In this document: in pieces, positions 1 through 64,000 of the stretch
How the letters are laid out: every line of letters begins with the position of its first letter
How positions within the stretch are numbered: position 1 is the stretch's first letter
Assembly: GCA_012513435.1 (NCBI GenBank)
Contig: JAAZCE010000008.1
Coordinates: forward strand, 30,046-94,045
DNA: 64,000 nucleotides
From: Clostridiales bacterium
GTDB lineage: Bacteria > Bacillota > Clostridia > Peptostreptococcales > Anaerovoracaceae
Reading direction: 5' to 3'
Notes under the pieces: model-generated
Databases searched by the model: none
What the model saw: the letters and a program-made list of their open reading frames with translations, nothing else
What the model was told of the DNA's origin: nothing
Program-made: the position numbers and the translations under genes

Positions 1-1
1 G

Positions 2-502
2 GCAGCATTCGCAGGAGAATCCCAGGCGACAAACAAATACAACTATTTTGCAAGTCAGGCTAAAAAGGACGGCTACGTTCAGATTTCCAACATATTTGCA
101 GAGACTGCAGGAAATGAAAAGGAACATGCTAAGCTTTGGTTCAAGCTTCTCGAAGGCGGAAAGATCAAAGATACTATGAGTAATCTTCAGGCGGCTGCAG
201 ACGGTGAAAACTACGAATGGACTGACATGTATGCGTCCTTTGCAAAGGACGCAAGAGCAGAAGGCTTTGACGAGATAGCAGCTCTCTTTGACGGTGTTGC
301 CGCTATTGAAAAGGAGCATGAAGAAAGATACAAGAAGCTACTGGCTAACATCAAGGACGGCGTGGTATTTGAAAGGGAGCCTGAAGTAGTCTGGCACTGC
401 AACAACTGCGGACACACTGTAAAGGATAGGAACGCTCCTGAGGTATGCCCGGTATGCAACCACCCTAAGGCCCATTTCCAGATAAAGGCGGAGAACTTCT
501 AA
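2..502 (+). CDS. rbr: Rubrerythrin, 5'-truncated by the window edge
   Basis: Peroxide-reducing di-iron protein of anaerobes. The reading frame is open from base 2, so the ORF-track start at 176 is an internal Met. Upstream in frame I read [20 protein letters not shown] and [13 protein letters not shown], the ferritin-like helices with the E..xH di-iron ligands. A second helix pair carries [15 protein letters not shown]. The C-terminus is a rubredoxin domain with paired CNNCG and CPVCN knuckles binding one Fe(Cys)4. Only the first ~20 residues are missing. It lies 31 bases before a flavin reductase/rubredoxin fusion and is probably co-transcribed with it as an oxidative-stress unit. Confidence 0.95.
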
Positions 503-533
503 AGGACTTTTATGTCCGGGAAAGGAAAAGAAT

Positions 534-1130
534 ATGGATAACAATGTAATGTTTAAAATCAGTTACGGTCTTTACGTCTTAACAGCCAAGGACGACGGTA
601 AGCTCAACGGCTGTATCGTCAACACACTGCAGCAGGTGACCACGTCTCCCAACAGAATATCTATAACCGTAAACAAGGATAACTTCACCCATGATATGAT
701 AGTAGCTTCAGGAGAGTTCAACGTTTCCATACTCAGCGAAAAGGTCAAGTTCAACACTTTCAAGCATTTTGGTTTCCAGAGCGGCAGAGACGTGGATAAA
801 TTCGCGGACTTCCCTATGGAAAAGAGTGAAAACGATCTCCCTTACATTACCCATGGGTCTAACGGATTCATATCTGGTAAGGTTATCTCCAAGACAGATC
901 TGGGAACTCATACTATGTTCATTGCTGACGTTGTTGACGGCAAGGTTTTCGCAGAGGATAACTCCGTAACCTACGATTATTATCACAAAAATATAAAAGA
1001 AGCGCCTAATTCCAAGTCCAAGGGCTGGGTCTGCAAGATATGCGGATATGTATATGAAGGCGACGATCTTCCGCCTGATTTCATCTGCCCTCTGTGTAAG
1101 CACGGTGCAGCCGATTTTGAAAAACTGTAG
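534..1130 (+). CDS. Flavin reductase-rubredoxin fusion (high-molecular-weight rubredoxin, Hrb-like)
   Basis: 198 aa. Residues ~1-150 match the flavoredoxin/FMN-binding split-barrel flavin reductase family (start MDNNVMFKISYGLYVLTA). Residues ~160-198 form a rubredoxin with CKICGYVYEGD and CPLCKHG iron-ligand pairs. Proteins of this architecture (Hrb of Moorella) pass electrons from NAD(P)H to flavodiiron proteins that reduce O2 or NO. The start is preceded by GGAAAGGAAAAG. Its position after rubrerythrin supports a role in oxygen defence; the physiological partner here is inferred. An intrinsic terminator follows. Confidence 0.92.
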   Translation: MDNNVMFKISYGLYVLTAKDDGKLNGCIVNTLQQVTTSPNRISITVNKDNFTHDMIVASGEFNVSILSEKVKFNTFKHFGFQSGRDVDKFADFPMEKSENDLPYITHGSNGFISGKVISKTDLGTHTMFIADVVDGKVFAEDNSVTYDYYHKNIKEAPNSKSKGWVCKICGYVYEGDDLPPDFICPLCKHGAADFEKL

Positions 1131-1166
1131 GATAGTTGCAGATATCCCACCGCATCAATGTATTTT

Positions 1167-1196
1167 GAAAAAGAGAGCAACTCCGCTCTCTTTTTC
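1167..1196 (+). terminator. Rho-independent terminator after the rubrerythrin/Hrb unit
   Basis: An 11-bp perfect stem, AAAAAGAGAGC / GCTCTCTTTTT, with a 6-base loop and a T-run. It lies about 37 bases after the Hrb stop codon. Confidence 0.9.
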
Positions 1197-1266
1197 TACA
1201 TTTTGAAGCCGGGTAAGAGAAATTTTAATAAAAATTGGTTTTTCTTCTTTAATTTATTTGATTTTA

Positions 1267-1275
1267 TGATATAAT
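1267..1275 (+). promoter_or_regulatory. Extended -10 promoter of the tRNA-Glu gene
   Basis: TGATATAAT is a TGN extended -10 with a perfect TATAAT, 18 bases before the mature tRNA 5' end. No good -35 box is visible at 16-18 bp, consistent with extended -10 dependence. Confidence 0.7.
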
Positions 1276-1293
1276 GGCAACTGTAACTGAATA

Positions 1294-1369
1294 TGCTCTC
1301 TTGGTCAAGTGGTTAAGACGTCGCCCTCTCACGGCGGAATCAGGGGTTCGACTCCCCTAGGGAGTACCA
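1294..1369 (+). tRNA. tRNA-Glu, anticodon CTC, CCA encoded
   Basis: A 76-nt cloverleaf. The acceptor stem is TGCTCTC/GGGAGTA (two G-T pairs), the anticodon arm TCGCC-CTCTCAC-GGCGG gives anticodon CTC, and the T arm is AGGGG-TTCGACT-CCCCT. CCA is genomically encoded. The D-loop and anticodon arm follow the usual bacterial tRNA-Glu pattern. It reads GAG codons and is an isolated single tRNA gene. Confidence 0.95.
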
Positions 1370-1377
1370 AGCGCTAT

Positions 1378-1407
1378 AAAAAAACAGGACATTAATCCTG
1401 TTTTTTT
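1378..1407. terminator. Bidirectional terminator between tRNA-Glu and the convergent minus-strand unit
   Basis: AAAAAAACAGGA / TCCTGTTTTTTT is a 12-bp stem with a 6-base loop. It has A and T runs on both sides, so it can stop the tRNA transcript (+) and the ABC-transporter operon transcript (-). Confidence 0.88.
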
Positions 1408-1622
1408 ATCATTCGTATATGTCTATAGTCACCAATATGATGTCGCCAATAGCCTCTGAACTCTTCTGTTAGGGCTTTTCCGTGTTGTCTTGGATGGCTA
1501 CATCCTTCAAGATTCTTTTTTATCCATACGACGATTATGGGGCCTGTGCCTTCCCTGCAAAGCTTTATATCAATCTCGTCTTCAATTCTTTCCATGACTG
1601 ATTCTCTTATGAGTTCAGATTA
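1392..1622 (-). pseudogene. Fused relic of a RelB-like antitoxin and RelE-like toxin
   Basis: The ORF track shows a 67-aa ORF from 1595, but the frame is open back to the stop codon of the upstream ABC gene. The first part, ELIRESVMERIEDEIDIKLC, looks like the end of a ribbon-helix-helix RelB/DinJ antitoxin. The last part, HPRQHGKALTEEFRGYWRHHIGDYRHI, matches the C-terminal half of RelE/ParE toxins (GKAL..., WR..IGDYR). The joint between them (around KLCREGTGPIIVVWIKK) suggests a deletion that removed the antitoxin tail and toxin N-terminus. No start codon or ribosome site fits. I call it a non-functional relic. Confidence 0.65.
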
Positions 1623-4073
1623 ATTTACATCTGTTCTGCTCAGAATAGCTGCTGGAGTCTTCCTTATGGTTCTGAATACAGGTATGAGCCCGAATATCAG
1701 ATTTAGTCCGTATACCAGAGCCAGACAAATACCAAGGCTGGTAGGAGTCAGCAGGAACATACCTTCAAATACTGATATTGCCGAAATCTTAAGGAGAACA
1801 TAAGCCGTTCCCACAAATCCCGGAAGCCCTGCCAAAGTGGTTATAGCTAAAATCTCTCCCATAAACATTTTGTAAATATCGCTCTTCTTCACACCTATTG
1901 CCCTGTAAATACCGACCTCCTTTACTCTCGAAAGGAAAGTAGCCCTCATGATAAGGAATATCTCTATGAATGAAATAGCTAGTATTACTCCTGCCACAAC
2001 AAGCTTTGATACTACAGAAGACCAGATTGATTCCTTGTATTTATTGTAATTATCGTCGTAGGTATCCTTCACGTTGACCTTTGCCGCAATCAGCTCCTTC
2101 ATAGCATCTTTCTTGTTCTTAGGGCTAATGGTTATGTTGTCCTTCTCCGAAATGAGCTTATACTTGATGGTATTAGGACTTACCAGCATGTAATCGCTGT
2201 CCTTCGCATCAGAATAGTATCCGGAAACAACCAACTTAGTTTCATTTACCTTAGTTGATATTTGTTTTCCTATTTTCATATCTTCTTTATTCTTCTCGTT
2301 AACCAAAACCTGATAATCTCCAGTAGGCCAGTTGCCCTTCTTAAGACTTACAGAACCGGATTTTAAATTATAGTCTAAAACCTCGGATGTTGCATTTGTC
2401 TTCTGGGCTGTATTATCCTGTACTACTCCTATGTTATCGCCAGATCCGTTGACGGAATTAGCCAGGAGATTCAGGAACTTAGTTGGGCTTGTATATATGC
2501 ATGGGCTTGTCAAATCAGAAATGCCCACTATTGTCATATTGGGCATATTAGGAATCTCAAGTGATTCTCCGACAAAGTCTTTAGCCTTACCAAACCCTGC
2601 TGATTTACTTCCTTGTTTATCTATTACGTCTTTCAGTATCATTTTATCCACAACGATTTCATTCTCGTTTTCAGGCAGCTTGCCGTAGATAATGTCATTC
2701 TGCTTCAGTTTTTCAACATCTGACAGAGAGCCTGATATCAAAGCATTGTAACTCATTGTTTGGAAGTACTCATCGTATTTAAGGGTCATAGTAATCTTGG
2801 AATCTCCCGGCAGAACATATTGATAATTCTCATTACCCTCGTATTGCAAATATGTATCCACCGAAATGTTTTTACCAATTACACGAATATAATCCTTATC
2901 TTCCGATATGAATTTATCATCTGTGATATTAAGAGCTCCGAATATGCTTGTAATGGAATATGTTATGAATATGGCTGAAAGCAGGAATCCCAAAAGCAGT
3001 ATTTTCTTTAATGGGTTATAGTCAAATACCTTTCTGAATCCTTCCTTAAGCAAAGTCCACGGATTGAGTATAGACTTGGATTTTCTTTTGCCCTCATGGG
3101 CCAGCTCCCCTATATCGAAGCTCTTTTCAAGGGATTCCTCCTTAGTCATTTCTCTATAGTGCTCGTCAAGAAATTCAACACTGGAGCTATCATCTACTAC
3201 TTCTATCCTGCTGTTTGGTTCCTTAGTTCTCATGTATATATTACCATTTCTTACAACGATATCCAGCGCAACCTTGTCGCCTGTTTCGTTATAAAAATCT
3301 ATGTCATATTCCCCTGTATTGAGGCGCCTGTGGTCCTTAATATCTTTCAGATATATTACATTGTCGATTCGATAATCCAGATTATCCTGATGGTCATTTA
3401 TTTCATCTGATACAACTGCGCCGTCAGCCAGTCTCACTATCCTCGATGCATAAAAGTCAGCCAGCTCTCCTTCATGGGTTACGAGTATTACAAGCTTATC
3501 CTGAGATATTGATTTGATTATATTCATAATCTCAAGTGTATTCTTGCTATCAAGGTTACCCGTAGGTTCGTCTGCTATTACGATGGCCGGATTCTTGACT
3601 ATAGCTCTGGCTATACCTACTCTCTGTCGTTCTCCTCCGGAAAGCATATCTGCATATCTGTTGCGATAACGGTACATTCCTACCTTCTCGAGAACATAGT
3701 TGACCTTCTCTTTTATTTCTTCCTTATCCTTCACACCAACCATTCTCAGTGCGATAGCCACATTATCAAAGACAGTCATACTGTCTACTAGGTTGTAGTT
3801 CTGAAAAATGTAGCCAATGTTAAGATTTCTTATCTTATCTACCTTTCCTGAACCTCTTCCTGTAATACGCTCTCCGTTAATATAGACCTTGCCGTAGCTT
3901 ATCTTATCCAACCCGCCTATTACATTAAGCAGTGTGGTTTTACCACTACCGCTAGGTCCTAGAAGGGCAACTAATCCCCTATCCGGGAACTCCATGGAGG
4001 TATCATCTATTACGTGAATCTCGTTTTTCTTTCTCTTGTTAAAATACTTGTTTACATGTTCTAATTTAACCAT
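1620..4073 (-). CDS. ABC transporter, ATPase fused to FtsX-type permease (second of a pair)
   Basis: 817 aa. Residues ~1-225 are a MacB/LolD-type ABC ATPase with Walker A GPSGSGKTT, signature LSGGERQRVGIARA and Walker B IVIADEPTGNLDS. After a charged linker there is a membrane segment near 360-380, a long extracellular domain (~380-660), and three C-terminal helices of the FtsX/MacB fold (VGIYRAIGVKK is the conserved cytoplasmic loop). The start has GGAGGAGG upstream and lies 2 bases after the first ABC gene, so the two are translationally linked. The pair probably forms a heteromeric type VII (mechanotransmission) complex. Such complexes handle antimicrobial peptides, lipoproteins or cell-wall intermediates; the substrate is unknown. 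Confidence 0.85.
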   Translation of the reverse strand: MVKLEHVNKYFNKRKKNEIHVIDDTSMEFPDRGLVALLGPSGSGKTTLLNVIGGLDKISYGKVYINGERITGRGSGKVDKIRNLNIGYIFQNYNLVDSMTVFDNVAIALRMVGVKDKEEIKEKVNYVLEKVGMYRYRNRYADMLSGGERQRVGIARAIVKNPAIVIADEPTGNLDSKNTLEIMNIIKSISQDKLVILVTHEGELADFYASRIVRLADGAVVSDEINDHQDNLDYRIDNVIYLKDIKDHRRLNTGEYDIDFYNETGDKVALDIVVRNGNIYMRTKEPNSRIEVVDDSSSVEFLDEHYREMTKEESLEKSFDIGELAHEGKRKSKSILNPWTLLKEGFRKVFDYNPLKKILLLGFLLSAIFITYSITSIFGALNITDDKFISEDKDYIRVIGKNISVDTYLQYEGNENYQYVLPGDSKITMTLKYDEYFQTMSYNALISGSLSDVEKLKQNDIIYGKLPENENEIVVDKMILKDVIDKQGSKSAGFGKAKDFVGESLEIPNMPNMTIVGISDLTSPCIYTSPTKFLNLLANSVNGSGDNIGVVQDNTAQKTNATSEVLDYNLKSGSVSLKKGNWPTGDYQVLVNEKNKEDMKIGKQISTKVNETKLVVSGYYSDAKDSDYMLVSPNTIKYKLISEKDNITISPKNKKDAMKELIAAKVNVKDTYDDNYNKYKESIWSSVVSKLVVAGVILAISFIEIFLIMRATFLSRVKEVGIYRAIGVKKSDIYKMFMGEILAITTLAGLPGFVGTAYVLLKISAISVFEGMFLLTPTSLGICLALVYGLNLIFGLIPVFRTIRKTPAAILSRTDVN

Positions 4074-4075
4074 GG

Positions 4076-6397
4076 CTATTCCTCCTCCCTAAATGATCCC
4101 ATAGCCGTTTTCTTAAACAGCTTTCTGGCAAACTTACCGGAAATCAGATATGCCATAACTACTACAATCAAATACAGCATCACATAATCAAAAGGATCCA
4201 TATATTCCACAAGCTTTGCTATATATTCCACCTTTATCACATGATTATTCACAAGAGCTACAAGGGTTATGAAAATGGCGTAAGCTATGTTGACTATCAA
4301 CAGCATTTCAATGTCAAGGACCCTTCTCATCTTGTTCTTAGCAAGACCCAGCATCCTCAATATACTGAAATATCCAGCTCTTGAGCGCAGTATCAGTCGT
4401 ATTACAAAATATGATATGAAGAAAACCGCAAGCATTATAAGTACGATAATAGGCACCTGTACCATACTCAGCACATCAGCAGCACCCATAGTGGTGAATA
4501 CATCCTGCAAAGGTAATGCTACATATCCCATTTTTTCAAGGGCCTTGGCATTTGCTCGAGCCGCATCCTCATCCTTTACGAAAATCGATGCCTGATAATT
4601 CTCATTCTTAAAAATGGTATCAAAATCAGCCTGACTTACAAAGACTCCACCGTTATACGTGTCAAAATCGGAATAACCCGTTTTCTTTTCCAGTGTCTTT
4701 TTCTCGTAAAAATCTGCTATCTTCAAATCTATAGATTGACTGTAGAATATATTTCCCACATTTACATTTATATACTTGCCTTTTCCATCACCTTTTTCAT
4801 AGAAATTATTAACTTCTGTCCCAACTACTGCTGTCCCCTGAGAAACCTTGCTGCTAGGGACTATCCTGTAAAGACTTGTACCGCTAACATACTCCTGGGC
4901 CTTACCGTTTACGGTTATCGTAACCTTACTGTTGTAGTTGTACGTTTCCGAAAGCATGTTGTTCAAAACAGCATCAGAGACATACATATCTCCTTCGCCC
5001 ATATACACTCCGTCGGGGATTTCCTTATATGCCAATCCCACAACGGTAACATCTATTTTTCTTTCATTTATTGTTACCTTATATGTCTTGTCAATTATCT
5101 GGTCAATCATGTCCTTATCAAAATAGTAGTCATCCTTGATGCCTGACAAAATTATCTCATTGTCAGCCTCCGGCATTCTTCCCTTGATTAGCTTACCGTC
5201 AAACTCGCCTATTGACACAGGATATGCCTGATATGAAAAGTCCGCATCCTCTATGAAGATTGGCACGTCAAGAAGAATATCATAAGGCGATACCGACTTT
5301 ACGAAGGACTGGGATTTTATAGCCTTGTAATCATCCTCTGTAAAGCTTGAATTGTCCCCCTTCTTAAGGACAATCCTATCCTTGCTGTAGTTAAGAAAAT
5401 AGTTGCTGGTCCCCACATCTTTCATCTCTGCCTTGCTGTGCTGATAGCTTGTATACTGTGAGGTTACAGCCAAGACTATAAAAGCAAAAACTATCAAAAG
5501 AAGTATGAACTTCGTAAAGATATTAAAGGTATTTCTTACCCCCAGTCTAAACTGGCTGCCTACGGAAATGTTACCGCCATTATGCGCCATAGGTGCTATA
5601 ACTTCAGACACTACAGCTTCAGGCGCTCCATCCTCAGACACTTCATCCTTGGATTCCATAACCTCATTCACCACAATTCCGGGAGCCCCAGCTTCAAAGA
5701 TTCCTGTTTCAGGTCTTTGGCTGTCGATGTACTCGTCCTCAACTACCTTCCCATCGTGGAGTTTTACAGTTCTTGTCACGTATTTGCTGAACTGCTCGTA
5801 ATTGTGTGTAACAACTATGACCAGTTTATCACTTGATATTTCACTGAGAAGCTGAACGATGCCTTCTGCAGAAACGCTATCCAAATTTCCCGTAGGCTCA
5901 TCTGCTACGATAACGTCCGTGTCCTTTGCAAGCGCTCTTGCTATAGCTACTCTCTGCCTTTGTCCTCCGGAAAGCTTGGAAACCTTTGTTTTCGTCCACT
6001 TTTCAAGGCCTACCTTCTTTATGATAGAGTGGACTCTTTCCTTTACTTCATCATTCTTATATCCGTTAATAAGAAGGATGAGTTCAATATTCTGATAAAC
6101 CGTGTAGCTGTTAACAAGGTTAAAATTCTGAAAAATATTTCCTATGTACTTCTTTCTGTACTCCTCAAAATCCGAGGCAAGATAGTGGCTGGTCTCCTTG
6201 CCGTCTATAAACATCTCGCCTTCTTCGTAGGAATCCAGACCGGAAATAACGTTAAGCAAAGTACTCTTCCCGCTTCCCGATTCACCTGTTATTACAACGA
6301 ATTCTCCTTTATTGAATTCCAGGTTCACCTTGTTGATGCCGGCAGCTATCATTCCCTTGCTATAATAAAACTTAGAAACATTTTTTAACTTAATCAT
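4076..6397 (-). CDS. ABC transporter, ATPase fused to FtsX-type permease (first of a pair)
   Basis: 773 aa. The N-terminal ABC domain has Walker A GESGSGKST, signature LSGGQRQRVAIARAL and Walker B VIVADEPTGNLDS. A linker at ~225-275 contains two near-copies of a short acidic unit (GAPGIVVNEVMES / GAPEAVVSEVIAP). Then come one transmembrane helix (~290-310), an extracytoplasmic domain (~315-640) and three C-terminal helices. The start lies 2 bases after the murE stop with GGAG nearby, making an operon murE-ABC-ABC. It differs from its neighbour in the extracellular domain, so the pair is likely a heterodimer. No two-component system is adjacent, unlike classic BceAB loci. Confidence 0.85.
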   Translation of the reverse strand: MIKLKNVSKFYYSKGMIAAGINKVNLEFNKGEFVVITGESGSGKSTLLNVISGLDSYEEGEMFIDGKETSHYLASDFEEYRKKYIGNIFQNFNLVNSYTVYQNIELILLINGYKNDEVKERVHSIIKKVGLEKWTKTKVSKLSGGQRQRVAIARALAKDTDVIVADEPTGNLDSVSAEGIVQLLSEISSDKLVIVVTHNYEQFSKYVTRTVKLHDGKVVEDEYIDSQRPETGIFEAGAPGIVVNEVMESKDEVSEDGAPEAVVSEVIAPMAHNGGNISVGSQFRLGVRNTFNIFTKFILLLIVFAFIVLAVTSQYTSYQHSKAEMKDVGTSNYFLNYSKDRIVLKKGDNSSFTEDDYKAIKSQSFVKSVSPYDILLDVPIFIEDADFSYQAYPVSIGEFDGKLIKGRMPEADNEIILSGIKDDYYFDKDMIDQIIDKTYKVTINERKIDVTVVGLAYKEIPDGVYMGEGDMYVSDAVLNNMLSETYNYNSKVTITVNGKAQEYVSGTSLYRIVPSSKVSQGTAVVGTEVNNFYEKGDGKGKYINVNVGNIFYSQSIDLKIADFYEKKTLEKKTGYSDFDTYNGGVFVSQADFDTIFKNENYQASIFVKDEDAARANAKALEKMGYVALPLQDVFTTMGAADVLSMVQVPIIVLIMLAVFFISYFVIRLILRSRAGYFSILRMLGLAKNKMRRVLDIEMLLIVNIAYAIFITLVALVNNHVIKVEYIAKLVEYMDPFDYVMLYLIVVVMAYLISGKFARKLFKKTAMGSFREEE

Positions 6398-6399
6398 TT

Positions 6400-7908
6400 T
6401 TATAACTCCGTATATTTCATTATTCTCTTGCCGCTTTTGATTTCTCTTTCTATTTCCTTGATTGTTTCCTTTTCTGAATATTTCGTCCTCACTCCGCTGT
6501 AATCAAAATAATTTTCGTGTCCCTTTCCGAGAGATACTATCATGTCTCCCGGAAGTGCATGAGTTATGGCAAACGCTAAAGCTTCCTTCCTGTTGCGAAT
6601 CTTGATATACTCAATGCTGTGTTTATCCAGCTCATGGGCTATATCATCAATGATTTTTTCCGGATTTTCAAACCTCGGGTTCTCATCTGTGACCACAGCA
6701 AAATCAGCAATTTCCCCTATAACCTTGCTCATTCCGTAACGCCTTTTTCGCGAACGATTACCGGCACATCCAAAAACGCATATAAGCCTATTATGGCTGT
6801 ATTCGCTTAGAGCCTTCAGTACGTTGCGAGCGCTATCCTCGTTGTGAGCATAGTCTATTATAACATCAAATTTATGTGAGATGTTAACTAATTCCAGCCT
6901 CCCCTTTACCCTGACATCCTTTATACCTTCCAGTATATGATTATCGGCAACTTCTTTCAACTCTGCACACACTGCCATGGAAAGAAGCGCATTATACACG
7001 GAAAACTCTCCAGGGCTTTGTGTCTGAGCACTGCCGTTTATCAGTCCCTTTATCTTAAAGCTCATGCCATGCCGGCTCTCTCCAAAAATATATTCAATGT
7101 CATAAGCAATCAAATCGCCTGTACTCTTCTTTATGGAAACTCCCAAAACCCTACATGTATGTCCGTCAAGCAGCTCCTTGCAGTGACGGTCATCAATGTT
7201 GACTATTCCTGTCCTGCACTGTTTAAAAAGACGACTTTTACATTCTAGATATTCTTTAAAGCTGGCATGCTCTGCCTTACCTACATGGTCTGAAGAAATA
7301 TTGCTAAAAATTCCGTAGTCAAAGAATATCCCGTCGGTCCTGCTTTGCTTGAGACCTTGTGATGATACTTCTAAAACAGCATACCTGCAGCCGTTTTTCA
7401 CCATCTGGGCCAGGCTTTTTTGAATTTCGTAGGATTCAGGTGTAGTATTTTTCGTAGGGAAAGTGGTCCTCCCCGTATCGACACCTATACTGCCTATGAT
7501 TCCTGCCTTCTGCCCTGCTTCTTTCAATATTGATTTTATAGTATAGGCTATTGTGGTCTTTCCTTTAGTTCCCGTTATTCCTATGGTGACAAGCTTGTCC
7601 GCCGGATGTCCAAAAAGTGCTGCCGACATTAAAGCCAAAGCCGGGCGAGTAGCCCTTACATGAATTACCGTTACTCCTGCAGCAATGCCTTCCGCTTTTT
7701 CTAGATCTTCTAAAACAATTGCCGCCACCTGTTTCTCAACAGCTTCCGATATATATTCATGTCCATCGGTCACAGCTCCCGGAAGGCAGACAAATAGGCT
7801 TCCCGGTTTGATTTTTCTCGAATCGTATACTATATCTGTTATATCTCTATCCATGCTCCCCTGCAGTAATGTACAATTTATCTCTCCACATAAATCTTTC
7901 AGGTGCAC
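6400..7908 (-). CDS. murE: MurE-like UDP-MurNAc-dipeptide ligase (possibly an accessory MurE)
   Basis: 502 aa, usual MurE length. It adds the third residue to the peptidoglycan stem peptide in the cytoplasm. The P-loop is GITGTKGKTT. The central domain has NTTPES, EVSSQGL and SNISSDHVG motifs, and the C-terminal domain has IDYAHNEDS, FGCAGNRS and LGKGHENY. Where diaminopimelate-adding MurE enzymes have DNPR, this one reads ENPR (TDENPRFENP). The Arg that contacts meso-DAP is kept but the Asp is Glu. The start is GTG with GGAGGG six bases upstream. It heads an operon with two ABC exporters, unlike a division-cluster murE, so a second specialised copy is possible. Confidence 0.82.
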   Translation of the reverse strand: MHLKDLCGEINCTLLQGSMDRDITDIVYDSRKIKPGSLFVCLPGAVTDGHEYISEAVEKQVAAIVLEDLEKAEGIAAGVTVIHVRATRPALALMSAALFGHPADKLVTIGITGTKGKTTIAYTIKSILKEAGQKAGIIGSIGVDTGRTTFPTKNTTPESYEIQKSLAQMVKNGCRYAVLEVSSQGLKQSRTDGIFFDYGIFSNISSDHVGKAEHASFKEYLECKSRLFKQCRTGIVNIDDRHCKELLDGHTCRVLGVSIKKSTGDLIAYDIEYIFGESRHGMSFKIKGLINGSAQTQSPGEFSVYNALLSMAVCAELKEVADNHILEGIKDVRVKGRLELVNISHKFDVIIDYAHNEDSARNVLKALSEYSHNRLICVFGCAGNRSRKRRYGMSKVIGEIADFAVVTDENPRFENPEKIIDDIAHELDKHSIEYIKIRNRKEALAFAITHALPGDMIVSLGKGHENYFDYSGVRTKYSEKETIKEIEREIKSGKRIMKYTEL

Positions 7909-8133
7909 TTTGTTCCCTCCGCTTCAAAATTGATTATGCATCAGTATACAACAATAGTTCTGACATAATCCGTCGAATTTAGTATATAGGAACATTTTGT
8001 TAAGCTTAGCGAATTAATGTGTGGATTATATGGTAATTTTGTGTCAAAGTCTACCTTTTCCTTAACAATTCTTAACGCAAAAAAGGCTGTTAATTTTGTT
8101 TACTGTAAATATTTACCACCCTTTTCCAAGCAA

Positions 8134-8184
8134 TAAAATACAGTTACCGGATTTGTCAATGACAAGTTTGGTAACTGTATTTTA
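8134..8184. terminator. Long bidirectional hairpin between murE and the flavodoxin-fold gene
   Basis: A perfect 15-bp inverted repeat (TAAAATACAGTTACC / GGTAACTGTATTTTA) encloses a second smaller inverted repeat (TTGTC AAT GACAA). It lies just after the stop of the minus-strand reductase gene at 8217 and ends in T-rich sequence on both strands. The remaining bases of the 7909-8216 gap are AT-rich and should contain the murE promoter. I see no gene there. Confidence 0.75.
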
Positions 8185-8216
8185 TCTTAGTCTTCTATTC
8201 TCATTTCGCTGGCTTT

Positions 8217-8759
8217 TTAAAACTTTTCTGCTAGCTGGGCTGCCATCTTCAGTCCATCGGTTTTCTCAATATCACCTTCTGCCCCTACTCCCGGCACCAG
8301 TACATATCCTGCGTTTTCACACTGCAGCAGCTCTATGGTCTTATCGTAGGCAAACTTGATTCCATCGAAGGTTTCTAAGCTATCCTCTTCACAGCAGGAT
8401 ATCAACACCGACTTCTTGCCTGCAAAGCTTTTCTCCGCAACGCAGAAGGAATACAGCCTATCGATAACGGCTTTTATCTGTGCTGAGAATGTATACCAAT
8501 AGACAGGTGATACGAACACAATACCCTCTGCTTCTTCAAGCTGCTTGGCTATCTCGTTAAAATCGTCTTCAAATATACAGGCCTCCCCGCCGCTGAAGCA
8601 GCTATCACACGCCTGACATCCTCCAATTACCATTTCATTTGTATCAAAGAGTATCACCTCACAGCCGTTGGCTTGGGCGGCTCTTGCAAAGCTCTCTGCC
8701 ATACGATTACTGTTGCCATCCTTCCTCGGACTTCCTGTAAGTACCACTATTTTTTTCAT
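8217..8759 (-). CDS. NADPH-dependent FMN reductase / flavodoxin-fold oxidoreductase
   Basis: 180 aa. The N-terminal phosphate-binding loop GSPRKDGNSNRMAESF is typical of the iron-sulfur flavoprotein/NADPH-dependent FMN reductase family. A CxxCxxC-like cluster (GGCQACDSCFSGGEACIF) follows near residues 47-62, as in the archaeal/clostridial Isf-like subfamily. The SPVYWYTFSAQIKAVIDR motif binds the flavin ring. RBS GAGAGGAG precedes the ATG. The MerR gene immediately upstream on the same strand may regulate it. Reaction and electron acceptor are not determinable from sequence. Confidence 0.85.
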   Translation of the reverse strand: MKKIVVLTGSPRKDGNSNRMAESFARAAQANGCEVILFDTNEMVIGGCQACDSCFSGGEACIFEDDFNEIAKQLEEAEGIVFVSPVYWYTFSAQIKAVIDRLYSFCVAEKSFAGKKSVLISCCEEDSLETFDGIKFAYDKTIELLQCENAGYVLVPGVGAEGDIEKTDGLKMAAQLAEKF

Positions 8760-8815
8760 TTTTGCTCCTCTCTGCGGTGAGCGGATTAATCTTCGCAGCT
8801 TTGTAATTTAAGTTC

Positions 8816-9571
8816 CTATGCCCAGCAGTTGATGGAATCTGCCAGAAGTTTGGCACAGCCTTCCACCTTGCTGTCATAGTAAGCCTTAAAGCGTTGGTCA
8901 GCCAGGTACATCATAGCAACGCCCTTATGAGCCTGCGGTGTGTAAGTCTTCCATACCATGCTTATCCATTCCCTGTGCTTTGTCGTAATCTCCTTGCCCA
9001 CCAAGCTGTCAGACTTTACAGATTCCTTTATGCCCTTTTCCAAGAGGCCTTTGACCTCCATTTCCAAGTCCTTGAACCTGTCCCAGTCTTGTTGGGACAT
9101 GCCCTTAATCCGGCTGTTGAAACCTTCTACTTCATCTCCGCCGTACTTGCCGCGTACTTCCTCACCGTACTTTTTTTCGTTTTCTTCTATTATTCCATCT
9201 TTAAAAGCTTCGAATTTTTCCTTGTCATTCATTTCGCATTCTCCTCTCATAGAGCTTATAGTCTTTTTCACTGTCCGAATAAGAAGCTCCGTGTGCTCCT
9301 TTTGCTCTTCCAGCTTCAGAAGGTGGTCCTCCAGCGCTGTAATGATATCAAAGCTTTCATCATATATTATACCTCTAATCTGCTTTAAGTCCAAGCCCCT
9401 GCCCTTGTAAAAAAGAATTTGTTGAAGAAGGGCTACTTCGTTGTCACCGTAAAATCTGTAGCCGGCTTCATTGGTGTAAAGTGGCTTAAGCAAACCTATT
9501 TCTTCATAATAGCGCAGGGTGCGTGCACTCACTCCTGCGATTTTTGAAAGCTGTTTGATACTATATTCCAT
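8816..9571 (-). CDS. MerR-family regulator with TipAS-like drug-binding domain
   Basis: 251 aa. Residues 1-70 are a MerR winged helix (YSIKQLSKIAGVSARTLRYYEEIGLL), followed by a dimerisation coiled coil (~75-110). A helical TipAS-type domain (~125-250) carries the family signature HREWISMVWKTYTPQAHKGVAMMYLAD. TipAL relatives bind cyclic thiopeptides or other drugs and activate promoters with long spacers. It is divergent from ridA-ilvA, with a 15-bp palindrome between them, and co-directional with the downstream flavin reductase. RBS AGGAGG. Confidence 0.9.
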   Translation of the reverse strand: MEYSIKQLSKIAGVSARTLRYYEEIGLLKPLYTNEAGYRFYGDNEVALLQQILFYKGRGLDLKQIRGIIYDESFDIITALEDHLLKLEEQKEHTELLIRTVKKTISSMRGECEMNDKEKFEAFKDGIIEENEKKYGEEVRGKYGGDEVEGFNSRIKGMSQQDWDRFKDLEMEVKGLLEKGIKESVKSDSLVGKEITTKHREWISMVWKTYTPQAHKGVAMMYLADQRFKAYYDSKVEGCAKLLADSINCWA

Positions 9572-9605
9572 AGTTTTTACCTCCTGAATAATACAAGTAT
9601 ATCCC

Positions 9606-9620
9606 TTGACGTAACGTCAA
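9606..9620. promoter_or_regulatory. Perfect palindrome in the merR/ridA divergent promoter, probable MerR operator
   Basis: TTGACGTAACGTCAA is a 15-bp perfect dyad whose arms each look like a TTGACG -35 box, one facing each gene. On the minus strand a TATACT follows, and on the plus strand TATAAA follows. MerR regulators usually bind a dyad between -35 and -10; here the dyad overlaps the -35 region, so exact promoter geometry is uncertain. Confidence 0.6.
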
Positions 9621-9667
9621 AGTCAATATAAAATTGTAAATAATAATAAAACAGGAGGAAACAGACA

Positions 9668-10045
9668 ATGGAATTTGTAAGCACAAAGAATGCGCCTGCT
9701 GCAGTAGGTCCTTACTCTCAGGCGATCAAAGTAAACGGAATGTTATTCACTTCAGGGCAAATCTCACTCGATCCTGCAACGGGCAGCATCGTAGGAGAAG
9801 ATATAGTAACACAGGCAGAACAGGTAATGAAAAATCTCATGGCGGTTCTTAATGCAGCTGGCACTAAGCAGGAAAACGTGGTCAAGACCACTTGCTTTTT
9901 GGCAAATATGGGAGATTTCGTAGCCTTTAACGAGGTCTACGCCAAATACTTTACAGAAAAACCAGCAAGGTCCTGCGTGGCAGTAAAGACCCTGCCTAAG
10001 GATGTGCTTTGTGAAGTTGAAGTTATAGCCACAGTGGAGGCTTAG
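9668..10045 (+). CDS. ridA: RidA-family reactive intermediate (enamine/imine) deaminase
   Basis: 125 aa, full length. It hydrolyses 2-aminoacrylate and 2-aminocrotonate, the reactive imines released by PLP-dependent dehydratases. Hallmarks: GPYSQAIKVNGMLFTSGQI at the N-terminus, the Arg of EKPARSCVAVKTLP that binds the carboxylate, and the terminal CEVEVIA. RBS AGGAGGAAAC. It ends one base before ilvA. The genes are translationally linked, a direct functional pairing of the imine producer with its scavenger. Confidence 0.95.
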   Translation: MEFVSTKNAPAAVGPYSQAIKVNGMLFTSGQISLDPATGSIVGEDIVTQAEQVMKNLMAVLNAAGTKQENVVKTTCFLANMGDFVAFNEVYAKYFTEKPARSCVAVKTLPKDVLCEVEVIATVEA

Positions 10046-10046
10046 T

Positions 10047-11267
10047 ATGGAAAAGCTTACACTTGAAAAATTCGAGGAAGCATCGGAGCTGGTCAAGAAG
10101 GTCACCCTGCCCACAAAGCTTGAGTACAGCGAAACTCTAAGCGACAGAACAGGCGGCAAGATATATCTGAAGCCTGAAAACATGCAGTACACCGGCGCCT
10201 ATAAGGTCAGAGGCGCTTACTACAAGATAGCAACTTTAAGCGAATCTCAGAGAAAAAAAGGTCTTATTACGGCCTCAGCCGGCAATCACGCTCAAGGTGT
10301 GGCCTACGCCGCAAAGAAATTTGGATGCAAGGCGACCATCGTAATGCCTACGGTAACGCCTCTCATCAAGATAAACCGTACTAAAAGCTACGGTGCGGAA
10401 ATAGTTCTTCACGGAGACGTATACGACGACTCCTACGAGCACGCTGTAAAACTGGCAAAGGAACAGGGCCTAACCTTTATACATCCTTTTGACGACTTGG
10501 CTGTAGCAACTGGACAAGGCTCCATCGCCATGGAAATCGTTCAGGAGCTGCCTACGGTAGACTATATAATAGTCCCTATCGGAGGGGGCGGCTTAATTAC
10601 GGGCGTTTCCACACTGGCTAAGATGCTTAACCCTAAAATCAAGGTGGTTGGCGTAGAGCCAAAGACTGCAGCAAGCATGACTGCCGCCCTTGAAAACAAC
10701 GGCCCCATGACTCTTGAAAGCGCCAATACCATCGCTGACGGTACGGCGGTAAAAAAAGTCGGCGAAAAAATATTCCCATACTGCAAGGAAAATATAAGTC
10801 AAATCGTGAGAGTAGAGGACCATGAGCTTATCGGTGCTTTTCTCGACATGGTGGAAAACCACAAGATGATTGTGGAAAATTCAGGGCTTCTTTCCGTGGC
10901 TGCTCTCAAACAGCTGGACCTTAAGGGCAAAAAAGCCGTAGTAGTTCTCAGCGGCGGAAACATGGACGTTATCACCATGTCATCTGTGGTTCAACACGGC
11001 CTTATCCAAAAGGACAGGATATTCTCTGTTTCCGTTCTTCTTCCCGACAAGGCAGGCGAGCTTGTAAAGGTGGCTTCGACTATCGCTGATGCCGGCGGCA
11101 ATGTTATCAAGCTCGAGCACAATCAGTTTGTCAGCATCAACAGAATCAACGCCGTTGAACTGAGAATTACCATGGAAGCCTACGGCACGGAGCATAAGAA
11201 CAAGATACTCAAGGCTCTTGCAGATAAGGATCTGAATCCTCAGGTGGTAGACACTAAACTGTATTAA
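10047..11267 (+). CDS. ilvA: Threonine ammonia-lyase with C-terminal ACT domain
   Basis: 406 aa. PLP fold type II enzyme converting threonine to 2-oxobutyrate and ammonia. The PLP lysine lies in TGAYKVRGAYY, the phosphate-binding loop is GGGGLITG, and SAGNHAQGVAYAA is the substrate loop. An ACT domain occupies ~328-402 (FSVSVLLPDKAGELVKVAST). Length and single ACT domain fit the TdcB/short IlvA class used for threonine fermentation or isoleucine synthesis. No ilv or leu genes are nearby, so a catabolic role is slightly more likely. The start has GTGGAGG just before the ridA stop. Confidence 0.93.
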   Translation: MEKLTLEKFEEASELVKKVTLPTKLEYSETLSDRTGGKIYLKPENMQYTGAYKVRGAYYKIATLSESQRKKGLITASAGNHAQGVAYAAKKFGCKATIVMPTVTPLIKINRTKSYGAEIVLHGDVYDDSYEHAVKLAKEQGLTFIHPFDDLAVATGQGSIAMEIVQELPTVDYIIVPIGGGGLITGVSTLAKMLNPKIKVVGVEPKTAASMTAALENNGPMTLESANTIADGTAVKKVGEKIFPYCKENISQIVRVEDHELIGAFLDMVENHKMIVENSGLLSVAALKQLDLKGKKAVVVLSGGNMDVITMSSVVQHGLIQKDRIFSVSVLLPDKAGELVKVASTIADAGGNVIKLEHNQFVSINRINAVELRITMEAYGTEHKNKILKALADKDLNPQVVDTKLY

Positions 11268-11283
11268 TGAGTCACTAAAATCT

Positions 11284-11335
11284 AAAAGTGAGTGGGAACC
11301 TCAGGGCTTTCTCTGATATTCACTCACTCTTTTAT
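11284..11335 (+). terminator. Terminator after ridA-ilvA
   Basis: AAAAGTGAGTG pairs with CACTCACTCTTTT (one bulge), with a second small stem inside the loop and a TTTTATT tail. It starts 17 bases after the ilvA stop. The rest of the gap to 11431 shows no gene. Confidence 0.75.
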
Positions 11336-11431
11336 TGCTTTTGTTTATTCTTCTTTATTACTTTTGTATTACAGCTTCGGGAGCTTCCTTGCTGAGAACC
11401 TGCATCTTTACGTCCCCCTAATCCTTCTCGC

Positions 11432-12247
11432 TCAGCGGATACTAAAGCCCGTATGACTCAACCCTCCCAAGGTTCTTTCTGCCCATGAATACTGATTCAT
11501 ATATTCCCCCGTAAAGGTACTGATTGCCGCAGCGTTGCCGTCCAGTGCCATATAATAGTCACAGTCAATCTTCGTCGTATCCACACGAATACTATTGTAC
11601 TTCTTCGAGATTATACCTTCTATTCCAGCGGCCGCAAGTGATTTCTTTAAATCAGAAATGATTTTTTCCGCGTAGTTCATTATCCTCTTACTGTAGGGAG
11701 CCTCCTCCCAGAGAACCTCCGACAGCTCCTTAATGGTTACCTCCGCACCCCTTCTGTCTATAAGGTATGCAAGACACTCCTTGGACTTGCTCCTTGCAAA
11801 ATTAACAGGCATACCTCCATTTTTATCAAAAACTGTAAAATTCCCAAAGGTCTGCACAAAGGGCTTGCCAGAATTCGGTTCATCTGCTTTTACAGGATTT
11901 CTTAGGTTATTCAGCTCCAAGGAAAGGTCTTCTTCGTCAATTGGTTTGATAAGATATCCGCTAGCGTGCATCCTTATAGCCTCGTAGGAATATCGAGAAT
12001 CTCTTGCCGTAAATACGATGTTTAAGAGAGGGCAAATCTCTTTAAAACGAAAAGCAAAGTCCACGCCGTTTGCTCCCTTCATCTGTGTGTCTAGGATAAC
12101 AACATCAACTGGACTTCTCTCTAGGTACCGCATAGCTTCCACAGGGCTTAAAAATCCAAGAGCTTCGTAGGCCGGGGAAATTTTTTCAAGCAAAGAAAGC
12201 GTATTATCAAGATCAAATTTTTCTTCATCAACAACTATTATCCGCAA
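11432..12247 (-). CDS. Orphan response regulator, receiver plus SARP-like DNA-binding output
   Basis: 271 aa from a TTG start at 12247 (LRIIVVDEE). GGAGGG stands seven bases upstream of that TTG; the ORF-track start lies before the ribosome site and is rejected. Receiver residues are all present: acidic pair VDEE, phosphoacceptor Asp in VVILDTQM, Thr in NIVFTARDS and Lys in GYLIKPID. The C-terminal half (~135-225) resembles the winged helix of SARP/OmpR-type proteins (RSKSKECLAYLIDRRGAEVTIKELSEVLW), followed by a short remnant of a BTAD-like helical region. No histidine kinase is nearby. Targets unknown. Confidence 0.8.
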   Translation of the reverse strand: MRIIVVDEEKFDLDNTLSLLEKISPAYEALGFLSPVEAMRYLERSPVDVVILDTQMKGANGVDFAFRFKEICPLLNIVFTARDSRYSYEAIRMHASGYLIKPIDEEDLSLELNNLRNPVKADEPNSGKPFVQTFGNFTVFDKNGGMPVNFARSKSKECLAYLIDRRGAEVTIKELSEVLWEEAPYSKRIMNYAEKIISDLKKSLAAAGIEGIISKKYNSIRVDTTKIDCDYYMALDGNAAAISTFTGEYMNQYSWAERTLGGLSHTGFSIR

Positions 12248-12325
12248 TGCCGTACCCTCCTGTTTTATTGACTGCATTTTATCACATCTGTGTCGGCTCG
12301 ATCAATTTTCATGAGTCATATCGTC

Positions 12326-12625
12326 CTAATAATACTGTTTTATATATTCTTCTACCGTAGCCATGACCTCTTCAAAGCCTACCACACATTCCCAGTCGCC
12401 CGGAATATAGTGCTTTATAAGCCCATAAATCCACTCCCTGTAATATTCAAGAGCTGATTCACTGGTTTCGCCCCTGCCCTGACTTTTTAACTTCCTTATA
12501 TCGGTTCTGGCGTATTCGACTGTAATTTTACATCGTCGCTTTTCAATGCCTTGGGTGGCATCATATACACTGACAACGCAGTTGGTGGGCAATACAATAT
12601 CTATTGCCAATCTTATTTTACGCAT
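12326..12625 (-). CDS. Hypothetical protein
   Basis: 99 aa from the ATG at 12625, preceded by GAGGAG. The longer ORF-track start (TTG) overlaps that ribosome site. It begins MRKIRLAIDIVLPTNCVVSVYDA and ends in an amphipathic helix (FEEVMATVEEYIKQYY). I recognise no family. It starts 14 bases after the ZIP transporter stop and is therefore the last gene of the EamA-EcsC-ZIP cluster. Confidence 0.65.
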   Translation of the reverse strand: MRKIRLAIDIVLPTNCVVSVYDATQGIEKRRCKITVEYARTDIRKLKSQGRGETSESALEYYREWIYGLIKHYIPGDWECVVGFEEVMATVEEYIKQYY

Positions 12626-12639
12626 AGTATCCTGTCTCC

Positions 12640-13416
12640 TCAACCAAGAGCAACGTCAAGTGTCATCATAAGACTAAAGCCAAGGACAAAAAATACAGTT
12701 CCCATATTGGAATGGCTTCCTTGAGTCATCTCGGGAATCAATTCCTCCACTACCACATAAATCATGGCTCCAGCGGCAAAGCTGAGCAAATAAGGCAGGG
12801 CCGGTAAAATAAATCCCGCCGCCAAAATTGTCAGCAACGCGCCTACAGGCTCTACCGCGCCCGACAACATGCCATAGACAAATGCCTTGGGCTTTCTCAG
12901 ACCCTCCGCTCTGAGAGGCATGGATATAATCGCTCCTTCAGGAAAGTTCTGAATAGCTATTCCGATAGCCAGTGCAAGGGCTGCCATAATGGTGATTTCC
13001 GTGTTTCCGGACATATATCCTGCGAAGACAACACCTACTGCCATTCCTTCTGGAATGTTATGAAGCGTTACTGCCAACATGAGCATAGTAGACTTTTTCA
13101 GCTTACTCTTAGGCCCCTCTGCTTCGTCGGCGCTTCTATGTAAGTGTGGAATAATATGATCCAAAGCCAAAAGAAACAGCGCACCTATCCAGAACCCCAC
13201 CACGGCTGGAACAAATGACAGCTTTCCCATTCCTTGTGATTGCTCCATGGCAGGAATGAGCAAGCTCCAGACTGACGCAGCTACCATAACCCCTGCGGCA
13301 AATCCATTAAGAGCCCGCTGTACCGTATCGCTAAAGTCTTTTCGCACCAAAAACACACAGGCTGCCCCTAAAGAGGTCCCAAGAAAAGGAATCATTATGC
13401 CTGCAAATATTTCCAT
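12640..13416 (-). CDS. ZIP-family divalent metal transporter
   Basis: 258 aa from the ATG at 13416 (MEIFAGIMIPFLGTSLGAA), which has GAGGAG upstream; the ORF-track extension overlaps the preceding gene. About eight transmembrane helices. The metal-binding motifs of ZIP helices IV and V are clear: TLHNIPEGMAVGV and AIAIQNFPEGAIIS-like, and a His-rich loop (HIIPHLHRSADEAEGPKSK) lies between helices III and IV. It resembles the ZupT/GufA subfamily, importing Zn, Fe or Mn. Starts 14 bases after ecsC-like. Confidence 0.9.
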   Translation of the reverse strand: MEIFAGIMIPFLGTSLGAACVFLVRKDFSDTVQRALNGFAAGVMVAASVWSLLIPAMEQSQGMGKLSFVPAVVGFWIGALFLLALDHIIPHLHRSADEAEGPKSKLKKSTMLMLAVTLHNIPEGMAVGVVFAGYMSGNTEITIMAALALAIGIAIQNFPEGAIISMPLRAEGLRKPKAFVYGMLSGAVEPVGALLTILAAGFILPALPYLLSFAAGAMIYVVVEELIPEMTQGSHSNMGTVFFVLGFSLMMTLDVALG

Positions 13417-13429
13417 AAATGTCACTCCT

Positions 13430-14212
13430 CTATTTTCTGTCCAAATAAAATCTTCGACGATATTTAAAGCCTGCGTACTTGAGTACCTGCTGCATATATA
13501 TAGCATCATAGGCTCCGCCAACTGCACCTACTATAGGGATTCCCTGCAAAAACTTCATGTAAAGAAGCTCCTTGGAAAGCGAGTTGGCCGCCTTCTTAAT
13601 ATAGTCCTGGCGCTGATAATCGTCGGGCAAATTGCCGGTTTCTATGAATTCGTTTATTTGTTCATCAATCTTTTGCAAATCGTTTCCGTAAGAAACGGAA
13701 CCCCTTATAAGCAGCAAAATGAAGTAGCGTTCTTCCTCAGTTTCGTACTGATATCCGTAGTGAAGAGTCATCTGGTAAATTCCCTTAAGCAGCCCGGCAG
13801 TAAATAGGGGTATATCTGGAATGCCTATGCCAAGAATCCCTAAACCTACTCCCGAAGCCCCGGAAATGGCCACATTGACTGCATGAGAGCCATTTGCTTT
13901 CTTGGAGAATCTCTTAAGAGATTTCCTGTTTCGCTGTACTCCGTCTGCAAAATCGTTTATCATGAATTTGTTATTGATTTTTTTCTTGTTGTAGGTCTTC
14001 TCTATTATCCCTGTTCCCTGTTCAAAAACCATGGAAAAGGCCTTTGCAAAGGCAGCATCCAGTGTATGCTGGAGCTTTGAGGGCACCTTGTCGTCCAATA
14101 GCCTGTTGAGTTTAGTGTCCTTTTTGCTTATTCTGTTGAAAAGGAATCGGTCTTCCTGTCTTTTTAGCCTCTGCCATTCCTTACGCAGGGCTTTTTCTTG
14201 TTTTTTATCCAT
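13430..14212 (-). CDS. EcsC-family protein
   Basis: 260 aa starting at the internal ATG 14212 (MDKKQEKALRKEWQRLKRQ). The ORF-track start would overlap the EamA gene by 65 bases. The N-terminal part is highly charged. The core has the glycine-rich segment GASGVGLGILGIGIPDIPLF and GYQYETEEERYFIL, then KFLQGIPIVGAVGGAYDA, all typical of the EcsC family. The founding member is linked to the Ecs ABC exporter in Bacillus; biochemical function is unknown. No obvious ribosome site precedes the ATG beyond TAGGG, so the start is less certain. Confidence 0.75.
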   Translation of the reverse strand: MDKKQEKALRKEWQRLKRQEDRFLFNRISKKDTKLNRLLDDKVPSKLQHTLDAAFAKAFSMVFEQGTGIIEKTYNKKKINNKFMINDFADGVQRNRKSLKRFSKKANGSHAVNVAISGASGVGLGILGIGIPDIPLFTAGLLKGIYQMTLHYGYQYETEEERYFILLLIRGSVSYGNDLQKIDEQINEFIETGNLPDDYQRQDYIKKAANSLSKELLYMKFLQGIPIVGAVGGAYDAIYMQQVLKYAGFKYRRRFYLDRK

Positions 14213-14219
14213 ATTAAGA

Positions 14220-15122
14220 TTATACCCTATTTCCCGGAATTTTTTTCTTGCTTTCCCAAACACACCACCACCCAATAGTGACAATGATTATGGCTGCCCC
14301 TATCAATGCGAAGGTTCCCGGTGCTTCCCCATCAAAGATGAACACCCATACAGGATTCAGCAGAGGCTCCAGCATTCCAATGAGGGAGCAGGCAAGAGGC
14401 GGACAGTATTTTGACGCTACCGTATAAAGAACGTAAGGAATACCCAGCTGAAAAACCCCCAATATAATGGCGTATATTATTTCCGTTCCCGTAGGTTCAA
14501 AGGGCACAAATGCCAGTGTCACACAGCCTGCGACAGAAGTAATGACGTGAGCAAGGAGAATACCTGTCATCCTTACCGAATCATCATCTCGCGCCTGGCC
14601 CACTGCAACGAACATTACCGCCAGGAATATTCCTGCCAAAATCCCCAGTAAATTACCAACTATGCTTCCTGGAGAAAGCTGGTCAAAGAAAAACAAGGCA
14701 ATGCCGATGACAGTAACAGCTACCACTGTAACATCTGTCCTGTTAAGTTTTTTCTTTAAAAATAATGCGGAAATTATCAGTATGAAAACAGGTGCCATGT
14801 ATTGTAGGACTATGGCATTTGCTGCTGTAGTCAACTTATTTGCCATAACAAAGCATATGCATGAGCAGGACAGGCCTGCCCCTGCCATAAAAGTCCATTT
14901 GTTGAACTTTAGCTTTCTTCCCGTGGCCGCCATAAAAATGCCTAATACAACTGCGCTGACGATACTCCGGAATCCTGCAATGAGCAGAGGGTTCCAGGAT
15001 ATCCACTTAATAAAAATCCCTGCAATACTCCAGAGGCAGGCACATAATGCCATAAGCCCCATTGACTGACGTTCCTTTGTCACTTTCACTTTCCTTTCTC
15101 TTATGCTTTCTCCATAATCCAT
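14220..15122 (-). CDS. EamA/RhaT-family drug/metabolite transporter
   Basis: 300 aa, ten predicted helices in two EamA repeats (LMALCACLWSIAGIFIKWISW; LLGILAGIFLAVMFVAVG). It is an inner-membrane exporter of small metabolites or amino acids; substrate unknown. The start is ambiguous. The ATG at 15122 lacks a clear ribosome site, whereas a GTG at the Val before TKERQSMG has AAAGGA about eight bases upstream. It is the first gene of the minus-strand cluster and is divergent from the XRE regulator at 15282. Confidence 0.85.
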   Translation of the reverse strand: MDYGESIRERKVKVTKERQSMGLMALCACLWSIAGIFIKWISWNPLLIAGFRSIVSAVVLGIFMAATGRKLKFNKWTFMAGAGLSCSCICFVMANKLTTAANAIVLQYMAPVFILIISALFLKKKLNRTDVTVVAVTVIGIALFFFDQLSPGSIVGNLLGILAGIFLAVMFVAVGQARDDDSVRMTGILLAHVITSVAGCVTLAFVPFEPTGTEIIYAIILGVFQLGIPYVLYTVASKYCPPLACSLIGMLEPLLNPVWVFIFDGEAPGTFALIGAAIIIVTIGWWCVWESKKKIPGNRV

Positions 15123-15192
15123 TTTTTATTTACTAGTATATCATTTTTTTGGTATCCGACCAACAGTCGTGTTGCAAAGAAGAGCGATTTTA

Positions 15193-15220
15193 TTGACAAA
15201 GCAGGATCATATGATATAAG
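15193..15220 (+). promoter_or_regulatory. Promoter of the XRE-membrane regulator gene
   Basis: TTGACA, 16-bp spacer, TATAAG, with a TG extended -10 (TGATATAAG). It leads into a ~55-base leader ending in GGGAGGAACACC before the ATG at 15282. Confidence 0.75.
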
Positions 15221-15281
15221 TTAATCATGGTTGGCGCGCAACCGGGGAAATTAAAACCGCAAAACATCAGGGAGGAACACC

Positions 15282-16280
15282 ATGGAAAAAATTACATTTG
15301 GAAAATACATTCTAGAAAAAAGGAAGTCCATGTCCTTGTCTCAAAAGGAATTGGCAGACAAGCTATATATCACAGAATCAGCGGTCAGCAAATGGGAGCG
15401 TGGCCTTTCATATCCTGATATTACTCTAGTCACGCCTATATGCGAAACGCTGCAGGTCAGTGAACATGAACTTATAACGGCCAGTGATGATCATTATCAG
15501 CGAGAACTGGAAAATGATGCGCGAAGTTTCAGAAGCTTGATTAAAAAATATTCTATAATAACATATTTAATATACGGTATACCTCTTATCACATGCCTTA
15601 TCTGCAACATAGCCGTGAACCATACCTTGTCCTGGTTCTTTATAGTGCTTACATCGGAGATGGTCGCTTTCTCATTGACCAATGTGCCTGTGTTGGCGGA
15701 AAAGAAAAAAGGCCTTCTTACCCTTGGAGCATTCTACGTGTCGCTGAACCTACTCCTCTTAACATGCTATATCATTATAGGAGGCAGCTGGCTTGGAATA
15801 ACATCCATGTCACTGCTTCTCGCCTTCGTTGTTGTATTCCTGCCTTTCATTCTCCGTAGCATTCCGCTTCCGGAACCTATAGGCTCTCATAAGGCCCTTC
15901 TGTGTACCACCATAGACACCATATTGGTTTTCGCACTGGTAATGGTAATAACAGGCGATTCCTTAATGTCTATTGCTATGCTTTCTACAACCTTCGGCGT
16001 AAGCTTTGCGTGGATATATATGCTAGTTATAAGATACATCCACTGCAACGGTCTGTTCAAGGCTTCCATTTGCATATTTGTAGCAGGTATATATACAGCC
16101 CTATCAAACAGTATTTTCTCTGTAATAATCGACCATGCGCCTTTTCATATGCCCGCCTTTAATATTCTCATCTGGAACGAGGCTAATATGAATGGTAACA
16201 TCGCATTTCTTATTATGGCAGTTGCCCTTTGCTTTGCCATAGGAGGAATCGCGCTGACAGTTAATTCAGCAAGAAAATAA
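15282..16280 (+). CDS. XRE-type HTH regulator with C-terminal membrane domain
   Basis: 332 aa. Residues 1-65 are a Cro/C1 HTH (LSQKELADKLYITESAVSKWERGLSYPDI). Residues ~95-330 contain seven or eight hydrophobic segments and no enzymatic motif. Membrane-anchored XRE proteins of this kind occur in Clostridia and Bacilli, often near transporters, and may sense membrane state. RBS GGGAGG. It is divergent from the EamA cluster, which it could regulate (inference). Confidence 0.85.
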   Translation: MEKITFGKYILEKRKSMSLSQKELADKLYITESAVSKWERGLSYPDITLVTPICETLQVSEHELITASDDHYQRELENDARSFRSLIKKYSIITYLIYGIPLITCLICNIAVNHTLSWFFIVLTSEMVAFSLTNVPVLAEKKKGLLTLGAFYVSLNLLLLTCYIIIGGSWLGITSMSLLLAFVVVFLPFILRSIPLPEPIGSHKALLCTTIDTILVFALVMVITGDSLMSIAMLSTTFGVSFAWIYMLVIRYIHCNGLFKASICIFVAGIYTALSNSIFSVIIDHAPFHMPAFNILIWNEANMNGNIAFLIMAVALCFAIGGIALTVNSARK

Positions 16281-16293
16281 AAGTCCCATCAAC

Positions 16294-16581
16294 TTGAATA
16301 CAGGCATCATGATTAATAAATTGCAACAGAAGCATCGTCGTCTCTCCTACGCGGTTCAAAACTTACAAAGGCTGTACGCTACGTTTCAAAATCAGAAGAC
16401 ATATATGGGAAACTTCCTTCTTGATGGAAGATCATCACTTTCAAACAACGCTACAGAAAATGCTATCAGACCATTTGTGACAGGTCGCAAGAACTGGCTG
16501 TTTGCAGACATGCCTAAAGGTGCGGATGCATCGTCTGCAGTCTACAGCCTTGTCCAAACGGCTAAAGCAAGACTTATTATT
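16294..16581 (+). pseudogene. IS66-family transposase fragment
   Basis: Only the C-terminal end of an IS66 TnpC is recognisable: NFLLDGRSSLSNNATENAIRPF then GRKNWLFADMPKGADASSAVYS. The catalytic DDE domain is missing. The 110-aa ORF continues past the IS part into unrelated sequence, so its tail (RLIIHNSPPDG...) is not transposase. No inverted repeats or partner orfs are seen. The fragment replaces the body of a hicB-like gene (see the HicA relic). Confidence 0.85.
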
Positions 16582-16583
16582 CA

Positions 16584-16755
16584 TAATTCACCTCCTGACG
16601 GGTTACTTGAGACCCGCCTGTTTTAAAATTGCACTCTCCAAACCCTTTTTAAGTTCTTTACTATGAAGAGGGACTTCGGTCTGTCTATTAGTTTTAACAT
16701 TTCTCATTTTTACGTGAGAACCATTCTGACTAACTTGTTCAAAACCGTTTTGCTT
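16584..16755 (-). pseudogene. Truncated HicA toxin and the start of a hicB gene
   Basis: The ORF track misses this. On the minus strand 16755-16603 reads KQNGFEQVSQNGSHVKM ... VPLHSKELKKGLESAILKQAGLK-stop. This matches HicA mRNA interferases, including the GSH motif with catalytic His and the typical KQAGLK end. The first ~9 residues are absent, because an in-frame stop precedes them. Downstream, CAGGAGGTGAATTATG is an intact ribosome site and start codon for the usual HicB antitoxin, but its body is replaced by the IS66 fragment. So it is a dead HicAB module. Confidence 0.75.
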
Positions 16756-16942
16756 TTATCCGTTTCAACACAATGGAGAACACCACAGAGGCAATCAGCA
16801 ATATGCCCAGCAGCACGATTACCCATCTAAAAGCTCTGATGGTTTCCAGCTCAAATGCAGAAAATGCTACTATTGCAGCTACGCATAGTATGAAAACACC
16901 GAAGCTAACGTGAGACCATATCGCAATAGTTTTCTTTTTCAT
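16739..16942 (-). CDS. Small membrane protein, unknown
   Basis: 67 aa with two hydrophobic helices (HVSFGVFILCVAAIVAFSAF and WVIVLLGILLIASVVFSIVL) and positively charged ends (MKKKT..., KRIKAKRF). AGGAG lies about 12 bases upstream. No family recognised. Its stop codon overlaps the HicA relic in another frame. It is a plausible gene but could be chance. Confidence 0.5.
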   Translation of the reverse strand: MKKKTIAIWSHVSFGVFILCVAAIVAFSAFELETIRAFRWVIVLLGILLIASVVFSIVLKRIKAKRF

Positions 16943-16985
16943 GATTACTTCAACTCCTAGAAACCCTTATTAACAGCTGTAGCTT

Positions 16986-17831
16986 CTATATCTCTATATT
17001 GTCAATAAGCCTAGCCTTTCCCAGCTTCACTGCTACTGCCATGAGGCATCTACCTTGTCCTGTTACCTGTGGTACTGGCTGCATAGTCAGTCCGTCGACT
17101 ATTTCTGCATATTCAGTTTGCAGCATTGGCTCGTCATACATGGAACGTTTAAAGCTTTCCGTAAGCACACAGGAATGATGTTCGCCGCAGATGACCATTT
17201 TTTTTACCTGTAAAAGCGCCGCATATATCTTAGGGGCTACGGCGCGCTCGCCATGGGTCAAATATGAATTCCTTGAACTTTTAGCAAGGCCGTCAGCCTC
17301 ACGAACACAGTCACAGCCGACGATTTTGATATCAATATTCAGATCATTGACCATCTGTTTTACAACGGCAAGCTGCTGGGCGTCCTTCTTTCCAAAATAC
17401 GCCCTATCAGGCGTTACAATATTGAAGAGCTTGCTGACTACTGTACATACACCCTTGAACATATTTTCCCTGCTGGCACCGCAAAGCCCCTCACTTATTA
17501 CAGACATATCCACAAAGGAATAAAAGCTCTTTGTGTACATTTCTTCGGCTTCAGGGTTAAATATCAAATCCGCTCCCAGCTCCTGGCACATCCGGCTGTC
17601 ACGCTCCATGTCCCGGGGATAGACTCCCATATCCTCACCTAGAGAAAACTGCATGGGATTTACGAAAACGCTGACAACAGTCCTGTCGTTTTCCTTTACA
17701 GACCTGGCAATCAAACTGCCGTGGCCCTCATGAAGAAAGCCCATAGTGGGAACCAGACCGACGGTGAGGCCCGACTTCTTCCAATCCTTTATTATTTTTC
17801 TCGTTTCACCAATAGTTTTAATTATATTCAT
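16986..17831 (-). CDS. panC: Pantothenate synthetase
   Basis: 281 aa, full length. It condenses pantoate and beta-alanine using ATP. Motifs: PTMGFLHEGHGSLI (HIGH-like nucleotide site), VSVFVNPMQF, YFGKKDAQQLAVVKQM and SSRNSYL (KMSKS-like). It is the last gene of panG-like/panB/panC, 13 bases after panB. No panD is present in the window, so beta-alanine must come from elsewhere. Confidence 0.96.
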   Translation of the reverse strand: MNIIKTIGETRKIIKDWKKSGLTVGLVPTMGFLHEGHGSLIARSVKENDRTVVSVFVNPMQFSLGEDMGVYPRDMERDSRMCQELGADLIFNPEAEEMYTKSFYSFVDMSVISEGLCGASRENMFKGVCTVVSKLFNIVTPDRAYFGKKDAQQLAVVKQMVNDLNIDIKIVGCDCVREADGLAKSSRNSYLTHGERAVAPKIYAALLQVKKMVICGEHHSCVLTESFKRSMYDEPMLQTEYAEIVDGLTMQPVPQVTGQGRCLMAVAVKLGKARLIDNIEI

Positions 17832-17844
17832 TTATTTTCCCCTG

Positions 17845-18672
17845 TTATTTCACCGTGTCAACAATATCATCATCGACCTTGAATTCATGCTCAGCTGACG
17901 GAAAAGTACCATCGCTTACCTCTGTAATGTACTGCCCTACGGCATCCCTTACCATTAAGCCCACGTCTGCAAATTTCTTTGCAAACTTGGGTGTGAAATC
18001 AGAAAACAGGCCCAGCATGTCTTGATAAACGAGAACCTGTCCATCGCATCCGTTACCGGCTCCGATACCGATTGTCGGGATACCGATGTTTTGCGATACC
18101 TTCTTTGCCAGCTTCGCTGGAACACATTCAAGGACTAATGCGAAGGCTCCTGCAGCTTCTACTGCTCTGGCCTCATCCATCAACTTCTGGGCTGCCGTAC
18201 TGCTTTTTCCCTGAACCTTGAATCCGCCAAAAGCATTTACCGACTGGGGAGTCAAGCCTAAATGAGCCATAACGGGAATAGACGCATCAACTATAGCTTT
18301 TATCTGAGGAATTACTTCCATACCGCCTTCTAGCTTAACGCACTGAGCTCTGCCTTCTTTAATCAGTCGCCCAGCATTTTTCACCGCATCATATACAGAC
18401 GTCTGATACGACATAAAGGGCATATCCGCAACCACTAAGGCGTTCTTAGCACCGCGGGCAACTGCCGCCGTATGATGTATCATGTCCTCCATGGTCACCG
18501 GTAAGGTATCCTCATAACCCAGGCATACCATGCCCACCGAATCTCCCACTAAAATGGCGTTAACTCCTGCTTCGTCAAAAATCTTGGCAAACGAATAATC
18601 ATATGCAGTAATCATGGACTGCTTCATGTTATCGGCCTTGGCCTTTTTGAATGTAACTACTGTGTTCTTCAT
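17845..18672 (-). CDS. panB: 3-methyl-2-oxobutanoate hydroxymethyltransferase (ketopantoate synthase)
   Basis: 275 aa, full length. It transfers a hydroxymethyl group from methylene-THF to 2-oxoisovalerate. Motifs: [24 protein letters not shown] (metal Asp), [22 protein letters not shown] and [14 protein letters not shown]. The start overlaps the 3' end of the upstream panG-like gene by 44 bases, so translation is coupled. Confidence 0.97.
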
Positions 18673-19510
18673 TTTTTTCCTCCAGTAATTCTTGCAATTC
18701 GCTATAGTTTCTGTTTTTATTTTTCTCCCGTGCTATGTCAACAAGCTCCAGGGATAATAAACGGTATATTTCTTTCGAGTTTCCTTCAAGACCTTCAAGG
18801 TGCGTTCTGATGGTCTGCTCGTCCCCTCGTTCTATCGGACCGGTCAAGGCCTGCTCAGTCCCTTTCTCACATACTGCATCTATGTTGCTTTTCATCAAGG
18901 GCGTCAGCAGATGTAAAGCTCCCTGCCGGCTGAATCCGCACTCCTGCAGCTTATTTATGGAAAGCTCTGCCAGGGCGACCATCAGGTTGCTGGCTATGCT
19001 GGCTGCACAATGGTAGCTACCTTTTTTATCAGTTTCTATTAGTGTCACTATGTTTCCGCATTTTGTAAGCATGCTTTTTAAAATGCTAACGGTTTCCGGC
19101 TGGCCTTCTATTGTAAAGGGTGCTTCCGACAAATCGGTTTTCCTGCTGCTTATAGCTATCATGGGGTGAGCAGAGGCGCATTTATCACTGGCACATAATA
19201 AAGACTCCGATGACAAGGAACCGCTGAGATGGCATAAGTGCTTTCCATTTAAATCATACTTTGATGAATTTTCGGAAAGAGTCTGTGCCACCTGTCCTAT
19301 GGTCCTGTCGGGAGTCGTAATAAATATCATATCACTTTTTGCTATAAGTTCTTCTAAATCAGAAAAGGCAGTTGATTTTGTAAAATCAGCTGCCTGCTTT
19401 GAACTCTCAATGGATTTGCTATAATACCCTGCTATTGGTATTTCTTTGCTCTTAAAGTAAATGCCTAGGGAAGTTCCAGCCTTCCCGGCTCCAATAAATC
19501 CTGTTTTCAT
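18629..19510 (-). CDS. panG: Rossmann/DUF2520 protein, probable PanG-type ketopantoate reductase
   Basis: 293 aa from the ATG at 19510, which has a strong GGAGGTGATTTAC site; the ORF-track start lies upstream of it. N-terminal Rossmann fold ([19 protein letters not shown]), then the DUF2520 helical domain with [17 protein letters not shown]. It contains no PanE (ApbA) motifs. Position in one transcript with panB and panC, and the absence of panE from the operon, point to the NADPH-dependent reduction of ketopantoate. That reaction was described for PanG-type proteins; I rely on memory for the DUF2520 link. Confidence 0.75.
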
Positions 19511-19673
19511 GTAAATCACCTCCATAAATTCCGGCGATGATATGATTTCAAGTCCCACTCCCTGTGGATATAGGCTTTCGATTTATGTTTTTATTAAGTT
19601 GTGTTTTGGTTTTCTTATCTACTTGCCGGCTTCCGCGCATTTGTTTATGCTGCAGTGCCTGTGAGACTTTATT

Positions 19674-19701
19674 AGTATAACACGTTTTGAAATGGTTGCA
19701 A
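19674..19701 (-). promoter_or_regulatory. Promoter of the pantothenate operon
   Basis: On the minus strand TTGCAA, 16-bp spacer, TATACT with TG extended -10. It gives a leader of about 155 bases before the panG-like start. I could not recognise a pan-motif RNA or T-box in that leader by eye. The remaining 19702-19809 holds nothing I can name. Confidence 0.65.
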
Positions 19702-19809
19702 GGATTTTTGTCGCTGCATATTCCCATTCTTATTCCCATGAGACAAACTGCTGCTGTTTTTAAATCCTAATCACCTGCCATTTCTCAACACCTTCTCGTT
19801 TCTTTCAAT

Positions 19810-20310
19810 TTAAATATTCTTTCTGATTATCAATGAGTTTCTTCCATTGACGTATTCGTATTGTACGCTACCTGCAAGCCGGTTCACCATGCTTTTAACA
19901 GTCAGTCCTCCACCGTCAGCCAAGGTTTTTAACAACCTCTCTTCTCCAAAAATTTCATGAGCAATATTCTCCGACTCCGTTACACCATCCGTATACAGGT
20001 ACAGCGCATCCCCATCGTCTAACACGAATTCATATTCCTTGTACATGGTCATATCCATGCCTGCCAGGATAAATCCGCTCTTGTTTTTCATGTATCGGTA
20101 CTCTCCGTTCTGTTGGACTACAGGGGGATTATGCCCTGCATTCACATATATAGTCTTTCCCGTGGAGATTTCAAACATGCACATCCATGCAGTAACGAAC
20201 ATATTAGCATCGTTTTGTTCACACAGCTGTCTGTTTGCTGCTGCAAACGCCTCTGCCGGCGACATTCCGGATTGCATGTTATTCTTTATTATAGTCTTGG
20301 ATACAATCAT
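19810..20310 (-). pseudogene. SpoIIE-type (PP2C) phosphatase fragment
   Basis: The 166-aa reading frame corresponds to the C-terminal part of a SpoIIE/RsbU phosphatase: FVTAWMCMFEISTGKTIYVNAGHNPPVV and LYLYTDGVTESEN with a metal Asp. The N-terminal sensor and first metal motif are missing, cut by the IS3 relic. At the C-terminus, where the family has the metal-binding DDIT sequence, this protein reads YVNGRNSLIIRKNI, so a short deletion has removed it. Almost certainly inactive. Confidence 0.8.
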
Positions 20311-21046
20311 GAATAGGAGCTTACAAAATCACTCATGTTCTTGAGCGTGATTATGGTGTTAATATCAGTGTCGGCAGAGTGTACCCACTGATGAAAACCA
20401 TGCAACTTCCAAAGATGTCCACACGTAAACCAAATTGCACTTATGCGACATCTGATATTGAATGCCCAAATCACCTTAAACAAAAATTCTATCCTGAGGA
20501 ACCTAATCAGGTATGGGCAAGTGATATTACCTATTTGCGTGTTGGTAGCACCTGGTTCTATTTATGTGTAATCATTGACCTTTTTTCTAGGAAAGTAATT
20601 TCCTGGAAAATTTCAGAAAACAATAATGTTGCCCTTACAATAGCCACCTTCAAATCAGCCTTTGAAGCTAGAAACCACCCTAAATATTTATTGTTTCACT
20701 CAGATAGGGGGGTGTCAGTACACCGCCTCATCTTTTCGCAAATTACTAGATTACTGCGATGTTTTGCAATCCTTTTCCAAAAAGGGTTACCCGTTTGATA
20801 ATGCTGTATTAGAAAATTTCTTTAAGTATCTAAAACCCTAAGAAACTAACCGTAACACATATCATTCGCTTAATGAATTGCAGCTATCCATCTTTGATTA
20901 TATTGAAGGTTTCTACAATTCCAGGCGGCCACATGGCACTCTTAATATAATGACCCCTGCTGAAAAGGAAGCTGCTTTCTTCAGGTCAGCTTAACCGGCC
21001 TGAAAATATTTTTTATTTTTGTGTCCAAAATATTGACTATAGTTCA
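20311..21046 (+). pseudogene. IS3-family (IS150-like) transposase OrfB relic with right end
   Basis: From ~20311 the frame reads KITHVLERDYGVNISVGRVYPLMK, then VWASDITYLRV (first catalytic Asp) and FHSDRGG (second Asp). A two-base insertion in the G-run near 20706-20715 shifts the frame. In the new frame QYTASSFRKLL ... ENFFKYLKP-stop-ETNRNTYHS ... GFYNSRRPHGTLN continues to a stop at 20994. So there is one frameshift and one nonsense codon, and the left end and OrfA are missing. GTGTCCAAAATATTGACTATAGTTCA at 21021-21046 looks like the right terminal repeat and interrupts the parA relic. Confidence 0.85.
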
Positions 21047-21346
21047 CTCCATACCTTTTGCCGGAAGATAATGAGCCTGTACCGGTATGATCACACTGTC
21101 CGCTGCTGATAACGCATTGATGGTTATCATTCCTAAGGATGGCATACAGTCTATAACGACAAAGTCAAAATTCTTCTTTACCTTATCTATATATTCTTTT
21201 AAAACTCTTTCCCGGTTCATAGTACCAACTAGGCTCATTCCCATGGCGGAAAGCTCAAGATTTGCAGCAGCCGTTGTTTTCCCTACTCCGCTTTTCTGAT
21301 TACAGATTGCAATCACTTTTCCTTTTTCTTTAACCATATCACTCAC
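21044..21346 (-). pseudogene. ParA-family ATPase relic from a conjugative element
   Basis: The 100-aa frame starts with an intact Walker A (GKVIAICNQKSGVGKTTAAANL) but jumps straight to ELSAMGMSLVGTMNRERVLKEYI and IDCMPSLGMITINALSAADSVIIPVQA. About 60-80 residues between these blocks are absent, and the protein stops at LPAKGME where ParA proteins continue. The C-terminal loss coincides with the IS3 end. The sequence type is that of ParA proteins in Tn1549-like integrative elements. It is a non-functional relic. Confidence 0.8.
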
Positions 21347-21447
21347 CCTTTAATGAATCACTGTAAAACTCCTCGATTTGCTCTGCAAACTTATCGGCAA
21401 AGCACCTCTAATCCCTCGCCTAAAATGCAGTCACTGCAAACCTCCAT

Positions 21448-21498
21448 TTATGGCTCTTTCATAACAATAACTTCTACCTTTTGTTTTTTCTTTTTCAT
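21448..21498 (-). pseudogene. 5' remnant of a small mobile-element gene
   Basis: TGGAGGTAACAAATG starts MKKKKQKVEVIVMKEP followed directly by a stop. I recall this opening (basic N-terminus, then VEVIVIKEPG) from DUF3846-type proteins that sit upstream of parA in conjugative elements. The rest of the gene down to 21350 has no open frame. Confidence 0.4.
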
Positions 21499-21517
21499 TT
21501 GTTACCTCCATTTAAAA

Positions 21518-21562
21518 AGCAAAGCTGCCTGTACCAAGGCTATGGCCATAGGCTGCTTTGCT
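21518..21562. repeat. Imperfect 13-bp inverted repeat
   Basis: AGCAAAGCTGCCT / AGGCTGCTTTGCT with one mismatch and a 19-base loop, in the graveyard region between small relics. Function unknown; no strong T-run follows on either strand. Confidence 0.5.
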
Positions 21563-21598
21563 GATGACCTCTAAGCACCAAAATGGTGTTTAGACAAT

Positions 21599-21631
21599 TA
21601 AAAAAGCCATGCTCCCTATTGAACATGGCTA
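21599..21631 (-). terminator. Rho-independent terminator after the small relic gene
   Basis: Read on the minus strand, AGCCATG - loop - CATGGCTTTTTT is a 7-bp stem ending in a T-run. It is downstream of the 54-aa relic at 21665-21837. Confidence 0.8.
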
Positions 21632-21664
21632 TGTAATGGTTTTATTGAATTTTTAAGATGGTTC

Positions 21665-21837
21665 CTATGCAGCACATACCTTCTTACATTTGGCACTGAT
21701 GACTTTAATCAAAAGCTCATCTAATGCATCAGTATACTTGCCCTGCTTGATCAATTTATTCTTTAGATAAATCAAACTTTCAATTAGGAGCTTCCTTTCT
21801 GCCTCGTCTATATATAAGTAATATCTCTTTTAAACAT
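21665..21837 (-). pseudogene. Small mobile-element protein, frameshifted at its start
   Basis: Missed by the ORF track. The minus strand reads KRYYLYIDEAERKLLIESL ... GKYTDALDELLIKVISAKCKKV-stop, a small helical protein type I associate with Tn1549-like conjugative elements. The ribosome site GGAGGG and ATG at 21837 are out of frame with it, and the frame meets TAA just before the first Lys. A small indel at the start therefore broke the gene. Confidence 0.55.
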
Positions 21838-21921
21838 TTTCTATCCCTCCTTCTGTGGTTATATTACAATGGGGATTAAAACATTTCCAATTAGTTCCAA
21901 AGTAGTTCCACAGAATATATT

Positions 21922-21964
21922 AAAACCTCTGAGATATGCATTTTTCAATGCCTCCAGAGGTTTT
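21922..21964. terminator. Bidirectional hairpin next to the putative left attachment site
   Basis: AAAACCTCTG / CAGAGGTTTT is a perfect 10-bp stem with T-runs on both sides and a small GCATT/AATGC stem within. It lies 17 bases from the repeat at 21981 and downstream of gajB on the minus strand. The remaining 21965-22183 is AT-rich without a gene. Confidence 0.65.
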
Positions 21965-21980
21965 GTAAGCCATATTCAGC

Positions 21981-21991
21981 TATTCAAACTC
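21981..21991 (-). repeat. Candidate left attachment site (direct repeat of the guaA 3' end)
   Basis: TATTCAAACTC here recurs in the same orientation at 27085-27095, where it covers the guaA stop codon. Both copies are followed five bases later by TCCC. The pair brackets the Gabija-like operon, the lipoprotein and the XRE gene (5.1 kb). Confidence 0.5.
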
Positions 21992-22183
21992 CTAATTCCC
22001 AACTTGTTGTACAGTATAATCATTGATTTTTCATACGGTTTCATTTCAATATTGAACGGTTTTATATGTATTATATAAATTCTTAAATCTTTATATTACT
22101 AAAATCTTACCTATGTATCTCAATAATCTACTTATAGTTACACTAGCCAATTACTTTTGAAATTCACTACTAAGAGCTTCGTT

Positions 22184-23917
22184 TTAATCATATTTAAATG
22201 CACATGCTGATAATTCATCTGTACATGACAAAGGATAGCCTTTTTGAGTTGTTCGCCCTTTTTCAGCAAATAAGTACAAATTTTCTTTTGCTCTTGAACA
22301 TAACACATAAAGCATTTTTTTCGTCTCCTCATGTCTAATTTTTTTTAATGCATCGTTATAAATATAATCCCAGTGTGGTAAATGACCATTTAATAAGTCA
22401 TATCCTATAACAGTTTTATATTCTTCGCCCTTTACTCCATGAATTGTACTTATAACAATTCCCTTTTTCTCTTTAAAACAACTCTCCATTGCATGACAAT
22501 CATATGGTAATTTGTATTCTTTTATTCTATGATTCACTTTATCAAAAAATTGTTGCTTTGCTTTTGAAAACTTGTCGTCTGGTTCTATTTTTACAGTTAC
22601 CAAAACCTTTTCTATGGCATTCTCCAAGGTGGCCAACCCATCATTACATATATACTTGGTTGAATTAATCGCCTTTAAGATATCCAACTTACTGAATCTT
22701 CCCAAAATATTAAATCCATAATCCTCTTTAACCATATTTAGAATATCATCGGCTTCCTTTCTTCTCAATAATCTATGTTCACTCTGTTTCGTAAACAGTA
22801 GTTTACAAATCAAAAAGAAAATATTTAGTGGGTCGTATTTAACGGGGGATATATCCGGTGCATCAAAGTGATTTTCTGGAAATTGCTTTCTTAATTCATT
22901 TGCCATTGGATATATTTGATACCACTGAGGCGCTACTATACAAATTTCTTCTTCTGGAGTCCCATTTTTAAGTTCCGTTTTAAGTATTGAAATAATCTCA
23001 GTTAATAGCTGATCTTTATCTATATTTGTATTTAACTTTATTTTTCCAATGGTATTTTTGCATTTGGATGCGGAATAAGCACCTGTTTCAGCCACCTCAT
23101 AATTCACATAATAGTCGACTATTCGTTGCGTTGAACGGTAGCACCCATCTAAACATTTTTCTAAAAAATTGACAGGGAATAGGGTTTTTATTTCATCAGC
23201 TGATTTAGCAACTCCACCCAAATTTCGGTAAATCGCCTGATTCACATCCCCAACAAATAAAATATTAATATTTTTGTTTTGCTTTACAATTAATGCTAAA
23301 ATCAGATACTGCCTTTCATTTGTATCCTGATATTCATCCACATGAATACTGCAAACAATATCCGAAATATTTTGAGCAATAAAAATGTTATGCTCAAGCA
23401 ATTCTTGTGAATATTGTAGAATCATATCAAAATCAATTTCTCTATTATCTAACATCTTTAATAAATATGTTTTCATTACAATATCATTTTTATATAAATC
23501 CTTTACATAAAATTTCTTTATACCCAATTCTCCCGCAATTTCCTTTAAATATTCATCTTTTACATATTCATCAATTATTCTATAACCTTTGCTTAACTGT
23601 TCATGATACATGGCATATGGACGGATTATATACTTCATACAAAATTGATGTATAGTACCTGTCCAAATATTTGAAACGTTAACACCCATAGCCATAATTC
23701 TATTTTCTATTTCATTTGCAGCCCTATTAGTATATGTTATCGCTATATTAATTTTTTTAGATTTTTTATATTTTTCTGCCATGTATGCCAAACGATAGGT
23801 AATAGTTCTTGTTTTTCCACTTCCGGGACAAGCTGTTAATATAAAATTATGGGGACTTTCACAAATGTTCTTTTGCTTTTCATTTAGTTCTTTCAAAAAA
23901 TCGTAATTATCATTCAT
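22184..23917 (-). CDS. gajB: Gabija-like GajB, UvrD/Rep-type superfamily 1 helicase
   Basis: 577 aa. SF1A helicase motifs are all present in order: Q-motif-like LNEKQKNIC, Walker A TACPGSGKTRT, Ia TYTNRAANEI, II HVDEYQDTN, III FVGDVNQAIY, IV GCYRSTQRI, V STIHGVKGEEY and VI LYVLCSRAKENLYL. It overlaps the upstream OLD-nuclease gene by 8 bases. That adjacency defines Gabija (GajA nuclease, GajB helicase sensing DNA ends or nucleotide depletion). It is somewhat longer than the ~490 aa of the characterised Bacillus GajB. No frameshift is visible, so it looks functional. Base composition is markedly AT-rich relative to guaA. Confidence 0.85.
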   Translation of the reverse strand: MNDNYDFLKELNEKQKNICESPHNFILTACPGSGKTRTITYRLAYMAEKYKKSKKINIAITYTNRAANEIENRIMAMGVNVSNIWTGTIHQFCMKYIIRPYAMYHEQLSKGYRIIDEYVKDEYLKEIAGELGIKKFYVKDLYKNDIVMKTYLLKMLDNREIDFDMILQYSQELLEHNIFIAQNISDIVCSIHVDEYQDTNERQYLILALIVKQNKNINILFVGDVNQAIYRNLGGVAKSADEIKTLFPVNFLEKCLDGCYRSTQRIVDYYVNYEVAETGAYSASKCKNTIGKIKLNTNIDKDQLLTEIISILKTELKNGTPEEEICIVAPQWYQIYPMANELRKQFPENHFDAPDISPVKYDPLNIFFLICKLLFTKQSEHRLLRRKEADDILNMVKEDYGFNILGRFSKLDILKAINSTKYICNDGLATLENAIEKVLVTVKIEPDDKFSKAKQQFFDKVNHRIKEYKLPYDCHAMESCFKEKKGIVISTIHGVKGEEYKTVIGYDLLNGHLPHWDYIYNDALKKIRHEETKKMLYVLCSRAKENLYLFAEKGRTTQKGYPLSCTDELSACAFKYD

Positions 23918-26048
23918 ATTGCCCTGCCAATCCCAAAAACTTTGAGACTATATCGTCTGGTAACCTAGAAATAAATTCTTGTAAAAATAATTCTTTATCT
24001 TTTTCACAATTAATTTCATCGTATTGTTTCAATAATTTTTCTATTTTATCATCATTGTTTGAATACTGTTTTAATGAAAAATAAGTCATTTTAAGTTTTA
24101 TAGCTGTTGTAAGGACTTCTCTACTCGCAAAAGCCAGTGCATCTAGAATATATTCCGGAATAACTGCCAAACAGTCTATATACTCAGACAAAATAGTAGC
24201 ATACCATCCTTTTTTCATTCCAGACGCAAGTGTTAATACGCTATCATAGCGTTTAGATGCAGAGGCATCCAAATTTTCTTTATGTTTTATTATTGTATCA
24301 GGGTCTGTATAGTGATAATCAATAATCTTTTTAACATATGGTCTATTTGCCTCCTCATTGCAGAAATCCACTTCTAAAGTGTAGGGCGCATAAAACATTT
24401 CAACATATGGATTGCTCCCAAACAACTTGTCTAATTTATCTTTTCTGCTTTGTCCTCTCTTTTCTGCCTCAGAACTACATTTTTTTGCTCCTGAAAGCTG
24501 CTGATCCATATCTGTAATAATTGCACAATATCTTTCTAATCTACATGGTTCAAAAATGCAAGCAATATATTCAAATGCTACACTGCCAACATTAATAAGT
24601 CCAATGCCCAACTCGTCTAATGATATACCCATTGTCTTTTTCACTAAGTTTGGTATAAGAATTTCTTCACCATCACCCTCGACCAAAACAATTCCCTTTG
24701 AAAATAGCAAAACACATCTTTTCGCATCCAAAAATCGTTCTAAACATTGTGTTAAGCTGACGTCCTTCAATTTAAGTTGCGTCTTACCAAATTCATTTAA
24801 CCCATTTGAAGGTTGCATAACTACCGAAATATTTTCTCTTCCCTTAAGCACATTAACTTTTGTTATATCTGCCACTTCCGATAAATGTGTTGAATGCGTT
24901 GTCATTAAAACTTGAGTATAATCCTTTGATACCTGCAAATTATCAAACAATGTCTTTTGAATATGAGTATGTATATGGGCTTCCGGCTCTTCTATAAGCA
25001 TAATATTAACTATTTCTCGATTTATGTTAAACTCAAACTCTACTAGTTTAAGAGCAATGAATAATATATTGAGATGCCCTAATCCCAAAAAATCTATGTC
25101 TTGTTTATCAGACGGCAACATCGTAATATACTTAGATAATACCGATATATCATCTTTCATTTGAGATTCTAGCACAATATTTGGCGAATAAACCAGCCCT
25201 ATTATCTCATCTAATTTATGATTTATTTGATGTCCAATACCAGATATTTGTCCTACACCGGAAATCTTAATATTTAATTCTTGTATTTTTTCTTTAATTT
25301 CGCTAATATCTAAGTCAGAAATATCAGCTCTAATGGAATCTACAATTCTTCTAATCGGATTTTTAGGTTTCTTTAATTCCGATTCAACATCACGCAAAGC
25401 ATCAATAAACACAACAGAGATATACTTCCATATCTCCAATATATCTAGTTTTCCACCTACAATAGCAGAATCCTCTTGTTCTGGATCTGCATACTGAAAT
25501 GAATCTATATCCCCTACAATTTCTTTATATACATCTTCCTTTGTAAAATCCACTTGTGATCTTGCAGTATATACAAATTCATAATCTTCAAGTTTAATTC
25601 TATTTCTTACTGCCTCAAATTCCTTTTTATCTTTTGCTTCAAAAAGTGCTTTTCGTATAGACTTTTGTGGGCGAATTAATAACGTAACCGTTCCATAATT
25701 ATATCCTTTACAACGTATAAAAGATTTTAAGAAATTTTCATTTTCCTTTTCAGGAACTATATCTTTACATGCTTCGTTACTCTTTTCCTCAGATGAAATT
25801 TCGTCAAAATAAGCTGAAATAATTATCCAATGACCTCTCCAATTTTTGAGAGAATCTGTAAAATCAGACTCTTTCAATCGCTTTGCATTATAATAAAAAG
25901 AATCATCGAGTAATATTCTCAATGCCGTTATTGCATTAGATTTACCAGAATCATTTTCTCCAATTATTGCATTAGCGCCTTTTCCAAAAGTGAATCTAGC
26001 TGATTTTAAATTTTTATAATTTACTATTTGCAAATATTTTAGATACAT
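23910..26048 (-). CDS. gajA: Gabija-like GajA, OLD-family ATPase with TOPRIM nuclease domain
   Basis: 712 aa from the ATG at 26048 (MYLKYLQIVNYKNLKSARF); GGAAGGA precedes it and overlaps the ORF-track TTG start. N-terminal SMC/ABC-like ATPase: Walker A GENDSGKSN at 30-38, Q-loop region YFDEIS, Walker B IMLIEEPEAHIH near 350 and TTHSTHLSEVA switch His. A dimerisation insert lies between the two halves. The TOPRIM domain follows with IVLVEGDGEEILIPNL (Glu) and AIITDMDQQ (DxD) near 500. A ~130-residue helical tail extends beyond the size of Bacillus GajA (~580 aa). Domain order and coupled helicase make a class 2 OLD/Gabija assignment likely. Confidence 0.83.
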   Translation of the reverse strand: MYLKYLQIVNYKNLKSARFTFGKGANAIIGENDSGKSNAITALRILLDDSFYYNAKRLKESDFTDSLKNWRGHWIIISAYFDEISSEEKSNEACKDIVPEKENENFLKSFIRCKGYNYGTVTLLIRPQKSIRKALFEAKDKKEFEAVRNRIKLEDYEFVYTARSQVDFTKEDVYKEIVGDIDSFQYADPEQEDSAIVGGKLDILEIWKYISVVFIDALRDVESELKKPKNPIRRIVDSIRADISDLDISEIKEKIQELNIKISGVGQISGIGHQINHKLDEIIGLVYSPNIVLESQMKDDISVLSKYITMLPSDKQDIDFLGLGHLNILFIALKLVEFEFNINREIVNIMLIEEPEAHIHTHIQKTLFDNLQVSKDYTQVLMTTHSTHLSEVADITKVNVLKGRENISVVMQPSNGLNEFGKTQLKLKDVSLTQCLERFLDAKRCVLLFSKGIVLVEGDGEEILIPNLVKKTMGISLDELGIGLINVGSVAFEYIACIFEPCRLERYCAIITDMDQQLSGAKKCSSEAEKRGQSRKDKLDKLFGSNPYVEMFYAPYTLEVDFCNEEANRPYVKKIIDYHYTDPDTIIKHKENLDASASKRYDSVLTLASGMKKGWYATILSEYIDCLAVIPEYILDALAFASREVLTTAIKLKMTYFSLKQYSNNDDKIEKLLKQYDEINCEKDKELFLQEFISRLPDDIVSKFLGLAGQYE

Positions 26049-26103
26049 ATTTATTCCTTCCAATGCTATTTATTCTTCCTGAAAGTTCAACATTTTATTT
26101 AAT

Positions 26104-26112
26104 ATTATATCA
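26104..26112 (-). promoter_or_regulatory. Extended -10 promoter of gajAB
   Basis: Minus-strand TGATATAAT about 55 bases upstream of the gajA ATG. The -35 region is weak. Upstream, CTGCATATGCAG at 26213-26224 is a 12-bp perfect palindrome that could be an operator. No gene is visible in 26049-26307. Confidence 0.55.
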
Positions 26113-26307
26113 TCATTGTACATTATTTACCATATTTCTCATACAAACCCACATATTTTCAGTAAGAGTTCTGCTGTCTGTGAGCGGAACGCCCGTTTAT
26201 GAGCAAAAAGATCTGCATATGCAGCAGAAAGCACCGCAGGTGCGTTTTGCAAATGGCATGGCTGAACTGTTACTATTTCAACATCCTTCTCAAACGATCC
26301 AAAAAGT

Positions 26308-26676
26308 TTATTCTCCTCTCAAATCAAACCGCTCTCCATCCGTTCTCCCCACACCAATGATATCCCCCTGCATACTACAAGTAAACGTATACGACACCTC
26401 GTCAACCATAACCTCAATGGTCATTCCGTCCTGCTCCAGCATACAGAACACATCAAACTCCAAATCCTCGCTTTCACGATTCAAAAACCGACTAACTGCC
26501 TCTTCCGTCTGCTCCTCCAATGCTCTCCTCTCATCTGTCACATCTTCCCCGTCACGATATGCCGATATGATTTCTCCGTCAGCCGTAACCACCATAGATG
26601 AATGTCCTTTTTCCTCCATTATCGGAGCACATCCCGCAAGCAACACTACCAGACCTAATATAATTATTTTCTTCAT
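26308..26676 (-). CDS. Small predicted lipoprotein
   Basis: 122 aa from the ATG at 26676 (MKKIIILGLVVLLAGCAP). The signal peptide ends in lipobox LAGC, so Cys is lipidated and the protein sits on the outer face of the membrane. The mature part is acidic with no domain I recognise. It lies between the XRE gene and gajA on the same strand, within the direct-repeat-bounded island. Confidence 0.75.
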   Translation of the reverse strand: MKKIIILGLVVLLAGCAPIMEEKGHSSMVVTADGEIISAYRDGEDVTDERRALEEQTEEAVSRFLNRESEDLEFDVFCMLEQDGMTIEVMVDEVSYTFTCSMQGDIIGVGRTDGERFDLRGE

Positions 26677-26725
26677 CTCTTTGCCTTTCCGGCAAATACG
26701 CAAAAAGCAGCCCTACCAGACTGCT

Positions 26726-27049
26726 CTACTTCAATTTCATACCCCTCACATAAATTTCAACCGCTTCTCTCTCTTTATCTGTCAAGGATTCCCACATATA
26801 CAACACTTTCTTTTGTTCTGAAGACAATTCCAATTTCCCTATATCATCAGAAAAAAATTGTGGTATCGTAATTCCCAATCCATCACAAATCCTGTCCAAT
26901 GTATAAAAAGTAGGTGTGCTTCCTCTTTTCATCAGATTCGATAAGGATGACTGGCTAATCCCCGTCTTTTTAGATAGTGCATACATGGTCATCTGCTTTT
27001 TATCACAGAGTTCTTTTATTCTCTTTGCAATATACTTCTCATCTAACAA
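26726..27049 (-). CDS. XRE-family HTH regulator
   Basis: 107 aa. HTH at ~8-62 (RIKELCDKKQMTMYALSKKTGISQSSLSNLMKRGSTPTFYTLDRI), with a C-terminal helical part (SSEQKKVLYMWESLTDKEREAVEIY) typical of XRE proteins in gut Firmicutes. It is the first island gene after guaA, 50 bases before the lipoprotein, and could control the island genes (inference). Confidence 0.85.
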   Translation of the reverse strand: MLDEKYIAKRIKELCDKKQMTMYALSKKTGISQSSLSNLMKRGSTPTFYTLDRICDGLGITIPQFFSDDIGKLELSSEQKKVLYMWESLTDKEREAVEIYVRGMKLK

Positions 27050-27083
27050 GCAACCTACACCTCACTTTCGATATATGTTGCTT

Positions 27084-28652
27084 TTATTCAAACTCTATCG
27101 TCCCTGGCGGTTTTCCTGTGCAGTCATACATGACTCTGTTGACATGCTTTACTTCGTTGACGATTCGGGTGGTTACCTTCTGGAGGACCTCCCACGGAAG
27201 CTGGGTGGCTTCAGCTGTCATGAAGTCAGAGGTATCCACTGCACGGAGGGCAATGGCATAATCATAAGTCCTAAAATCCCCCATGACTCCTACCGAGCGC
27301 ATGTTGGTTAATGCTGCGAAATATTGCCCGATGGTTCCCGACTGTCCGTATTTTGGAATCAGTCCGGATTCCATAGCTGCTGCTATTTCCTCACGGTAGA
27401 TGGCGTCTGCATCCTGGACTATCTTCACCTTTTCTTCCGTCACGTCGCCGATGATTCTGATGCCAAGGCCAGGGCCTGGGAATGGCTGGCGATAAACTAG
27501 ATAAGCCGGTATACCAAGCTCAAGTCCGGCACGTCGTACTTCATCCTTGAAGAGCATACGGAGAGGCTCAATTATTTCTTTGAAATCCACATAGTCCGGC
27601 AGACCGCCTACGTTGTGGTGGGACTTTATCACTGCGGACTTGCCAATGCCGCTTTCTATTACATCGGGATATATAGTCCCCTGCACCAGGAAATCCACAG
27701 TTCCAATCTTCTTTGCTTCTTCTTCAAAGACACGGATGAATTCCTCGCCTATTATCTTTCTCTTTTTTTCAGGGTCGCTAACCCCTGCCAGCTTTTTGTA
27801 AAATCTCTGCTGTGCGTTGACACGGATAAAATTTAAATCATAAGGCCCATCAGGTCCGAACACTGCCTCTACCTCGTCCCCCTCATTTTTACGCAAAAGA
27901 CCGTGGTCTACGAAAACGCATGTCAGCTGCTTTCCAACGGCCTTGCTCAGCAAAACGGCCGCAACTGAGGAGTCCACGCCGCCGGAAAGTGCGCAGAGCA
28001 CTTTGCCACCGCCCACCTTTTTGCCAACGTTGGCTATGGTATTTTCCACAAAGGAATCCATCTGCCAATCGCCGGCGCAGCCGCAAACATCCTTTACAAA
28101 AACCTCAAGCATCTTCTTTCCTTCAACCGTGTGCATTACTTCGGGATGAGGCTGAAGGGCGTAGAGCTTCCTTTCTCTGTTTTCCATCGCTGCCACAGGG
28201 CAAACGGAAGTATGGGCCGTAACCGTAAAGTCTGCAGGAGCTTTGCTTATATAATCCGTATGGCTCATCCAGCATATTGTTTTGTCTGAAACATCCTTAA
28301 ACAAGCCATCCTTGTTATCAATATCTACTTCCGTTCTGCCATATTCGCTTACAGGAGCCGTCTCCACCTTGCCTCCAAGCTGGTGGGCCATAAGATGCGC
28401 GCCATAGCATATGCCCAAGATAGGCACTCCCATATCATATATTGCCTTGTCATACTGTGGTGAATCGTCTCCGTACACACTGTTTGGGCCTCCTGTAAAT
28501 ATGATGCCCTTAGGTGCTTTGGCCTTAATTTCTTTCAGACTCAATGTATAGGGATAAACTTCACAGTACACGCCTTCTTCTCTTACACGTCTTGCTATAA
28601 GCTGGTTGTACTGACCGCCAAAATCAAGAACGATAATCAATTCGTGGTTCAT
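27084..28652 (-). CDS. guaA: GMP synthase (glutamine-hydrolysing)
   Basis: 522 aa, full length. It aminates XMP to GMP. Class I glutaminase: nucleophile Cys in [15 protein letters not shown], and His/Glu in LQPHPEV. ATP pyrophosphatase loop [12 protein letters not shown]. The C-terminus is [28 protein letters not shown]. It is downstream of guaB (37-base gap) and probably in one operon. Its last codons form the right copy of the 11-bp repeat bounding the accessory island; the 3' end of guaA is a known integration hotspot. Confidence 0.98.
27085..27095 (-). repeat. Candidate right attachment site in the guaA 3' end
   Basis: TATTCAAACTC covers the guaA stop codon and last three codons, repeated in the same orientation at 21981-21991. 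The coding sequence is kept intact, as in elements that restore the target gene on integration. Confidence 0.5.
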
Positions 28653-28689
28653 AATATGTCCTTTCCTGTTACTTCCTCCGGCCTTAGGT

Positions 28690-30198
28690 TTATCTGTTAT
28701 TGTTCTTGGAGGTATCTCTTAAGATAACGTCGTGAGCTCCGCCCTCTACTATGCTTGTTGCGGAAACAACCGTCAACTTCGCTTCCTTCTGCAGCTGTGA
28801 GATGCTGGTTACACCACAGTTACACATGGTGGATTTAACCTTCTGCAGTGACTGACGCACGTTGTCGCTGAGGGAGCCTGCATATGGCACGTAGGAATCC
28901 ACGCCTTCTTCAAAGGAAAGCTTGCTGTCGCCACCCATATCGTATCGCTGCCAGTTCCTCGCTCTGTTGGAGCCTTCGCCCCAGTATTCCTTAACGTAGC
29001 TTCCATTAATGGTGAGCTTGGCTGTCGGCGATTCGTCAAATCTTGAGAAGTATCTTCCCAGCATGAGAAAATCAGCGCCCATCGCCAGTGCCAGTGTCAT
29101 GTGGTAATCATAGACGATGCCGCCGTCGGAACAGATTGGAATATAGACTCCCGTCCTTTCGTAGTATTCGTTTCTCGCTCTCGCTACTTCTATTACAGCC
29201 GAGGCCTGTCCGCGGCCAATGCCTTTTTGCTCTCTAGTTATGCAGATGGAGCCGCCGCCGATGCCTACCTTGATGAAGTCTGCTCCGGCCTCTGCCAGAA
29301 ATTCAAAGCCTTCCTTATCCACTACGTTGCCTGCTCCAATTTTAACGCTATCACCGTAGTGGGCTCTCACGTAATCCAAGGTGTTTCTCTGCCACTGGGA
29401 GAAGCCCTCAGAGGAGTCTATGCAAAGGACGTCCGCCCCCGCCTCTACAAGGGCCGGTATTCTGTCTGCGTAGTCTCTCGTATTTATTCCCGCTCCCACC
29501 ATGTACCTCTTGTGTTCATCGAGAAGCTCATCCGGGTATGCCTTATGTGTATCGTAGTCCTTACGGAAAACGAAATACTTCAGTCTCTGGTTCTTGTCTA
29601 TAACAGGGAGGGCGTTGAGCTTGTTGTCCCATATCATGTCGTTGGCTTCGGAAAGGGTCACGCCCTCTTCGGCATAGATGAGTTTTTCAAAAGGAGTCAT
29701 GAATTGGCCTACTCTTGTATCCATTGACATCCTACTTATACGGTAGTCTCTGCTGGTCACAAGGCCTACCATCCTGCCTGCCGCCGTACCGTCCTCCGTT
29801 ACTGCCGTGGTGGAATGACCCGTTCGCTCTTTAAGCTGAAGCAGCTCTCCCAGTGTCTGATCAGGCCTGATGTTGGCATCGCTTGTTACAAACCCCGCCT
29901 TGTGGTTCTTGACACGGCGGACCATTTCGGCCTGTGACTCTATTGCCTGAGAGCCATATATAAATGAAATTCCGCCTTCCTTGGCAAGGGCGATAGCCAG
30001 TCTGTCGTCGGATACCGCCTGCATAATCGCAGACACTAAAGGTGTATTCATTTTGATAGAGGGTTCTTCTCCTTTTTTAAACTTTACTACAGGGCATTTG
30101 AGAGAAACGTTTTCTACTCTGCATCCTGTTGAAGAATAGCCCGGTACTAAAAGATATTCATTAAATGTTCTAGATGGTTCATCAAAAATATATGCCAT
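28690..30198 (-). CDS. guaB: IMP dehydrogenase
   Basis: 502 aa. It oxidises IMP to XMP with NAD, the committed step to GMP. TIM-barrel with catalytic Cys loop [20 protein letters not shown]. Paired CBS domains are inserted at ~95-220 ([27 protein letters not shown]). RBS AAGGAGGTTG. First gene of guaB-guaA. Confidence 0.97.
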
Positions 30199-30227
30199 AT
30201 CAACCTCCTTGTGAATTATTAGAAACT

Positions 30228-30236
30228 ATTGTATCA
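30228..30236 (-). promoter_or_regulatory. Extended -10 promoter of guaBA
   Basis: Minus-strand TGATACAAT, ~30 bases before the guaB ATG. No purine riboswitch core or PurBox pair is recognisable in the 30199-30445 gap, which otherwise holds the terminator below. Confidence 0.55.
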
Positions 30237-30337
30237 CATTTTTGAGCAAAATGCTTTGTTTTACAACTTAAATCCACGGTTTTTTTGCTGTTCCGCATTG
30301 TGAAATCGCCTTTCCTAATAATACAACCGACAAAAAA

Positions 30338-30374
30338 CAAAACAGCCGGCTGGTTCGTTTCACCGGCTGTTTTG
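30338..30374. terminator. Bidirectional terminator after the amidohydrolase operon
   Basis: CAAAACAGCCGG / CCGGCTGTTTTG is a 12-bp perfect stem. On the minus strand it follows the amidohydrolase stop and ends in TTTTGTTTTTTG. Confidence 0.85.
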
Positions 30375-30445
30375 TTTGCAAGCAGCATAGCCTACCTGCA
30401 TGAAGAAGCTTATATCAAAAGCCTTAGCTGAACACTTTAGTATCT

Positions 30446-32071
30446 TTATGTCTCATCACCGTTATAAATGACTTTCCCATTCATAATAGTCATTGATACA
30501 TTGGCCTGCCGCATTTCATCGGGAGATACGTTGAAAAGGTTTCTGTCTATCACTGCTATGTCTGCCAACTTGCCTTTTTCCAGAGTCCCTAAGTCAGCTT
30601 CCCGTCCTATGCCATACGCAGAGCCATATGTGTATCCTCTAAGTATTTCGGCAACCGTAAGCTTTTCCGTTGGGTTCCACCCTCCTTCTGGCAGCCCATC
30701 GTCATGGAGCCTTGTTATTCCTCTATGAATAGCATAAAAAGGATTGTTATCCACAACCGGGCAATCGCTTCCTATTGCCAGTACTCCGGCACTATCAAGC
30801 AGCGATTTCAGCGGCCAGCTCCTTCCAGCTCTTTCTTCTCCTAATGTAATCCTATATTCTTCACCCTTCCATGTAGGCATAAGACCTATATGTTCAGGCT
30901 GAACAGAAGGAATGAGTTTTAAGGTTTTAAACCTACGGATATCTTCCTCTAAAATCATTTCCACATGCTCTATGGCATGGCGGCAACCCATCATGCCATA
31001 TTTTTTTATGGCCTTCTCATAGCTGTTGACTGTAAAGTTAATGGCTCTGTCTCCGATAGCATGTATTTTTATCCAAAGCCCCCTTTTATGGGCTTCCTGC
31101 ACCGCATCCTCAATTTTATCCAGCTGGTAAAGAGGTGTTCCTAGGTTATCAGGGGCATCTTCATAGCCTTCAAATACCAAGGCCGTATGAGTAGTGATAA
31201 CGCCATCAACGAATTGCTTAAGCAGATGGGCTCTAACCATGTCACTCTTATACTTATTGCTGTTTGTCGCCGCCTTATCCAAATCCCCCAGCAAATCTCC
31301 TGCGGCGGTAATCCTGGTGGTAAGGCTGCCGTCTCTTTCCATGTCTGCATATACATCGAGGGAACCTAACTCTCTGCCGAAATATGGCTGTACATCCACC
31401 ACAGATGTTATGCCTAGTTTTGCCGCATCCTTCATAAAGCTTTTTAAATAAGTACTCTCCTGTTCTTTGGTGAAGACCAATGCGTACTTAGCTGCTAAAG
31501 CTATGGCTCCTTCATACAAAAATCCTGTAGGCTCACCCTTTTCGTCGCGATTTATTTTTCCGCCAAAAGGGTCGGACGTCACCCTGGTTATTCCTGCAAT
31601 CTCCAGAGCCTTACTGTTGACCCATACGCCATGAGCTTCTGCGTTTATTAAAAACACAGGATTGTCGGGAAAATATTTATCCAGGGTTCCTTTACTGGGG
31701 AGTTCTTTAACATCCCAAAATACATGATACCAGTTGAAGCCGAATATCCAGCCATCATAGGGATTCTCGTCATAGGATTCCTTTAACATTCGGGCTGCCT
31801 CTTCCTCTGATTTAGCGCTTCCCAAATTCACATATGTCTTATACATACCGGCCAGTATAAGATGGGTGTGGCTATCATGAAAGCCGGACATGACAAGTTT
31901 ATCGCCTGTGTCATACACCTTTGTATTCGGCCCCTCCCAGCTTTTGCAGTTTGACATATTTTTCCCCACATCAGCTATCTTATTGCCCTCTACAGCCACA
32001 TATCCCGAAAACGGCTGTTCACTAATACTGTCAAATATGGCCTTTCCCTTTATTATCAGATTAGCTGCCAT
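30446..32071 (-). CDS. YtcJ-like metal-dependent amidohydrolase
   Basis: 541 aa, amidohydrolase superfamily. Metal ligands HxH in GFHDSHTHL, then His motifs in KIHAIGDRAIN and CRHAIEHVE, and the catalytic Asp in IGSDCPV. N- and C-terminal strands form the composite beta-sandwich. Characterised relatives include N-substituted formamide deformylase (NfdA). It is last in the operon with the nitrilase-type amidase and NhaC transporter, so a small amide, formamide or ureide is the probable substrate class (inference). Confidence 0.88.
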   Translation of the reverse strand: MAANLIIKGKAIFDSISEQPFSGYVAVEGNKIADVGKNMSNCKSWEGPNTKVYDTGDKLVMSGFHDSHTHLILAGMYKTYVNLGSAKSEEEAARMLKESYDENPYDGWIFGFNWYHVFWDVKELPSKGTLDKYFPDNPVFLINAEAHGVWVNSKALEIAGITRVTSDPFGGKINRDEKGEPTGFLYEGAIALAAKYALVFTKEQESTYLKSFMKDAAKLGITSVVDVQPYFGRELGSLDVYADMERDGSLTTRITAAGDLLGDLDKAATNSNKYKSDMVRAHLLKQFVDGVITTHTALVFEGYEDAPDNLGTPLYQLDKIEDAVQEAHKRGLWIKIHAIGDRAINFTVNSYEKAIKKYGMMGCRHAIEHVEMILEEDIRRFKTLKLIPSVQPEHIGLMPTWKGEEYRITLGEERAGRSWPLKSLLDSAGVLAIGSDCPVVDNNPFYAIHRGITRLHDDGLPEGGWNPTEKLTVAEILRGYTYGSAYGIGREADLGTLEKGKLADIAVIDRNLFNVSPDEMRQANVSMTIMNGKVIYNGDET

Positions 32072-32084
32072 TTCTAACCTCCAC

Positions 32085-32966
32085 TTATTCTCTAATGGAC
32101 AGCTTCATGATTTCCTGATATGAATCAACGCGCCTGTCTCTGTGAAATTGCAGGATATCCCTGGCTCTCTTTATTTCGTCCAAATCCAACTCTGCTACAA
32201 TGGTATCCTCCTTATTGCGTTTACCTTCAGCAATTATGGTGCCCCAGGGATCAGATACGAAACCTCGACCGTAAAACTCCATAAATCCGCTTCCATCCAC
32301 CGCATCTTCTCTTCCTACTCGGTTACATGCGCATACATAAAAGTTATTATGTATCCCGTGGCCTCTAATGGCATCTACCCATGTCTGAGATGTATCAAGC
32401 TCCGGATTGTCAGGCTCTGAACCTATTGCCGATGGATAGAATACGAAATCCGCACCCTTGAGGGCCAAAATTCTCGTTGGTTCAGGGAACCATTCATCCC
32501 AACATATGAGAACGCCGAAGGTACCGTACTTTGATTTAAATACTATGTAAGGAGAGTCTCCCGGTGTAAAATAATATTTTTCAATATATTGAGGGCCTTC
32601 AGGAATATGATGCTTCCTGTAGTTTCCTAAAAACCTTCCGTCTGCATCATATACTGCTGCCGCATTGTAATACACACCATCCATAGCATACTCGTAATAA
32701 CAGCTGATTATCACTACATCCAGTTCCCTGGCAAGATCCTGCATTCTCTGATTTGTCGGGCCATCTACAGGCTCCGCCCAATCGTACTTGGTATAGTCAA
32801 TAATCTGGGCGAAGTATTGTCCGTTGAACAGCTCCTGGGTACATATAATTTTTGCACCCTTTTTTGCCATTTTCCGTATTTGTTCATCTGCCTTTTTTAA
32901 ATTAACCTCTCTGTCGGGTACGCAAGCAAATTGCGTCATTCCTATTTTAACTTTTCCTTTATTCAT
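32085..32966 (-). CDS. Nitrilase-superfamily amidase (N-carbamoylputrescine amidase/beta-ureidopropionase type)
   Basis: 293 aa. The catalytic triad is visible: Glu45 in CTQELFNGQYF, Lys in YRKHHIPEGPQY (~118) and Cys in VLICWDEWFPE (~155). FYPSAIGSEP and WVDAIRGHGIHNNFYVCACNRVG match the AguB/N-carbamoyl subfamily closely. No agmatine deiminase is nearby, so the true substrate may be another N-carbamoyl or amide compound handled with the downstream amidohydrolase. Confidence 0.88.
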   Translation of the reverse strand: MNKGKVKIGMTQFACVPDREVNLKKADEQIRKMAKKGAKIICTQELFNGQYFAQIIDYTKYDWAEPVDGPTNQRMQDLARELDVVIISCYYEYAMDGVYYNAAAVYDADGRFLGNYRKHHIPEGPQYIEKYYFTPGDSPYIVFKSKYGTFGVLICWDEWFPEPTRILALKGADFVFYPSAIGSEPDNPELDTSQTWVDAIRGHGIHNNFYVCACNRVGREDAVDGSGFMEFYGRGFVSDPWGTIIAEGKRNKEDTIVAELDLDEIKRARDILQFHRDRRVDSYQEIMKLSIRE

Positions 32967-32988
32967 ATCTTTTTCCTCCTTGAAATGC

Positions 32989-34338
32989 CTACCAGATGAA
33001 CCCTGCCACAGTGAAGAGTATTATTGCCAAAACAGTAGGTAATGCTATCATCGGCAACGCACTCTTCGCATATTCAGTATTGCTTATTCCCGTAACTGCA
33101 GATGCCAGCGTAGCCGCATCGCCGTAGAAGCATGCGTGGCTTCCAAATGCTCCTGCAGATACTATTGCGCCTCCCGCAAGAATTGGATTAGCGCCCATGG
33201 ATATTGCTAATGGAATCAATATAGGAGAAGCTATAGTCATAGTTCCCCAGAAACTTCCTGTACACATAGCTATAAAAGCACACACAACGAAAGATATTAC
33301 AGGCAATAAATTAGCACTCAGTACAGGTTCTGCTGCCGAAATAACATATTCGGTTAAGCCAAGCTCTGTATTTGCGGTCTGAAGTACAAATGCCGAAATT
33401 ACGATTGCAGTTACTAAAACCATGCTCTTAAAGCCTTCAAGTGAATGGTCACAAAATTCTCCCAGGCTCATAAGCTTTGCAGGAACAAACAAGACAAGAC
33501 ATACGACAAATCCAACCGCCATACCGATTAGAATATCATTGGTTATCAATGTCACCGCAATAAGTATTGCCATAGGAATAATAAAGAACCAAGGACTGGA
33601 TTTCTTTACATCAGTATAGCCTTCCATCTCTTCATGGGTCTTATGATAATTTTCGGAAAAAACATCGCCATCAGCGGCTCTCAGTTGAGCTTTTTTCATA
33701 GGCCCCCAAGTCGGAATAATTTTAAATCCGATTAGTGGTACAACCAAAACAGCTACCCAAGCATAAAAAATAAACGGTATAGTTTGCAGATATGCGGCAA
33801 ATGAACTTCCGCCTGACGTCACACCTAAATCTTCATATATGGAAATCATCAAAATCGCCCAGGAAGACATAGGCACCAATACGCATACCGGTGCACCTGT
33901 TGAGTTTATCGTGTATGCCATAAGCTCTCTTGGAATTTTATTTTTGTCACTGATATTTCTCATAGCCGTACCAACACCCAAGTTATTAAGATAATCATCA
34001 ATAAATACTAAAATTCCTAAAATCCAGGTAATCAAAATAGTCATCCCCTGAGTTTTGGCTATCTTGGCTCCCCAATCTGCAAATCCCAACGCACCTCCTG
34101 ATTTCTCAAGCAAAACTATGACCATGCCAAAAAATCCAAACACCAGTACAAACCATGCGTTGTCGGCTACAACAGTAGAAAATCCACTGAGAAATTCTGT
34201 AAAAAATGACCCCTTGTAGACAATTACATAACCCACCAAGGCACCCAAAATAAGGGGTTCAACTGTTCTCCTGGTAATAATCGCCGTTATGATTACTACC
34301 AGAACCGGAACTAAACTAACAATTCCATAAGTATCCAT
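32989..34338 (-). CDS. NhaC-family Na+/H+ antiporter-like transporter
   Basis: 449 aa, about eleven transmembrane helices. Family motifs: VFIDDYLNNLGVGTAMRNISDKNKIPRELMAYTINSTGAPVCVLVPMSSW and GSFWGTMTIASPILIPLA. NhaC-like members in catabolic operons often move organic substrates with sodium. As first gene behind the sigma-54 promoter, it probably imports the compound processed by the two hydrolases (inference). RBS TTAGGAGGTAGAT. Confidence 0.88.
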   Translation of the reverse strand: MDTYGIVSLVPVLVVIITAIITRRTVEPLILGALVGYVIVYKGSFFTEFLSGFSTVVADNAWFVLVFGFFGMVIVLLEKSGGALGFADWGAKIAKTQGMTILITWILGILVFIDDYLNNLGVGTAMRNISDKNKIPRELMAYTINSTGAPVCVLVPMSSWAILMISIYEDLGVTSGGSSFAAYLQTIPFIFYAWVAVLVVPLIGFKIIPTWGPMKKAQLRAADGDVFSENYHKTHEEMEGYTDVKKSSPWFFIIPMAILIAVTLITNDILIGMAVGFVVCLVLFVPAKLMSLGEFCDHSLEGFKSMVLVTAIVISAFVLQTANTELGLTEYVISAAEPVLSANLLPVISFVVCAFIAMCTGSFWGTMTIASPILIPLAISMGANPILAGGAIVSAGAFGSHACFYGDAATLASAVTGISNTEYAKSALPMIALPTVLAIILFTVAGFIW

Positions 34339-34388
34339 ATCTACCTCCTAACTAAAAAATATAAAAATAAACTTCTAACCTTGTATAA

Positions 34389-34404
34389 CGCAATCATTGT
34401 GCCA
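34389..34404 (-). promoter_or_regulatory. Sigma-54 promoter of the nhaC-amidase-amidohydrolase operon
   Basis: Minus-strand TGGCACAATGATTGCG matches the -24/-12 consensus TGGCAC-N5-TTGC exactly. It is ~50 bases upstream of the NhaC start, with the enhancer-binding activator encoded immediately upstream. Confidence 0.88.
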
Positions 34405-34463
34405 CATTGCATTCCCTCCATTTTTCAACGGTTTATCGGTTTTCCTATAAAATTAAAAAAAAT

Positions 34464-34487
34464 AAGTGTGAGTACGAACTTACACTT
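34464..34487. promoter_or_regulatory. Probable upstream activating sequence for the sigma-54 activator
   Basis: AAGTGTGAGT-ACGA-ACTTACACTT is a 10-bp inverted repeat with one mismatch, ~60 bp upstream of the -24 element. Another half-site-like TTACACT lies near 34552. Spacing and symmetry suit a Fis-type HTH dimer. Confidence 0.65.
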
Positions 34488-34558
34488 ACTTTCATTTATT
34501 TCTCTCACACCCTTGCCAGTAGCCCTTGTAATCGTTTTGTAAGCCCTTACTTACACTG

Positions 34559-35926
34559 TCAGTTTGTGCGTATGTTTTGAATTTTCAATCTCTTTATTTT
34601 TTGATATAGACGGGGGCGAGAAATTTTCAGTATTTCTGCCGCTTTGCTTTTATTTCCTTTGGATTCCTCTAATGCCTGCAAAATCAACTCCCTCTCTGCA
34701 TTATTCTTTGCTTCTTCTATGGGATTGTTTGCTTGTGCGGTTAAAATATTCTGCCTCTGCCCGGGTATATTTATATCCTTGGCCGTAAGCCTGTTATCTC
34801 GCGAAAAAGCTATCCCCCGCTCTATAACATTCTGCAACTCTCTCACATTCCCCGGCCATTCATAGTCTGCCAGCTTACCATATACCTGCGGCATAATTTC
34901 GGTAATAGATTTACCTGCATTCCTACTGCAGATTTTAACGAAGTGGTCTGTAAGCAGCGGTATATCCTCCTTCCGATTCCTCAAAGGCGGAACATAAACA
35001 GGCACTACATACAATCTGTAATATAAGTCTTCTCTAAATTTGCCCTTGTTTACCAGCTCTACTATATCCTGATTTGTGGTTGCTATTACTCTTGTATCTA
35101 TTGATATGCTTTTATCTCCACCTAATTTCTCTATTTCATTTTCCTGCAAAACGCGCAGCAGCTTTGGCTGTACGCTCATAGACATCTGGTTTATCTCATC
35201 TATAAACAGAGTTCCTTTGTCTGCAAGTTCAAATTTCCCAATTTTCCCCTCCTTCTCAGCTCCTGTAAAAGTCCCCTTTTCATATCCAAACAATTCGGAT
35301 TCCACAAGGTTTTCTGGAAGGTTGGCAGAATTAATCTTCATAAAATTATTCTTTGCCCTTCTGCTCATGTTATGAATGGAGTGAGCAACAAGCTCCTTCC
35401 CTGTGCCTGTCTCTCCATATATCAACACTGTTGCATCACATCTTGCCGCATTAACAATGTCTTCCTTTAATTTATCAATGGCTGCGGATTTGCCTATAAT
35501 ATCATCTATGCAATATTTAGCACCTCTCAACTCGTTTATTTTTCTCCTTAAATCATGAAGCTGCTCATTCAAGAAATCAGTATAATCATCTGCCAGCTCA
35601 TAAAGCACTTCTGAGCTTTGAACAACATCGTATTCAAGGAGACCAACCCGCCTCCCATCTTGAAAAACAGGTATATGAACGCTTATTCCCACACCAAAAC
35701 AATGATAAAAAACTATAGTGGGCTTATCTATATCAAGACTATCTATCATTTTAGTTTCAGGAAAGACCTCTGTAATATGTTTCCCCATAGCCCAATCTCT
35801 GTCAACTTCGATATATTCAGCGCACTGGCCATTAAGGTATACCAACATCCCTTCAAGGTCAATGACCATGGCTCCCGGTATGTGCTCCAAAATAAATTCA
35901 TAGTTTTTAAGATTATCGATATTCAA
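34559..35926 (-). CDS. Sigma-54-dependent transcriptional activator (PAS-AAA+-Fis)
   Basis: 455 aa. PAS-like sensor at ~8-115 (FILEHIPGAMVIDLEGMLVYLN). AAA+ domain at ~145-375: Walker A GETGTGKELVA, sigma-54 contact loop ESELFGYEKGTFTGAEK, Walker B GTLFIDEINQM, and arginine finger region FREDLYYRL. C-terminal Fis HTH (NKSKAAEILKISRPRLYQKIKRL). The GAFTGA loop reads GTFTGA. It very likely activates the adjacent nhaC operon on sensing a small ligand through PAS. Confidence 0.92.
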   Translation of the reverse strand: MNIDNLKNYEFILEHIPGAMVIDLEGMLVYLNGQCAEYIEVDRDWAMGKHITEVFPETKMIDSLDIDKPTIVFYHCFGVGISVHIPVFQDGRRVGLLEYDVVQSSEVLYELADDYTDFLNEQLHDLRRKINELRGAKYCIDDIIGKSAAIDKLKEDIVNAARCDATVLIYGETGTGKELVAHSIHNMSRRAKNNFMKINSANLPENLVESELFGYEKGTFTGAEKEGKIGKFELADKGTLFIDEINQMSMSVQPKLLRVLQENEIEKLGGDKSISIDTRVIATTNQDIVELVNKGKFREDLYYRLYVVPVYVPPLRNRKEDIPLLTDHFVKICSRNAGKSITEIMPQVYGKLADYEWPGNVRELQNVIERGIAFSRDNRLTAKDINIPGQRQNILTAQANNPIEEAKNNAERELILQALEESKGNKSKAAEILKISRPRLYQKIKRLKIQNIRTN

Positions 35927-36143
35927 AACAGCCTCCTATAATTGCTATATTAAGCATTTGAAGTTCAAGCCACTCTATATATCCCACCCACTTAATACTA
36001 TGTTTATCATTTCATCATTATAGCAAATTAGAATGAAAATATCAAATAGTCTGATTTATTAAAAAATGTGCGACGCTCATTTGAACATCGCACATTCTCA
36101 TATTATTATATTGTCGTCCCAATATGGGTCTTAATCCTTCAGG

Positions 36144-37793
<1,650 letters not shown>

Positions 37794-37798
37794 TTATA

Positions 37799-38131
<333 letters not shown>

Positions 38132-38158
38132 TTAGCACTCTCTATCTTCGAGTGCCAA
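38132..38158. promoter_or_regulatory. CIRCE operator (HrcA-binding)
   Basis: TTAGCACTC-N9-GAGTGCCAA matches CIRCE (TTAGCACTC-N9-GAGTGCTAA) with one substitution. It lies in the groESL leader, so HrcA represses the operon without heat stress. hrcA is not in the window. Confidence 0.95.
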
Positions 38159-38162
38159 GTAT

Positions 38163-38191
38163 AATTTACCGCCATTTCACATTTTTGTCAA
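38163..38191 (-). promoter_or_regulatory. Promoter of groESL
   Basis: Minus-strand TTGACA, 17-bp spacer, TAAATT, immediately upstream of CIRCE. A nearby TATACT overlaps but has poorer spacing. Confidence 0.6.
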
Positions 38192-38199
38192 TAGGTTTT

Positions 38200-39084
38200 T
38201 TACTTTTTCTTGTGAGTTATGTAATAAAACAGGTACTGCTGGGCTATACCTCCGTATTCTCCAAACTTTTCGGCAGCGTATTCTTTCATCCCGTTCATAT
38301 CGTTTTCATCTATTCCGTAGCATTGATTCATTACCTTCCTGACCCACACATCTATTGGGAAACTGTCGAATTTCTTCATGGAAAAAAGAGCTATACAGTT
38401 GGCCACCTTAGGACCTACGCCGCAATAGCAAAGCAAGGCATCGAGGGCCTCCCGCCCACATATCTCTTCTCCTCCCAGAACCTCAAGGCTCTCCAACCCC
38501 TCTTCCACGATCCTTCCCGCTGTTGCCACAAGGTACTTGGCTCTGTATCCCAGCCTGCATGGTGCCAGGTCCGCCTGACTTGCTTCTGCAAGAACCTCCG
38601 GCGTGGGAAGTTTGTAATAGGCTCTTCCTTTATATTCTCCTGCCTTGGTGCCTAGGGTTTCCGCCAGAGAGTTTATGCACTTCTTTATCCTGGGTATGTT
38701 GTTGTTCTGAGATATGATGAAGGAAATCAGGGTCTCCCATTTTTCCTGGTTGAGTATTCTTATTCCCTGTCCGTATTCCACAGCCTGCCTCATGACATCG
38801 TCTTTGTCTGCAAGGATTTTCTTTATATCTCCATAGTCACGACCCAGGTCAAGGTAATCATACCAGACAGAATCAAAATCAGACTTATGGGAACCGAACA
38901 GCTTCAAGGTCTCTGTCTCTTTATCGTATTTCATCGTAACTATCTTCCCAAAGGCTATTCCCGTATAGCTACCGTCTTCATTCTTCTCCCAGCGAAAACA
39001 TTGTCCACAATCAAATATGTGGTCAAGCTCGAAATCCCTTATATCCTTTACTTCCAAATGGTCCGCATACTCTTTTGCTATCAT
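38200..39084 (-). CDS. 8-oxoguanine DNA glycosylase/AP lyase (Ogg1 type)
   Basis: 294 aa. Base-excision repair. N-terminal domain FDCGQCFRWEKNEDGSYTGIA, then the HhH-GPD domain with YCGVGPKVANCIAL (catalytic Lys) and SFPIDVWVRKVM (catalytic Asp), and SFIISQNNNIPRI. Clostridial/Ogg1 family rather than MutM. The start overlaps the upstream P-loop/Asp23 gene by 4 bases. Confidence 0.93.
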   Translation of the reverse strand: MIAKEYADHLEVKDIRDFELDHIFDCGQCFRWEKNEDGSYTGIAFGKIVTMKYDKETETLKLFGSHKSDFDSVWYDYLDLGRDYGDIKKILADKDDVMRQAVEYGQGIRILNQEKWETLISFIISQNNNIPRIKKCINSLAETLGTKAGEYKGRAYYKLPTPEVLAEASQADLAPCRLGYRAKYLVATAGRIVEEGLESLEVLGGEEICGREALDALLCYCGVGPKVANCIALFSMKKFDSFPIDVWVRKVMNQCYGIDENDMNGMKEYAAEKFGEYGGIAQQYLFYYITHKKK

Positions 39085-39899
39085 TCTTCTATTTCCTTTA
39101 TTTCAATATCCAGCCTGTTGATATTCAGTGCTGTCATCTCTTCGATTTTCTCCGCTACCTTGTACTGAAATTCTTTCGCCGCCGATACTAGGGCCTTACC
39201 CCATTTCAAATTAACCGATATGAGCACCTCTATGCCTTCCTGAGATGGAGTGACCATGACTCTGCCCACCTCTCCCAAGGCAGCCATTTCTAGACTTACA
39301 CATTCCACTATGTCGGCCATAACCTTTTCTGATATCTTATACTCTCCAAGATAGCTGTAGGTAGGTCTCACTACAGATTTTTCGGAAATATCCCTCCAAG
39401 GACCTATATTTGGCCCTAACTCTCGCACGAACCTCATAGGCGACATGAAATACCCAGAAAACTGTCTCTTTATCTGAAATGTAGGCACCGGAATAACGTG
39501 CTGTCCCATTTCCTTTCGCTGCTTATGGGCCATTTCTCGATCTTCGGCTGTGGTGATTTCCTCTATATATACTCGCTTTCCGATTTTGGGCATCTCAAGT
39601 CTCTTGACGATTTTGTCCACCATTTCATCTGATGTGCCAAGCACCAGAATGGAAGATGGCTTGATTCGCTTGATAGAAGCCTTTACCTCCAGGGCATGTT
39701 CTTCCTTGGAAAACAGTGCGGTTTTCACCGCCCCTATCTTCGTGGCCTGCCTCTTGGCAGAGATTCCTGCCGCCACTTTGTTTCGGCAAATAAAAAGTCC
39801 GTCGTCTATAATGCTCTCTATATTTAATTCTTTGCAAAGGTTCACAGCTTGAAAGCTCTTGCCTGTTCCGCTTTTTCCAATTAATCCATAAACTTTCAT
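39081..39899 (-). CDS. P-loop ATPase-like protein fused to an Asp23/Gls24 domain
   Basis: 272 aa. The N-terminus has a Walker A loop (LIGKSGTGKSFQAVNL) and a kinase-like ~160-residue domain. The C-terminal ~110 residues (YSYLGEYKISEKVMADIVECVSLEMAALGEVGRVMV ... NINRLDIEIKEIEE) are an Asp23/Gls24 (alkaline shock) domain. Function unknown. ATGA overlap with the glycosylase gene shows co-translation. Confidence 0.75.
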   Translation of the reverse strand: MKVYGLIGKSGTGKSFQAVNLCKELNIESIIDDGLFICRNKVAAGISAKRQATKIGAVKTALFSKEEHALEVKASIKRIKPSSILVLGTSDEMVDKIVKRLEMPKIGKRVYIEEITTAEDREMAHKQRKEMGQHVIPVPTFQIKRQFSGYFMSPMRFVRELGPNIGPWRDISEKSVVRPTYSYLGEYKISEKVMADIVECVSLEMAALGEVGRVMVTPSQEGIEVLISVNLKWGKALVSAAKEFQYKVAEKIEEMTALNINRLDIEIKEIEE

Positions 39900-39911
39900 T
39901 TTGAAATCCTC

Positions 39912-39940
39912 TTGAATTCCTTATATATGTTTGTTATAAT
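39912..39940 (+). promoter_or_regulatory. Promoter of the ferredoxin gene
   Basis: TTGAAT, 17-bp spacer, TATAAT with a TG extended -10. The ATG follows 40 bases later. Confidence 0.75.
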
Positions 39941-39980
39941 CAGTTTGTTGCTTAACGATAATCTAAAGGAGGTACACACG

Positions 39981-40151
39981 ATGGCTTATATTATTAATGA
40001 TTCTTGCATCAACTGTGGAGCTTGCATCGAAGAATGCCCTACAGAAGCTATCACTGCAGGCGCAGAGAAGCCCGACATCGATGCTGATAAGTGCATTGAC
40101 TGCGGAGCTTGCGCGGGAGTTTGTCCTGTAGATGCACCAGTTGAAGACTAA
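39981..40151 (+). CDS. 2[4Fe-4S] ferredoxin
   Basis: 56 aa from the ATG at 39981 (MAYIINDSCINCGACIEECP), preceded by AAAGGAGG; the upstream part of the ORF-track entry is promoter sequence. Two CxxCxxCxxxCP clusters (CINCGACIEECP, CIDCGACAGVCP) bind two cubane clusters. Low-potential electron carrier of clostridial metabolism. Monocistronic. Confidence 0.97.
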   Translation: MAYIINDSCINCGACIEECPTEAITAGAEKPDIDADKCIDCGACAGVCPVDAPVED

Positions 40152-40176
40152 CTGATAAATACATCGAATGATAATT

Positions 40177-40206
40177 AATAACCGTTTCACATTGAAACGG
40201 TTATTT
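40177..40206. terminator. Bidirectional terminator between ferredoxin and rex
   Basis: AATAACCGTTTCA / TGAAACGGTTATT is a 13-bp perfect stem with a 3-base loop and T-rich flanks on both strands. Confidence 0.9.
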
Positions 40207-40219
40207 AATTTTACCATAT

Positions 40220-40864
40220 TTACTTTTTCTCTGAATACGCGCCTGTCATGTGATATGCCAGTGAGTGAAGACTATCGCTTATATGCACGTTTTCTATAGC
40301 AACGTGATTCGGTGTTTCTATGTCCACCGGAGCGAAATTCCATAACCCTCTGACTCCAGCAAAGCACAGCTTGTCAGCTACTTCCTGTGCTGCATCCTTG
40401 GTTGTGCAGATAATGCCTATATCAATTTGATTCTCTTCAACATACCCTACGATATTTTCATAATCCATTACTTCTATGTCATTTATCTTTATCCCGATAA
40501 GTCTGGGATTAATCTCAAAAATACCACAGACCACAAATCCCGCCTTGTAGTAATATGTATGATTGGCTATAGCTTGTCCTAAATTTCCGGCCCCTACTAT
40601 AACCATCTTGTATTGTCTGTCTAAACCTAAAATAGCACTAATTTCGCTATAGAGTCCCGACACACTATATCCGTACCCCTGCTGTCCGAATCCGCCAAAG
40701 TTGTTTAAGTCCTGCCTTATCTGGGATGCAGTATACCCTATGAGGCTGCTAAACTCATTGGAGGAAATCTTGTCAATTCCCTTTTTTTGCAATTCGCCGA
40801 GATACCTTCTGTAACGAGGCAGTCTCTTGATTACAGCACTTGAAATTTTGGCCTGTTTTTTCAT
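40220..40864 (-). CDS. rex: Redox-sensing transcriptional repressor Rex
   Basis: 214 aa. N-terminal winged helix (SSAVIKRLPRYRRYLGEL ... TASQIRQDLNNFGGFGQQGYGY), then Rossmann domain VIVGAGNLGQAIANH binding NADH/NAD. It represses fermentation genes at low NADH. Starts 2 bases after acpP. Confidence 0.97.
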   Translation of the reverse strand: MKKQAKISSAVIKRLPRYRRYLGELQKKGIDKISSNEFSSLIGYTASQIRQDLNNFGGFGQQGYGYSVSGLYSEISAILGLDRQYKMVIVGAGNLGQAIANHTYYYKAGFVVCGIFEINPRLIGIKINDIEVMDYENIVGYVEENQIDIGIICTTKDAAQEVADKLCFAGVRGLWNFAPVDIETPNHVAIENVHISDSLHSLAYHMTGAYSEKK

Positions 40865-40866
40865 TT

Positions 40867-41094
40867 TTACGCCTTCTCTACTACATAGGATACTATATCA
40901 CTTACAGTCTGGAATTTCTCCGCATCCTCGTCAGGCACTTCGATACCGAATTCTTCTTCAATAGCCATGATTATCTCTACGGCATCCAGTGAATCCGCTT
41001 CCAAGTCCTTCATCAGATGAGTTTCCATCTCTATAATGTCTTCTTTTATTCCTAGTTGTTCTGCTATTATCCCTTTGATTTTTTCAAATGTCAT
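40867..41094 (-). CDS. acpP: Acyl carrier protein
   Basis: 75 aa from the ATG at 41094 ([15 protein letters not shown]), with GGAGGTGTATCA upstream. The phosphopantetheine Ser lies in [10 protein letters not shown]. Acidic helical protein carrying fatty-acid intermediates. It is separate from any fab cluster and is followed by rex. Confidence 0.96.
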
Positions 41095-41164
41095 TGATAC
41101 ACCTCCGTTTTTGCTAATAATTACCCACTCATTATAGAGTACGGGAATTGGTATTGCAAGCATT

Positions 41165-43111
41165 TTACTGTAATTCAAGCCAATTTTCGTACTTGGCCTC
41201 CAGGGTCCTTCTCTTCTCCTCCATTGCAGCGCTAATGCTTGACAGCTTCTCGTGGTCGGTCATATTCTCCTGTTTACAGACTTCTTCCTCAAGAAAACCC
41301 ATTTCAGCCTCCAAGGTTTCTATTTCCTTCTCCAGCATTTCCTTCTGCCTCTTTATGCGGCGTTCACTGGCCTCCTGCTCCTTTTGGAACTTTCTCTTAT
41401 CTGCTGCGGAAAGTTGGGCTTCATCTCCCCGGTCTATACCCGCCAAAGCGCTTCTGCCTGCCAGCTCATCAAGATATTTTTTGCCTGAACTTATCTGTCG
41501 CTGCTTCTTCTCCACATAGTAATCGTATACGCCTAAATAGTTCTCCATGCCCCTTGCAGTAAGCTCCATTATCCTTGTAGGTATCCGATTCAGAAAATAT
41601 CTGTCGTGAGATACGATAATGCATGTTCCTGGAAAGTCCAGAAGAGCTTCCTCAAAGACCTCCTTTGACTCTATATCCAAGTGGTTAGTAGGCTCGTCAA
41701 GAATGAGGACATTGGCACCCGAAAGCATCAGCTTGAGAAGAGCCAGCCGAGCCCTTTCGCCGCCGCTTAGGGAATCTACAGTCAGGAATACCATCTCTCC
41801 CCTGAAAAGGAACCTTCCAAGTATGTTCCGCATCTCCGTATCGGAATAGAGCCTGTAAGCATCCTGCAGCTCACCGATTACCGTGTTCTCGCCATTTAAA
41901 AGCTGCTGTCCCTGGTCATAGTATCCGAACTGGACATTGTGTCCAATTTTAATACGCCCCCTATTGCATGTCAAGTCTCCCATGAGCATCCTCAGAAGGG
42001 TGGTCTTGCCTATGCCGTTGGCTCCCACTATGCAAATGCGCTCGCCCCTTTTAATATCAAGGTCTACATTGTCAAAAAGCTCTACATGGCTGCTGCCGTA
42101 GCCAAAGCCCTTGGAAAGGTTCTCCGCGAAGATAACGTCTCTTCCGCTCTGAAAGTTTTCCTTAAATCTCAGCTTCAGCTTCCCATGGCCGCTCTCCGGT
42201 CTGTCTATTATTTCCGTAGCGGAAAGCCGTTTTTCTCTGGACGCAGCTCTCTTGGCCAGCTTTTCCGTACCGTGCTGCTTGAAACGCCTTATTATCTCTT
42301 CCTGCCGCTGTATTTCCTTTTGCTGTTTCTCGTATTTTCTCAGCTCGGCTTCACGCCTGTTTCGTTTTTCGGTTGCGTAGAAGCTGTAGGTGCCTTCGTA
42401 TATCTGGAGCTTGTGGTTTTCTACCTCGAAAATTCTCGTCACGGTCTCATTGAGAAAATATCTGTCATGGGATACCAGCACAATGGTGCCCTTATATCCC
42501 TTGAGGTACTGCTCAAGCCACTTCAGGGTTCCTATGTCCAAATGGTTTGTAGGCTCGTCGAGAAATAGGATGTCCGGACTTTTCAGCAGCAGGCAGGCTA
42601 AGGAAAGTCTCGTCTTTTCCCCTCCGCTAAGGGAGCTTATCTTCTTGTCGTAGCTGTCCTCCTTGAAGGCCATGCTGGAAAGTATGCCCGTTATCTCGCT
42701 TTTGTATGTATAGCCTCCTTGGGTTCTGTACTTTTCCTGCAATCTGTCGTACCGGTCTATCAATGTCCGGTCCTTATCCCCACTGTCGATTCTTGAAAGA
42801 ATTTCTTCCATGTCCTTTTCTATAATACCAAAGCGGCTGAACAGAGCCTCCACCTCTTCTATTACGGTTCTTTCGGAATGAAAGCCGCCGTCTTGTTTCA
42901 TATATCCGGTCTGCAGCTCCGATGAAATAAAAAAATCCCCGGATTCACAGGGAATCTCCCCAGTTAGCATACGAAGTAGGGTGGTTTTTCCCGCTCCATT
43001 TATGCCGATTATGCCAATTCTCTCACCCTTATTTATGTGGAAGGATACCTTGTCCAGAATAACATCGGTTCCATATGCTTTTGTTAACTCTTTTGCTGAT
43101 ACTACTATCAT
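41165..43111 (-). CDS. ABC-F family ATPase (YdiF/Uup-like)
   Basis: 648 aa, two ABC domains in tandem without membrane segments. Walker [12 protein letters not shown] and [11 protein letters not shown]; signatures [13 protein letters not shown] and [13 protein letters not shown]; Walker [13 protein letters not shown] twice. The interdomain linker is charged (P-site tRNA interaction motif region), and the C-terminus is a coiled coil (~560-648). ABC-F proteins act on ribosomes in translation or antibiotic protection; this length and tail fit the housekeeping YdiF group. Confidence 0.92.
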
Positions 43112-43118
43112 TTCTTCC

Positions 43119-44135
43119 TCACAGTTTTAAATTAGGTATTGCATCTAGGGTAAGGTCCGAGACCTCCCCCGCCATATACTTGTAGTAAGCGGCACATCCT
43201 ATCATTGCAGCATTATCAGTGCAAAGCACAGGCGATGGATAGTACAGTTTCAGGTGGTTTTTATCACATTCTTCCTCAAACATTTCCCTCAGTCTGCTGT
43301 TGGCTGCAACTCCCCCCGCTAAGACTATCTTATCTTTATTCATATCAATAGCGGCCCTCACTGTCTTCGTCACGATAACTTCAAGAACAGCAGCCTGAAA
43401 GCCTGCGGCAACGTCTGCCGTGTTTATCTCCCTATCTGCCTGTTCTTCTGAATTTATATAGTTGAGGACTCCTGTCTTGATACCGCTGAAACTAAAGTCC
43501 AGACTCCCCTTTTCGAGAAAGACTCTCTTGAACTGAACAGCTTCCGGGTTCCCTTCCCTTGCAAGCTTGTCTATCAAGGGACCTCCAGGATATCCAAGTC
43601 CCAGAACCCTTGCCACCTTGTCATAGGCTTCTCCTGCTGCATCGTCTCTAGTGCCTCCCAAGACGTGACACTTGTTGTAGTCCGTCACCTCCACAATATT
43701 GGTGTGCCCTCCGGAAATTACAAGGGCCATAAATGGCGGCTTAAGTTCTTTGTGCTCTATGTAGTTTGCGCAGATATGCCCCTGAATATGGTGAACGCCT
43801 ATAAGAGGCTTGTCTCCGGCTAAAGCGTAGGCCTTGGCAGTGGCAAGTCCGATGAGAAGGGCCCCCACAAGTCCCGGCCCATAGGTAACTCCTATAATAT
43901 CTATGTCCTCAAATGTGACTCCCGCTTCATCTATTGCCTGCCCCACCACCCTGTTCACGTTATCGAGATGATGCCTTGAAGCAATCTCTGGGACTACGCC
44001 TCCGTATAGTTTATGTATATCTATCTGTGACGAAATAATATTGGAGAGGGAACATCGCCCTTCCAGCATTACGGCTGCCGCCGTCTCGTCACAGCTAGAT
44101 TCGATTGCAAGTGTTAATAATTTTCCGTCTTTCAT
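43119..44135 (-). CDS. tsaD: tRNA N6-adenosine threonylcarbamoyltransferase TsaD
   Basis: 338 aa. Catalyses t6A37 formation with TsaB/TsaE. ASKHA fold with metal His motif [21 protein letters not shown], and [11 protein letters not shown]. Part of an operon-like run tsaE-tsaB-rimI-(orf)-tsaD on the minus strand. Confidence 0.98.
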
Positions 44136-44287
44136 AGGTTATTTCGTCTCTCTTCCAATTTTTTATCACATTGGTTTTCGCCATTTAAGTGTCTGCAATT
44201 CTCGCATGACATATAGTCGCTCATACTGAATACGTCAAAATCATGACGTCTTGCAAATTTCTTGCAGGGCACCGATACCACGTTCAT
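44132..44287 (-). CDS. Small Cys-rich hypothetical protein in the tsa cluster
   Basis: 51 aa from the ATG at 44287 ([20 protein letters not shown]), which has GGAG five bases upstream. Two cysteines in [13 protein letters not shown] plus an early Cys suggest a small metal-binding or Fe-S site. Ends by ATGA overlap with tsaD, supporting translation. No family recognised. Confidence 0.65.
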
Positions 44288-44377
44288 ATTATCTCCGGAA
44301 AAACTGTCCATAGCCACCTCCCACAGCAGTAGTCTTACTGTTTATGCTTACTACTATTATGGTCAGTGATTTATGTT

Positions 44378-44836
44378 TTATTCGCTCTTGCTCTCGTGTC
44401 TCCACATAATTAGCGCATCTTCTCCATTGTTGAGATAATACTTCTTCCTCACTCCCTCCACCTTGAAGCCGTGCTTCTCATAGAGGCCTATTGCTGCCTC
44501 ATTAGAGCTACGCACCTCCAAGGTGTGATGTTTTATACCTTTGCTCACCGTGAATTCGATGAGTACTGATATTATCCCCGTAGCTATTCTTCTATTTCTG
44601 AATCCGGGCCTTACTGCCACGTTGGTAATGTGACCTTCATCCTCTATCCACCAGAGTCCTGCATAACCCACCACCTTTTCGTCTATCTCCGCCGCTATGT
44701 AAAACGCTCTCGGATTTTCCTCAAGCTCATACCTGAGGGAATCCCTGCTCCAGGGATCTGGGAAGCACAATCTCTCAATTTCATATATGGGCTCTACGTC
44801 CTTCTCGTTTGCCTGCCTGACAATTATATCTGCCAT
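44378..44836 (-). CDS. rimI: Ribosomal-protein-alanine N-acetyltransferase RimI
   Basis: 152 aa, GNAT fold. Acetyl-CoA site VRPGFRNRRIATGI (RxxGxG/A type), plus HTLEVRSSNEAAIGLYEKHGF, diagnostic for RimI. Located between tsaB and tsaD as in many Firmicutes. Confidence 0.93.
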   Translation of the reverse strand: MADIIVRQANEKDVEPIYEIERLCFPDPWSRDSLRYELEENPRAFYIAAEIDEKVVGYAGLWWIEDEGHITNVAVRPGFRNRRIATGIISVLIEFTVSKGIKHHTLEVRSSNEAAIGLYEKHGFKVEGVRKKYYLNNGEDALIMWRHESKSE

Positions 44837-44863
44837 CTTCTCGCCTTCCTATTTATGCTTTTT

Positions 44864-45583
44864 TTAGCTTTCCTTCAGCTTCCGTTCAGCCTCCGCCAGA
44901 CGCATATAATCAGGCTCAAGCTGGAAGTAGTCCATGCCTCCCTTTTCTGCAAAACTCCTGGCTCCCAGCATGGCAACGGAATCAGCTCTCTGGTATCTTA
45001 TGCTTTCGAGTGCTGTCAATGTTCCTGCAGGACGAAGTTCCTCTATCCTCCCCTTGCAGGCGTCAGCTCCGTCTCCCAAAAACATGACCTTTTCATATCC
45101 TTGCACAGCCTTTAAGAATTCTTCTATGGTGTATGCCCCTGCCTTAACCTTCTCCACAGGGTATCCGTCTTCTATAAAATATCCGCCTCCGTATACCTGA
45201 CTCCTCCTAGCGTCCAGTATGGGACATATGAGAACACTGCCCCCCTCAGCTTCGCTAGACAACTGACCTTCCTCCGCCCTTATGGCCAGAGCTTCAAGGC
45301 TTGATACAGGAATGCATGGGATGTCCAATATCTGTGCAAGAGCCCTTGCAGATGACACGCCTATCCTTATCCCTGTAAATGAGCCTGGACCCTTAGACAC
45401 TGCAATGGCACTAATATCGCCTAACGACAATTTATTATCTTTTAAGACACTTTTCACCTGGGGCATGAGATTTTGCAAATGAGAAAATCTGTCGCTGCCC
45501 TGGACCTGTCCTATTATTTTTCCTTCCTTCATAAGAGCAACAGACGCAAAGGCCCCTGTTGTTTCTATGGCTAAAATATACAT
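44864..45583 (-). CDS. tsaB: tRNA threonylcarbamoyladenosine biosynthesis protein TsaB
   Basis: 239 aa. Inactive ASKHA homologue that scaffolds TsaD. ILAIETTGAFASVAL, AVSKGPGSFTGIRIGVS, and PILDARRSQVYGG are family hallmarks. Overlaps tsaE by 13 bases. Confidence 0.95.
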   Translation of the reverse strand: MYILAIETTGAFASVALMKEGKIIGQVQGSDRFSHLQNLMPQVKSVLKDNKLSLGDISAIAVSKGPGSFTGIRIGVSSARALAQILDIPCIPVSSLEALAIRAEEGQLSSEAEGGSVLICPILDARRSQVYGGGYFIEDGYPVEKVKAGAYTIEEFLKAVQGYEKVMFLGDGADACKGRIEELRPAGTLTALESIRYQRADSVAMLGARSFAEKGGMDYFQLEPDYMRLAEAERKLKES

Positions 45584-45996
45584 TTGTAGACCCGTTCCCC
45601 TTCTTCCCTGCCGTATTGAATATCTATTCTCATCCCATTATCAGGAATGATTTCTTCTATTATACTTGCCCACTCTATGACGCAAACTCCTTCTCCGTAA
45701 AAGTATTCCTCATAGCCCAGCTCATACATTTCTTCAACATCGCCTATACGGTACACGTCGAAGTGATAAAGGGGTAGTCTGCCGCCGTCATACTCCTTAA
45801 CTATATTGAAAGTGGGGCTTGTAATGGTTTCTTCTATGGAAAGTCCCTTAGCTATAGCCTTGGTGAGTGTGGTCTTGCCGGTTCCCAGCTCTCCGCTAAG
45901 GGCTATCACGGTTCCCGTCTTGACCTCCTGTCCCAGCTTAATGCCAAACTTTTCGGTGTCCCTCTCATTTTTCATAATGAATACATTTTCTTTCAT
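45571..45996 (-). CDS. tsaE: tRNA t6A biosynthesis ATPase TsaE
   Basis: 141 aa. P-loop GELGTGKTTLTKAI, TSPTFNIVKEY, and HFDVYRIGD motifs. The start is uncertain. A TGGTATACT extended -10 lies at 46006-46014, only ten bases from the first ATG, so that start would be almost leaderless. The second Met (MKNERDTEKFG, 45975) would have a ~24-base leader with only a weak AAAGAAA site. Confidence 0.93.
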   Translation of the reverse strand: MKENVFIMKNERDTEKFGIKLGQEVKTGTVIALSGELGTGKTTLTKAIAKGLSIEETITSPTFNIVKEYDGGRLPLYHFDVYRIGDVEEMYELGYEEYFYGEGVCVIEWASIIEEIIPDNGMRIDIQYGREEGERVYKCIF

Positions 45997-46031
45997 AATC
46001 TATATAGTATACCATAATAGCTCTGAAATTT

Positions 46032-46066
46032 AAATACCGTTTAGAGCAGCGCCCCAAACGGTATTT
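46032..46066. terminator. Hairpin after ribU
   Basis: AAATACCGTTT / AAACGGTATTT is an 11-bp perfect stem downstream of ribU on the minus strand. The following sequence is AAATTTCAG, so the T-run is weak. Confidence 0.55.
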
Positions 46067-46109
46067 ACATAAAACCCTTTATTGTCTTATTCCTGAAGGA
46101 CACATGATA

Positions 46110-46643
46110 TTACCTATGAAGGAAGCCTGATATCCTCTTATAGAGCAGGAATGTCACGATAGCGTTGACTCCTGCCTTAATCAAGTTAAAACCTGCGATA
46201 AAAGGCATCAGGTCCCATACGACGCTTCGCGGAACTCCCATGAATATAGGTGTTATAATGAGATTGGCTAATATCATTACCAAAGTCCATGCTATGACAC
46301 CGCATGCCAGGCCTATGACTGCGCCTTTTCTCGTCTTGTTGTACTTATAGATGAGCCCTGCAACCAGTACAAGGGTGCTCGTGGCTATTACGTGCATTAT
46401 TATCCCGTATACTCCGCTGGCAGCACTTACGGTTACTCCCTGAATGACCGCTGTGACTATTGTCAGCAGCACTCCTGCCAAAGGCCCGAATGCAAAGGTT
46501 CCTATGAGAATAGGAATGTCTGCCGGGTCGTATTCAAGAAAGGCAACTGCAGGGAAAATCGGGAAGTGTATAAAATACACAAGTACTATAGAAACCGCAA
46601 CCAGCATTCCCATCTTCGCTAATCTAACTGTTTTTTGATTCAT
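46110..46643 (-). CDS. ribU: Riboflavin transporter RibU (ECF substrate-binding S component)
   Basis: 177 aa, five or six helices. The KMGMLVAVSIVLVYFIHFPIFPAVAFLEYDPADIPILIGTFAFGP region is characteristic of RibU/FmnP. It works with the energising module EcfA-A'-T, which is not encoded in the window. An FMN riboswitch precedes it. Confidence 0.95.
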   Translation of the reverse strand: MNQKTVRLAKMGMLVAVSIVLVYFIHFPIFPAVAFLEYDPADIPILIGTFAFGPLAGVLLTIVTAVIQGVTVSAASGVYGIIMHVIATSTLVLVAGLIYKYNKTRKGAVIGLACGVIAWTLVMILANLIITPIFMGVPRSVVWDLMPFIAGFNLIKAGVNAIVTFLLYKRISGFLHR

Positions 46644-46731
46644 TTCAAATTCCTCCTAAAATTGATATAATTTTTCTTCGGAATCTGTCAGGTGATGCTT
46701 TAGACTTTGGAAAATTCCAAAGAAACAGCAT

Positions 46732-46772
46732 CAAAAAAGCCTTGGATAATTTTTTCCAAGGCTTTGAAATAC
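46732..46772 (-). terminator. Expression-platform terminator of the FMN riboswitch
   Basis: Minus-strand AAAGCCTTGG - loop - CCAAGGCTTTTTT, 10-bp stem plus T-run, between the aptamer and ribU. With FMN bound it should form and stop transcription. Confidence 0.88.
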
Positions 46773-46814
46773 TCGTACAAAAACACGCTTTCGCGCCGCA
46801 CGTCAAGTATTCTC

Positions 46815-46988
46815 GTTTCTTTCATCCGGACTATACCGTCGGTACAGGATTCACACCTATTCGGCCATCACAGCACCCGATGGATTGCTTGACATCGGCT
46901 CCTGTTCAGCTCGCGGACTTATAGCTTCTGCCTTATCAGCATCCGCTCATCACCGCCGGTGAGGACTTTCACCTCGCCCTGAAACAGA
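46815..46988 (-). ncRNA. FMN riboswitch (RFN element) controlling ribU
   Basis: The minus strand carries the conserved RFN core: CAGGGCGAGGTGAAAGTCCTCACCGGCGGT split across the opening stems, AGTCCGCGAGC, GACGGTATAGTCCGGATGAAAG at the 3' side, and variable arms between. All conserved blocks are present in order. Promoter, aptamer, terminator and ribU form a complete off-switch. Confidence 0.97.
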
Positions 46989-47002
46989 TTTTCACAAAAC
47001 AT

Positions 47003-47031
47003 ATTATAATCCTAATAATAAGCAATGTCAA
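47003..47031 (-). promoter_or_regulatory. Consensus promoter of the FMN riboswitch/ribU transcript
   Basis: Minus-strand TTGACA, 17-bp spacer, TATAAT: both hexamers perfect. It lies just upstream of the aptamer. Confidence 0.9.
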
Positions 47032-47099
47032 GGAATCTTGTTGGTCATAACAGCGTTAAGTTGTTATATGCAATCAATATCTGGGTTCCACTGATTTTA

Positions 47100-49013
47100 T
47101 CAAGCACCTTGGTGAGAGCCTCCTTCTTCAAAATAGATCATCTTGATTTCCTTTACAATATCTCCCATTCCAATTAATTGGATTTTCTCTACCTTTAACG
47201 TACTTTGTTCAAATTTTCTCTTAATCTTGGCACAGGTTTCTTCTATACGCTCACTTTCTCCTCCCATAATACGCAAAATATCTTCTGTGATCTCATCAAG
47301 GGTTTCCGTCTCGTTTTGCCCAATGAAAAGAATATCGTTAACCAACAAGCGTTGATTATCAATAAACTCCTGTAACTCCTTACTCTTAAGTTTTGTATTA
47401 TTTAGTATCAGCTTATCCTCAATTAAATTCCCGGTCAATACTAAATTTGCTATTTCATTTTTATCCTCACACTCACCTTTTGAAAAAAATACACTGCGAA
47501 ACAATTCCTTTGTTACTACCCGATATCGTATTCTTAGTCTTTCTGTTGTTTCTTCTACTTTTGCATGGAATACAAATCGGTTGATAAGCATGGCCACTAT
47601 TCCGCCTATCAGCACAAACAGCAATCGTTCAATTTCAAAGTTTTGACTTGATGGATCCGCCATTGCCGCTACACCTAGAGCTGATATCGTCACAAATATG
47701 GTTTGCTTAGCATATGTGGTCATATAGCTGCAAATATAACCTGTGGCCATCATCACCACACTTCTATATAGAGGGTCTCTAACGATTCCAAATATGACAA
47801 TAAAACCAATTACACCAATAGTCGTTCCAATTACCCTGTCTTTAAATCTATCTTTTGCATTTGATGCATAGGGCTGAATAATTGCAAACATAGTATACAT
47901 CATCCATCTTCCATATTCCAACTCAAAGTATTGCGTGACAAAAAATGCCAAGCCAATGCCTACTGCACTACGAAATGCAAAGCTGAATCTTATCGAAGTT
48001 GTATTAAAGCTTTCCTTGATCAAGTGGTAAGTTTGATAATCTTTCGCCTTCTTTTTTGTGTGTTTTTCTTTTCGCTGCGTCTTATCTTTTCGCTTGTCAA
48101 CCAAGATATATGTAGCTTTTTCTAAAACACGTACAACCTCTACCAATTCATAGGTAAAGTAATCAGCATTTTCTACTTCGCTACGTTCTGCAAAGTTCTC
48201 AATTACTTTTGCAAACTCATCCCGGGTCCTTTTCCCTTTAATGAATAGTGTTAAGCTAGTCAACACATCTTTTAATTCTTGTACTACAGCCAAATGCTTT
48301 TCTTTGTTTGCTTCTTTTAAATGCAGACTAATTCTCTCTAGGCAAATAGAAATGTTTAATTTTTCCATTACTGTGAAAGAAACAAAAAACGCCTTGGTTT
48401 TTCTATTATCTAAAAATTTTGCCAAATTCCTAACTTCCTTTGAGACTTCAGCAATTGTGTCTTCTTTAATCTCGCCTTGTTGGAATTGATTAATTTCTTC
48501 AATGAGTTTATTGACTACTCTTTCAATGGTCTGATTGGTAAGGTTTCTAGACTTTTTTCCGTTAGCAATGAGCTGTAAAAGCATAGTAACTACAGCACCT
48601 AAAGCCAATAGCCCGAGTCGAAGCGGCAATTCACTAAAAATCACCGGTGCAGTCCCCATCATAAACAAGTAAGTAAGCATAAACGGAAAATACATAGGCG
48701 TACTAAGATCCTTCATGTAAATATATACAACGCCAAAGATAAGCAATAAGTTAATCACTAATCCTAGTATCGGGTCTATCTGAACAGCTGTCGATGCAAC
48801 CCCTAAAAGCAAATCTACAAATAATATTTTAAAAAAGTTCTTCAGCGGTTCCTTAGTTAGATCCACCGTTAAAAAAACTAGTGCCTGTGTAAAAAGTCCT
48901 ACTGTTACAATAACGTTGATTTCACCAAAAACACTTTGGCTAAGCAAAACTGTTCCCACAGCTACAAGGAACATGATTGTTTTTGATGCTACCGTACCCA
49001 TGATTTTTTTCAA
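47100..49013 (-). CDS. FUSC-family (aromatic acid exporter-like) membrane protein
   Basis: 637 aa. Two bundles of hydrophobic helices (residues ~10-150 and ~345-475) each precede a cytoplasmic helical domain, the FUSC/YccS arrangement (FRSAVGIGLAFFVTQYFELEYGRWMMYTMFAIIQPYASNAKDRFKDRVIGTTIG). The start is TTG with GAGGGA seven bases upstream (MKKIMGTVASKTIMF). Base composition is AT-richer than the neighbouring tsa and gltX genes, hinting at later acquisition. Substrate unknown. No gene or clear element is seen in 49014-49184. Confidence 0.85.
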   Translation of the reverse strand: MKKIMGTVASKTIMFLVAVGTVLLSQSVFGEINVIVTVGLFTQALVFLTVDLTKEPLKNFFKILFVDLLLGVASTAVQIDPILGLVINLLLIFGVVYIYMKDLSTPMYFPFMLTYLFMMGTAPVIFSELPLRLGLLALGAVVTMLLQLIANGKKSRNLTNQTIERVVNKLIEEINQFQQGEIKEDTIAEVSKEVRNLAKFLDNRKTKAFFVSFTVMEKLNISICLERISLHLKEANKEKHLAVVQELKDVLTSLTLFIKGKRTRDEFAKVIENFAERSEVENADYFTYELVEVVRVLEKATYILVDKRKDKTQRKEKHTKKKAKDYQTYHLIKESFNTTSIRFSFAFRSAVGIGLAFFVTQYFELEYGRWMMYTMFAIIQPYASNAKDRFKDRVIGTTIGVIGFIVIFGIVRDPLYRSVVMMATGYICSYMTTYAKQTIFVTISALGVAAMADPSSQNFEIERLLFVLIGGIVAMLINRFVFHAKVEETTERLRIRYRVVTKELFRSVFFSKGECEDKNEIANLVLTGNLIEDKLILNNTKLKSKELQEFIDNQRLLVNDILFIGQNETETLDEITEDILRIMGGESERIEETCAKIKRKFEQSTLKVEKIQLIGMGDIVKEIKMIYFEEGGSHQGA

Positions 49014-49232
49014 TGTATCTTCCCTCGCAATATTATTATCTATCTTTTCTATCTGCCCCGTTCTTTAACAAATAATGTTATCATTGATTTAAACTTTTTT
49101 CAAGTAATACCAGGGCTTTAAAAGGGTATATATATGGACTTTAAAAAGGTATATTTAATATGAACTTGCTTATCCCCATAAATCTTGATAAAATATTTTG
49201 GTACACAATCATATGAAAGGATAACAAATACA

Positions 49233-50894
49233 ATGGATTATAATAAATTAGCGGAGCTGTTATTTCCACATATAACTAAAACACCCGGAGATTATGAGGA
49301 GCTTTTTCCAAATAGGAAGCTTCCCGAAAATGCAATGGTCACAAGATTGGGACCAAGCCCCACAGGCTTCATACATCTTGGGAATCTTTACGGAGCATTC
49401 ATTGACGAGCGTCTGGCTCACCAGTCAGGAGGCACCTTCTACCTGAGAATAGAGGACACTGACGATAAAAGATACGTTGATGGGGCCATTGAAACCATCA
49501 TCACTTCTCTGGGATTCTTCGGTATAAACTTTGACGAGGGAGCCATGCTTGACGGTGAAATTGGCGGCTATGGGCCTTATTTTCAGAGCAACAGAGGAGA
49601 GATATATCAGTGTTTTGCAAAGGAGCTTGTAAAGAATGGCTTGGCATATCCTTGCTTCCTTACGGAAGAGGAACTTGGTGATATTCGCGCCGAGCAGGAA
49701 GCCGCAAAGGTTACCACCGGCATATACGGCAAATACGCTGAGAAAAGCAGGAGCCTTTCCTTTGAAGAAATTGAAGAAAACATCAAGGCAGGCAAGCCCT
49801 ATGTTGTAAGACTCAAGTCGTCGGGAAACCATGACGTGCCTGCTGAGAAGGTCAAGTATATCAATGTGGAGGATGCCGTACGCGGCACTATTTCCATGCC
49901 GGAAAACGATCAGGACATTATAATTCTCAAAGCTACCGGTATTCCGACCTACCACTTCGCTCACGTCGTAGACGATCACTTCATGAGAACTACCCATGTA
50001 GTACGAGGTGAGGAATGGCTCATGTCTCTTCCCATACACGTTGAGCTCTTTGAAAAGCTAAGATTTGAAATGCCTGTTTACTGTCACACGGCACAGCTTC
50101 TCAAACTGGACAACGGCAACAAGAGGAAGCTGAGCAAGCGTAAGGATCCTGAGCTTTCCCTAGACTACTACAGGCAGGAGGGCTATCACCCTCAGGCTAT
50201 AAAGGAATACTTGCTGACTATTTTGAACTCAAACTTTGAAGAATGGCGTATAGATAATCCTGACGCTCCTATGGAGGATTTTGAATTTACTACGGAAAAA
50301 ATGAGCAGCGGCGGAGCTCTCTTTGATTTGAACAAGCTGAACGACGTGTCTAAGGACGTTCTCGTAAAGCTTCCTGCCAATGAGCTGGCTAATTTCTTGA
50401 TTAGTTGGGCAAGTGAATTTAAGCCCGAAATACTCCCCCTCTTGGAAGGGCATGAGGACTATCTGAAAAAGATTCTTGATCTTGGAAGAAATGGCAACAA
50501 GCCACGTAAAGATCTGATTTACGGCAAGCAAATCTTTGATTTTATCAGTTACTTCTTTGATGATTATTTCAGAATCGAGGATACGATTCCCGAAAATGTT
50601 AGTGACGAAGATGCTGTTGCTATACTCTCTGAATATCTGAAAAGCTATAATCACGAGGATGACCAAAGTCAGTGGTTTGATAAAATAAGGGCTATTGGTT
50701 CAGAGCTGGGATACGCTGCTAAGCCTAAGGATTTCAAAAAAAATCCCGACATGTACAAGGGACATGTCGGGCATATAAGTACTGTCATCAGAATCGCCCT
50801 TATAGGCAAAAGTCAATCTCCTGACATCTGGGAGATACAGCAGATACTAGGTGAGGAAAAAACGCGAGAACGTATAGCCACTCTCATAAGATAA
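49233..50894 (+). CDS. gltX: Glutamyl-tRNA synthetase
   Basis: 553 aa from the ATG at 49233 (MDYNKLAELLFPHI), with AAAGGA upstream; the longer ORF-track start lacks a site. Class I signature HIGH variant in GPSPTGFIHLGNLYGAF, and KMSKS variant in KRKLSKRKDPEL. It is longer than the usual ~480 aa GluRS, matching a clostridial GltX subgroup. Single gene; no T-box leader recognised. Confidence 0.92.
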   Translation: MDYNKLAELLFPHITKTPGDYEELFPNRKLPENAMVTRLGPSPTGFIHLGNLYGAFIDERLAHQSGGTFYLRIEDTDDKRYVDGAIETIITSLGFFGINFDEGAMLDGEIGGYGPYFQSNRGEIYQCFAKELVKNGLAYPCFLTEEELGDIRAEQEAAKVTTGIYGKYAEKSRSLSFEEIEENIKAGKPYVVRLKSSGNHDVPAEKVKYINVEDAVRGTISMPENDQDIIILKATGIPTYHFAHVVDDHFMRTTHVVRGEEWLMSLPIHVELFEKLRFEMPVYCHTAQLLKLDNGNKRKLSKRKDPELSLDYYRQEGYHPQAIKEYLLTILNSNFEEWRIDNPDAPMEDFEFTTEKMSSGGALFDLNKLNDVSKDVLVKLPANELANFLISWASEFKPEILPLLEGHEDYLKKILDLGRNGNKPRKDLIYGKQIFDFISYFFDDYFRIEDTIPENVSDEDAVAILSEYLKSYNHEDDQSQWFDKIRAIGSELGYAAKPKDFKKNPDMYKGHVGHISTVIRIALIGKSQSPDIWEIQQILGEEKTRERIATLIR

Positions 50895-50921
50895 GCTGTT
50901 GCAGTTTTCTTTGGTTCTATA

Positions 50922-50962
50922 AAAAATCTACAACATCCATCAAAATATGCTGTGGATTTTTT
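50922..50962. terminator. Bidirectional terminator between gltX and ahcY
   Basis: AAAAATCTACAACAT pairs with ATGCTGTGGATTTTT (15 bp, two G-T pairs) with a 10-base loop, T-rich on both strands. Confidence 0.8.
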
Positions 50963-50995
50963 ATTGTTGGTTATTTATTACAGTATTGTCGGTCT

Positions 50996-52246
50996 CTATA
51001 CCTGCCAACTGTCCAGATACTTCTTCTGGTCTTCTGTCAGAGAGTCTATTTCTACGGCCCAGGCGTCCAGACGCTTTCTAGCTATTATCTCGTCAATCTC
51101 TTCAGATACATCAACAACTTTTTTGCCTAAATTCTTGTAATTATCTTTGATATATATTGCCGACATAGCCTGAACAGCGAAACTCAAATCCATAATTTCC
51201 GCAGGATGACCATCTGCAGCTGCAATATTAGCTAACTTACCTTCCCCTATGACATTGATGGTTCTGCCATTAGCAAGAAGATAGCCTGTAATGTTTTTTC
51301 TCGCCTCGAATTGGGAAACAGCAGCATGTCCCAATCCTACCATATCTATTTCCACGTTAAAGTGACCTGCATTGGCTAATATGGCTCCATCCTTCATTGT
51401 CATCATGTGTTCCGGCGTTATAGTATGCTTGCAGCCTGTAGCCGTAACGAAGATATCTCCCAGCATGGCTGCTTTTTTCATCATCATGACATCATATCCA
51501 TCCATCTTGGCTTCCATGGCCTTTACCGAATCTATTTCCGTTACGATTACTTTAGCACCGAGAGCTGCCGCCCTCATGGCAATACCTCTGCTGCACCAGC
51601 CGTATCCTACCACAACTACTGTTTTGGAGGCAACAATCAGGTTGGTATTTCTCATTATGCTGTCCCACACAGATTGTCCCGTGCCGTACCTGTTGTCGAA
51701 GAGGTGCTTGCACTTGGCATCGTTTACAGCTACCATTGGAAATTTGAGAACACCATCTCTTTCCATAGCCTTCAACCTTATTACCCCTGTGGTTGTTTCC
51801 TCACATCCGCCCATGACTTCCTTGCCAAGCTCCGGACGTTTTTCGTGAATCAGGCTTACAAGATCTCCCCCGTCATCAATTATAATGTTAGGCTTATGTT
51901 CAAGACACATTTCAATATGCCTCATGTACTCTTCATCGGTGGCTCCATGATAAGCGAACACCTTGAGCCCCGCGTCCGCCAGAGCGGCTGCAACATCATC
52001 CTGAGTAGACAGGCTGTTGCTCCCCGTTACAGACATCTGTGCTCCCCCGGCAGCCAACACAACGCAAAGATATGCCGTCTTTGCTTCCAGATGAACGGAA
52101 AGGCTGATTTTAAGCCCTTCGAAAGGCTTTTCTCGCCTGAATTCGTCCTCCATTGCGGAAAGCAGCGGCATATTATTCTTTACCCACTGTATTTTCATGT
52201 GGCCTGATGGGGCCAACGTTATATCTCTGATTTCGTAATCTTTCAT
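50996..52246 (-). CDS. ahcY: Adenosylhomocysteinase (S-adenosylhomocysteine/related nucleoside hydrolase)
   Basis: 416 aa. NAD-dependent. NAD loop VVVGYGWCSRGIAMRAAALGAKVIVTE, catalytic region VNDAKCKHLFDNRYGTGQS, and NAGHFNVEIDMVGL. It lacks the long C-terminal KY tail of eukaryotic/proteobacterial enzymes and ends YLDSWQV, like the short Thermotoga/archaeal group, some of which accept inosyl or methylthio substrates. The ATG directly abuts the glmS stop codon (TAGATG), with GGTGGA inside glmS. Confidence 0.94.
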   Translation of the reverse strand: MKDYEIRDITLAPSGHMKIQWVKNNMPLLSAMEDEFRREKPFEGLKISLSVHLEAKTAYLCVVLAAGGAQMSVTGSNSLSTQDDVAAALADAGLKVFAYHGATDEEYMRHIEMCLEHKPNIIIDDGGDLVSLIHEKRPELGKEVMGGCEETTTGVIRLKAMERDGVLKFPMVAVNDAKCKHLFDNRYGTGQSVWDSIMRNTNLIVASKTVVVVGYGWCSRGIAMRAAALGAKVIVTEIDSVKAMEAKMDGYDVMMMKKAAMLGDIFVTATGCKHTITPEHMMTMKDGAILANAGHFNVEIDMVGLGHAAVSQFEARKNITGYLLANGRTINVIGEGKLANIAAADGHPAEIMDLSFAVQAMSAIYIKDNYKNLGKKVVDVSEEIDEIIARKRLDAWAVEIDSLTEDQKKYLDSWQV

Positions 52247-54076
52247 CTATTCCACCGTTACAGACTTAGCCAGATTCTTAGGCTTATCTATATTGCAGCC
52301 TCTTTCCTTTGCAACATAGTAGGCAAAAATCTGCAGCGGAATCACGGCTACTACAGGAGCCACCTCATCTATACAGTCAGGTATGTATATAACCTCGTCT
52401 GCAACCTTCTCGATTTCAGTCCTGCCATCCTTGGCTACCCCAATAACTCTTGCTCCTCTTGCCTTAATTTCTTCAACATTTGATACCATCTTTTCATATA
52501 AGAAATCCTGTGTTGCCAGTGCGAACACCAGGGATTCTTCTTCCATGAGGGCGATAGTTCCATGCTTTAGCTCTCCTGCTGCAATAGCAAAAGAATTTAT
52601 ATACGATATTTCCTTAAGCTTCAGTGAGCCTTCATATGACACACCACAGTCAATGCCTCTTCCAATGAAAAACACCTGCTCTCTCCTATGGTACTTCTTT
52701 GCAAGGGCAGCGATTTTATCCTCACTTTTCAGCAGCCCATCTACTTTGTCCGGCAGCTCCTTCAGCTGGTCTAAAACCTTGTTGTAGTATTCTGTTTCTA
52801 TAGTACCCTTAGTTCTTCCCATATAAAGGCCAATAAGATACATGCATATTAGCTGAGTTGTATATGCCTTGGTTGATGCTACAGCAATCTCCGGCCCTGC
52901 CCATGTGTAAAATACATCATCGGATTCTCTAGAAACAGAGCTTCCCACTACGTTTACTACAGAAAGAACACGAGCACCCTTTCTCTTCGCTTCTCTTAAG
53001 GCCGCCAAAGTATCCAGAGTCTCCCCGGACTGACTTATAGCTATGAACAAAGTGTTTTCATCCACGAAAGGATCTCTGTACCTGAACTCGGAAGCCACAT
53101 CAACTTCGACAGGTACCTTGGCCATCTTCTCTATTACCAGCTTGCCTACCAGCCCTGCGTGATAAGCCGTTCCGCAGGCCACTATATAAATTTTATTATA
53201 GCCTTCTATGTCCTCTTTTGTCATTGATATCCCATCGAGATTAATGCTTCCATCATCATTGATTCTTCTAACTAGAGTCTCATAAACTGCCTTAGGCTGT
53301 TCGTGGATCTCCTTGAGCATGAAGTGCTCGTAGCCTTCTTTTTCTGCTGCGTCCGCATCCCATGTCACGTGGAAGACATCTCTCTTCACCGTCTTCCCAT
53401 TTTCATCATAAATTGTGATATTGTCTGCGGTAATAACTATGGTTTCATTGTTCTCTATTAGATATACTTCTCTAACGTACTTCAAAAGTGCCGGTATATC
53501 CGATGCTATGAAGTTGAAGCCCTTGCCTATTCCGGCAACGAGAGGGGCGTCTTTTCTCACCGCAACGATTTTGTCAGGCTCTGCTGCCGCTATGGCACAT
53601 ACAGCATATGCTCCGCGCATTTCGGCAACTGCCTTGTTGACTGCTTCCAGAAGATCTCCGTCATAAAATATGCCTATAAGGTGCGCTATTACTTCCGAAT
53701 CCGTTTCTGATTTAAACTTCACTCCGTAATCCTTAGCCAACCATTCCTTGATTTCTTGATAGTTCTCTATTATTCCGTTATGAACTATGGCTATTGAATT
53801 ATCCTCGTTGCCGTGAGGGTGAGAATTAATATCAGAAGGAGCTCCGTGAGTAGCCCATCTCGTGTGTCCGATTCCTATTGGGCTATCAAATTCCGGATCT
53901 AAAATAATCTTTTCAAGATTTTTTATTTCTCCCACGTGTTTCCTTATCGCAATCTTCCCGTCTACGGGAAGGGCAATTCCGGCAGAGTCATATCCTCTGT
54001 ATTCAAGCTTTTTAAGCCCGTCTATTATTTTTTCCTTGGCGTGAGCCTCACCTACATAACCTACTATACCGCACAT
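52247..54076 (-). CDS. glmS: Glutamine-fructose-6-phosphate aminotransferase
   Basis: 609 aa. N-terminal glutaminase Cys (MCGIVGYVGEAHAKEK), then SIS domains (VACGTAYHAGLV; SQSGETLDTLAAL) and C-terminal LAKSVTVE. First step to UDP-GlcNAc. Only 12 bases separate it from glmM, so no glmS ribozyme is present. Confidence 0.98.
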   Translation of the reverse strand: MCGIVGYVGEAHAKEKIIDGLKKLEYRGYDSAGIALPVDGKIAIRKHVGEIKNLEKIILDPEFDSPIGIGHTRWATHGAPSDINSHPHGNEDNSIAIVHNGIIENYQEIKEWLAKDYGVKFKSETDSEVIAHLIGIFYDGDLLEAVNKAVAEMRGAYAVCAIAAAEPDKIVAVRKDAPLVAGIGKGFNFIASDIPALLKYVREVYLIENNETIVITADNITIYDENGKTVKRDVFHVTWDADAAEKEGYEHFMLKEIHEQPKAVYETLVRRINDDGSINLDGISMTKEDIEGYNKIYIVACGTAYHAGLVGKLVIEKMAKVPVEVDVASEFRYRDPFVDENTLFIAISQSGETLDTLAALREAKRKGARVLSVVNVVGSSVSRESDDVFYTWAGPEIAVASTKAYTTQLICMYLIGLYMGRTKGTIETEYYNKVLDQLKELPDKVDGLLKSEDKIAALAKKYHRREQVFFIGRGIDCGVSYEGSLKLKEISYINSFAIAAGELKHGTIALMEEESLVFALATQDFLYEKMVSNVEEIKARGARVIGVAKDGRTEIEKVADEVIYIPDCIDEVAPVVAVIPLQIFAYYVAKERGCNIDKPKNLAKSVTVE

Positions 54077-54088
54077 ATATCGCTCCTC

Positions 54089-55438
54089 CTATCCGAATCT
54101 CTTAGTTAATAATACGGCCAAATCCTCAGCCAGCCTGGCAATATGGTCAGTGTCCTCCCCTTCAATCATTACTCTGACCAAGGGCTCCGTCCCCGAAGGT
54201 CTTATGAGGACTCTGCCTACACCTTTGATTTCGCTCTCCACATTTGCTATAGCCTGTTTGACTATTGCATCCTGTTCAAATTTCTGCTTGTTTTCCGATT
54301 TTACTCTTGCGTTCCTAAGCACCTGAGGAAATATGTCTATTGCATCCGAAAGCTCCGAAGGCTTCTTTCCCGAAAGCAGCACCGCCTGCAAAAGCTGAAG
54401 CGATGACAATATCCCATCTCCCGTAGTCGTATGATTGAGGAAAATAATATGCCCCGACTGTTCTCCGCCTATGCTGCATCCCGTCTTCAGCATGCTTTCC
54501 AGAACGTACCTGTCACCTACGCTCGTCACTTCCACCTCTGCATCTATCTTCTCTATGTATTTATGGAAACCGATGTTGCTCATTACTGTTGCCGTAACAA
54601 GGTTCTCTGTAAGCAGACCCTTTGCCTTCATCATTTCCGCGCAGATACAAATCAGCTTATCTCCATCTATTACTCGCCCCTTTTCATCCACCGCTATCAG
54701 CCTGTCAGCATCCCCATCGTATGCAAGTCCTAGGAAGGCATCTTGCCTTACTACCTCTGCCTGAAGCTTTTCAGTGTGAGTGGAGCCGCAGTTATCATTG
54801 ATGTTTATTCCGTTAGGCTTGTTCCCTATTACAGTGATATCGGCACCAAGCTCGGAGTAAACCTTGGCGGCTACGCTGTAAGCCGCTCCGTTGGCGCAGT
54901 CAAGAACCAGCTTCATGCCTTTAATATCCACGTCTATGGTAGATTCTAGGAACTTGGCATATCTATCCATAGCGTCATCATCTGCCTCCAGACATCTGCC
55001 CAGCTTATCGCCTGTTATGTGGCTGTTCACGTCTATATCTCTGAGAATTATATCCTCAATCTCATCCTCCATGGAATCATCCAGTTTGAATCCGTCACCG
55101 TTAAAAAACTTTATCCCATTGTACTCAAAAGGATTGTGCGATGCGGATATTACGACTCCTGCATCTGCCTGATATGTCCTTACAAGGTAGGCTATTGCCG
55201 GTGTAGGAAGAACTCCGACTTTAATAACATTGCCACCTACTGCCAGTATGCCTGCACTTAAAGCATCTTCCAGCATATCCCCCGATAGTCGAGTGTCCTT
55301 GCCTATTAGCACGACAGGCCTTGTTTTATCCTTGCTCAACACATATGCTCCGGCCTTCCCCAGCTTAAACGCTAACTCAGGAGTGAGCTCTGCATTGGCT
55401 ACTCCTCTCACTCCGTCAGTTCCAAATAATCTTCCCAT
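54089..55438 (-). CDS. glmM: Phosphoglucosamine mutase
   Basis: 449 aa. Catalytic Ser in VISASHNPFEYNG, metal loop DGDADRLIAVD, sugar loop GEQSGH, and phosphate loop RPSGTEPLVRV. Glucosamine-6-P to glucosamine-1-P. In the cdaA operon it can also restrain diadenylate cyclase in relatives. Confidence 0.98.
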   Translation of the reverse strand: MGRLFGTDGVRGVANAELTPELAFKLGKAGAYVLSKDKTRPVVLIGKDTRLSGDMLEDALSAGILAVGGNVIKVGVLPTPAIAYLVRTYQADAGVVISASHNPFEYNGIKFFNGDGFKLDDSMEDEIEDIILRDIDVNSHITGDKLGRCLEADDDAMDRYAKFLESTIDVDIKGMKLVLDCANGAAYSVAAKVYSELGADITVIGNKPNGININDNCGSTHTEKLQAEVVRQDAFLGLAYDGDADRLIAVDEKGRVIDGDKLICICAEMMKAKGLLTENLVTATVMSNIGFHKYIEKIDAEVEVTSVGDRYVLESMLKTGCSIGGEQSGHIIFLNHTTTGDGILSSLQLLQAVLLSGKKPSELSDAIDIFPQVLRNARVKSENKQKFEQDAIVKQAIANVESEIKGVGRVLIRPSGTEPLVRVMIEGEDTDHIARLAEDLAVLLTKRFG

Positions 55439-55459
55439 ATCCTTCTCCTTATTTATTTG

Positions 55460-56392
55460 TTATTGTGCTGCCACTACCCAGACTACAGCTGTAACATCCT
55501 TTTGTGTATCCATTTCATATACCCCGCTAGACAGTTCCTCAAGGTCTATGCTTATCTCGTATTTTCCTGCAGCCGTTATACTGCTCAAATCTATTATGCC
55601 CTTAACCGTTTCTACACTTTTCAGGCTGTCCGTCGTTCCTATTATTCTGATGGTCTTCGGTGCTGATATCTTCTGTATTTCAAATTCACTGCTGAGATTT
55701 TCATCAATAAGATCCAGCTCTACCTTTGCCGCCGTAAGCAGCTGAGCTGTAACATTTATTCCTTTTACCTGAGGCTTCACTCCGTATATTACATTCCCCT
55801 TTTTATCAACAGGCGTAAGCTCAACGTAAAAATCCTGGGCACTCTTGTGCATCTTATTTGTCGGTATGGTTCCGCTTACAGCCTCCGCCTTTTTCACTGA
55901 GCTTTCGGCTCCGCTGACCATTACATAAAGGTAATCGTAATCTCCCGACCAAGGTACTAGTTTACCGCTGCCTACATCTCCTATGAAATTCACCTCTACC
56001 GGCCTTTCTTCACTGACCAGGTCTTCCACTTCGAATTCAAGAGTTTCCTGGGATATGCCTTCTAAAGCAATGCCTGAAGGAAGGTTGATACTTAGCTCTT
56101 TTTCATTCTTACCTTTCTCACATCCGTTCACATCTACAGTTGCCGTTATACCATTTTCGGCAGCCTCATTGACCTGAGACCTCTTGCCCTTAATGGTGGC
56201 GCTTACTGTAACAGTATCCTCCTCTACGGCTGCCAGACCATCATCTGCTAAAAGCTCTGTATTAGCAAAGCTGACCTGTATATCGTTTACCTTCAGCTTG
56301 GTTTCGGGGTTCACTTCCCCCATTACATACACCCACAGCAGCACGGCAATGACAAGAGAGATAATTCTAAGAACTATTTTATTGTTCAGCAT
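55460..56392 (-). CDS. cdaR: YbbR-domain protein CdaR
   Basis: 310 aa. One N-terminal membrane anchor (IVLRIISLVIAVLLWVYVMGEVNPE) and several extracytoplasmic YbbR repeats. Regulates CdaA. Overlaps cdaA by 14 bases. Confidence 0.93.
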   Translation of the reverse strand: MLNNKIVLRIISLVIAVLLWVYVMGEVNPETKLKVNDIQVSFANTELLADDGLAAVEEDTVTVSATIKGKRSQVNEAAENGITATVDVNGCEKGKNEKELSINLPSGIALEGISQETLEFEVEDLVSEERPVEVNFIGDVGSGKLVPWSGDYDYLYVMVSGAESSVKKAEAVSGTIPTNKMHKSAQDFYVELTPVDKKGNVIYGVKPQVKGINVTAQLLTAAKVELDLIDENLSSEFEIQKISAPKTIRIIGTTDSLKSVETVKGIIDLSSITAAGKYEISIDLEELSSGVYEMDTQKDVTAVVWVVAAQ

Positions 56393-57233
56393 CCTTCTTC
56401 CCCCTTATCTTTGCAAAAAATCTTGAGATTGCTGACATTGTCCCCGTCATTTCCCCCGCATTGAGATACATGTTGAGCAATGTCTTTTCCACCGTCTTAG
56501 TGTCTAGGAATCTGGAAAGCTGACCATCGCTGGCCATTGAAATTATCCCGGTTTCCTCCGATACCAATATGGTCAATGCATCAGAATGTTCCGTTATACC
56601 TATACCAGCTCGGTGTCTTGTTCCAAGCTGCTTGCTAATGCTGTTGTTCTTGCTAAGAGGGAGAACGCATCCTGCTGCATACAATCTGCCGTCCTTAATT
56701 ATGACTGCTCCGTCATGCATAGGTGCGCCTTCGTAAAAGATATTTCCCAGAAGCATTTCGGAAACTTCCGCATCGACTATGGTCCCTGTTTCGACAATAT
56801 CATAAAGGGATGTTTCCCGCTCAAAAATAATAAGCGCGCCCACTCTATCCTGAGAAAAAGATTCGACAGCTTTAACTATCTGATTGGTTATCCTTTTGCC
56901 TTCCTCTTTATCGAGGGCACCAAGGTGTGCGTTAACTATCTTACTTCTGCCCATGAATTCCAGGCCTCTTCTAAGCTCTGGCTGGAACACGATAAGAATG
57001 GCCACCGCTCCCAAGGCAACAGTACCCTTCAGCAACCAGTTGATGGTGTGCAGGCCAAGCACTCCGGAAACAAACGTAGCTATCACAAGGAGGAGCACTC
57101 CCTTCAGCAGCTGCTCCGCTCTTGTTTGCTTAATAAGCCCAAGCAATTTATAAATCACAAAGGCCACTATAAGAATATCTATAATATCCGCAATCGCAAT
57201 TCCGGAAAATGCATTTTCAAAAAATCTCTGCAT
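56379..57233 (-). CDS. cdaA: Diadenylate cyclase CdaA (c-di-AMP synthase)
   Basis: 284 aa from the ATG at 57233 (MQRFFENAFSG), with GGAG seven bases upstream. Three N-terminal helices, then DisA_N catalytic domain with MHDGAVIIKDGRL (DGA) and GTRHRAGIGITE (RHR). Makes the essential second messenger c-di-AMP. First gene of cdaA-cdaR-glmM-glmS-ahcY. Confidence 0.97.
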   Translation of the reverse strand: MQRFFENAFSGIAIADIIDILIVAFVIYKLLGLIKQTRAEQLLKGVLLLVIATFVSGVLGLHTINWLLKGTVALGAVAILIVFQPELRRGLEFMGRSKIVNAHLGALDKEEGKRITNQIVKAVESFSQDRVGALIIFERETSLYDIVETGTIVDAEVSEMLLGNIFYEGAPMHDGAVIIKDGRLYAAGCVLPLSKNNSISKQLGTRHRAGIGITEHSDALTILVSEETGIISMASDGQLSRFLDTKTVEKTLLNMYLNAGEMTGTMSAISRFFAKIRGKKDAEQ

Positions 57234-57348
57234 GTGTATTCTCCACAAATTTATTCATACCATTACATTTTACAAAAATTAGGGTTCCTTTTCAATAGCA
57301 AAGATAATAAAACACAATGGTTTCACACATCCTCCATAAAATCGAATT

Positions 57349-57374
57349 GAAGTCCCGCAAAATTGCGGGACTTC
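57349..57374 (-). terminator. Perfect hairpin between hpf and the cdaA operon
   Basis: GAAGTCCCGCAA-AA-TTGCGGGACTTC, a 12-bp perfect stem, 34 bases after the hpf stop (minus). T-run is short, so termination efficiency is uncertain. Confidence 0.65.
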
Positions 57375-57407
57375 ATAATTATATGTTTCACTATTCCATT
57401 TATTCTA

Positions 57408-57935
57408 TCAATATGTTGTTTCCAGAACTCCGTAATCGTTGTCGTTTCTCTTGTATACCACATTTACCGAATCCGTCTCCATATTAAGGAAAACATAGAA
57501 GTTGTGTGCCAGCAGTTCCATTTGGACTATGGCCTCATCCACCATCATAGGTTCCAGCTCAAACTTCTTCCTCTTCACAATGTGTATATCTTCCTGTTCC
57601 TCCTCAAAGGCCGGAAGGTCTGTAAACACTATTTCCTTATTACCCTTGTACTTTTTCTGAAGCTTAGTCTTGAATCTGGACATCTGAGTCGAAAGTTTTT
57701 CGATTACCCTGTCCACTGCATCGTAAGGATCTTCGGCCTTGACTTCGGCTCTGAAAATCGTTCCCTTTGCATTTATGGTAGCTTCTACTTTGTACCCGCC
57801 TTTCTCTCTTATTGTCATTACGTTACCGATGATTTCGTTTGAAAAATATTTATCTAGCTTTTCAAACTTCTTCTCTATAGTCTCTTTTAACTTATCGCTG
57901 GGACTATAGCTCTTACCAGTGATGTTTACCTTCAT
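57408..57935 (-). CDS. hpf: Ribosome hibernation-promoting factor (long form)
   Basis: 175 aa from the ATG at 57935 (MKVNITGKSYSPSDKLK), with AAGGAGGTTGTTATT upstream; the ORF-track N-terminal 40 residues are leader. N-terminal S30AE/RaiA domain (~1-100) and C-terminal dimerisation domain (IVKRKKFELEPMMVDEAIVQMELLAHNFYVFLN). Long HPF dimerises 70S ribosomes into 100S particles. Confidence 0.97.
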   Translation of the reverse strand: MKVNITGKSYSPSDKLKETIEKKFEKLDKYFSNEIIGNVMTIREKGGYKVEATINAKGTIFRAEVKAEDPYDAVDRVIEKLSTQMSRFKTKLQKKYKGNKEIVFTDLPAFEEEQEDIHIVKRKKFELEPMMVDEAIVQMELLAHNFYVFLNMETDSVNVVYKRNDNDYGVLETTY

Positions 57936-57966
57936 AATAACAACCTCCTTTTGTAGGCTTTTCTTT

Positions 57967-57975
57967 ATTATACCA
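57967..57975 (-). promoter_or_regulatory. Extended -10 promoter of hpf
   Basis: Minus-strand TGGTATAAT, a perfect TATAAT with TG at -15, ~32 bases upstream of the hpf ATG. -35 weak (TTTATT, 16-bp spacer). Confidence 0.65.
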
Positions 57976-58010
57976 TATCTTGTGTGATAATAAAGTGTTT
58001 TTGTTCTGTA

Positions 58011-58198
58011 TGCAATATGTATATGACTCAGCTGACCTGATCTTTGCCCCCACACTTGCCTTTACCCGACTTTGTCGGAGGACTTACATCTAAACTACGC
58101 CATGCTCACTGCCGCTTTGCGGAACAGCTTACGTGGGACCCTTCGCCCGTAGCTGGCCTGGCCTTTCAATCACAGACCTGAGTCATATACATATTGCA
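58011..58198 (-). ncRNA. Probable raiA-motif structured RNA between comF and hpf
   Basis: A perfect 21-bp inverted repeat (TGCAATATGTATATGACTCAG at 58178-58198 read on minus; its complement at 58011-58031) encloses ~146 bases rich in conserved-looking GC elements. These include GGGCGAAGGGTCCCACGTAAGCTG, CCGCAAAGCGG and CCGACAAAGTCGG. Position directly upstream of hpf (raiA), size (~190 nt) and long closing stem agree with the raiA RNA motif. The 5' arm of the closing stem is the last codons of comF. I compared with the motif from memory only. Confidence 0.7.
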
Positions 58199-58952
58199 CC
58201 GGCTTCTTGTTGCCGCCCGAAGCTAAGGTAAGCAGCAATACTGCTTCTGCGCCCGCCTCAAGCAGCGTTTTGCTGCAGGAATCCGCCGTACTTCCGGTGG
58301 TATATATGTCATCTATAAGTAAAACCTTTTTATTGTAAACTTTCTCAAGTGCGCCAGAGCATACTGCAAAGGCTCCTCTCAAAGCGCTTTCCCTTTCCAC
58401 AGGGCTGAGGCTTCTCAGCAAGGCAGTCTCTCTTGTTCTGACCACAGCATCCCCGAGAAAAGGTTTTTCCATTTTTTTCGCCAGAGATTCGGCCATAAGT
58501 GCCGACTGATTATATCCCCTTTTTCTTTCTCTCCTCCTGTGTATCGGTACGGGAATTATAACATCTGCATCTATGTTTTCACAAGACATTCTGTCATATA
58601 ATATATCTCCGAATTTCTTTCCCAAATAGCTTTTGCCATTGTACTTGTAATCAAGTAAAAGTTCACGCTCTTTCAGACCATAGGTCATGCAGCTGTATCC
58701 CTTATCAAAATAGTGAGGATATGCCATGCAGTCGTAGCACAGCTGCCCCTTGTATGTGTCCTGCAAGGCTTTGCCGCATTTTCGGCACCTTCTGCCATTT
58801 ATCCAGTGAAACTCTCTGATACACTTGTCACAGAGAGAATAGGGCCTCGTCCCGTCTATAAGGCTGCCGCAGCTTATACAATAAATACCCGACGGAAACA
58901 ATGCCTCGTCCACAACCTTTATTGCTCTCTCCCAAATACCGCCTCTATCCAT
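58170..58952 (-). CDS. comF: ComF-family phosphoribosyltransferase-like protein
   Basis: 260 aa. N-terminal double zinc ribbon (CISCG...CDKC; CRKCGKAL...CYDC). C-terminal PRTase domain with PRPP loop VLLIDDIYTTGSTADS. Needed for DNA uptake in competent bacteria. The last 7 codons form one arm of the putative raiA RNA closing stem. Confidence 0.92.
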   Translation of the reverse strand: MDRGGIWERAIKVVDEALFPSGIYCISCGSLIDGTRPYSLCDKCIREFHWINGRRCRKCGKALQDTYKGQLCYDCMAYPHYFDKGYSCMTYGLKERELLLDYKYNGKSYLGKKFGDILYDRMSCENIDADVIIPVPIHRRRERKRGYNQSALMAESLAKKMEKPFLGDAVVRTRETALLRSLSPVERESALRGAFAVCSGALEKVYNKKVLLIDDIYTTGSTADSCSKTLLEAGAEAVLLLTLASGGNKKPVQYVYDSGL

Positions 58953-58980
58953 TTCCTTTTCCCCTTTATCTTCGCCTGTG

Positions 58981-61200
58981 CTATAGTTCCCCTATTAAAA
59001 ACTTCCTGAGCCTTACAGCCAATCCGGAAAACCTCTGGCTTACAACATTGTTGTCTACCATCCCATTGAGCTTGTTCTCTGAACCTACCAGGATGACTGC
59101 TTTCCTTCCCCTTGTCACAGCTGTGTAAAGCAGGTTCCTCGTAGCCAGCATAGGCGGAAACCAGCTGACAGGCATGATTATTATAGGGAATTCACTGCCC
59201 TGGCTTTTGTGTACCGTAACAGCGTAAGCAAGCTCCAGTTCGTCAAGCTGAGCAAAGTTATATTTAACGTATTTCACATCATCGTATATAACTGTTATTT
59301 CATTGAATTCTTTGTCTATGCTATCTATGAAGCCCACGTCTCCATTAAAAACCCCTTCTCCCTCTGAAAAATCCTCACGGTTTTTCCATACAAGCTCGTA
59401 GTTGTTCTTTATCTGCATCACCTTGTCGCCTTCTCGGAAAACTCTTTCTCCGAAGGCCTTTTCGGCCAGAAATTCATCGGGCGGATTCAACACCTCCTGC
59501 AGCTTCTTGTTCAGGTTTATGCTTCCCAAAAGGCCCTTTCTCACAGGCGTAAGAACCTGTATATCAACCGTGGGCGATATCTCCTTGTAATAATCCGGTA
59601 ACCTTACGAGACAGAGATTCTTGATGGTTTCAAGCATCTCCTTTTCCGTATTTCTTCTCAGCAGAAAAAAGTCCTTGTCCTTCGTATTACAATCAGGGTA
59701 CTCTCCCTTGTTAATTCTGTGGGCATTGACCACTATCATGCTTTCCTTGGCCTGCCTGAATATCTCCGTCAGCTTGTTGGAATAGATATATTCACTGTCT
59801 ATTATATCCCCCAGCACGTTACCTGCACCTACAGAAGGAAGCTGGTCCGCATCTCCAACTATTATTAGCCTGGTGCCTGATTTTATAGCGCTGACAAGAC
59901 CGTTCATGAGCATAAGGTCTATCATGGAGGCTTCATCTATGACAATGGCATCGTATTCAAGGGGACTATCGGCTGTTTTCCCGAATTTCATAAAGCTTCC
60001 ATCGCCCGAAAAACTGTACTCAAGCAGCCTATGTATGGTGGAGGCATAGTGCCCCGATGTTTCGGTTATCCTTTTGGCCGCCCTTCCCGTAGGCGCGGCT
60101 ATAGCCGTTTTGAATCCGCTGTATTCCAGTATGTTTATAATGGCATTGATAATAGTTGTCTTGCCTGTACCCGGCCCTCCTGTTATTACGGACACTCCCA
60201 TATTAAGTGAGGTTTTAACAGCGTGCTTCTGATTTTCCGACAGATATATCCCTGTATCATTTTCTGTTCTCTTAATAAGGCTGTCCGCATCTGCCGCTAT
60301 TGGCTTCAGCCTGGCTTCGCTGAGAAGGGACAGACATTTGCAGACATTTTGCTCAGCCAAATAGTAGGGCATCAAGAACACTACGGATTGGCCCTCCAGG
60401 CTCTCAACATGTACATCGCCTTCAAAAGCCATGGTTACGACGGCGTCGTCTATGGTATCCATAGGTAGGTCGAGAAGCTGCCCTGTTTTCTCACACAGCA
60501 TATCACGGGGCAGATAGGTATTGCCTTCCCCTGCAAAGTAGGATAATGTAAATTTTATTCCGCTCTTTATCCTAAAGCTGTCGTCAGAGGATATTCCCAT
60601 TTTCTCCGCTATCTTATCGGCCTTTTTAAAGCCTATGCCAAAAACATCCTCTACAAGCCTATAAGGGTTCTCCTCCACAGCAGCTATAGTGTTGCCGCCG
60701 TATACCTGATAGAGCTTCATAGCGTAATTGGCACTTATACCAAATTGCTGAAGAAAAATAGTTACATTAGCAAACTCTCTGTGCTGGGCAAAGCTTTCCG
60801 CTACCCTTTCAGCAGTTTTGGGCCCTATTCCCGGAATGTCCGTAAGCCTTTCCGGCTCTTTTTCTATTATATATAGAGTCTCCTTGCCGAATTTTGAAAC
60901 TATGGCTGCAGCGGTTTTGGACCCTATTCCTTTGAGTATACCTGATGATAAAAATCCTCTGATGCCTTCCTCGCTTGAAGGCATTACATCCTCAAATTCC
61001 TTTATGGCAAACTGTTCACCATAAGTGGGATGAACGGTCATTTCTCCCCTCAATAAAAAACTTCTTCCCACACCGGCTCCGGGCAGAACGCCAACTACCG
61101 TATAGGCTTCTAGTTCAGTTTCAAAAACGGCTACAGTATAGCCGTTTTCGTCATTATGGAATATTATTTCTTCAATGGTTCCTTGTATTTCCTTCTTCAT
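58981..61200 (-). CDS. recD2: RecD2-type 5'-3' DNA helicase
   Basis: 739 aa. N-terminal OB and helix-hairpin-helix region (DIPGIGPKTAERVAESF), then SF1B helicase: Walker A GGPGTGKTTIINAI, II VIDEASMIDLML, III IVGDADQLPSVG, and VI YAVTVHKSQGSEFP ... LLYTAVTRGRKAV. No RecBC partners nearby, as expected for RecD2. Confidence 0.96.
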   Translation of the reverse strand: MKKEIQGTIEEIIFHNDENGYTVAVFETELEAYTVVGVLPGAGVGRSFLLRGEMTVHPTYGEQFAIKEFEDVMPSSEEGIRGFLSSGILKGIGSKTAAAIVSKFGKETLYIIEKEPERLTDIPGIGPKTAERVAESFAQHREFANVTIFLQQFGISANYAMKLYQVYGGNTIAAVEENPYRLVEDVFGIGFKKADKIAEKMGISSDDSFRIKSGIKFTLSYFAGEGNTYLPRDMLCEKTGQLLDLPMDTIDDAVVTMAFEGDVHVESLEGQSVVFLMPYYLAEQNVCKCLSLLSEARLKPIAADADSLIKRTENDTGIYLSENQKHAVKTSLNMGVSVITGGPGTGKTTIINAIINILEYSGFKTAIAAPTGRAAKRITETSGHYASTIHRLLEYSFSGDGSFMKFGKTADSPLEYDAIVIDEASMIDLMLMNGLVSAIKSGTRLIIVGDADQLPSVGAGNVLGDIIDSEYIYSNKLTEIFRQAKESMIVVNAHRINKGEYPDCNTKDKDFFLLRRNTEKEMLETIKNLCLVRLPDYYKEISPTVDIQVLTPVRKGLLGSINLNKKLQEVLNPPDEFLAEKAFGERVFREGDKVMQIKNNYELVWKNREDFSEGEGVFNGDVGFIDSIDKEFNEITVIYDDVKYVKYNFAQLDELELAYAVTVHKSQGSEFPIIIMPVSWFPPMLATRNLLYTAVTRGRKAVILVGSENKLNGMVDNNVVSQRFSGLAVRLRKFLIGEL

Positions 61201-61208
61201 ACGGTGTC

Positions 61209-62480
61209 CTATCTCAGCCAGGTTACTCCTCTTATGCTTCTGCTCAACTTGCTTTTGCTTAATCTCTTGGCATTGATCAGCAATATTTTTCGAGTGTTGT
61301 TTTCGGGTTTTTTGTGGACTACATCAGGCAGCAACGTCATAAGAAATGCTGCTCTCTGCGGACTGTCCGTAATTCCAGCTTCTATGATGTCTTCAACATC
61401 TATCACCAGGTCCTCTTCAAATATCGGCTCCTTGTTCATTATGATTTCACGGAGCATTGCATCTCTGCCTTCTATTTTTGCCGTATTGTAATCGAAGAGT
61501 ATAGCCTCTGCCTTCAAAAGCCTGTCGAGGTAATTAAAACTCTCCCATCCCCTTCTGTGTATGCATCTTTTCAGCTCTGTGGAATTGTTGATGAAGTAAA
61601 CGCTTCTTATTCCTGTTTTGGATTCAAGGAGAAGCGCCTTATCGTGCTCGCTGTGAGGCAGATATTCAACTGCCTCGTCATAATGCCTTCTGAAGCGGTA
61701 GTAAAAAAGGTTCAGCCTTCTCAGAGGCACATGCTTTATCTGGTCTATTCTCTCGCAAAGTATCCTATACTCATCTGCTTCTCTTCTATTGTTTTGAGAT
61801 GCTTTCTTGCCGATTATGTATTCCACAAGCCCTAACCCAGCAAGCATCTTAAGAGCCTTGCCGGCGTAGTCACCGTTGACGATTTCCAGCATTTCTTCCA
61901 GTATATCGGCCTTCCTTGCTCTAGCCAGCAGTCCTGAGTTTTTGGTTATGGCTTCGGAAAGGCCCTTAGACATGTCAAGGTTATAAAGGGACGCATACTT
62001 TACCGCTTCCAAAATTCTTATCGGTCTCTTTTCAAGGGATTGAACTATATCTCCCGCAGGTTTGAGTATGAGCTTCTTAATGTCCTCTCTTCCGCCGTAT
62101 GGGTCTATGGGAGACTTCTGGGAATGTTCTGCAATGGTCTCAGCTGTAAAGGCGTAATTCTTTAATTCGTCCTCTATAGTGGCTTCGTATGTAATAAGGT
62201 CAGCTATCACTCCCTCATAGGAATCGGCAACATTTACATCATCAGACTTCACTTCTACAGTATAATCCAGTCTTATTACTCGCTTCCCTACCTTTTCTCC
62301 CTCATCAAACAACTCCGTCAGCTTTTCCTGAGGGCAGTCAGTGTATATATCCCAGTCAAGGGGCTCTTCGCCTAAATAGGCTGCCATGACACAATGCCCT
62401 GCACAGTAGGCATCGTAACCTGCTTCAGCAATCTTGTTTACGATTTTGTTTATCTCCTTAGGCCGCTTTACCATCTTCAC
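61209..62480 (-). CDS. CCA-transferase/poly(A) polymerase-like protein with degenerate motifs
   Basis: 423 aa. Overall layout of class II nucleotidyltransferases, including PLDWDIYTDCP (DxD metal motif intact) and SLEKRPIRILEAVKYASLYNLDM. But the GG[x]VRD motif reads AGHCVMAAYLG, and the RRDFTINA motif reads NYAFTAETI, losing the Arg and Asp used for nucleotide selection. It therefore may not add CCA. An unusual long C-terminal part ends RGVTWLR. ATGA overlap with yhaM upstream; recD2 follows 8 bases after it. Confidence 0.75.
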   Translation of the reverse strand: MKMVKRPKEINKIVNKIAEAGYDAYCAGHCVMAAYLGEEPLDWDIYTDCPQEKLTELFDEGEKVGKRVIRLDYTVEVKSDDVNVADSYEGVIADLITYEATIEDELKNYAFTAETIAEHSQKSPIDPYGGREDIKKLILKPAGDIVQSLEKRPIRILEAVKYASLYNLDMSKGLSEAITKNSGLLARARKADILEEMLEIVNGDYAGKALKMLAGLGLVEYIIGKKASQNNRREADEYRILCERIDQIKHVPLRRLNLFYYRFRRHYDEAVEYLPHSEHDKALLLESKTGIRSVYFINNSTELKRCIHRRGWESFNYLDRLLKAEAILFDYNTAKIEGRDAMLREIIMNKEPIFEEDLVIDVEDIIEAGITDSPQRAAFLMTLLPDVVHKKPENNTRKILLINAKRLSKSKLSRSIRGVTWLR

Positions 62481-63436
62481 ACCATCCTTTTGTAAATCGT
62501 TCTGTTATCCAATGTCCACACCCTATCGCTGAATTCACCCGGCTCTGTCTTTTCCAAAGCCTCCTGCATATCGTACATTTTGGCATCCATCATATCCAGA
62601 TAGTGCAACATTTCCGCCTCTGGAAACAGTGGCTTTTTCGGGCTTCCAAATTCCGGTTCATAGTGATGGGACAGCATCATATGTTCAAGCATAATAGCCT
62701 TTTCTTTGGGTATTCCAAGCTCCCTGGCAAGTTTATCCACAGTCTTCACTCCCTGAACAAGGTGCCCAAGCATTTTCCCCTCAAAGGAATAGCCAGTGGA
62801 TATCCCTAGCTCATTGGCCTCGATTTCATTTATCTTCTCCATGTCGTGGAGTATTACTCCTGCCATGACCAAGTCAAGGCTAAGATTCGTATATATTTCA
62901 CAGGCTTTCTCTCCCATCATAAGCATACGCTTAATATGATACAAAAGACCTGCCATTTCGGCATGGTGATTTTTCTGTGCCGCAGGATAGTACATGAGCT
63001 TTTCTCTGTTATCATCAAGCTGCCTGATACAAATTCTCCTCAGGTCTTCGTCCTCAAGCCCTTTAGCCTTGCCGTAGATGTAATCCAACATATTCTGGGC
63101 GTCCTCGGGCGCCGCCTTGATATAGTCCTTCATATCCAGCTCATCTTCTGCCGACGTCTGTCTTATCTTGCTGACTCTCAGCTGCTTCATACCGTTCCAC
63201 TCGCTGACCAAAGCCCTTATCTTGATAATAGTTCCTTCCTTGATTTTCTCAAGTCCGGGCAGCTCCTCATCGACTATGTCCCATTTTTTACCGGATATTT
63301 CACCCGTGGCGTCTGCCAGCAGCAAATCCAGATAGGCCTTCTTGTTGGAACCCACCTTCACTGCAACTGATTTGACTATAAAATATGACGTAAGCTCCTG
63401 ACCTGTTCTTATGTCAGAAATAAAGATATCTTTCAT
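62477..63436 (-). CDS. yhaM: 3'-5' exoribonuclease YhaM family
   Basis: 319 aa. N-terminal OB-fold (~10-105; VKVGSNKKAYLDLLLADATGEISGKKWD) and C-terminal HD domain (~155-290) with HHAEMAGLLYHI, VILHDMEKI and EHMMLSHHYEPEFGSPK. Degrades RNA and ssDNA 3' ends. First gene of yhaM-CCA-like-recD2. Confidence 0.95.
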   Translation of the reverse strand: MKDIFISDIRTGQELTSYFIVKSVAVKVGSNKKAYLDLLLADATGEISGKKWDIVDEELPGLEKIKEGTIIKIRALVSEWNGMKQLRVSKIRQTSAEDELDMKDYIKAAPEDAQNMLDYIYGKAKGLEDEDLRRICIRQLDDNREKLMYYPAAQKNHHAEMAGLLYHIKRMLMMGEKACEIYTNLSLDLVMAGVILHDMEKINEIEANELGISTGYSFEGKMLGHLVQGVKTVDKLARELGIPKEKAIMLEHMMLSHHYEPEFGSPKKPLFPEAEMLHYLDMMDAKMYDMQEALEKTEPGEFSDRVWTLDNRTIYKRMV

Positions 63437-63509
63437 TTGCCTTCCTCTCCGTATAACATGGTTTTTCCTCTTGAAAGTCTATCACGATTTTGCTGTTTTT
63501 ACAACTCAA

Positions 63510-63539
63510 AGTATAACATAACCAGAGATTATATGTCAA
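63510..63539 (-). promoter_or_regulatory. Promoter of the yhaM operon
   Basis: Minus-strand TTGACA, 18-bp spacer, TATACT, about 70 bases before the yhaM ATG. Confidence 0.8.
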
Positions 63540-63593
63540 TATTTTCCATAATCCGATTCTTACACCTCGTTACGATGTTTAATTTGTACACAA

Positions 63594-63659
63594 AAATTCC
63601 CGCTTAACGCGGGCTTATGCTGTAGACAAAGCTCAACCTCAGGCATGAGTTTTGTCTTT
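63594..63659 (-). other. Two hairpins in the tuf-yhaM gap
   Basis: On the minus strand AAAGACAAAACTC ... GAGCTTTGTCT (63624-63659 region) is followed by CCCGC-GTTAA-GCGGG-AATTTTTG (63599-63613), the second with a T-run. They could be serial terminators or a small structured RNA. Confidence 0.5.
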
Positions 63660-63702
63660 ATTAATCTCAAAAAAGCTCAGTGGATTATCCGCAGACAACA
63701 AC

Positions 63703-63726
63703 AAAAGACCCCTCTCGAGGTCTTTT
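63703..63726 (-). terminator. Terminator downstream of tuf
   Basis: Minus-strand AAAAGACC - loop - GGTCTTTT followed by GTTGTTGT, ~135 bases after the tuf stop. The 3' UTR before it holds a TGCACA...TGTGCA closing stem around several GC-rich segments. Confidence 0.7.
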
Positions 63727-63862
63727 ATCTCATTTTATTTACGCAATGCACAACGTTCAGCTTCGCTGCTCTCTGACTCCAGCTGCAAATCGACGCTTCA
63801 GGAAAATGTGCAGAATTTTTCGTTCACCACTAGGAATCAGCGGTAAACCAAAAGGCAAATAT

Positions 63863-64000
63863 TTATTCTATTATCTCTGTTACAACGCCAGACCCTACTG
63901 TCCTTCCACCTTCTCTGATAGCGAATCTAAGTCCTCCTTCGATTGCTATTGGTGTTATCAGCTTGATTGTCATGGTGATGTTATCTCCAGGCATGCACAT
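63863..64000 (-). CDS. tuf: Elongation factor Tu, C-terminal end (cut by the window)
   Basis: Not in the ORF track. The minus strand reads [46 protein letters not shown]-stop, the invariant EF-Tu domain 3 end. The rest of the gene lies beyond base 64000. Confidence 0.97.

What the first reader, a model, noticed from the sequence alone, without database searches (positions are those of the whole stretch)
22184..26048. Intact Gabija-like anti-phage operon with enlarged GajA and GajB
An OLD-family ATPase/TOPRIM nuclease gene overlaps by 8 bases a UvrD-type helicase with every SF1 motif intact. That is the Gabija architecture. Both proteins are longer than the Bacillus founders as I remember them (712 vs ~580 and 577 vs ~490 aa), GajA mainly through a ~130-residue C-terminal helical tail, so this may be a divergent subtype.
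Basis: partly seen in the sequence, partly recalled or inferred. Interest (0 to 1): 0.7.

Follow-up and report, generated by a model that had tools for sequence, protein, structure and literature searches.

The report
Ordinary long-form Gabija phage-defence operon
This is an intact two-gene Gabija anti-phage defence operon (an ATPase-nuclease plus a helicase) that the bacterium probably acquired from elsewhere; its larger-than-textbook proteins belong to a widespread, already catalogued branch of Gabija, so it is a normal member rather than something new.

Summary
On the minus strand, gajA (26048-23910, 712 aa) overlaps gajB (23917-22184, 577 aa) by 8 bases; both frames are open, with a good ribosome-binding site before gajA. 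The Gabija reading is also right. The best PADLOC models are GajA PDLC00072 (783 bits, residues 1-705 on 1-705 of 709) and GajB PDLC00127 (631 bits). The top four Foldseek hits of the predicted GajA are Gabija GajA structures. All catalytic residues are invariant in 58 homologues (GajA) and 48 (GajB). The enlargement is not new. PADLOC's own best-matching model is 709 positions long, and 80 related loci have a median GajA of 713 aa and a median GajB of 594 aa; 79 of the 80 have GajB directly downstream. The tail is the least conserved part. The operon is AT-rich (30-31% GC against 43%), absent from 48 congeners, and lies beside transposase and ParA fragments, so it was probably acquired horizontally. 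Mechanism by homology: a nucleotide-gated GajA4-GajB4 complex that attacks incoming phage DNA. Low interest; new member of a known kind.

The parts
23910..26048 (-). gajA: class 2 OLD nuclease, ABC ATPase plus TOPRIM, 712 aa
   Evidence: PADLOC GajA PDLC00072, 783 bits over 1-705/709; Pfam AAA_15 and OLD-like_TOPRIM; Foldseek best hits are Gabija GajA; catalytic residues invariant in 58 homologues
22184..23917 (-). gajB: UvrD/PcrA/Rep-like SF1A helicase, 577 aa
   Evidence: PADLOC GajB PDLC00127, 631 bits over 6-592/594; Pfam UvrD-helicase and UvrD_C; helicase motifs invariant in 48 homologues; model pLDDT 88.6
23910..23917 (-). 8-base overlap of gajA end and gajB start
   Evidence: coordinates; an 8-base overlap recurs in 11 of 80 related loci
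23913..24119 (-). C-terminal helical tail of GajA, residues 644-712 (69 aa), beyond the end of canonical-length GajA profiles
   Evidence: PDLC00070, 00071 and 00091 matches end at residue 643; four helices, block pLDDT about 82-95; mean majority-residue frequency 0.29 against 0.60 for the TOPRIM part
26049..26062 (-). probable ribosome-binding site GGAAGGA before gajA
   Evidence: direct reading

Best explanation
It is an intact, horizontally acquired Gabija operon of the long-GajA branch. GajA, a class 2 OLD protein, is expected to form a tetramer through its ATPase and dimerization domains, and GajB, a UvrD-like helicase, to dock on it as a 4:4 complex. At normal nucleotide levels the nuclease is held off. 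When phage replication depletes nucleotides, and/or when phage DNA ends are exposed without the host end-processing enzyme (here AddAB rather than RecBCD), the TOPRIM site nicks or cuts the DNA and stops the infection. Shown here: genes, domains, intact active sites, pairing, fold, patchy distribution. Inferred from characterised Gabija systems: assembly, trigger, target and outcome.
For: GajA and GajB are the best PADLOC families for both proteins, at full length. The predicted GajA fold matches 8x5i, 8u7i and 8sm3 (Gabija GajA) best. GajA residues E457, E461, D513, D515, T557, E559 and K613 align with the BpOLD/GajA catalytic set (site list from PMC10822852) and are invariant in 58 homologues, as are K36, E353/E354 and H385 of the ATPase. 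GajB motif residues Q15, G34-K35-T36, D194-E195-Q197-D198, R261, K496-G497-E499 and R542 are invariant in 48. The pair is adjacent in 79 of 80 related loci; the exception is a contig end. GC is 30-31% against 43% for the rest of the window; 0 of 48 congeners carry it, and 2 of 298 genomes of the family have this profile. Host AddA is present. Mechanistic anchors: PMC10781630, PMC10822852, PMC10568477, PMC12407980.
Against: No phage, expression or biochemical data. Sequence similarity to the solved B. cereus GajA is weak, and the region 220-318, which includes the dimerization domain, was predicted with pLDDT below 50 in places, so tetramerization was not modelled. The 4:4 complex could not be predicted with the tools at hand.
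Confidence: 0.95

Rival explanations
1. The pair is a functionally distinct long-form Gabija subtype: the extra ATPase-half segment and the C-terminal helical tail change assembly, the trigger or the target relative to B. cereus Gabija.
For: GajA is about 130 residues longer than B. cereus GajA; the tail region is present in the aligned homologues (occupancy 0.94) and confidently helical.
Against: The tail is the least conserved part. All catalytic residues and the partner helicase are unchanged. Other PADLOC GajA models are as long (670-752 positions), so length varies widely within Gabija. No third gene recurs generally next to the long pair: the largest neighbour cluster occurs in 10 of 77 loci and looks like an integrase.
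Confidence: 0.15
2. It is an OLD-UvrD pair of another system: a stand-alone class 1 OLD beside an unrelated helicase, a PARIS AriA, or a retron Eco8-like effector.
For: Weak PADLOC hits to AriA (about 1e-31) and Old (4e-26) and an NCBIfam hit to the retron Eco8 effector (35 bits, cut-off 250).
Against: GajA models score far higher (783 against 109 bits for AriA). No reverse transcriptase or AriB-like partner was seen in the surrounding ORFs. The helicase is a full-length GajB match and the pair is conserved.
Confidence: 0.02
3. The operon is a decaying leftover of a mobile element and is not active in this host.
For: Neighbouring genes are fragments: an IS3-type transposase piece, a 100-aa ParA piece, a SpoIIE-domain piece.
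Against: Both Gabija genes are full length with every catalytic residue intact, while the neighbours are broken.
Confidence: 0.08

Closest known systems
Gabija of Bacillus cereus VD045 (GajA 578 aa, GajB about 494 aa; PDB 8SM3, 8JQB)
   Same: Same gene order, ATPase-TOPRIM GajA plus UvrD-like GajB; same nuclease, ATPase and helicase residues
   Different: GajA longer by about 130 residues (about 60-70 in the ATPase half, about 69 as a C-terminal tail); GajB longer by about 80; weak sequence similarity
Long-GajA Gabija branch, PADLOC PDLC00072 + PDLC00127
   Same: Full-length match, same lengths, same overlap style; nearest relatives 56-61% identical in Clostridia and Paenibacillus
   Different: Nothing of note
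Class 2 OLD proteins of Burkholderia pseudomallei and Xanthomonas campestris (C-terminal regions 6NK8, 6NJV)
   Same: TOPRIM region aligns up to about residue 645, with the same metal-binding and lysine residues
   Different: The solved constructs end where the tail of this protein begins

Membership tests
Gabija (GajA-GajB) | GajA: ABC ATPase joined to an OLD-type TOPRIM nuclease domain | tested here: met
   Pfam AAA_15 and OLD-like_TOPRIM above cut-off; PADLOC GajA 783 bits
Gabija (GajA-GajB) | Complete TOPRIM and ATPase active sites | tested here: met
   E457, E461, D513, D515, T557, E559, K613, K36, E353/E354, H385 invariant in 58 homologues; alignment to 6NK8 and GajA
Gabija (GajA-GajB) | GajB: UvrD/PcrA/Rep-like SF1A helicase encoded directly downstream | tested here: met
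   8-base overlap; PADLOC GajB 631 bits; motifs invariant; pairing in 79 of 80 relatives
Gabija (GajA-GajB) | GajA fold like solved GajA | tested here: met
   Best four Foldseek hits are Gabija GajA, E 4e-20 to 1e-16; TM-scores modest (0.42/0.52), with part of the model at low confidence
Gabija (GajA-GajB) | GajA tetramer and 4:4 complex with GajB | not testable with these tools
   Only single chains can be predicted here
Gabija (GajA-GajB) | Protection against phage that needs both genes | not testable with these tools
   Needs a phage challenge
PARIS (AriA-AriB) | AriA ATPase with AriB TOPRIM-type partner gene | tested here: not met
   AriA model scores 109 bits against 783 for GajA; the partner is a UvrD helicase
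Retron Eco8-type (class 3 OLD) | OLD effector next to a reverse transcriptase and retron RNA | tested here: not met
   35 bits against a cut-off of 250; no reverse transcriptase among neighbouring ORFs; no retron RNA family

The most novel reading that the evidence does not exclude
The long-GajA branch is a mechanistically distinct Gabija subtype in which the C-terminal helical tail and the ATPase-half extension alter assembly, the trigger or sensitivity to phage inhibitors such as Gad1.
Probability: 0.15. Interest if true: 0.4.

Novelty: new member of a known kind. Interest (0 to 1): 0.12.

Why it matters
It adds one intact Gabija system, carried by one of 49 genomes examined in its genus, and clarifies that the solved B. 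cereus Gabija is a short form: many Gabija systems carry a GajA of about 710 aa with a variable helical tail for which no solved structure was found by sequence. If that tail changed how Gabija assembles or is inhibited, it would matter for predicting counter-defence, but nothing here shows that.

Tried and rejected
Class 1 OLD, PARIS and retron readings were rejected on profile scores and context. A search for an extra third gene conserved near long GajAB found no general one; the larger clusters appear to be mobile-element genes and near-identical copies of one element. A search for an empty insertion site was inconclusive: the closest congeners keep guaA, but the sequence after guaA differs, and the DUF2520 gene on the other side is not next to guaA, so the exact boundary of the insertion cannot be drawn. 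Repeats around the operon gave only AT-rich, chance-like pairs and no convincing target-site duplication. The promoter scan was at chance level. The tail alone has no relative among solved structures by sequence. A PF04851 search of the own genome gave nothing useful.

Full report
Observation. The two genes lie on the minus strand at 26048-23910 (712 aa) and 23917-22184 (577 aa), overlapping by 8 bases. The ATG start of the first gene has a ribosome-binding site (GGAAGGA) at the right distance; the alternative TTG at 26063 overlaps that site. Neither gene has a stop or frameshift. The region is 30-31% GC, against 43% for the rest of the window. Third-position GC is 22-24% in the pair, against 43-51% in three neighbouring genes.

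Identity. PADLOC assigns the first protein to GajA (PDLC00072, 783 bits, residues 1-705 on profile positions 1-705 of 709) and the second to GajB (PDLC00127, 631 bits, 6-592 of 594). Pfam gives AAA_15, OLD-like_TOPRIM, UvrD-helicase and UvrD_C. NCBIfam has no model above its cut-off. The AlphaFold model of GajA (pLDDT 80) has Gabija GajA structures as its first four PDB neighbours. The GajB model (pLDDT 88.6) matches UvrD/PcrA/Rep best and also solved GajB structures. The model of GajA is poor in parts of residues 220-318, so TM-scores are modest and the oligomer interfaces were not tested.

Active sites. Aligned with the Burkholderia class 2 OLD TOPRIM region and with B. cereus GajA, the metal-binding and catalytic residues described in PMC10822852 correspond to E457, E461, D513, D515, T557, E559 and K613 here. 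These, the Walker A lysine K36, the Walker B pair E353/E354 and the H-loop H385 are invariant in 58 homologues. In GajB the Q motif (Q15), Walker A (G34-K35-T36), DEYQD (D194, E195, Q197, D198), motif IV arginine R261, motif V (K496, G497, E499) and motif VI arginine R542 are invariant in 48 homologues. The assignment of motif names to these GajB positions is from general knowledge of SF1 helicases.

Size. A genome-collection scan confirmed 192 relatives of GajA and kept 80 of them. Their median GajA length is 713 aa and median GajB length 594 aa, and GajB lies directly downstream in 79 of 80; the missing one is at a contig end, and a few GajB frames are cut by contig ends or otherwise short. 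Fourteen are 56-61% identical (Clostridia, Paenibacillus and related MAGs); the rest are about 34-40% identical and span Bacteroidota, Proteobacteria, Planctomycetes, Patescibacteria and others. tblastn finds GajA relatives on 1174 plasmid records, 117 of them covering at least 80% of the protein. The enlarged size is therefore the norm for a widespread branch, and PADLOC already has a dedicated model for it. Profiles of canonical length (588-627 positions) end at residue 643 of this protein and reach residue 205-208 after only 137-149 positions. The extra length is thus about 59-69 residues in the ATPase half plus a 69-residue tail, not a 130-residue tail. The tail is four predicted helices, is present in nearly all homologues, and is the least conserved segment (0.29 majority-residue frequency against 0.60 in the TOPRIM part).

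Context. Upstream of gajA lie a small lipoprotein-like ORF (no Pfam hit), an HTH gene and guaA. Downstream lie a truncated ParA, an IS3-type transposase fragment, a SpoIIE-domain fragment and housekeeping genes. None of 48 other genomes of the genus carries the protein, and only 2 of 298 genomes of the family, this one included, match PDLC00072. In the closest congeners guaA is conserved, and in those with sequence beyond it what follows differs. Together with the AT-richness this indicates horizontal acquisition into a variable spot beside guaA; no exact boundary or target duplication was found. The assembly has 7.4% estimated contamination, but the operon lies well inside a contig with ordinary flanks.

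Mechanism. Characterised Gabija forms a GajA4-GajB4 complex with a two-metal TOPRIM nuclease (PMC10781630, PMC10822852). B. cereus GajA is a nicking nuclease inhibited by nucleotides (PMC8136825 abstract; PMC10568477). P. aeruginosa PA14 Gabija attacks linear DNA not protected by RecBCD (PMC12407980, a preprint). The present genome encodes AddA, so an AddAB version of that rule is plausible. All of this is inference by homology for the present operon.

Verdict. Ordinary; low interest.

Noticed in passing
58023-58186 (-): raiA motif RNA (RF03072, 130 bits, full length) in the gap between a comF-like phosphoribosyltransferase gene (58170-58952) and a ribosome hibernation factor gene (57408-58055); a structured RNA whose function, as far as I know, is unsettled. 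The two gene names are by eye from the translations.
   Followed up: partly
46810-46990 (-): FMN riboswitch aptamer (RF00050, 95 bits).
   Followed up: no
20379-21346: Remnants of mobile DNA next to the operon: a broken IS3-type transposase (rve domain) and a 100-aa truncated ParA.
   Followed up: partly
16294-16626 (+): Fragment of an IS66-family transposase.
   Followed up: no
L102 6631-9695: In a congener, the region after guaA carries a polynucleotide kinase-phosphatase-like gene and a Hen1-like RNA methyltransferase gene (domain calls by eye, not by search), where the present genome has Gabija nearby; this suggests a variable spot beside guaA.
   Followed up: partly
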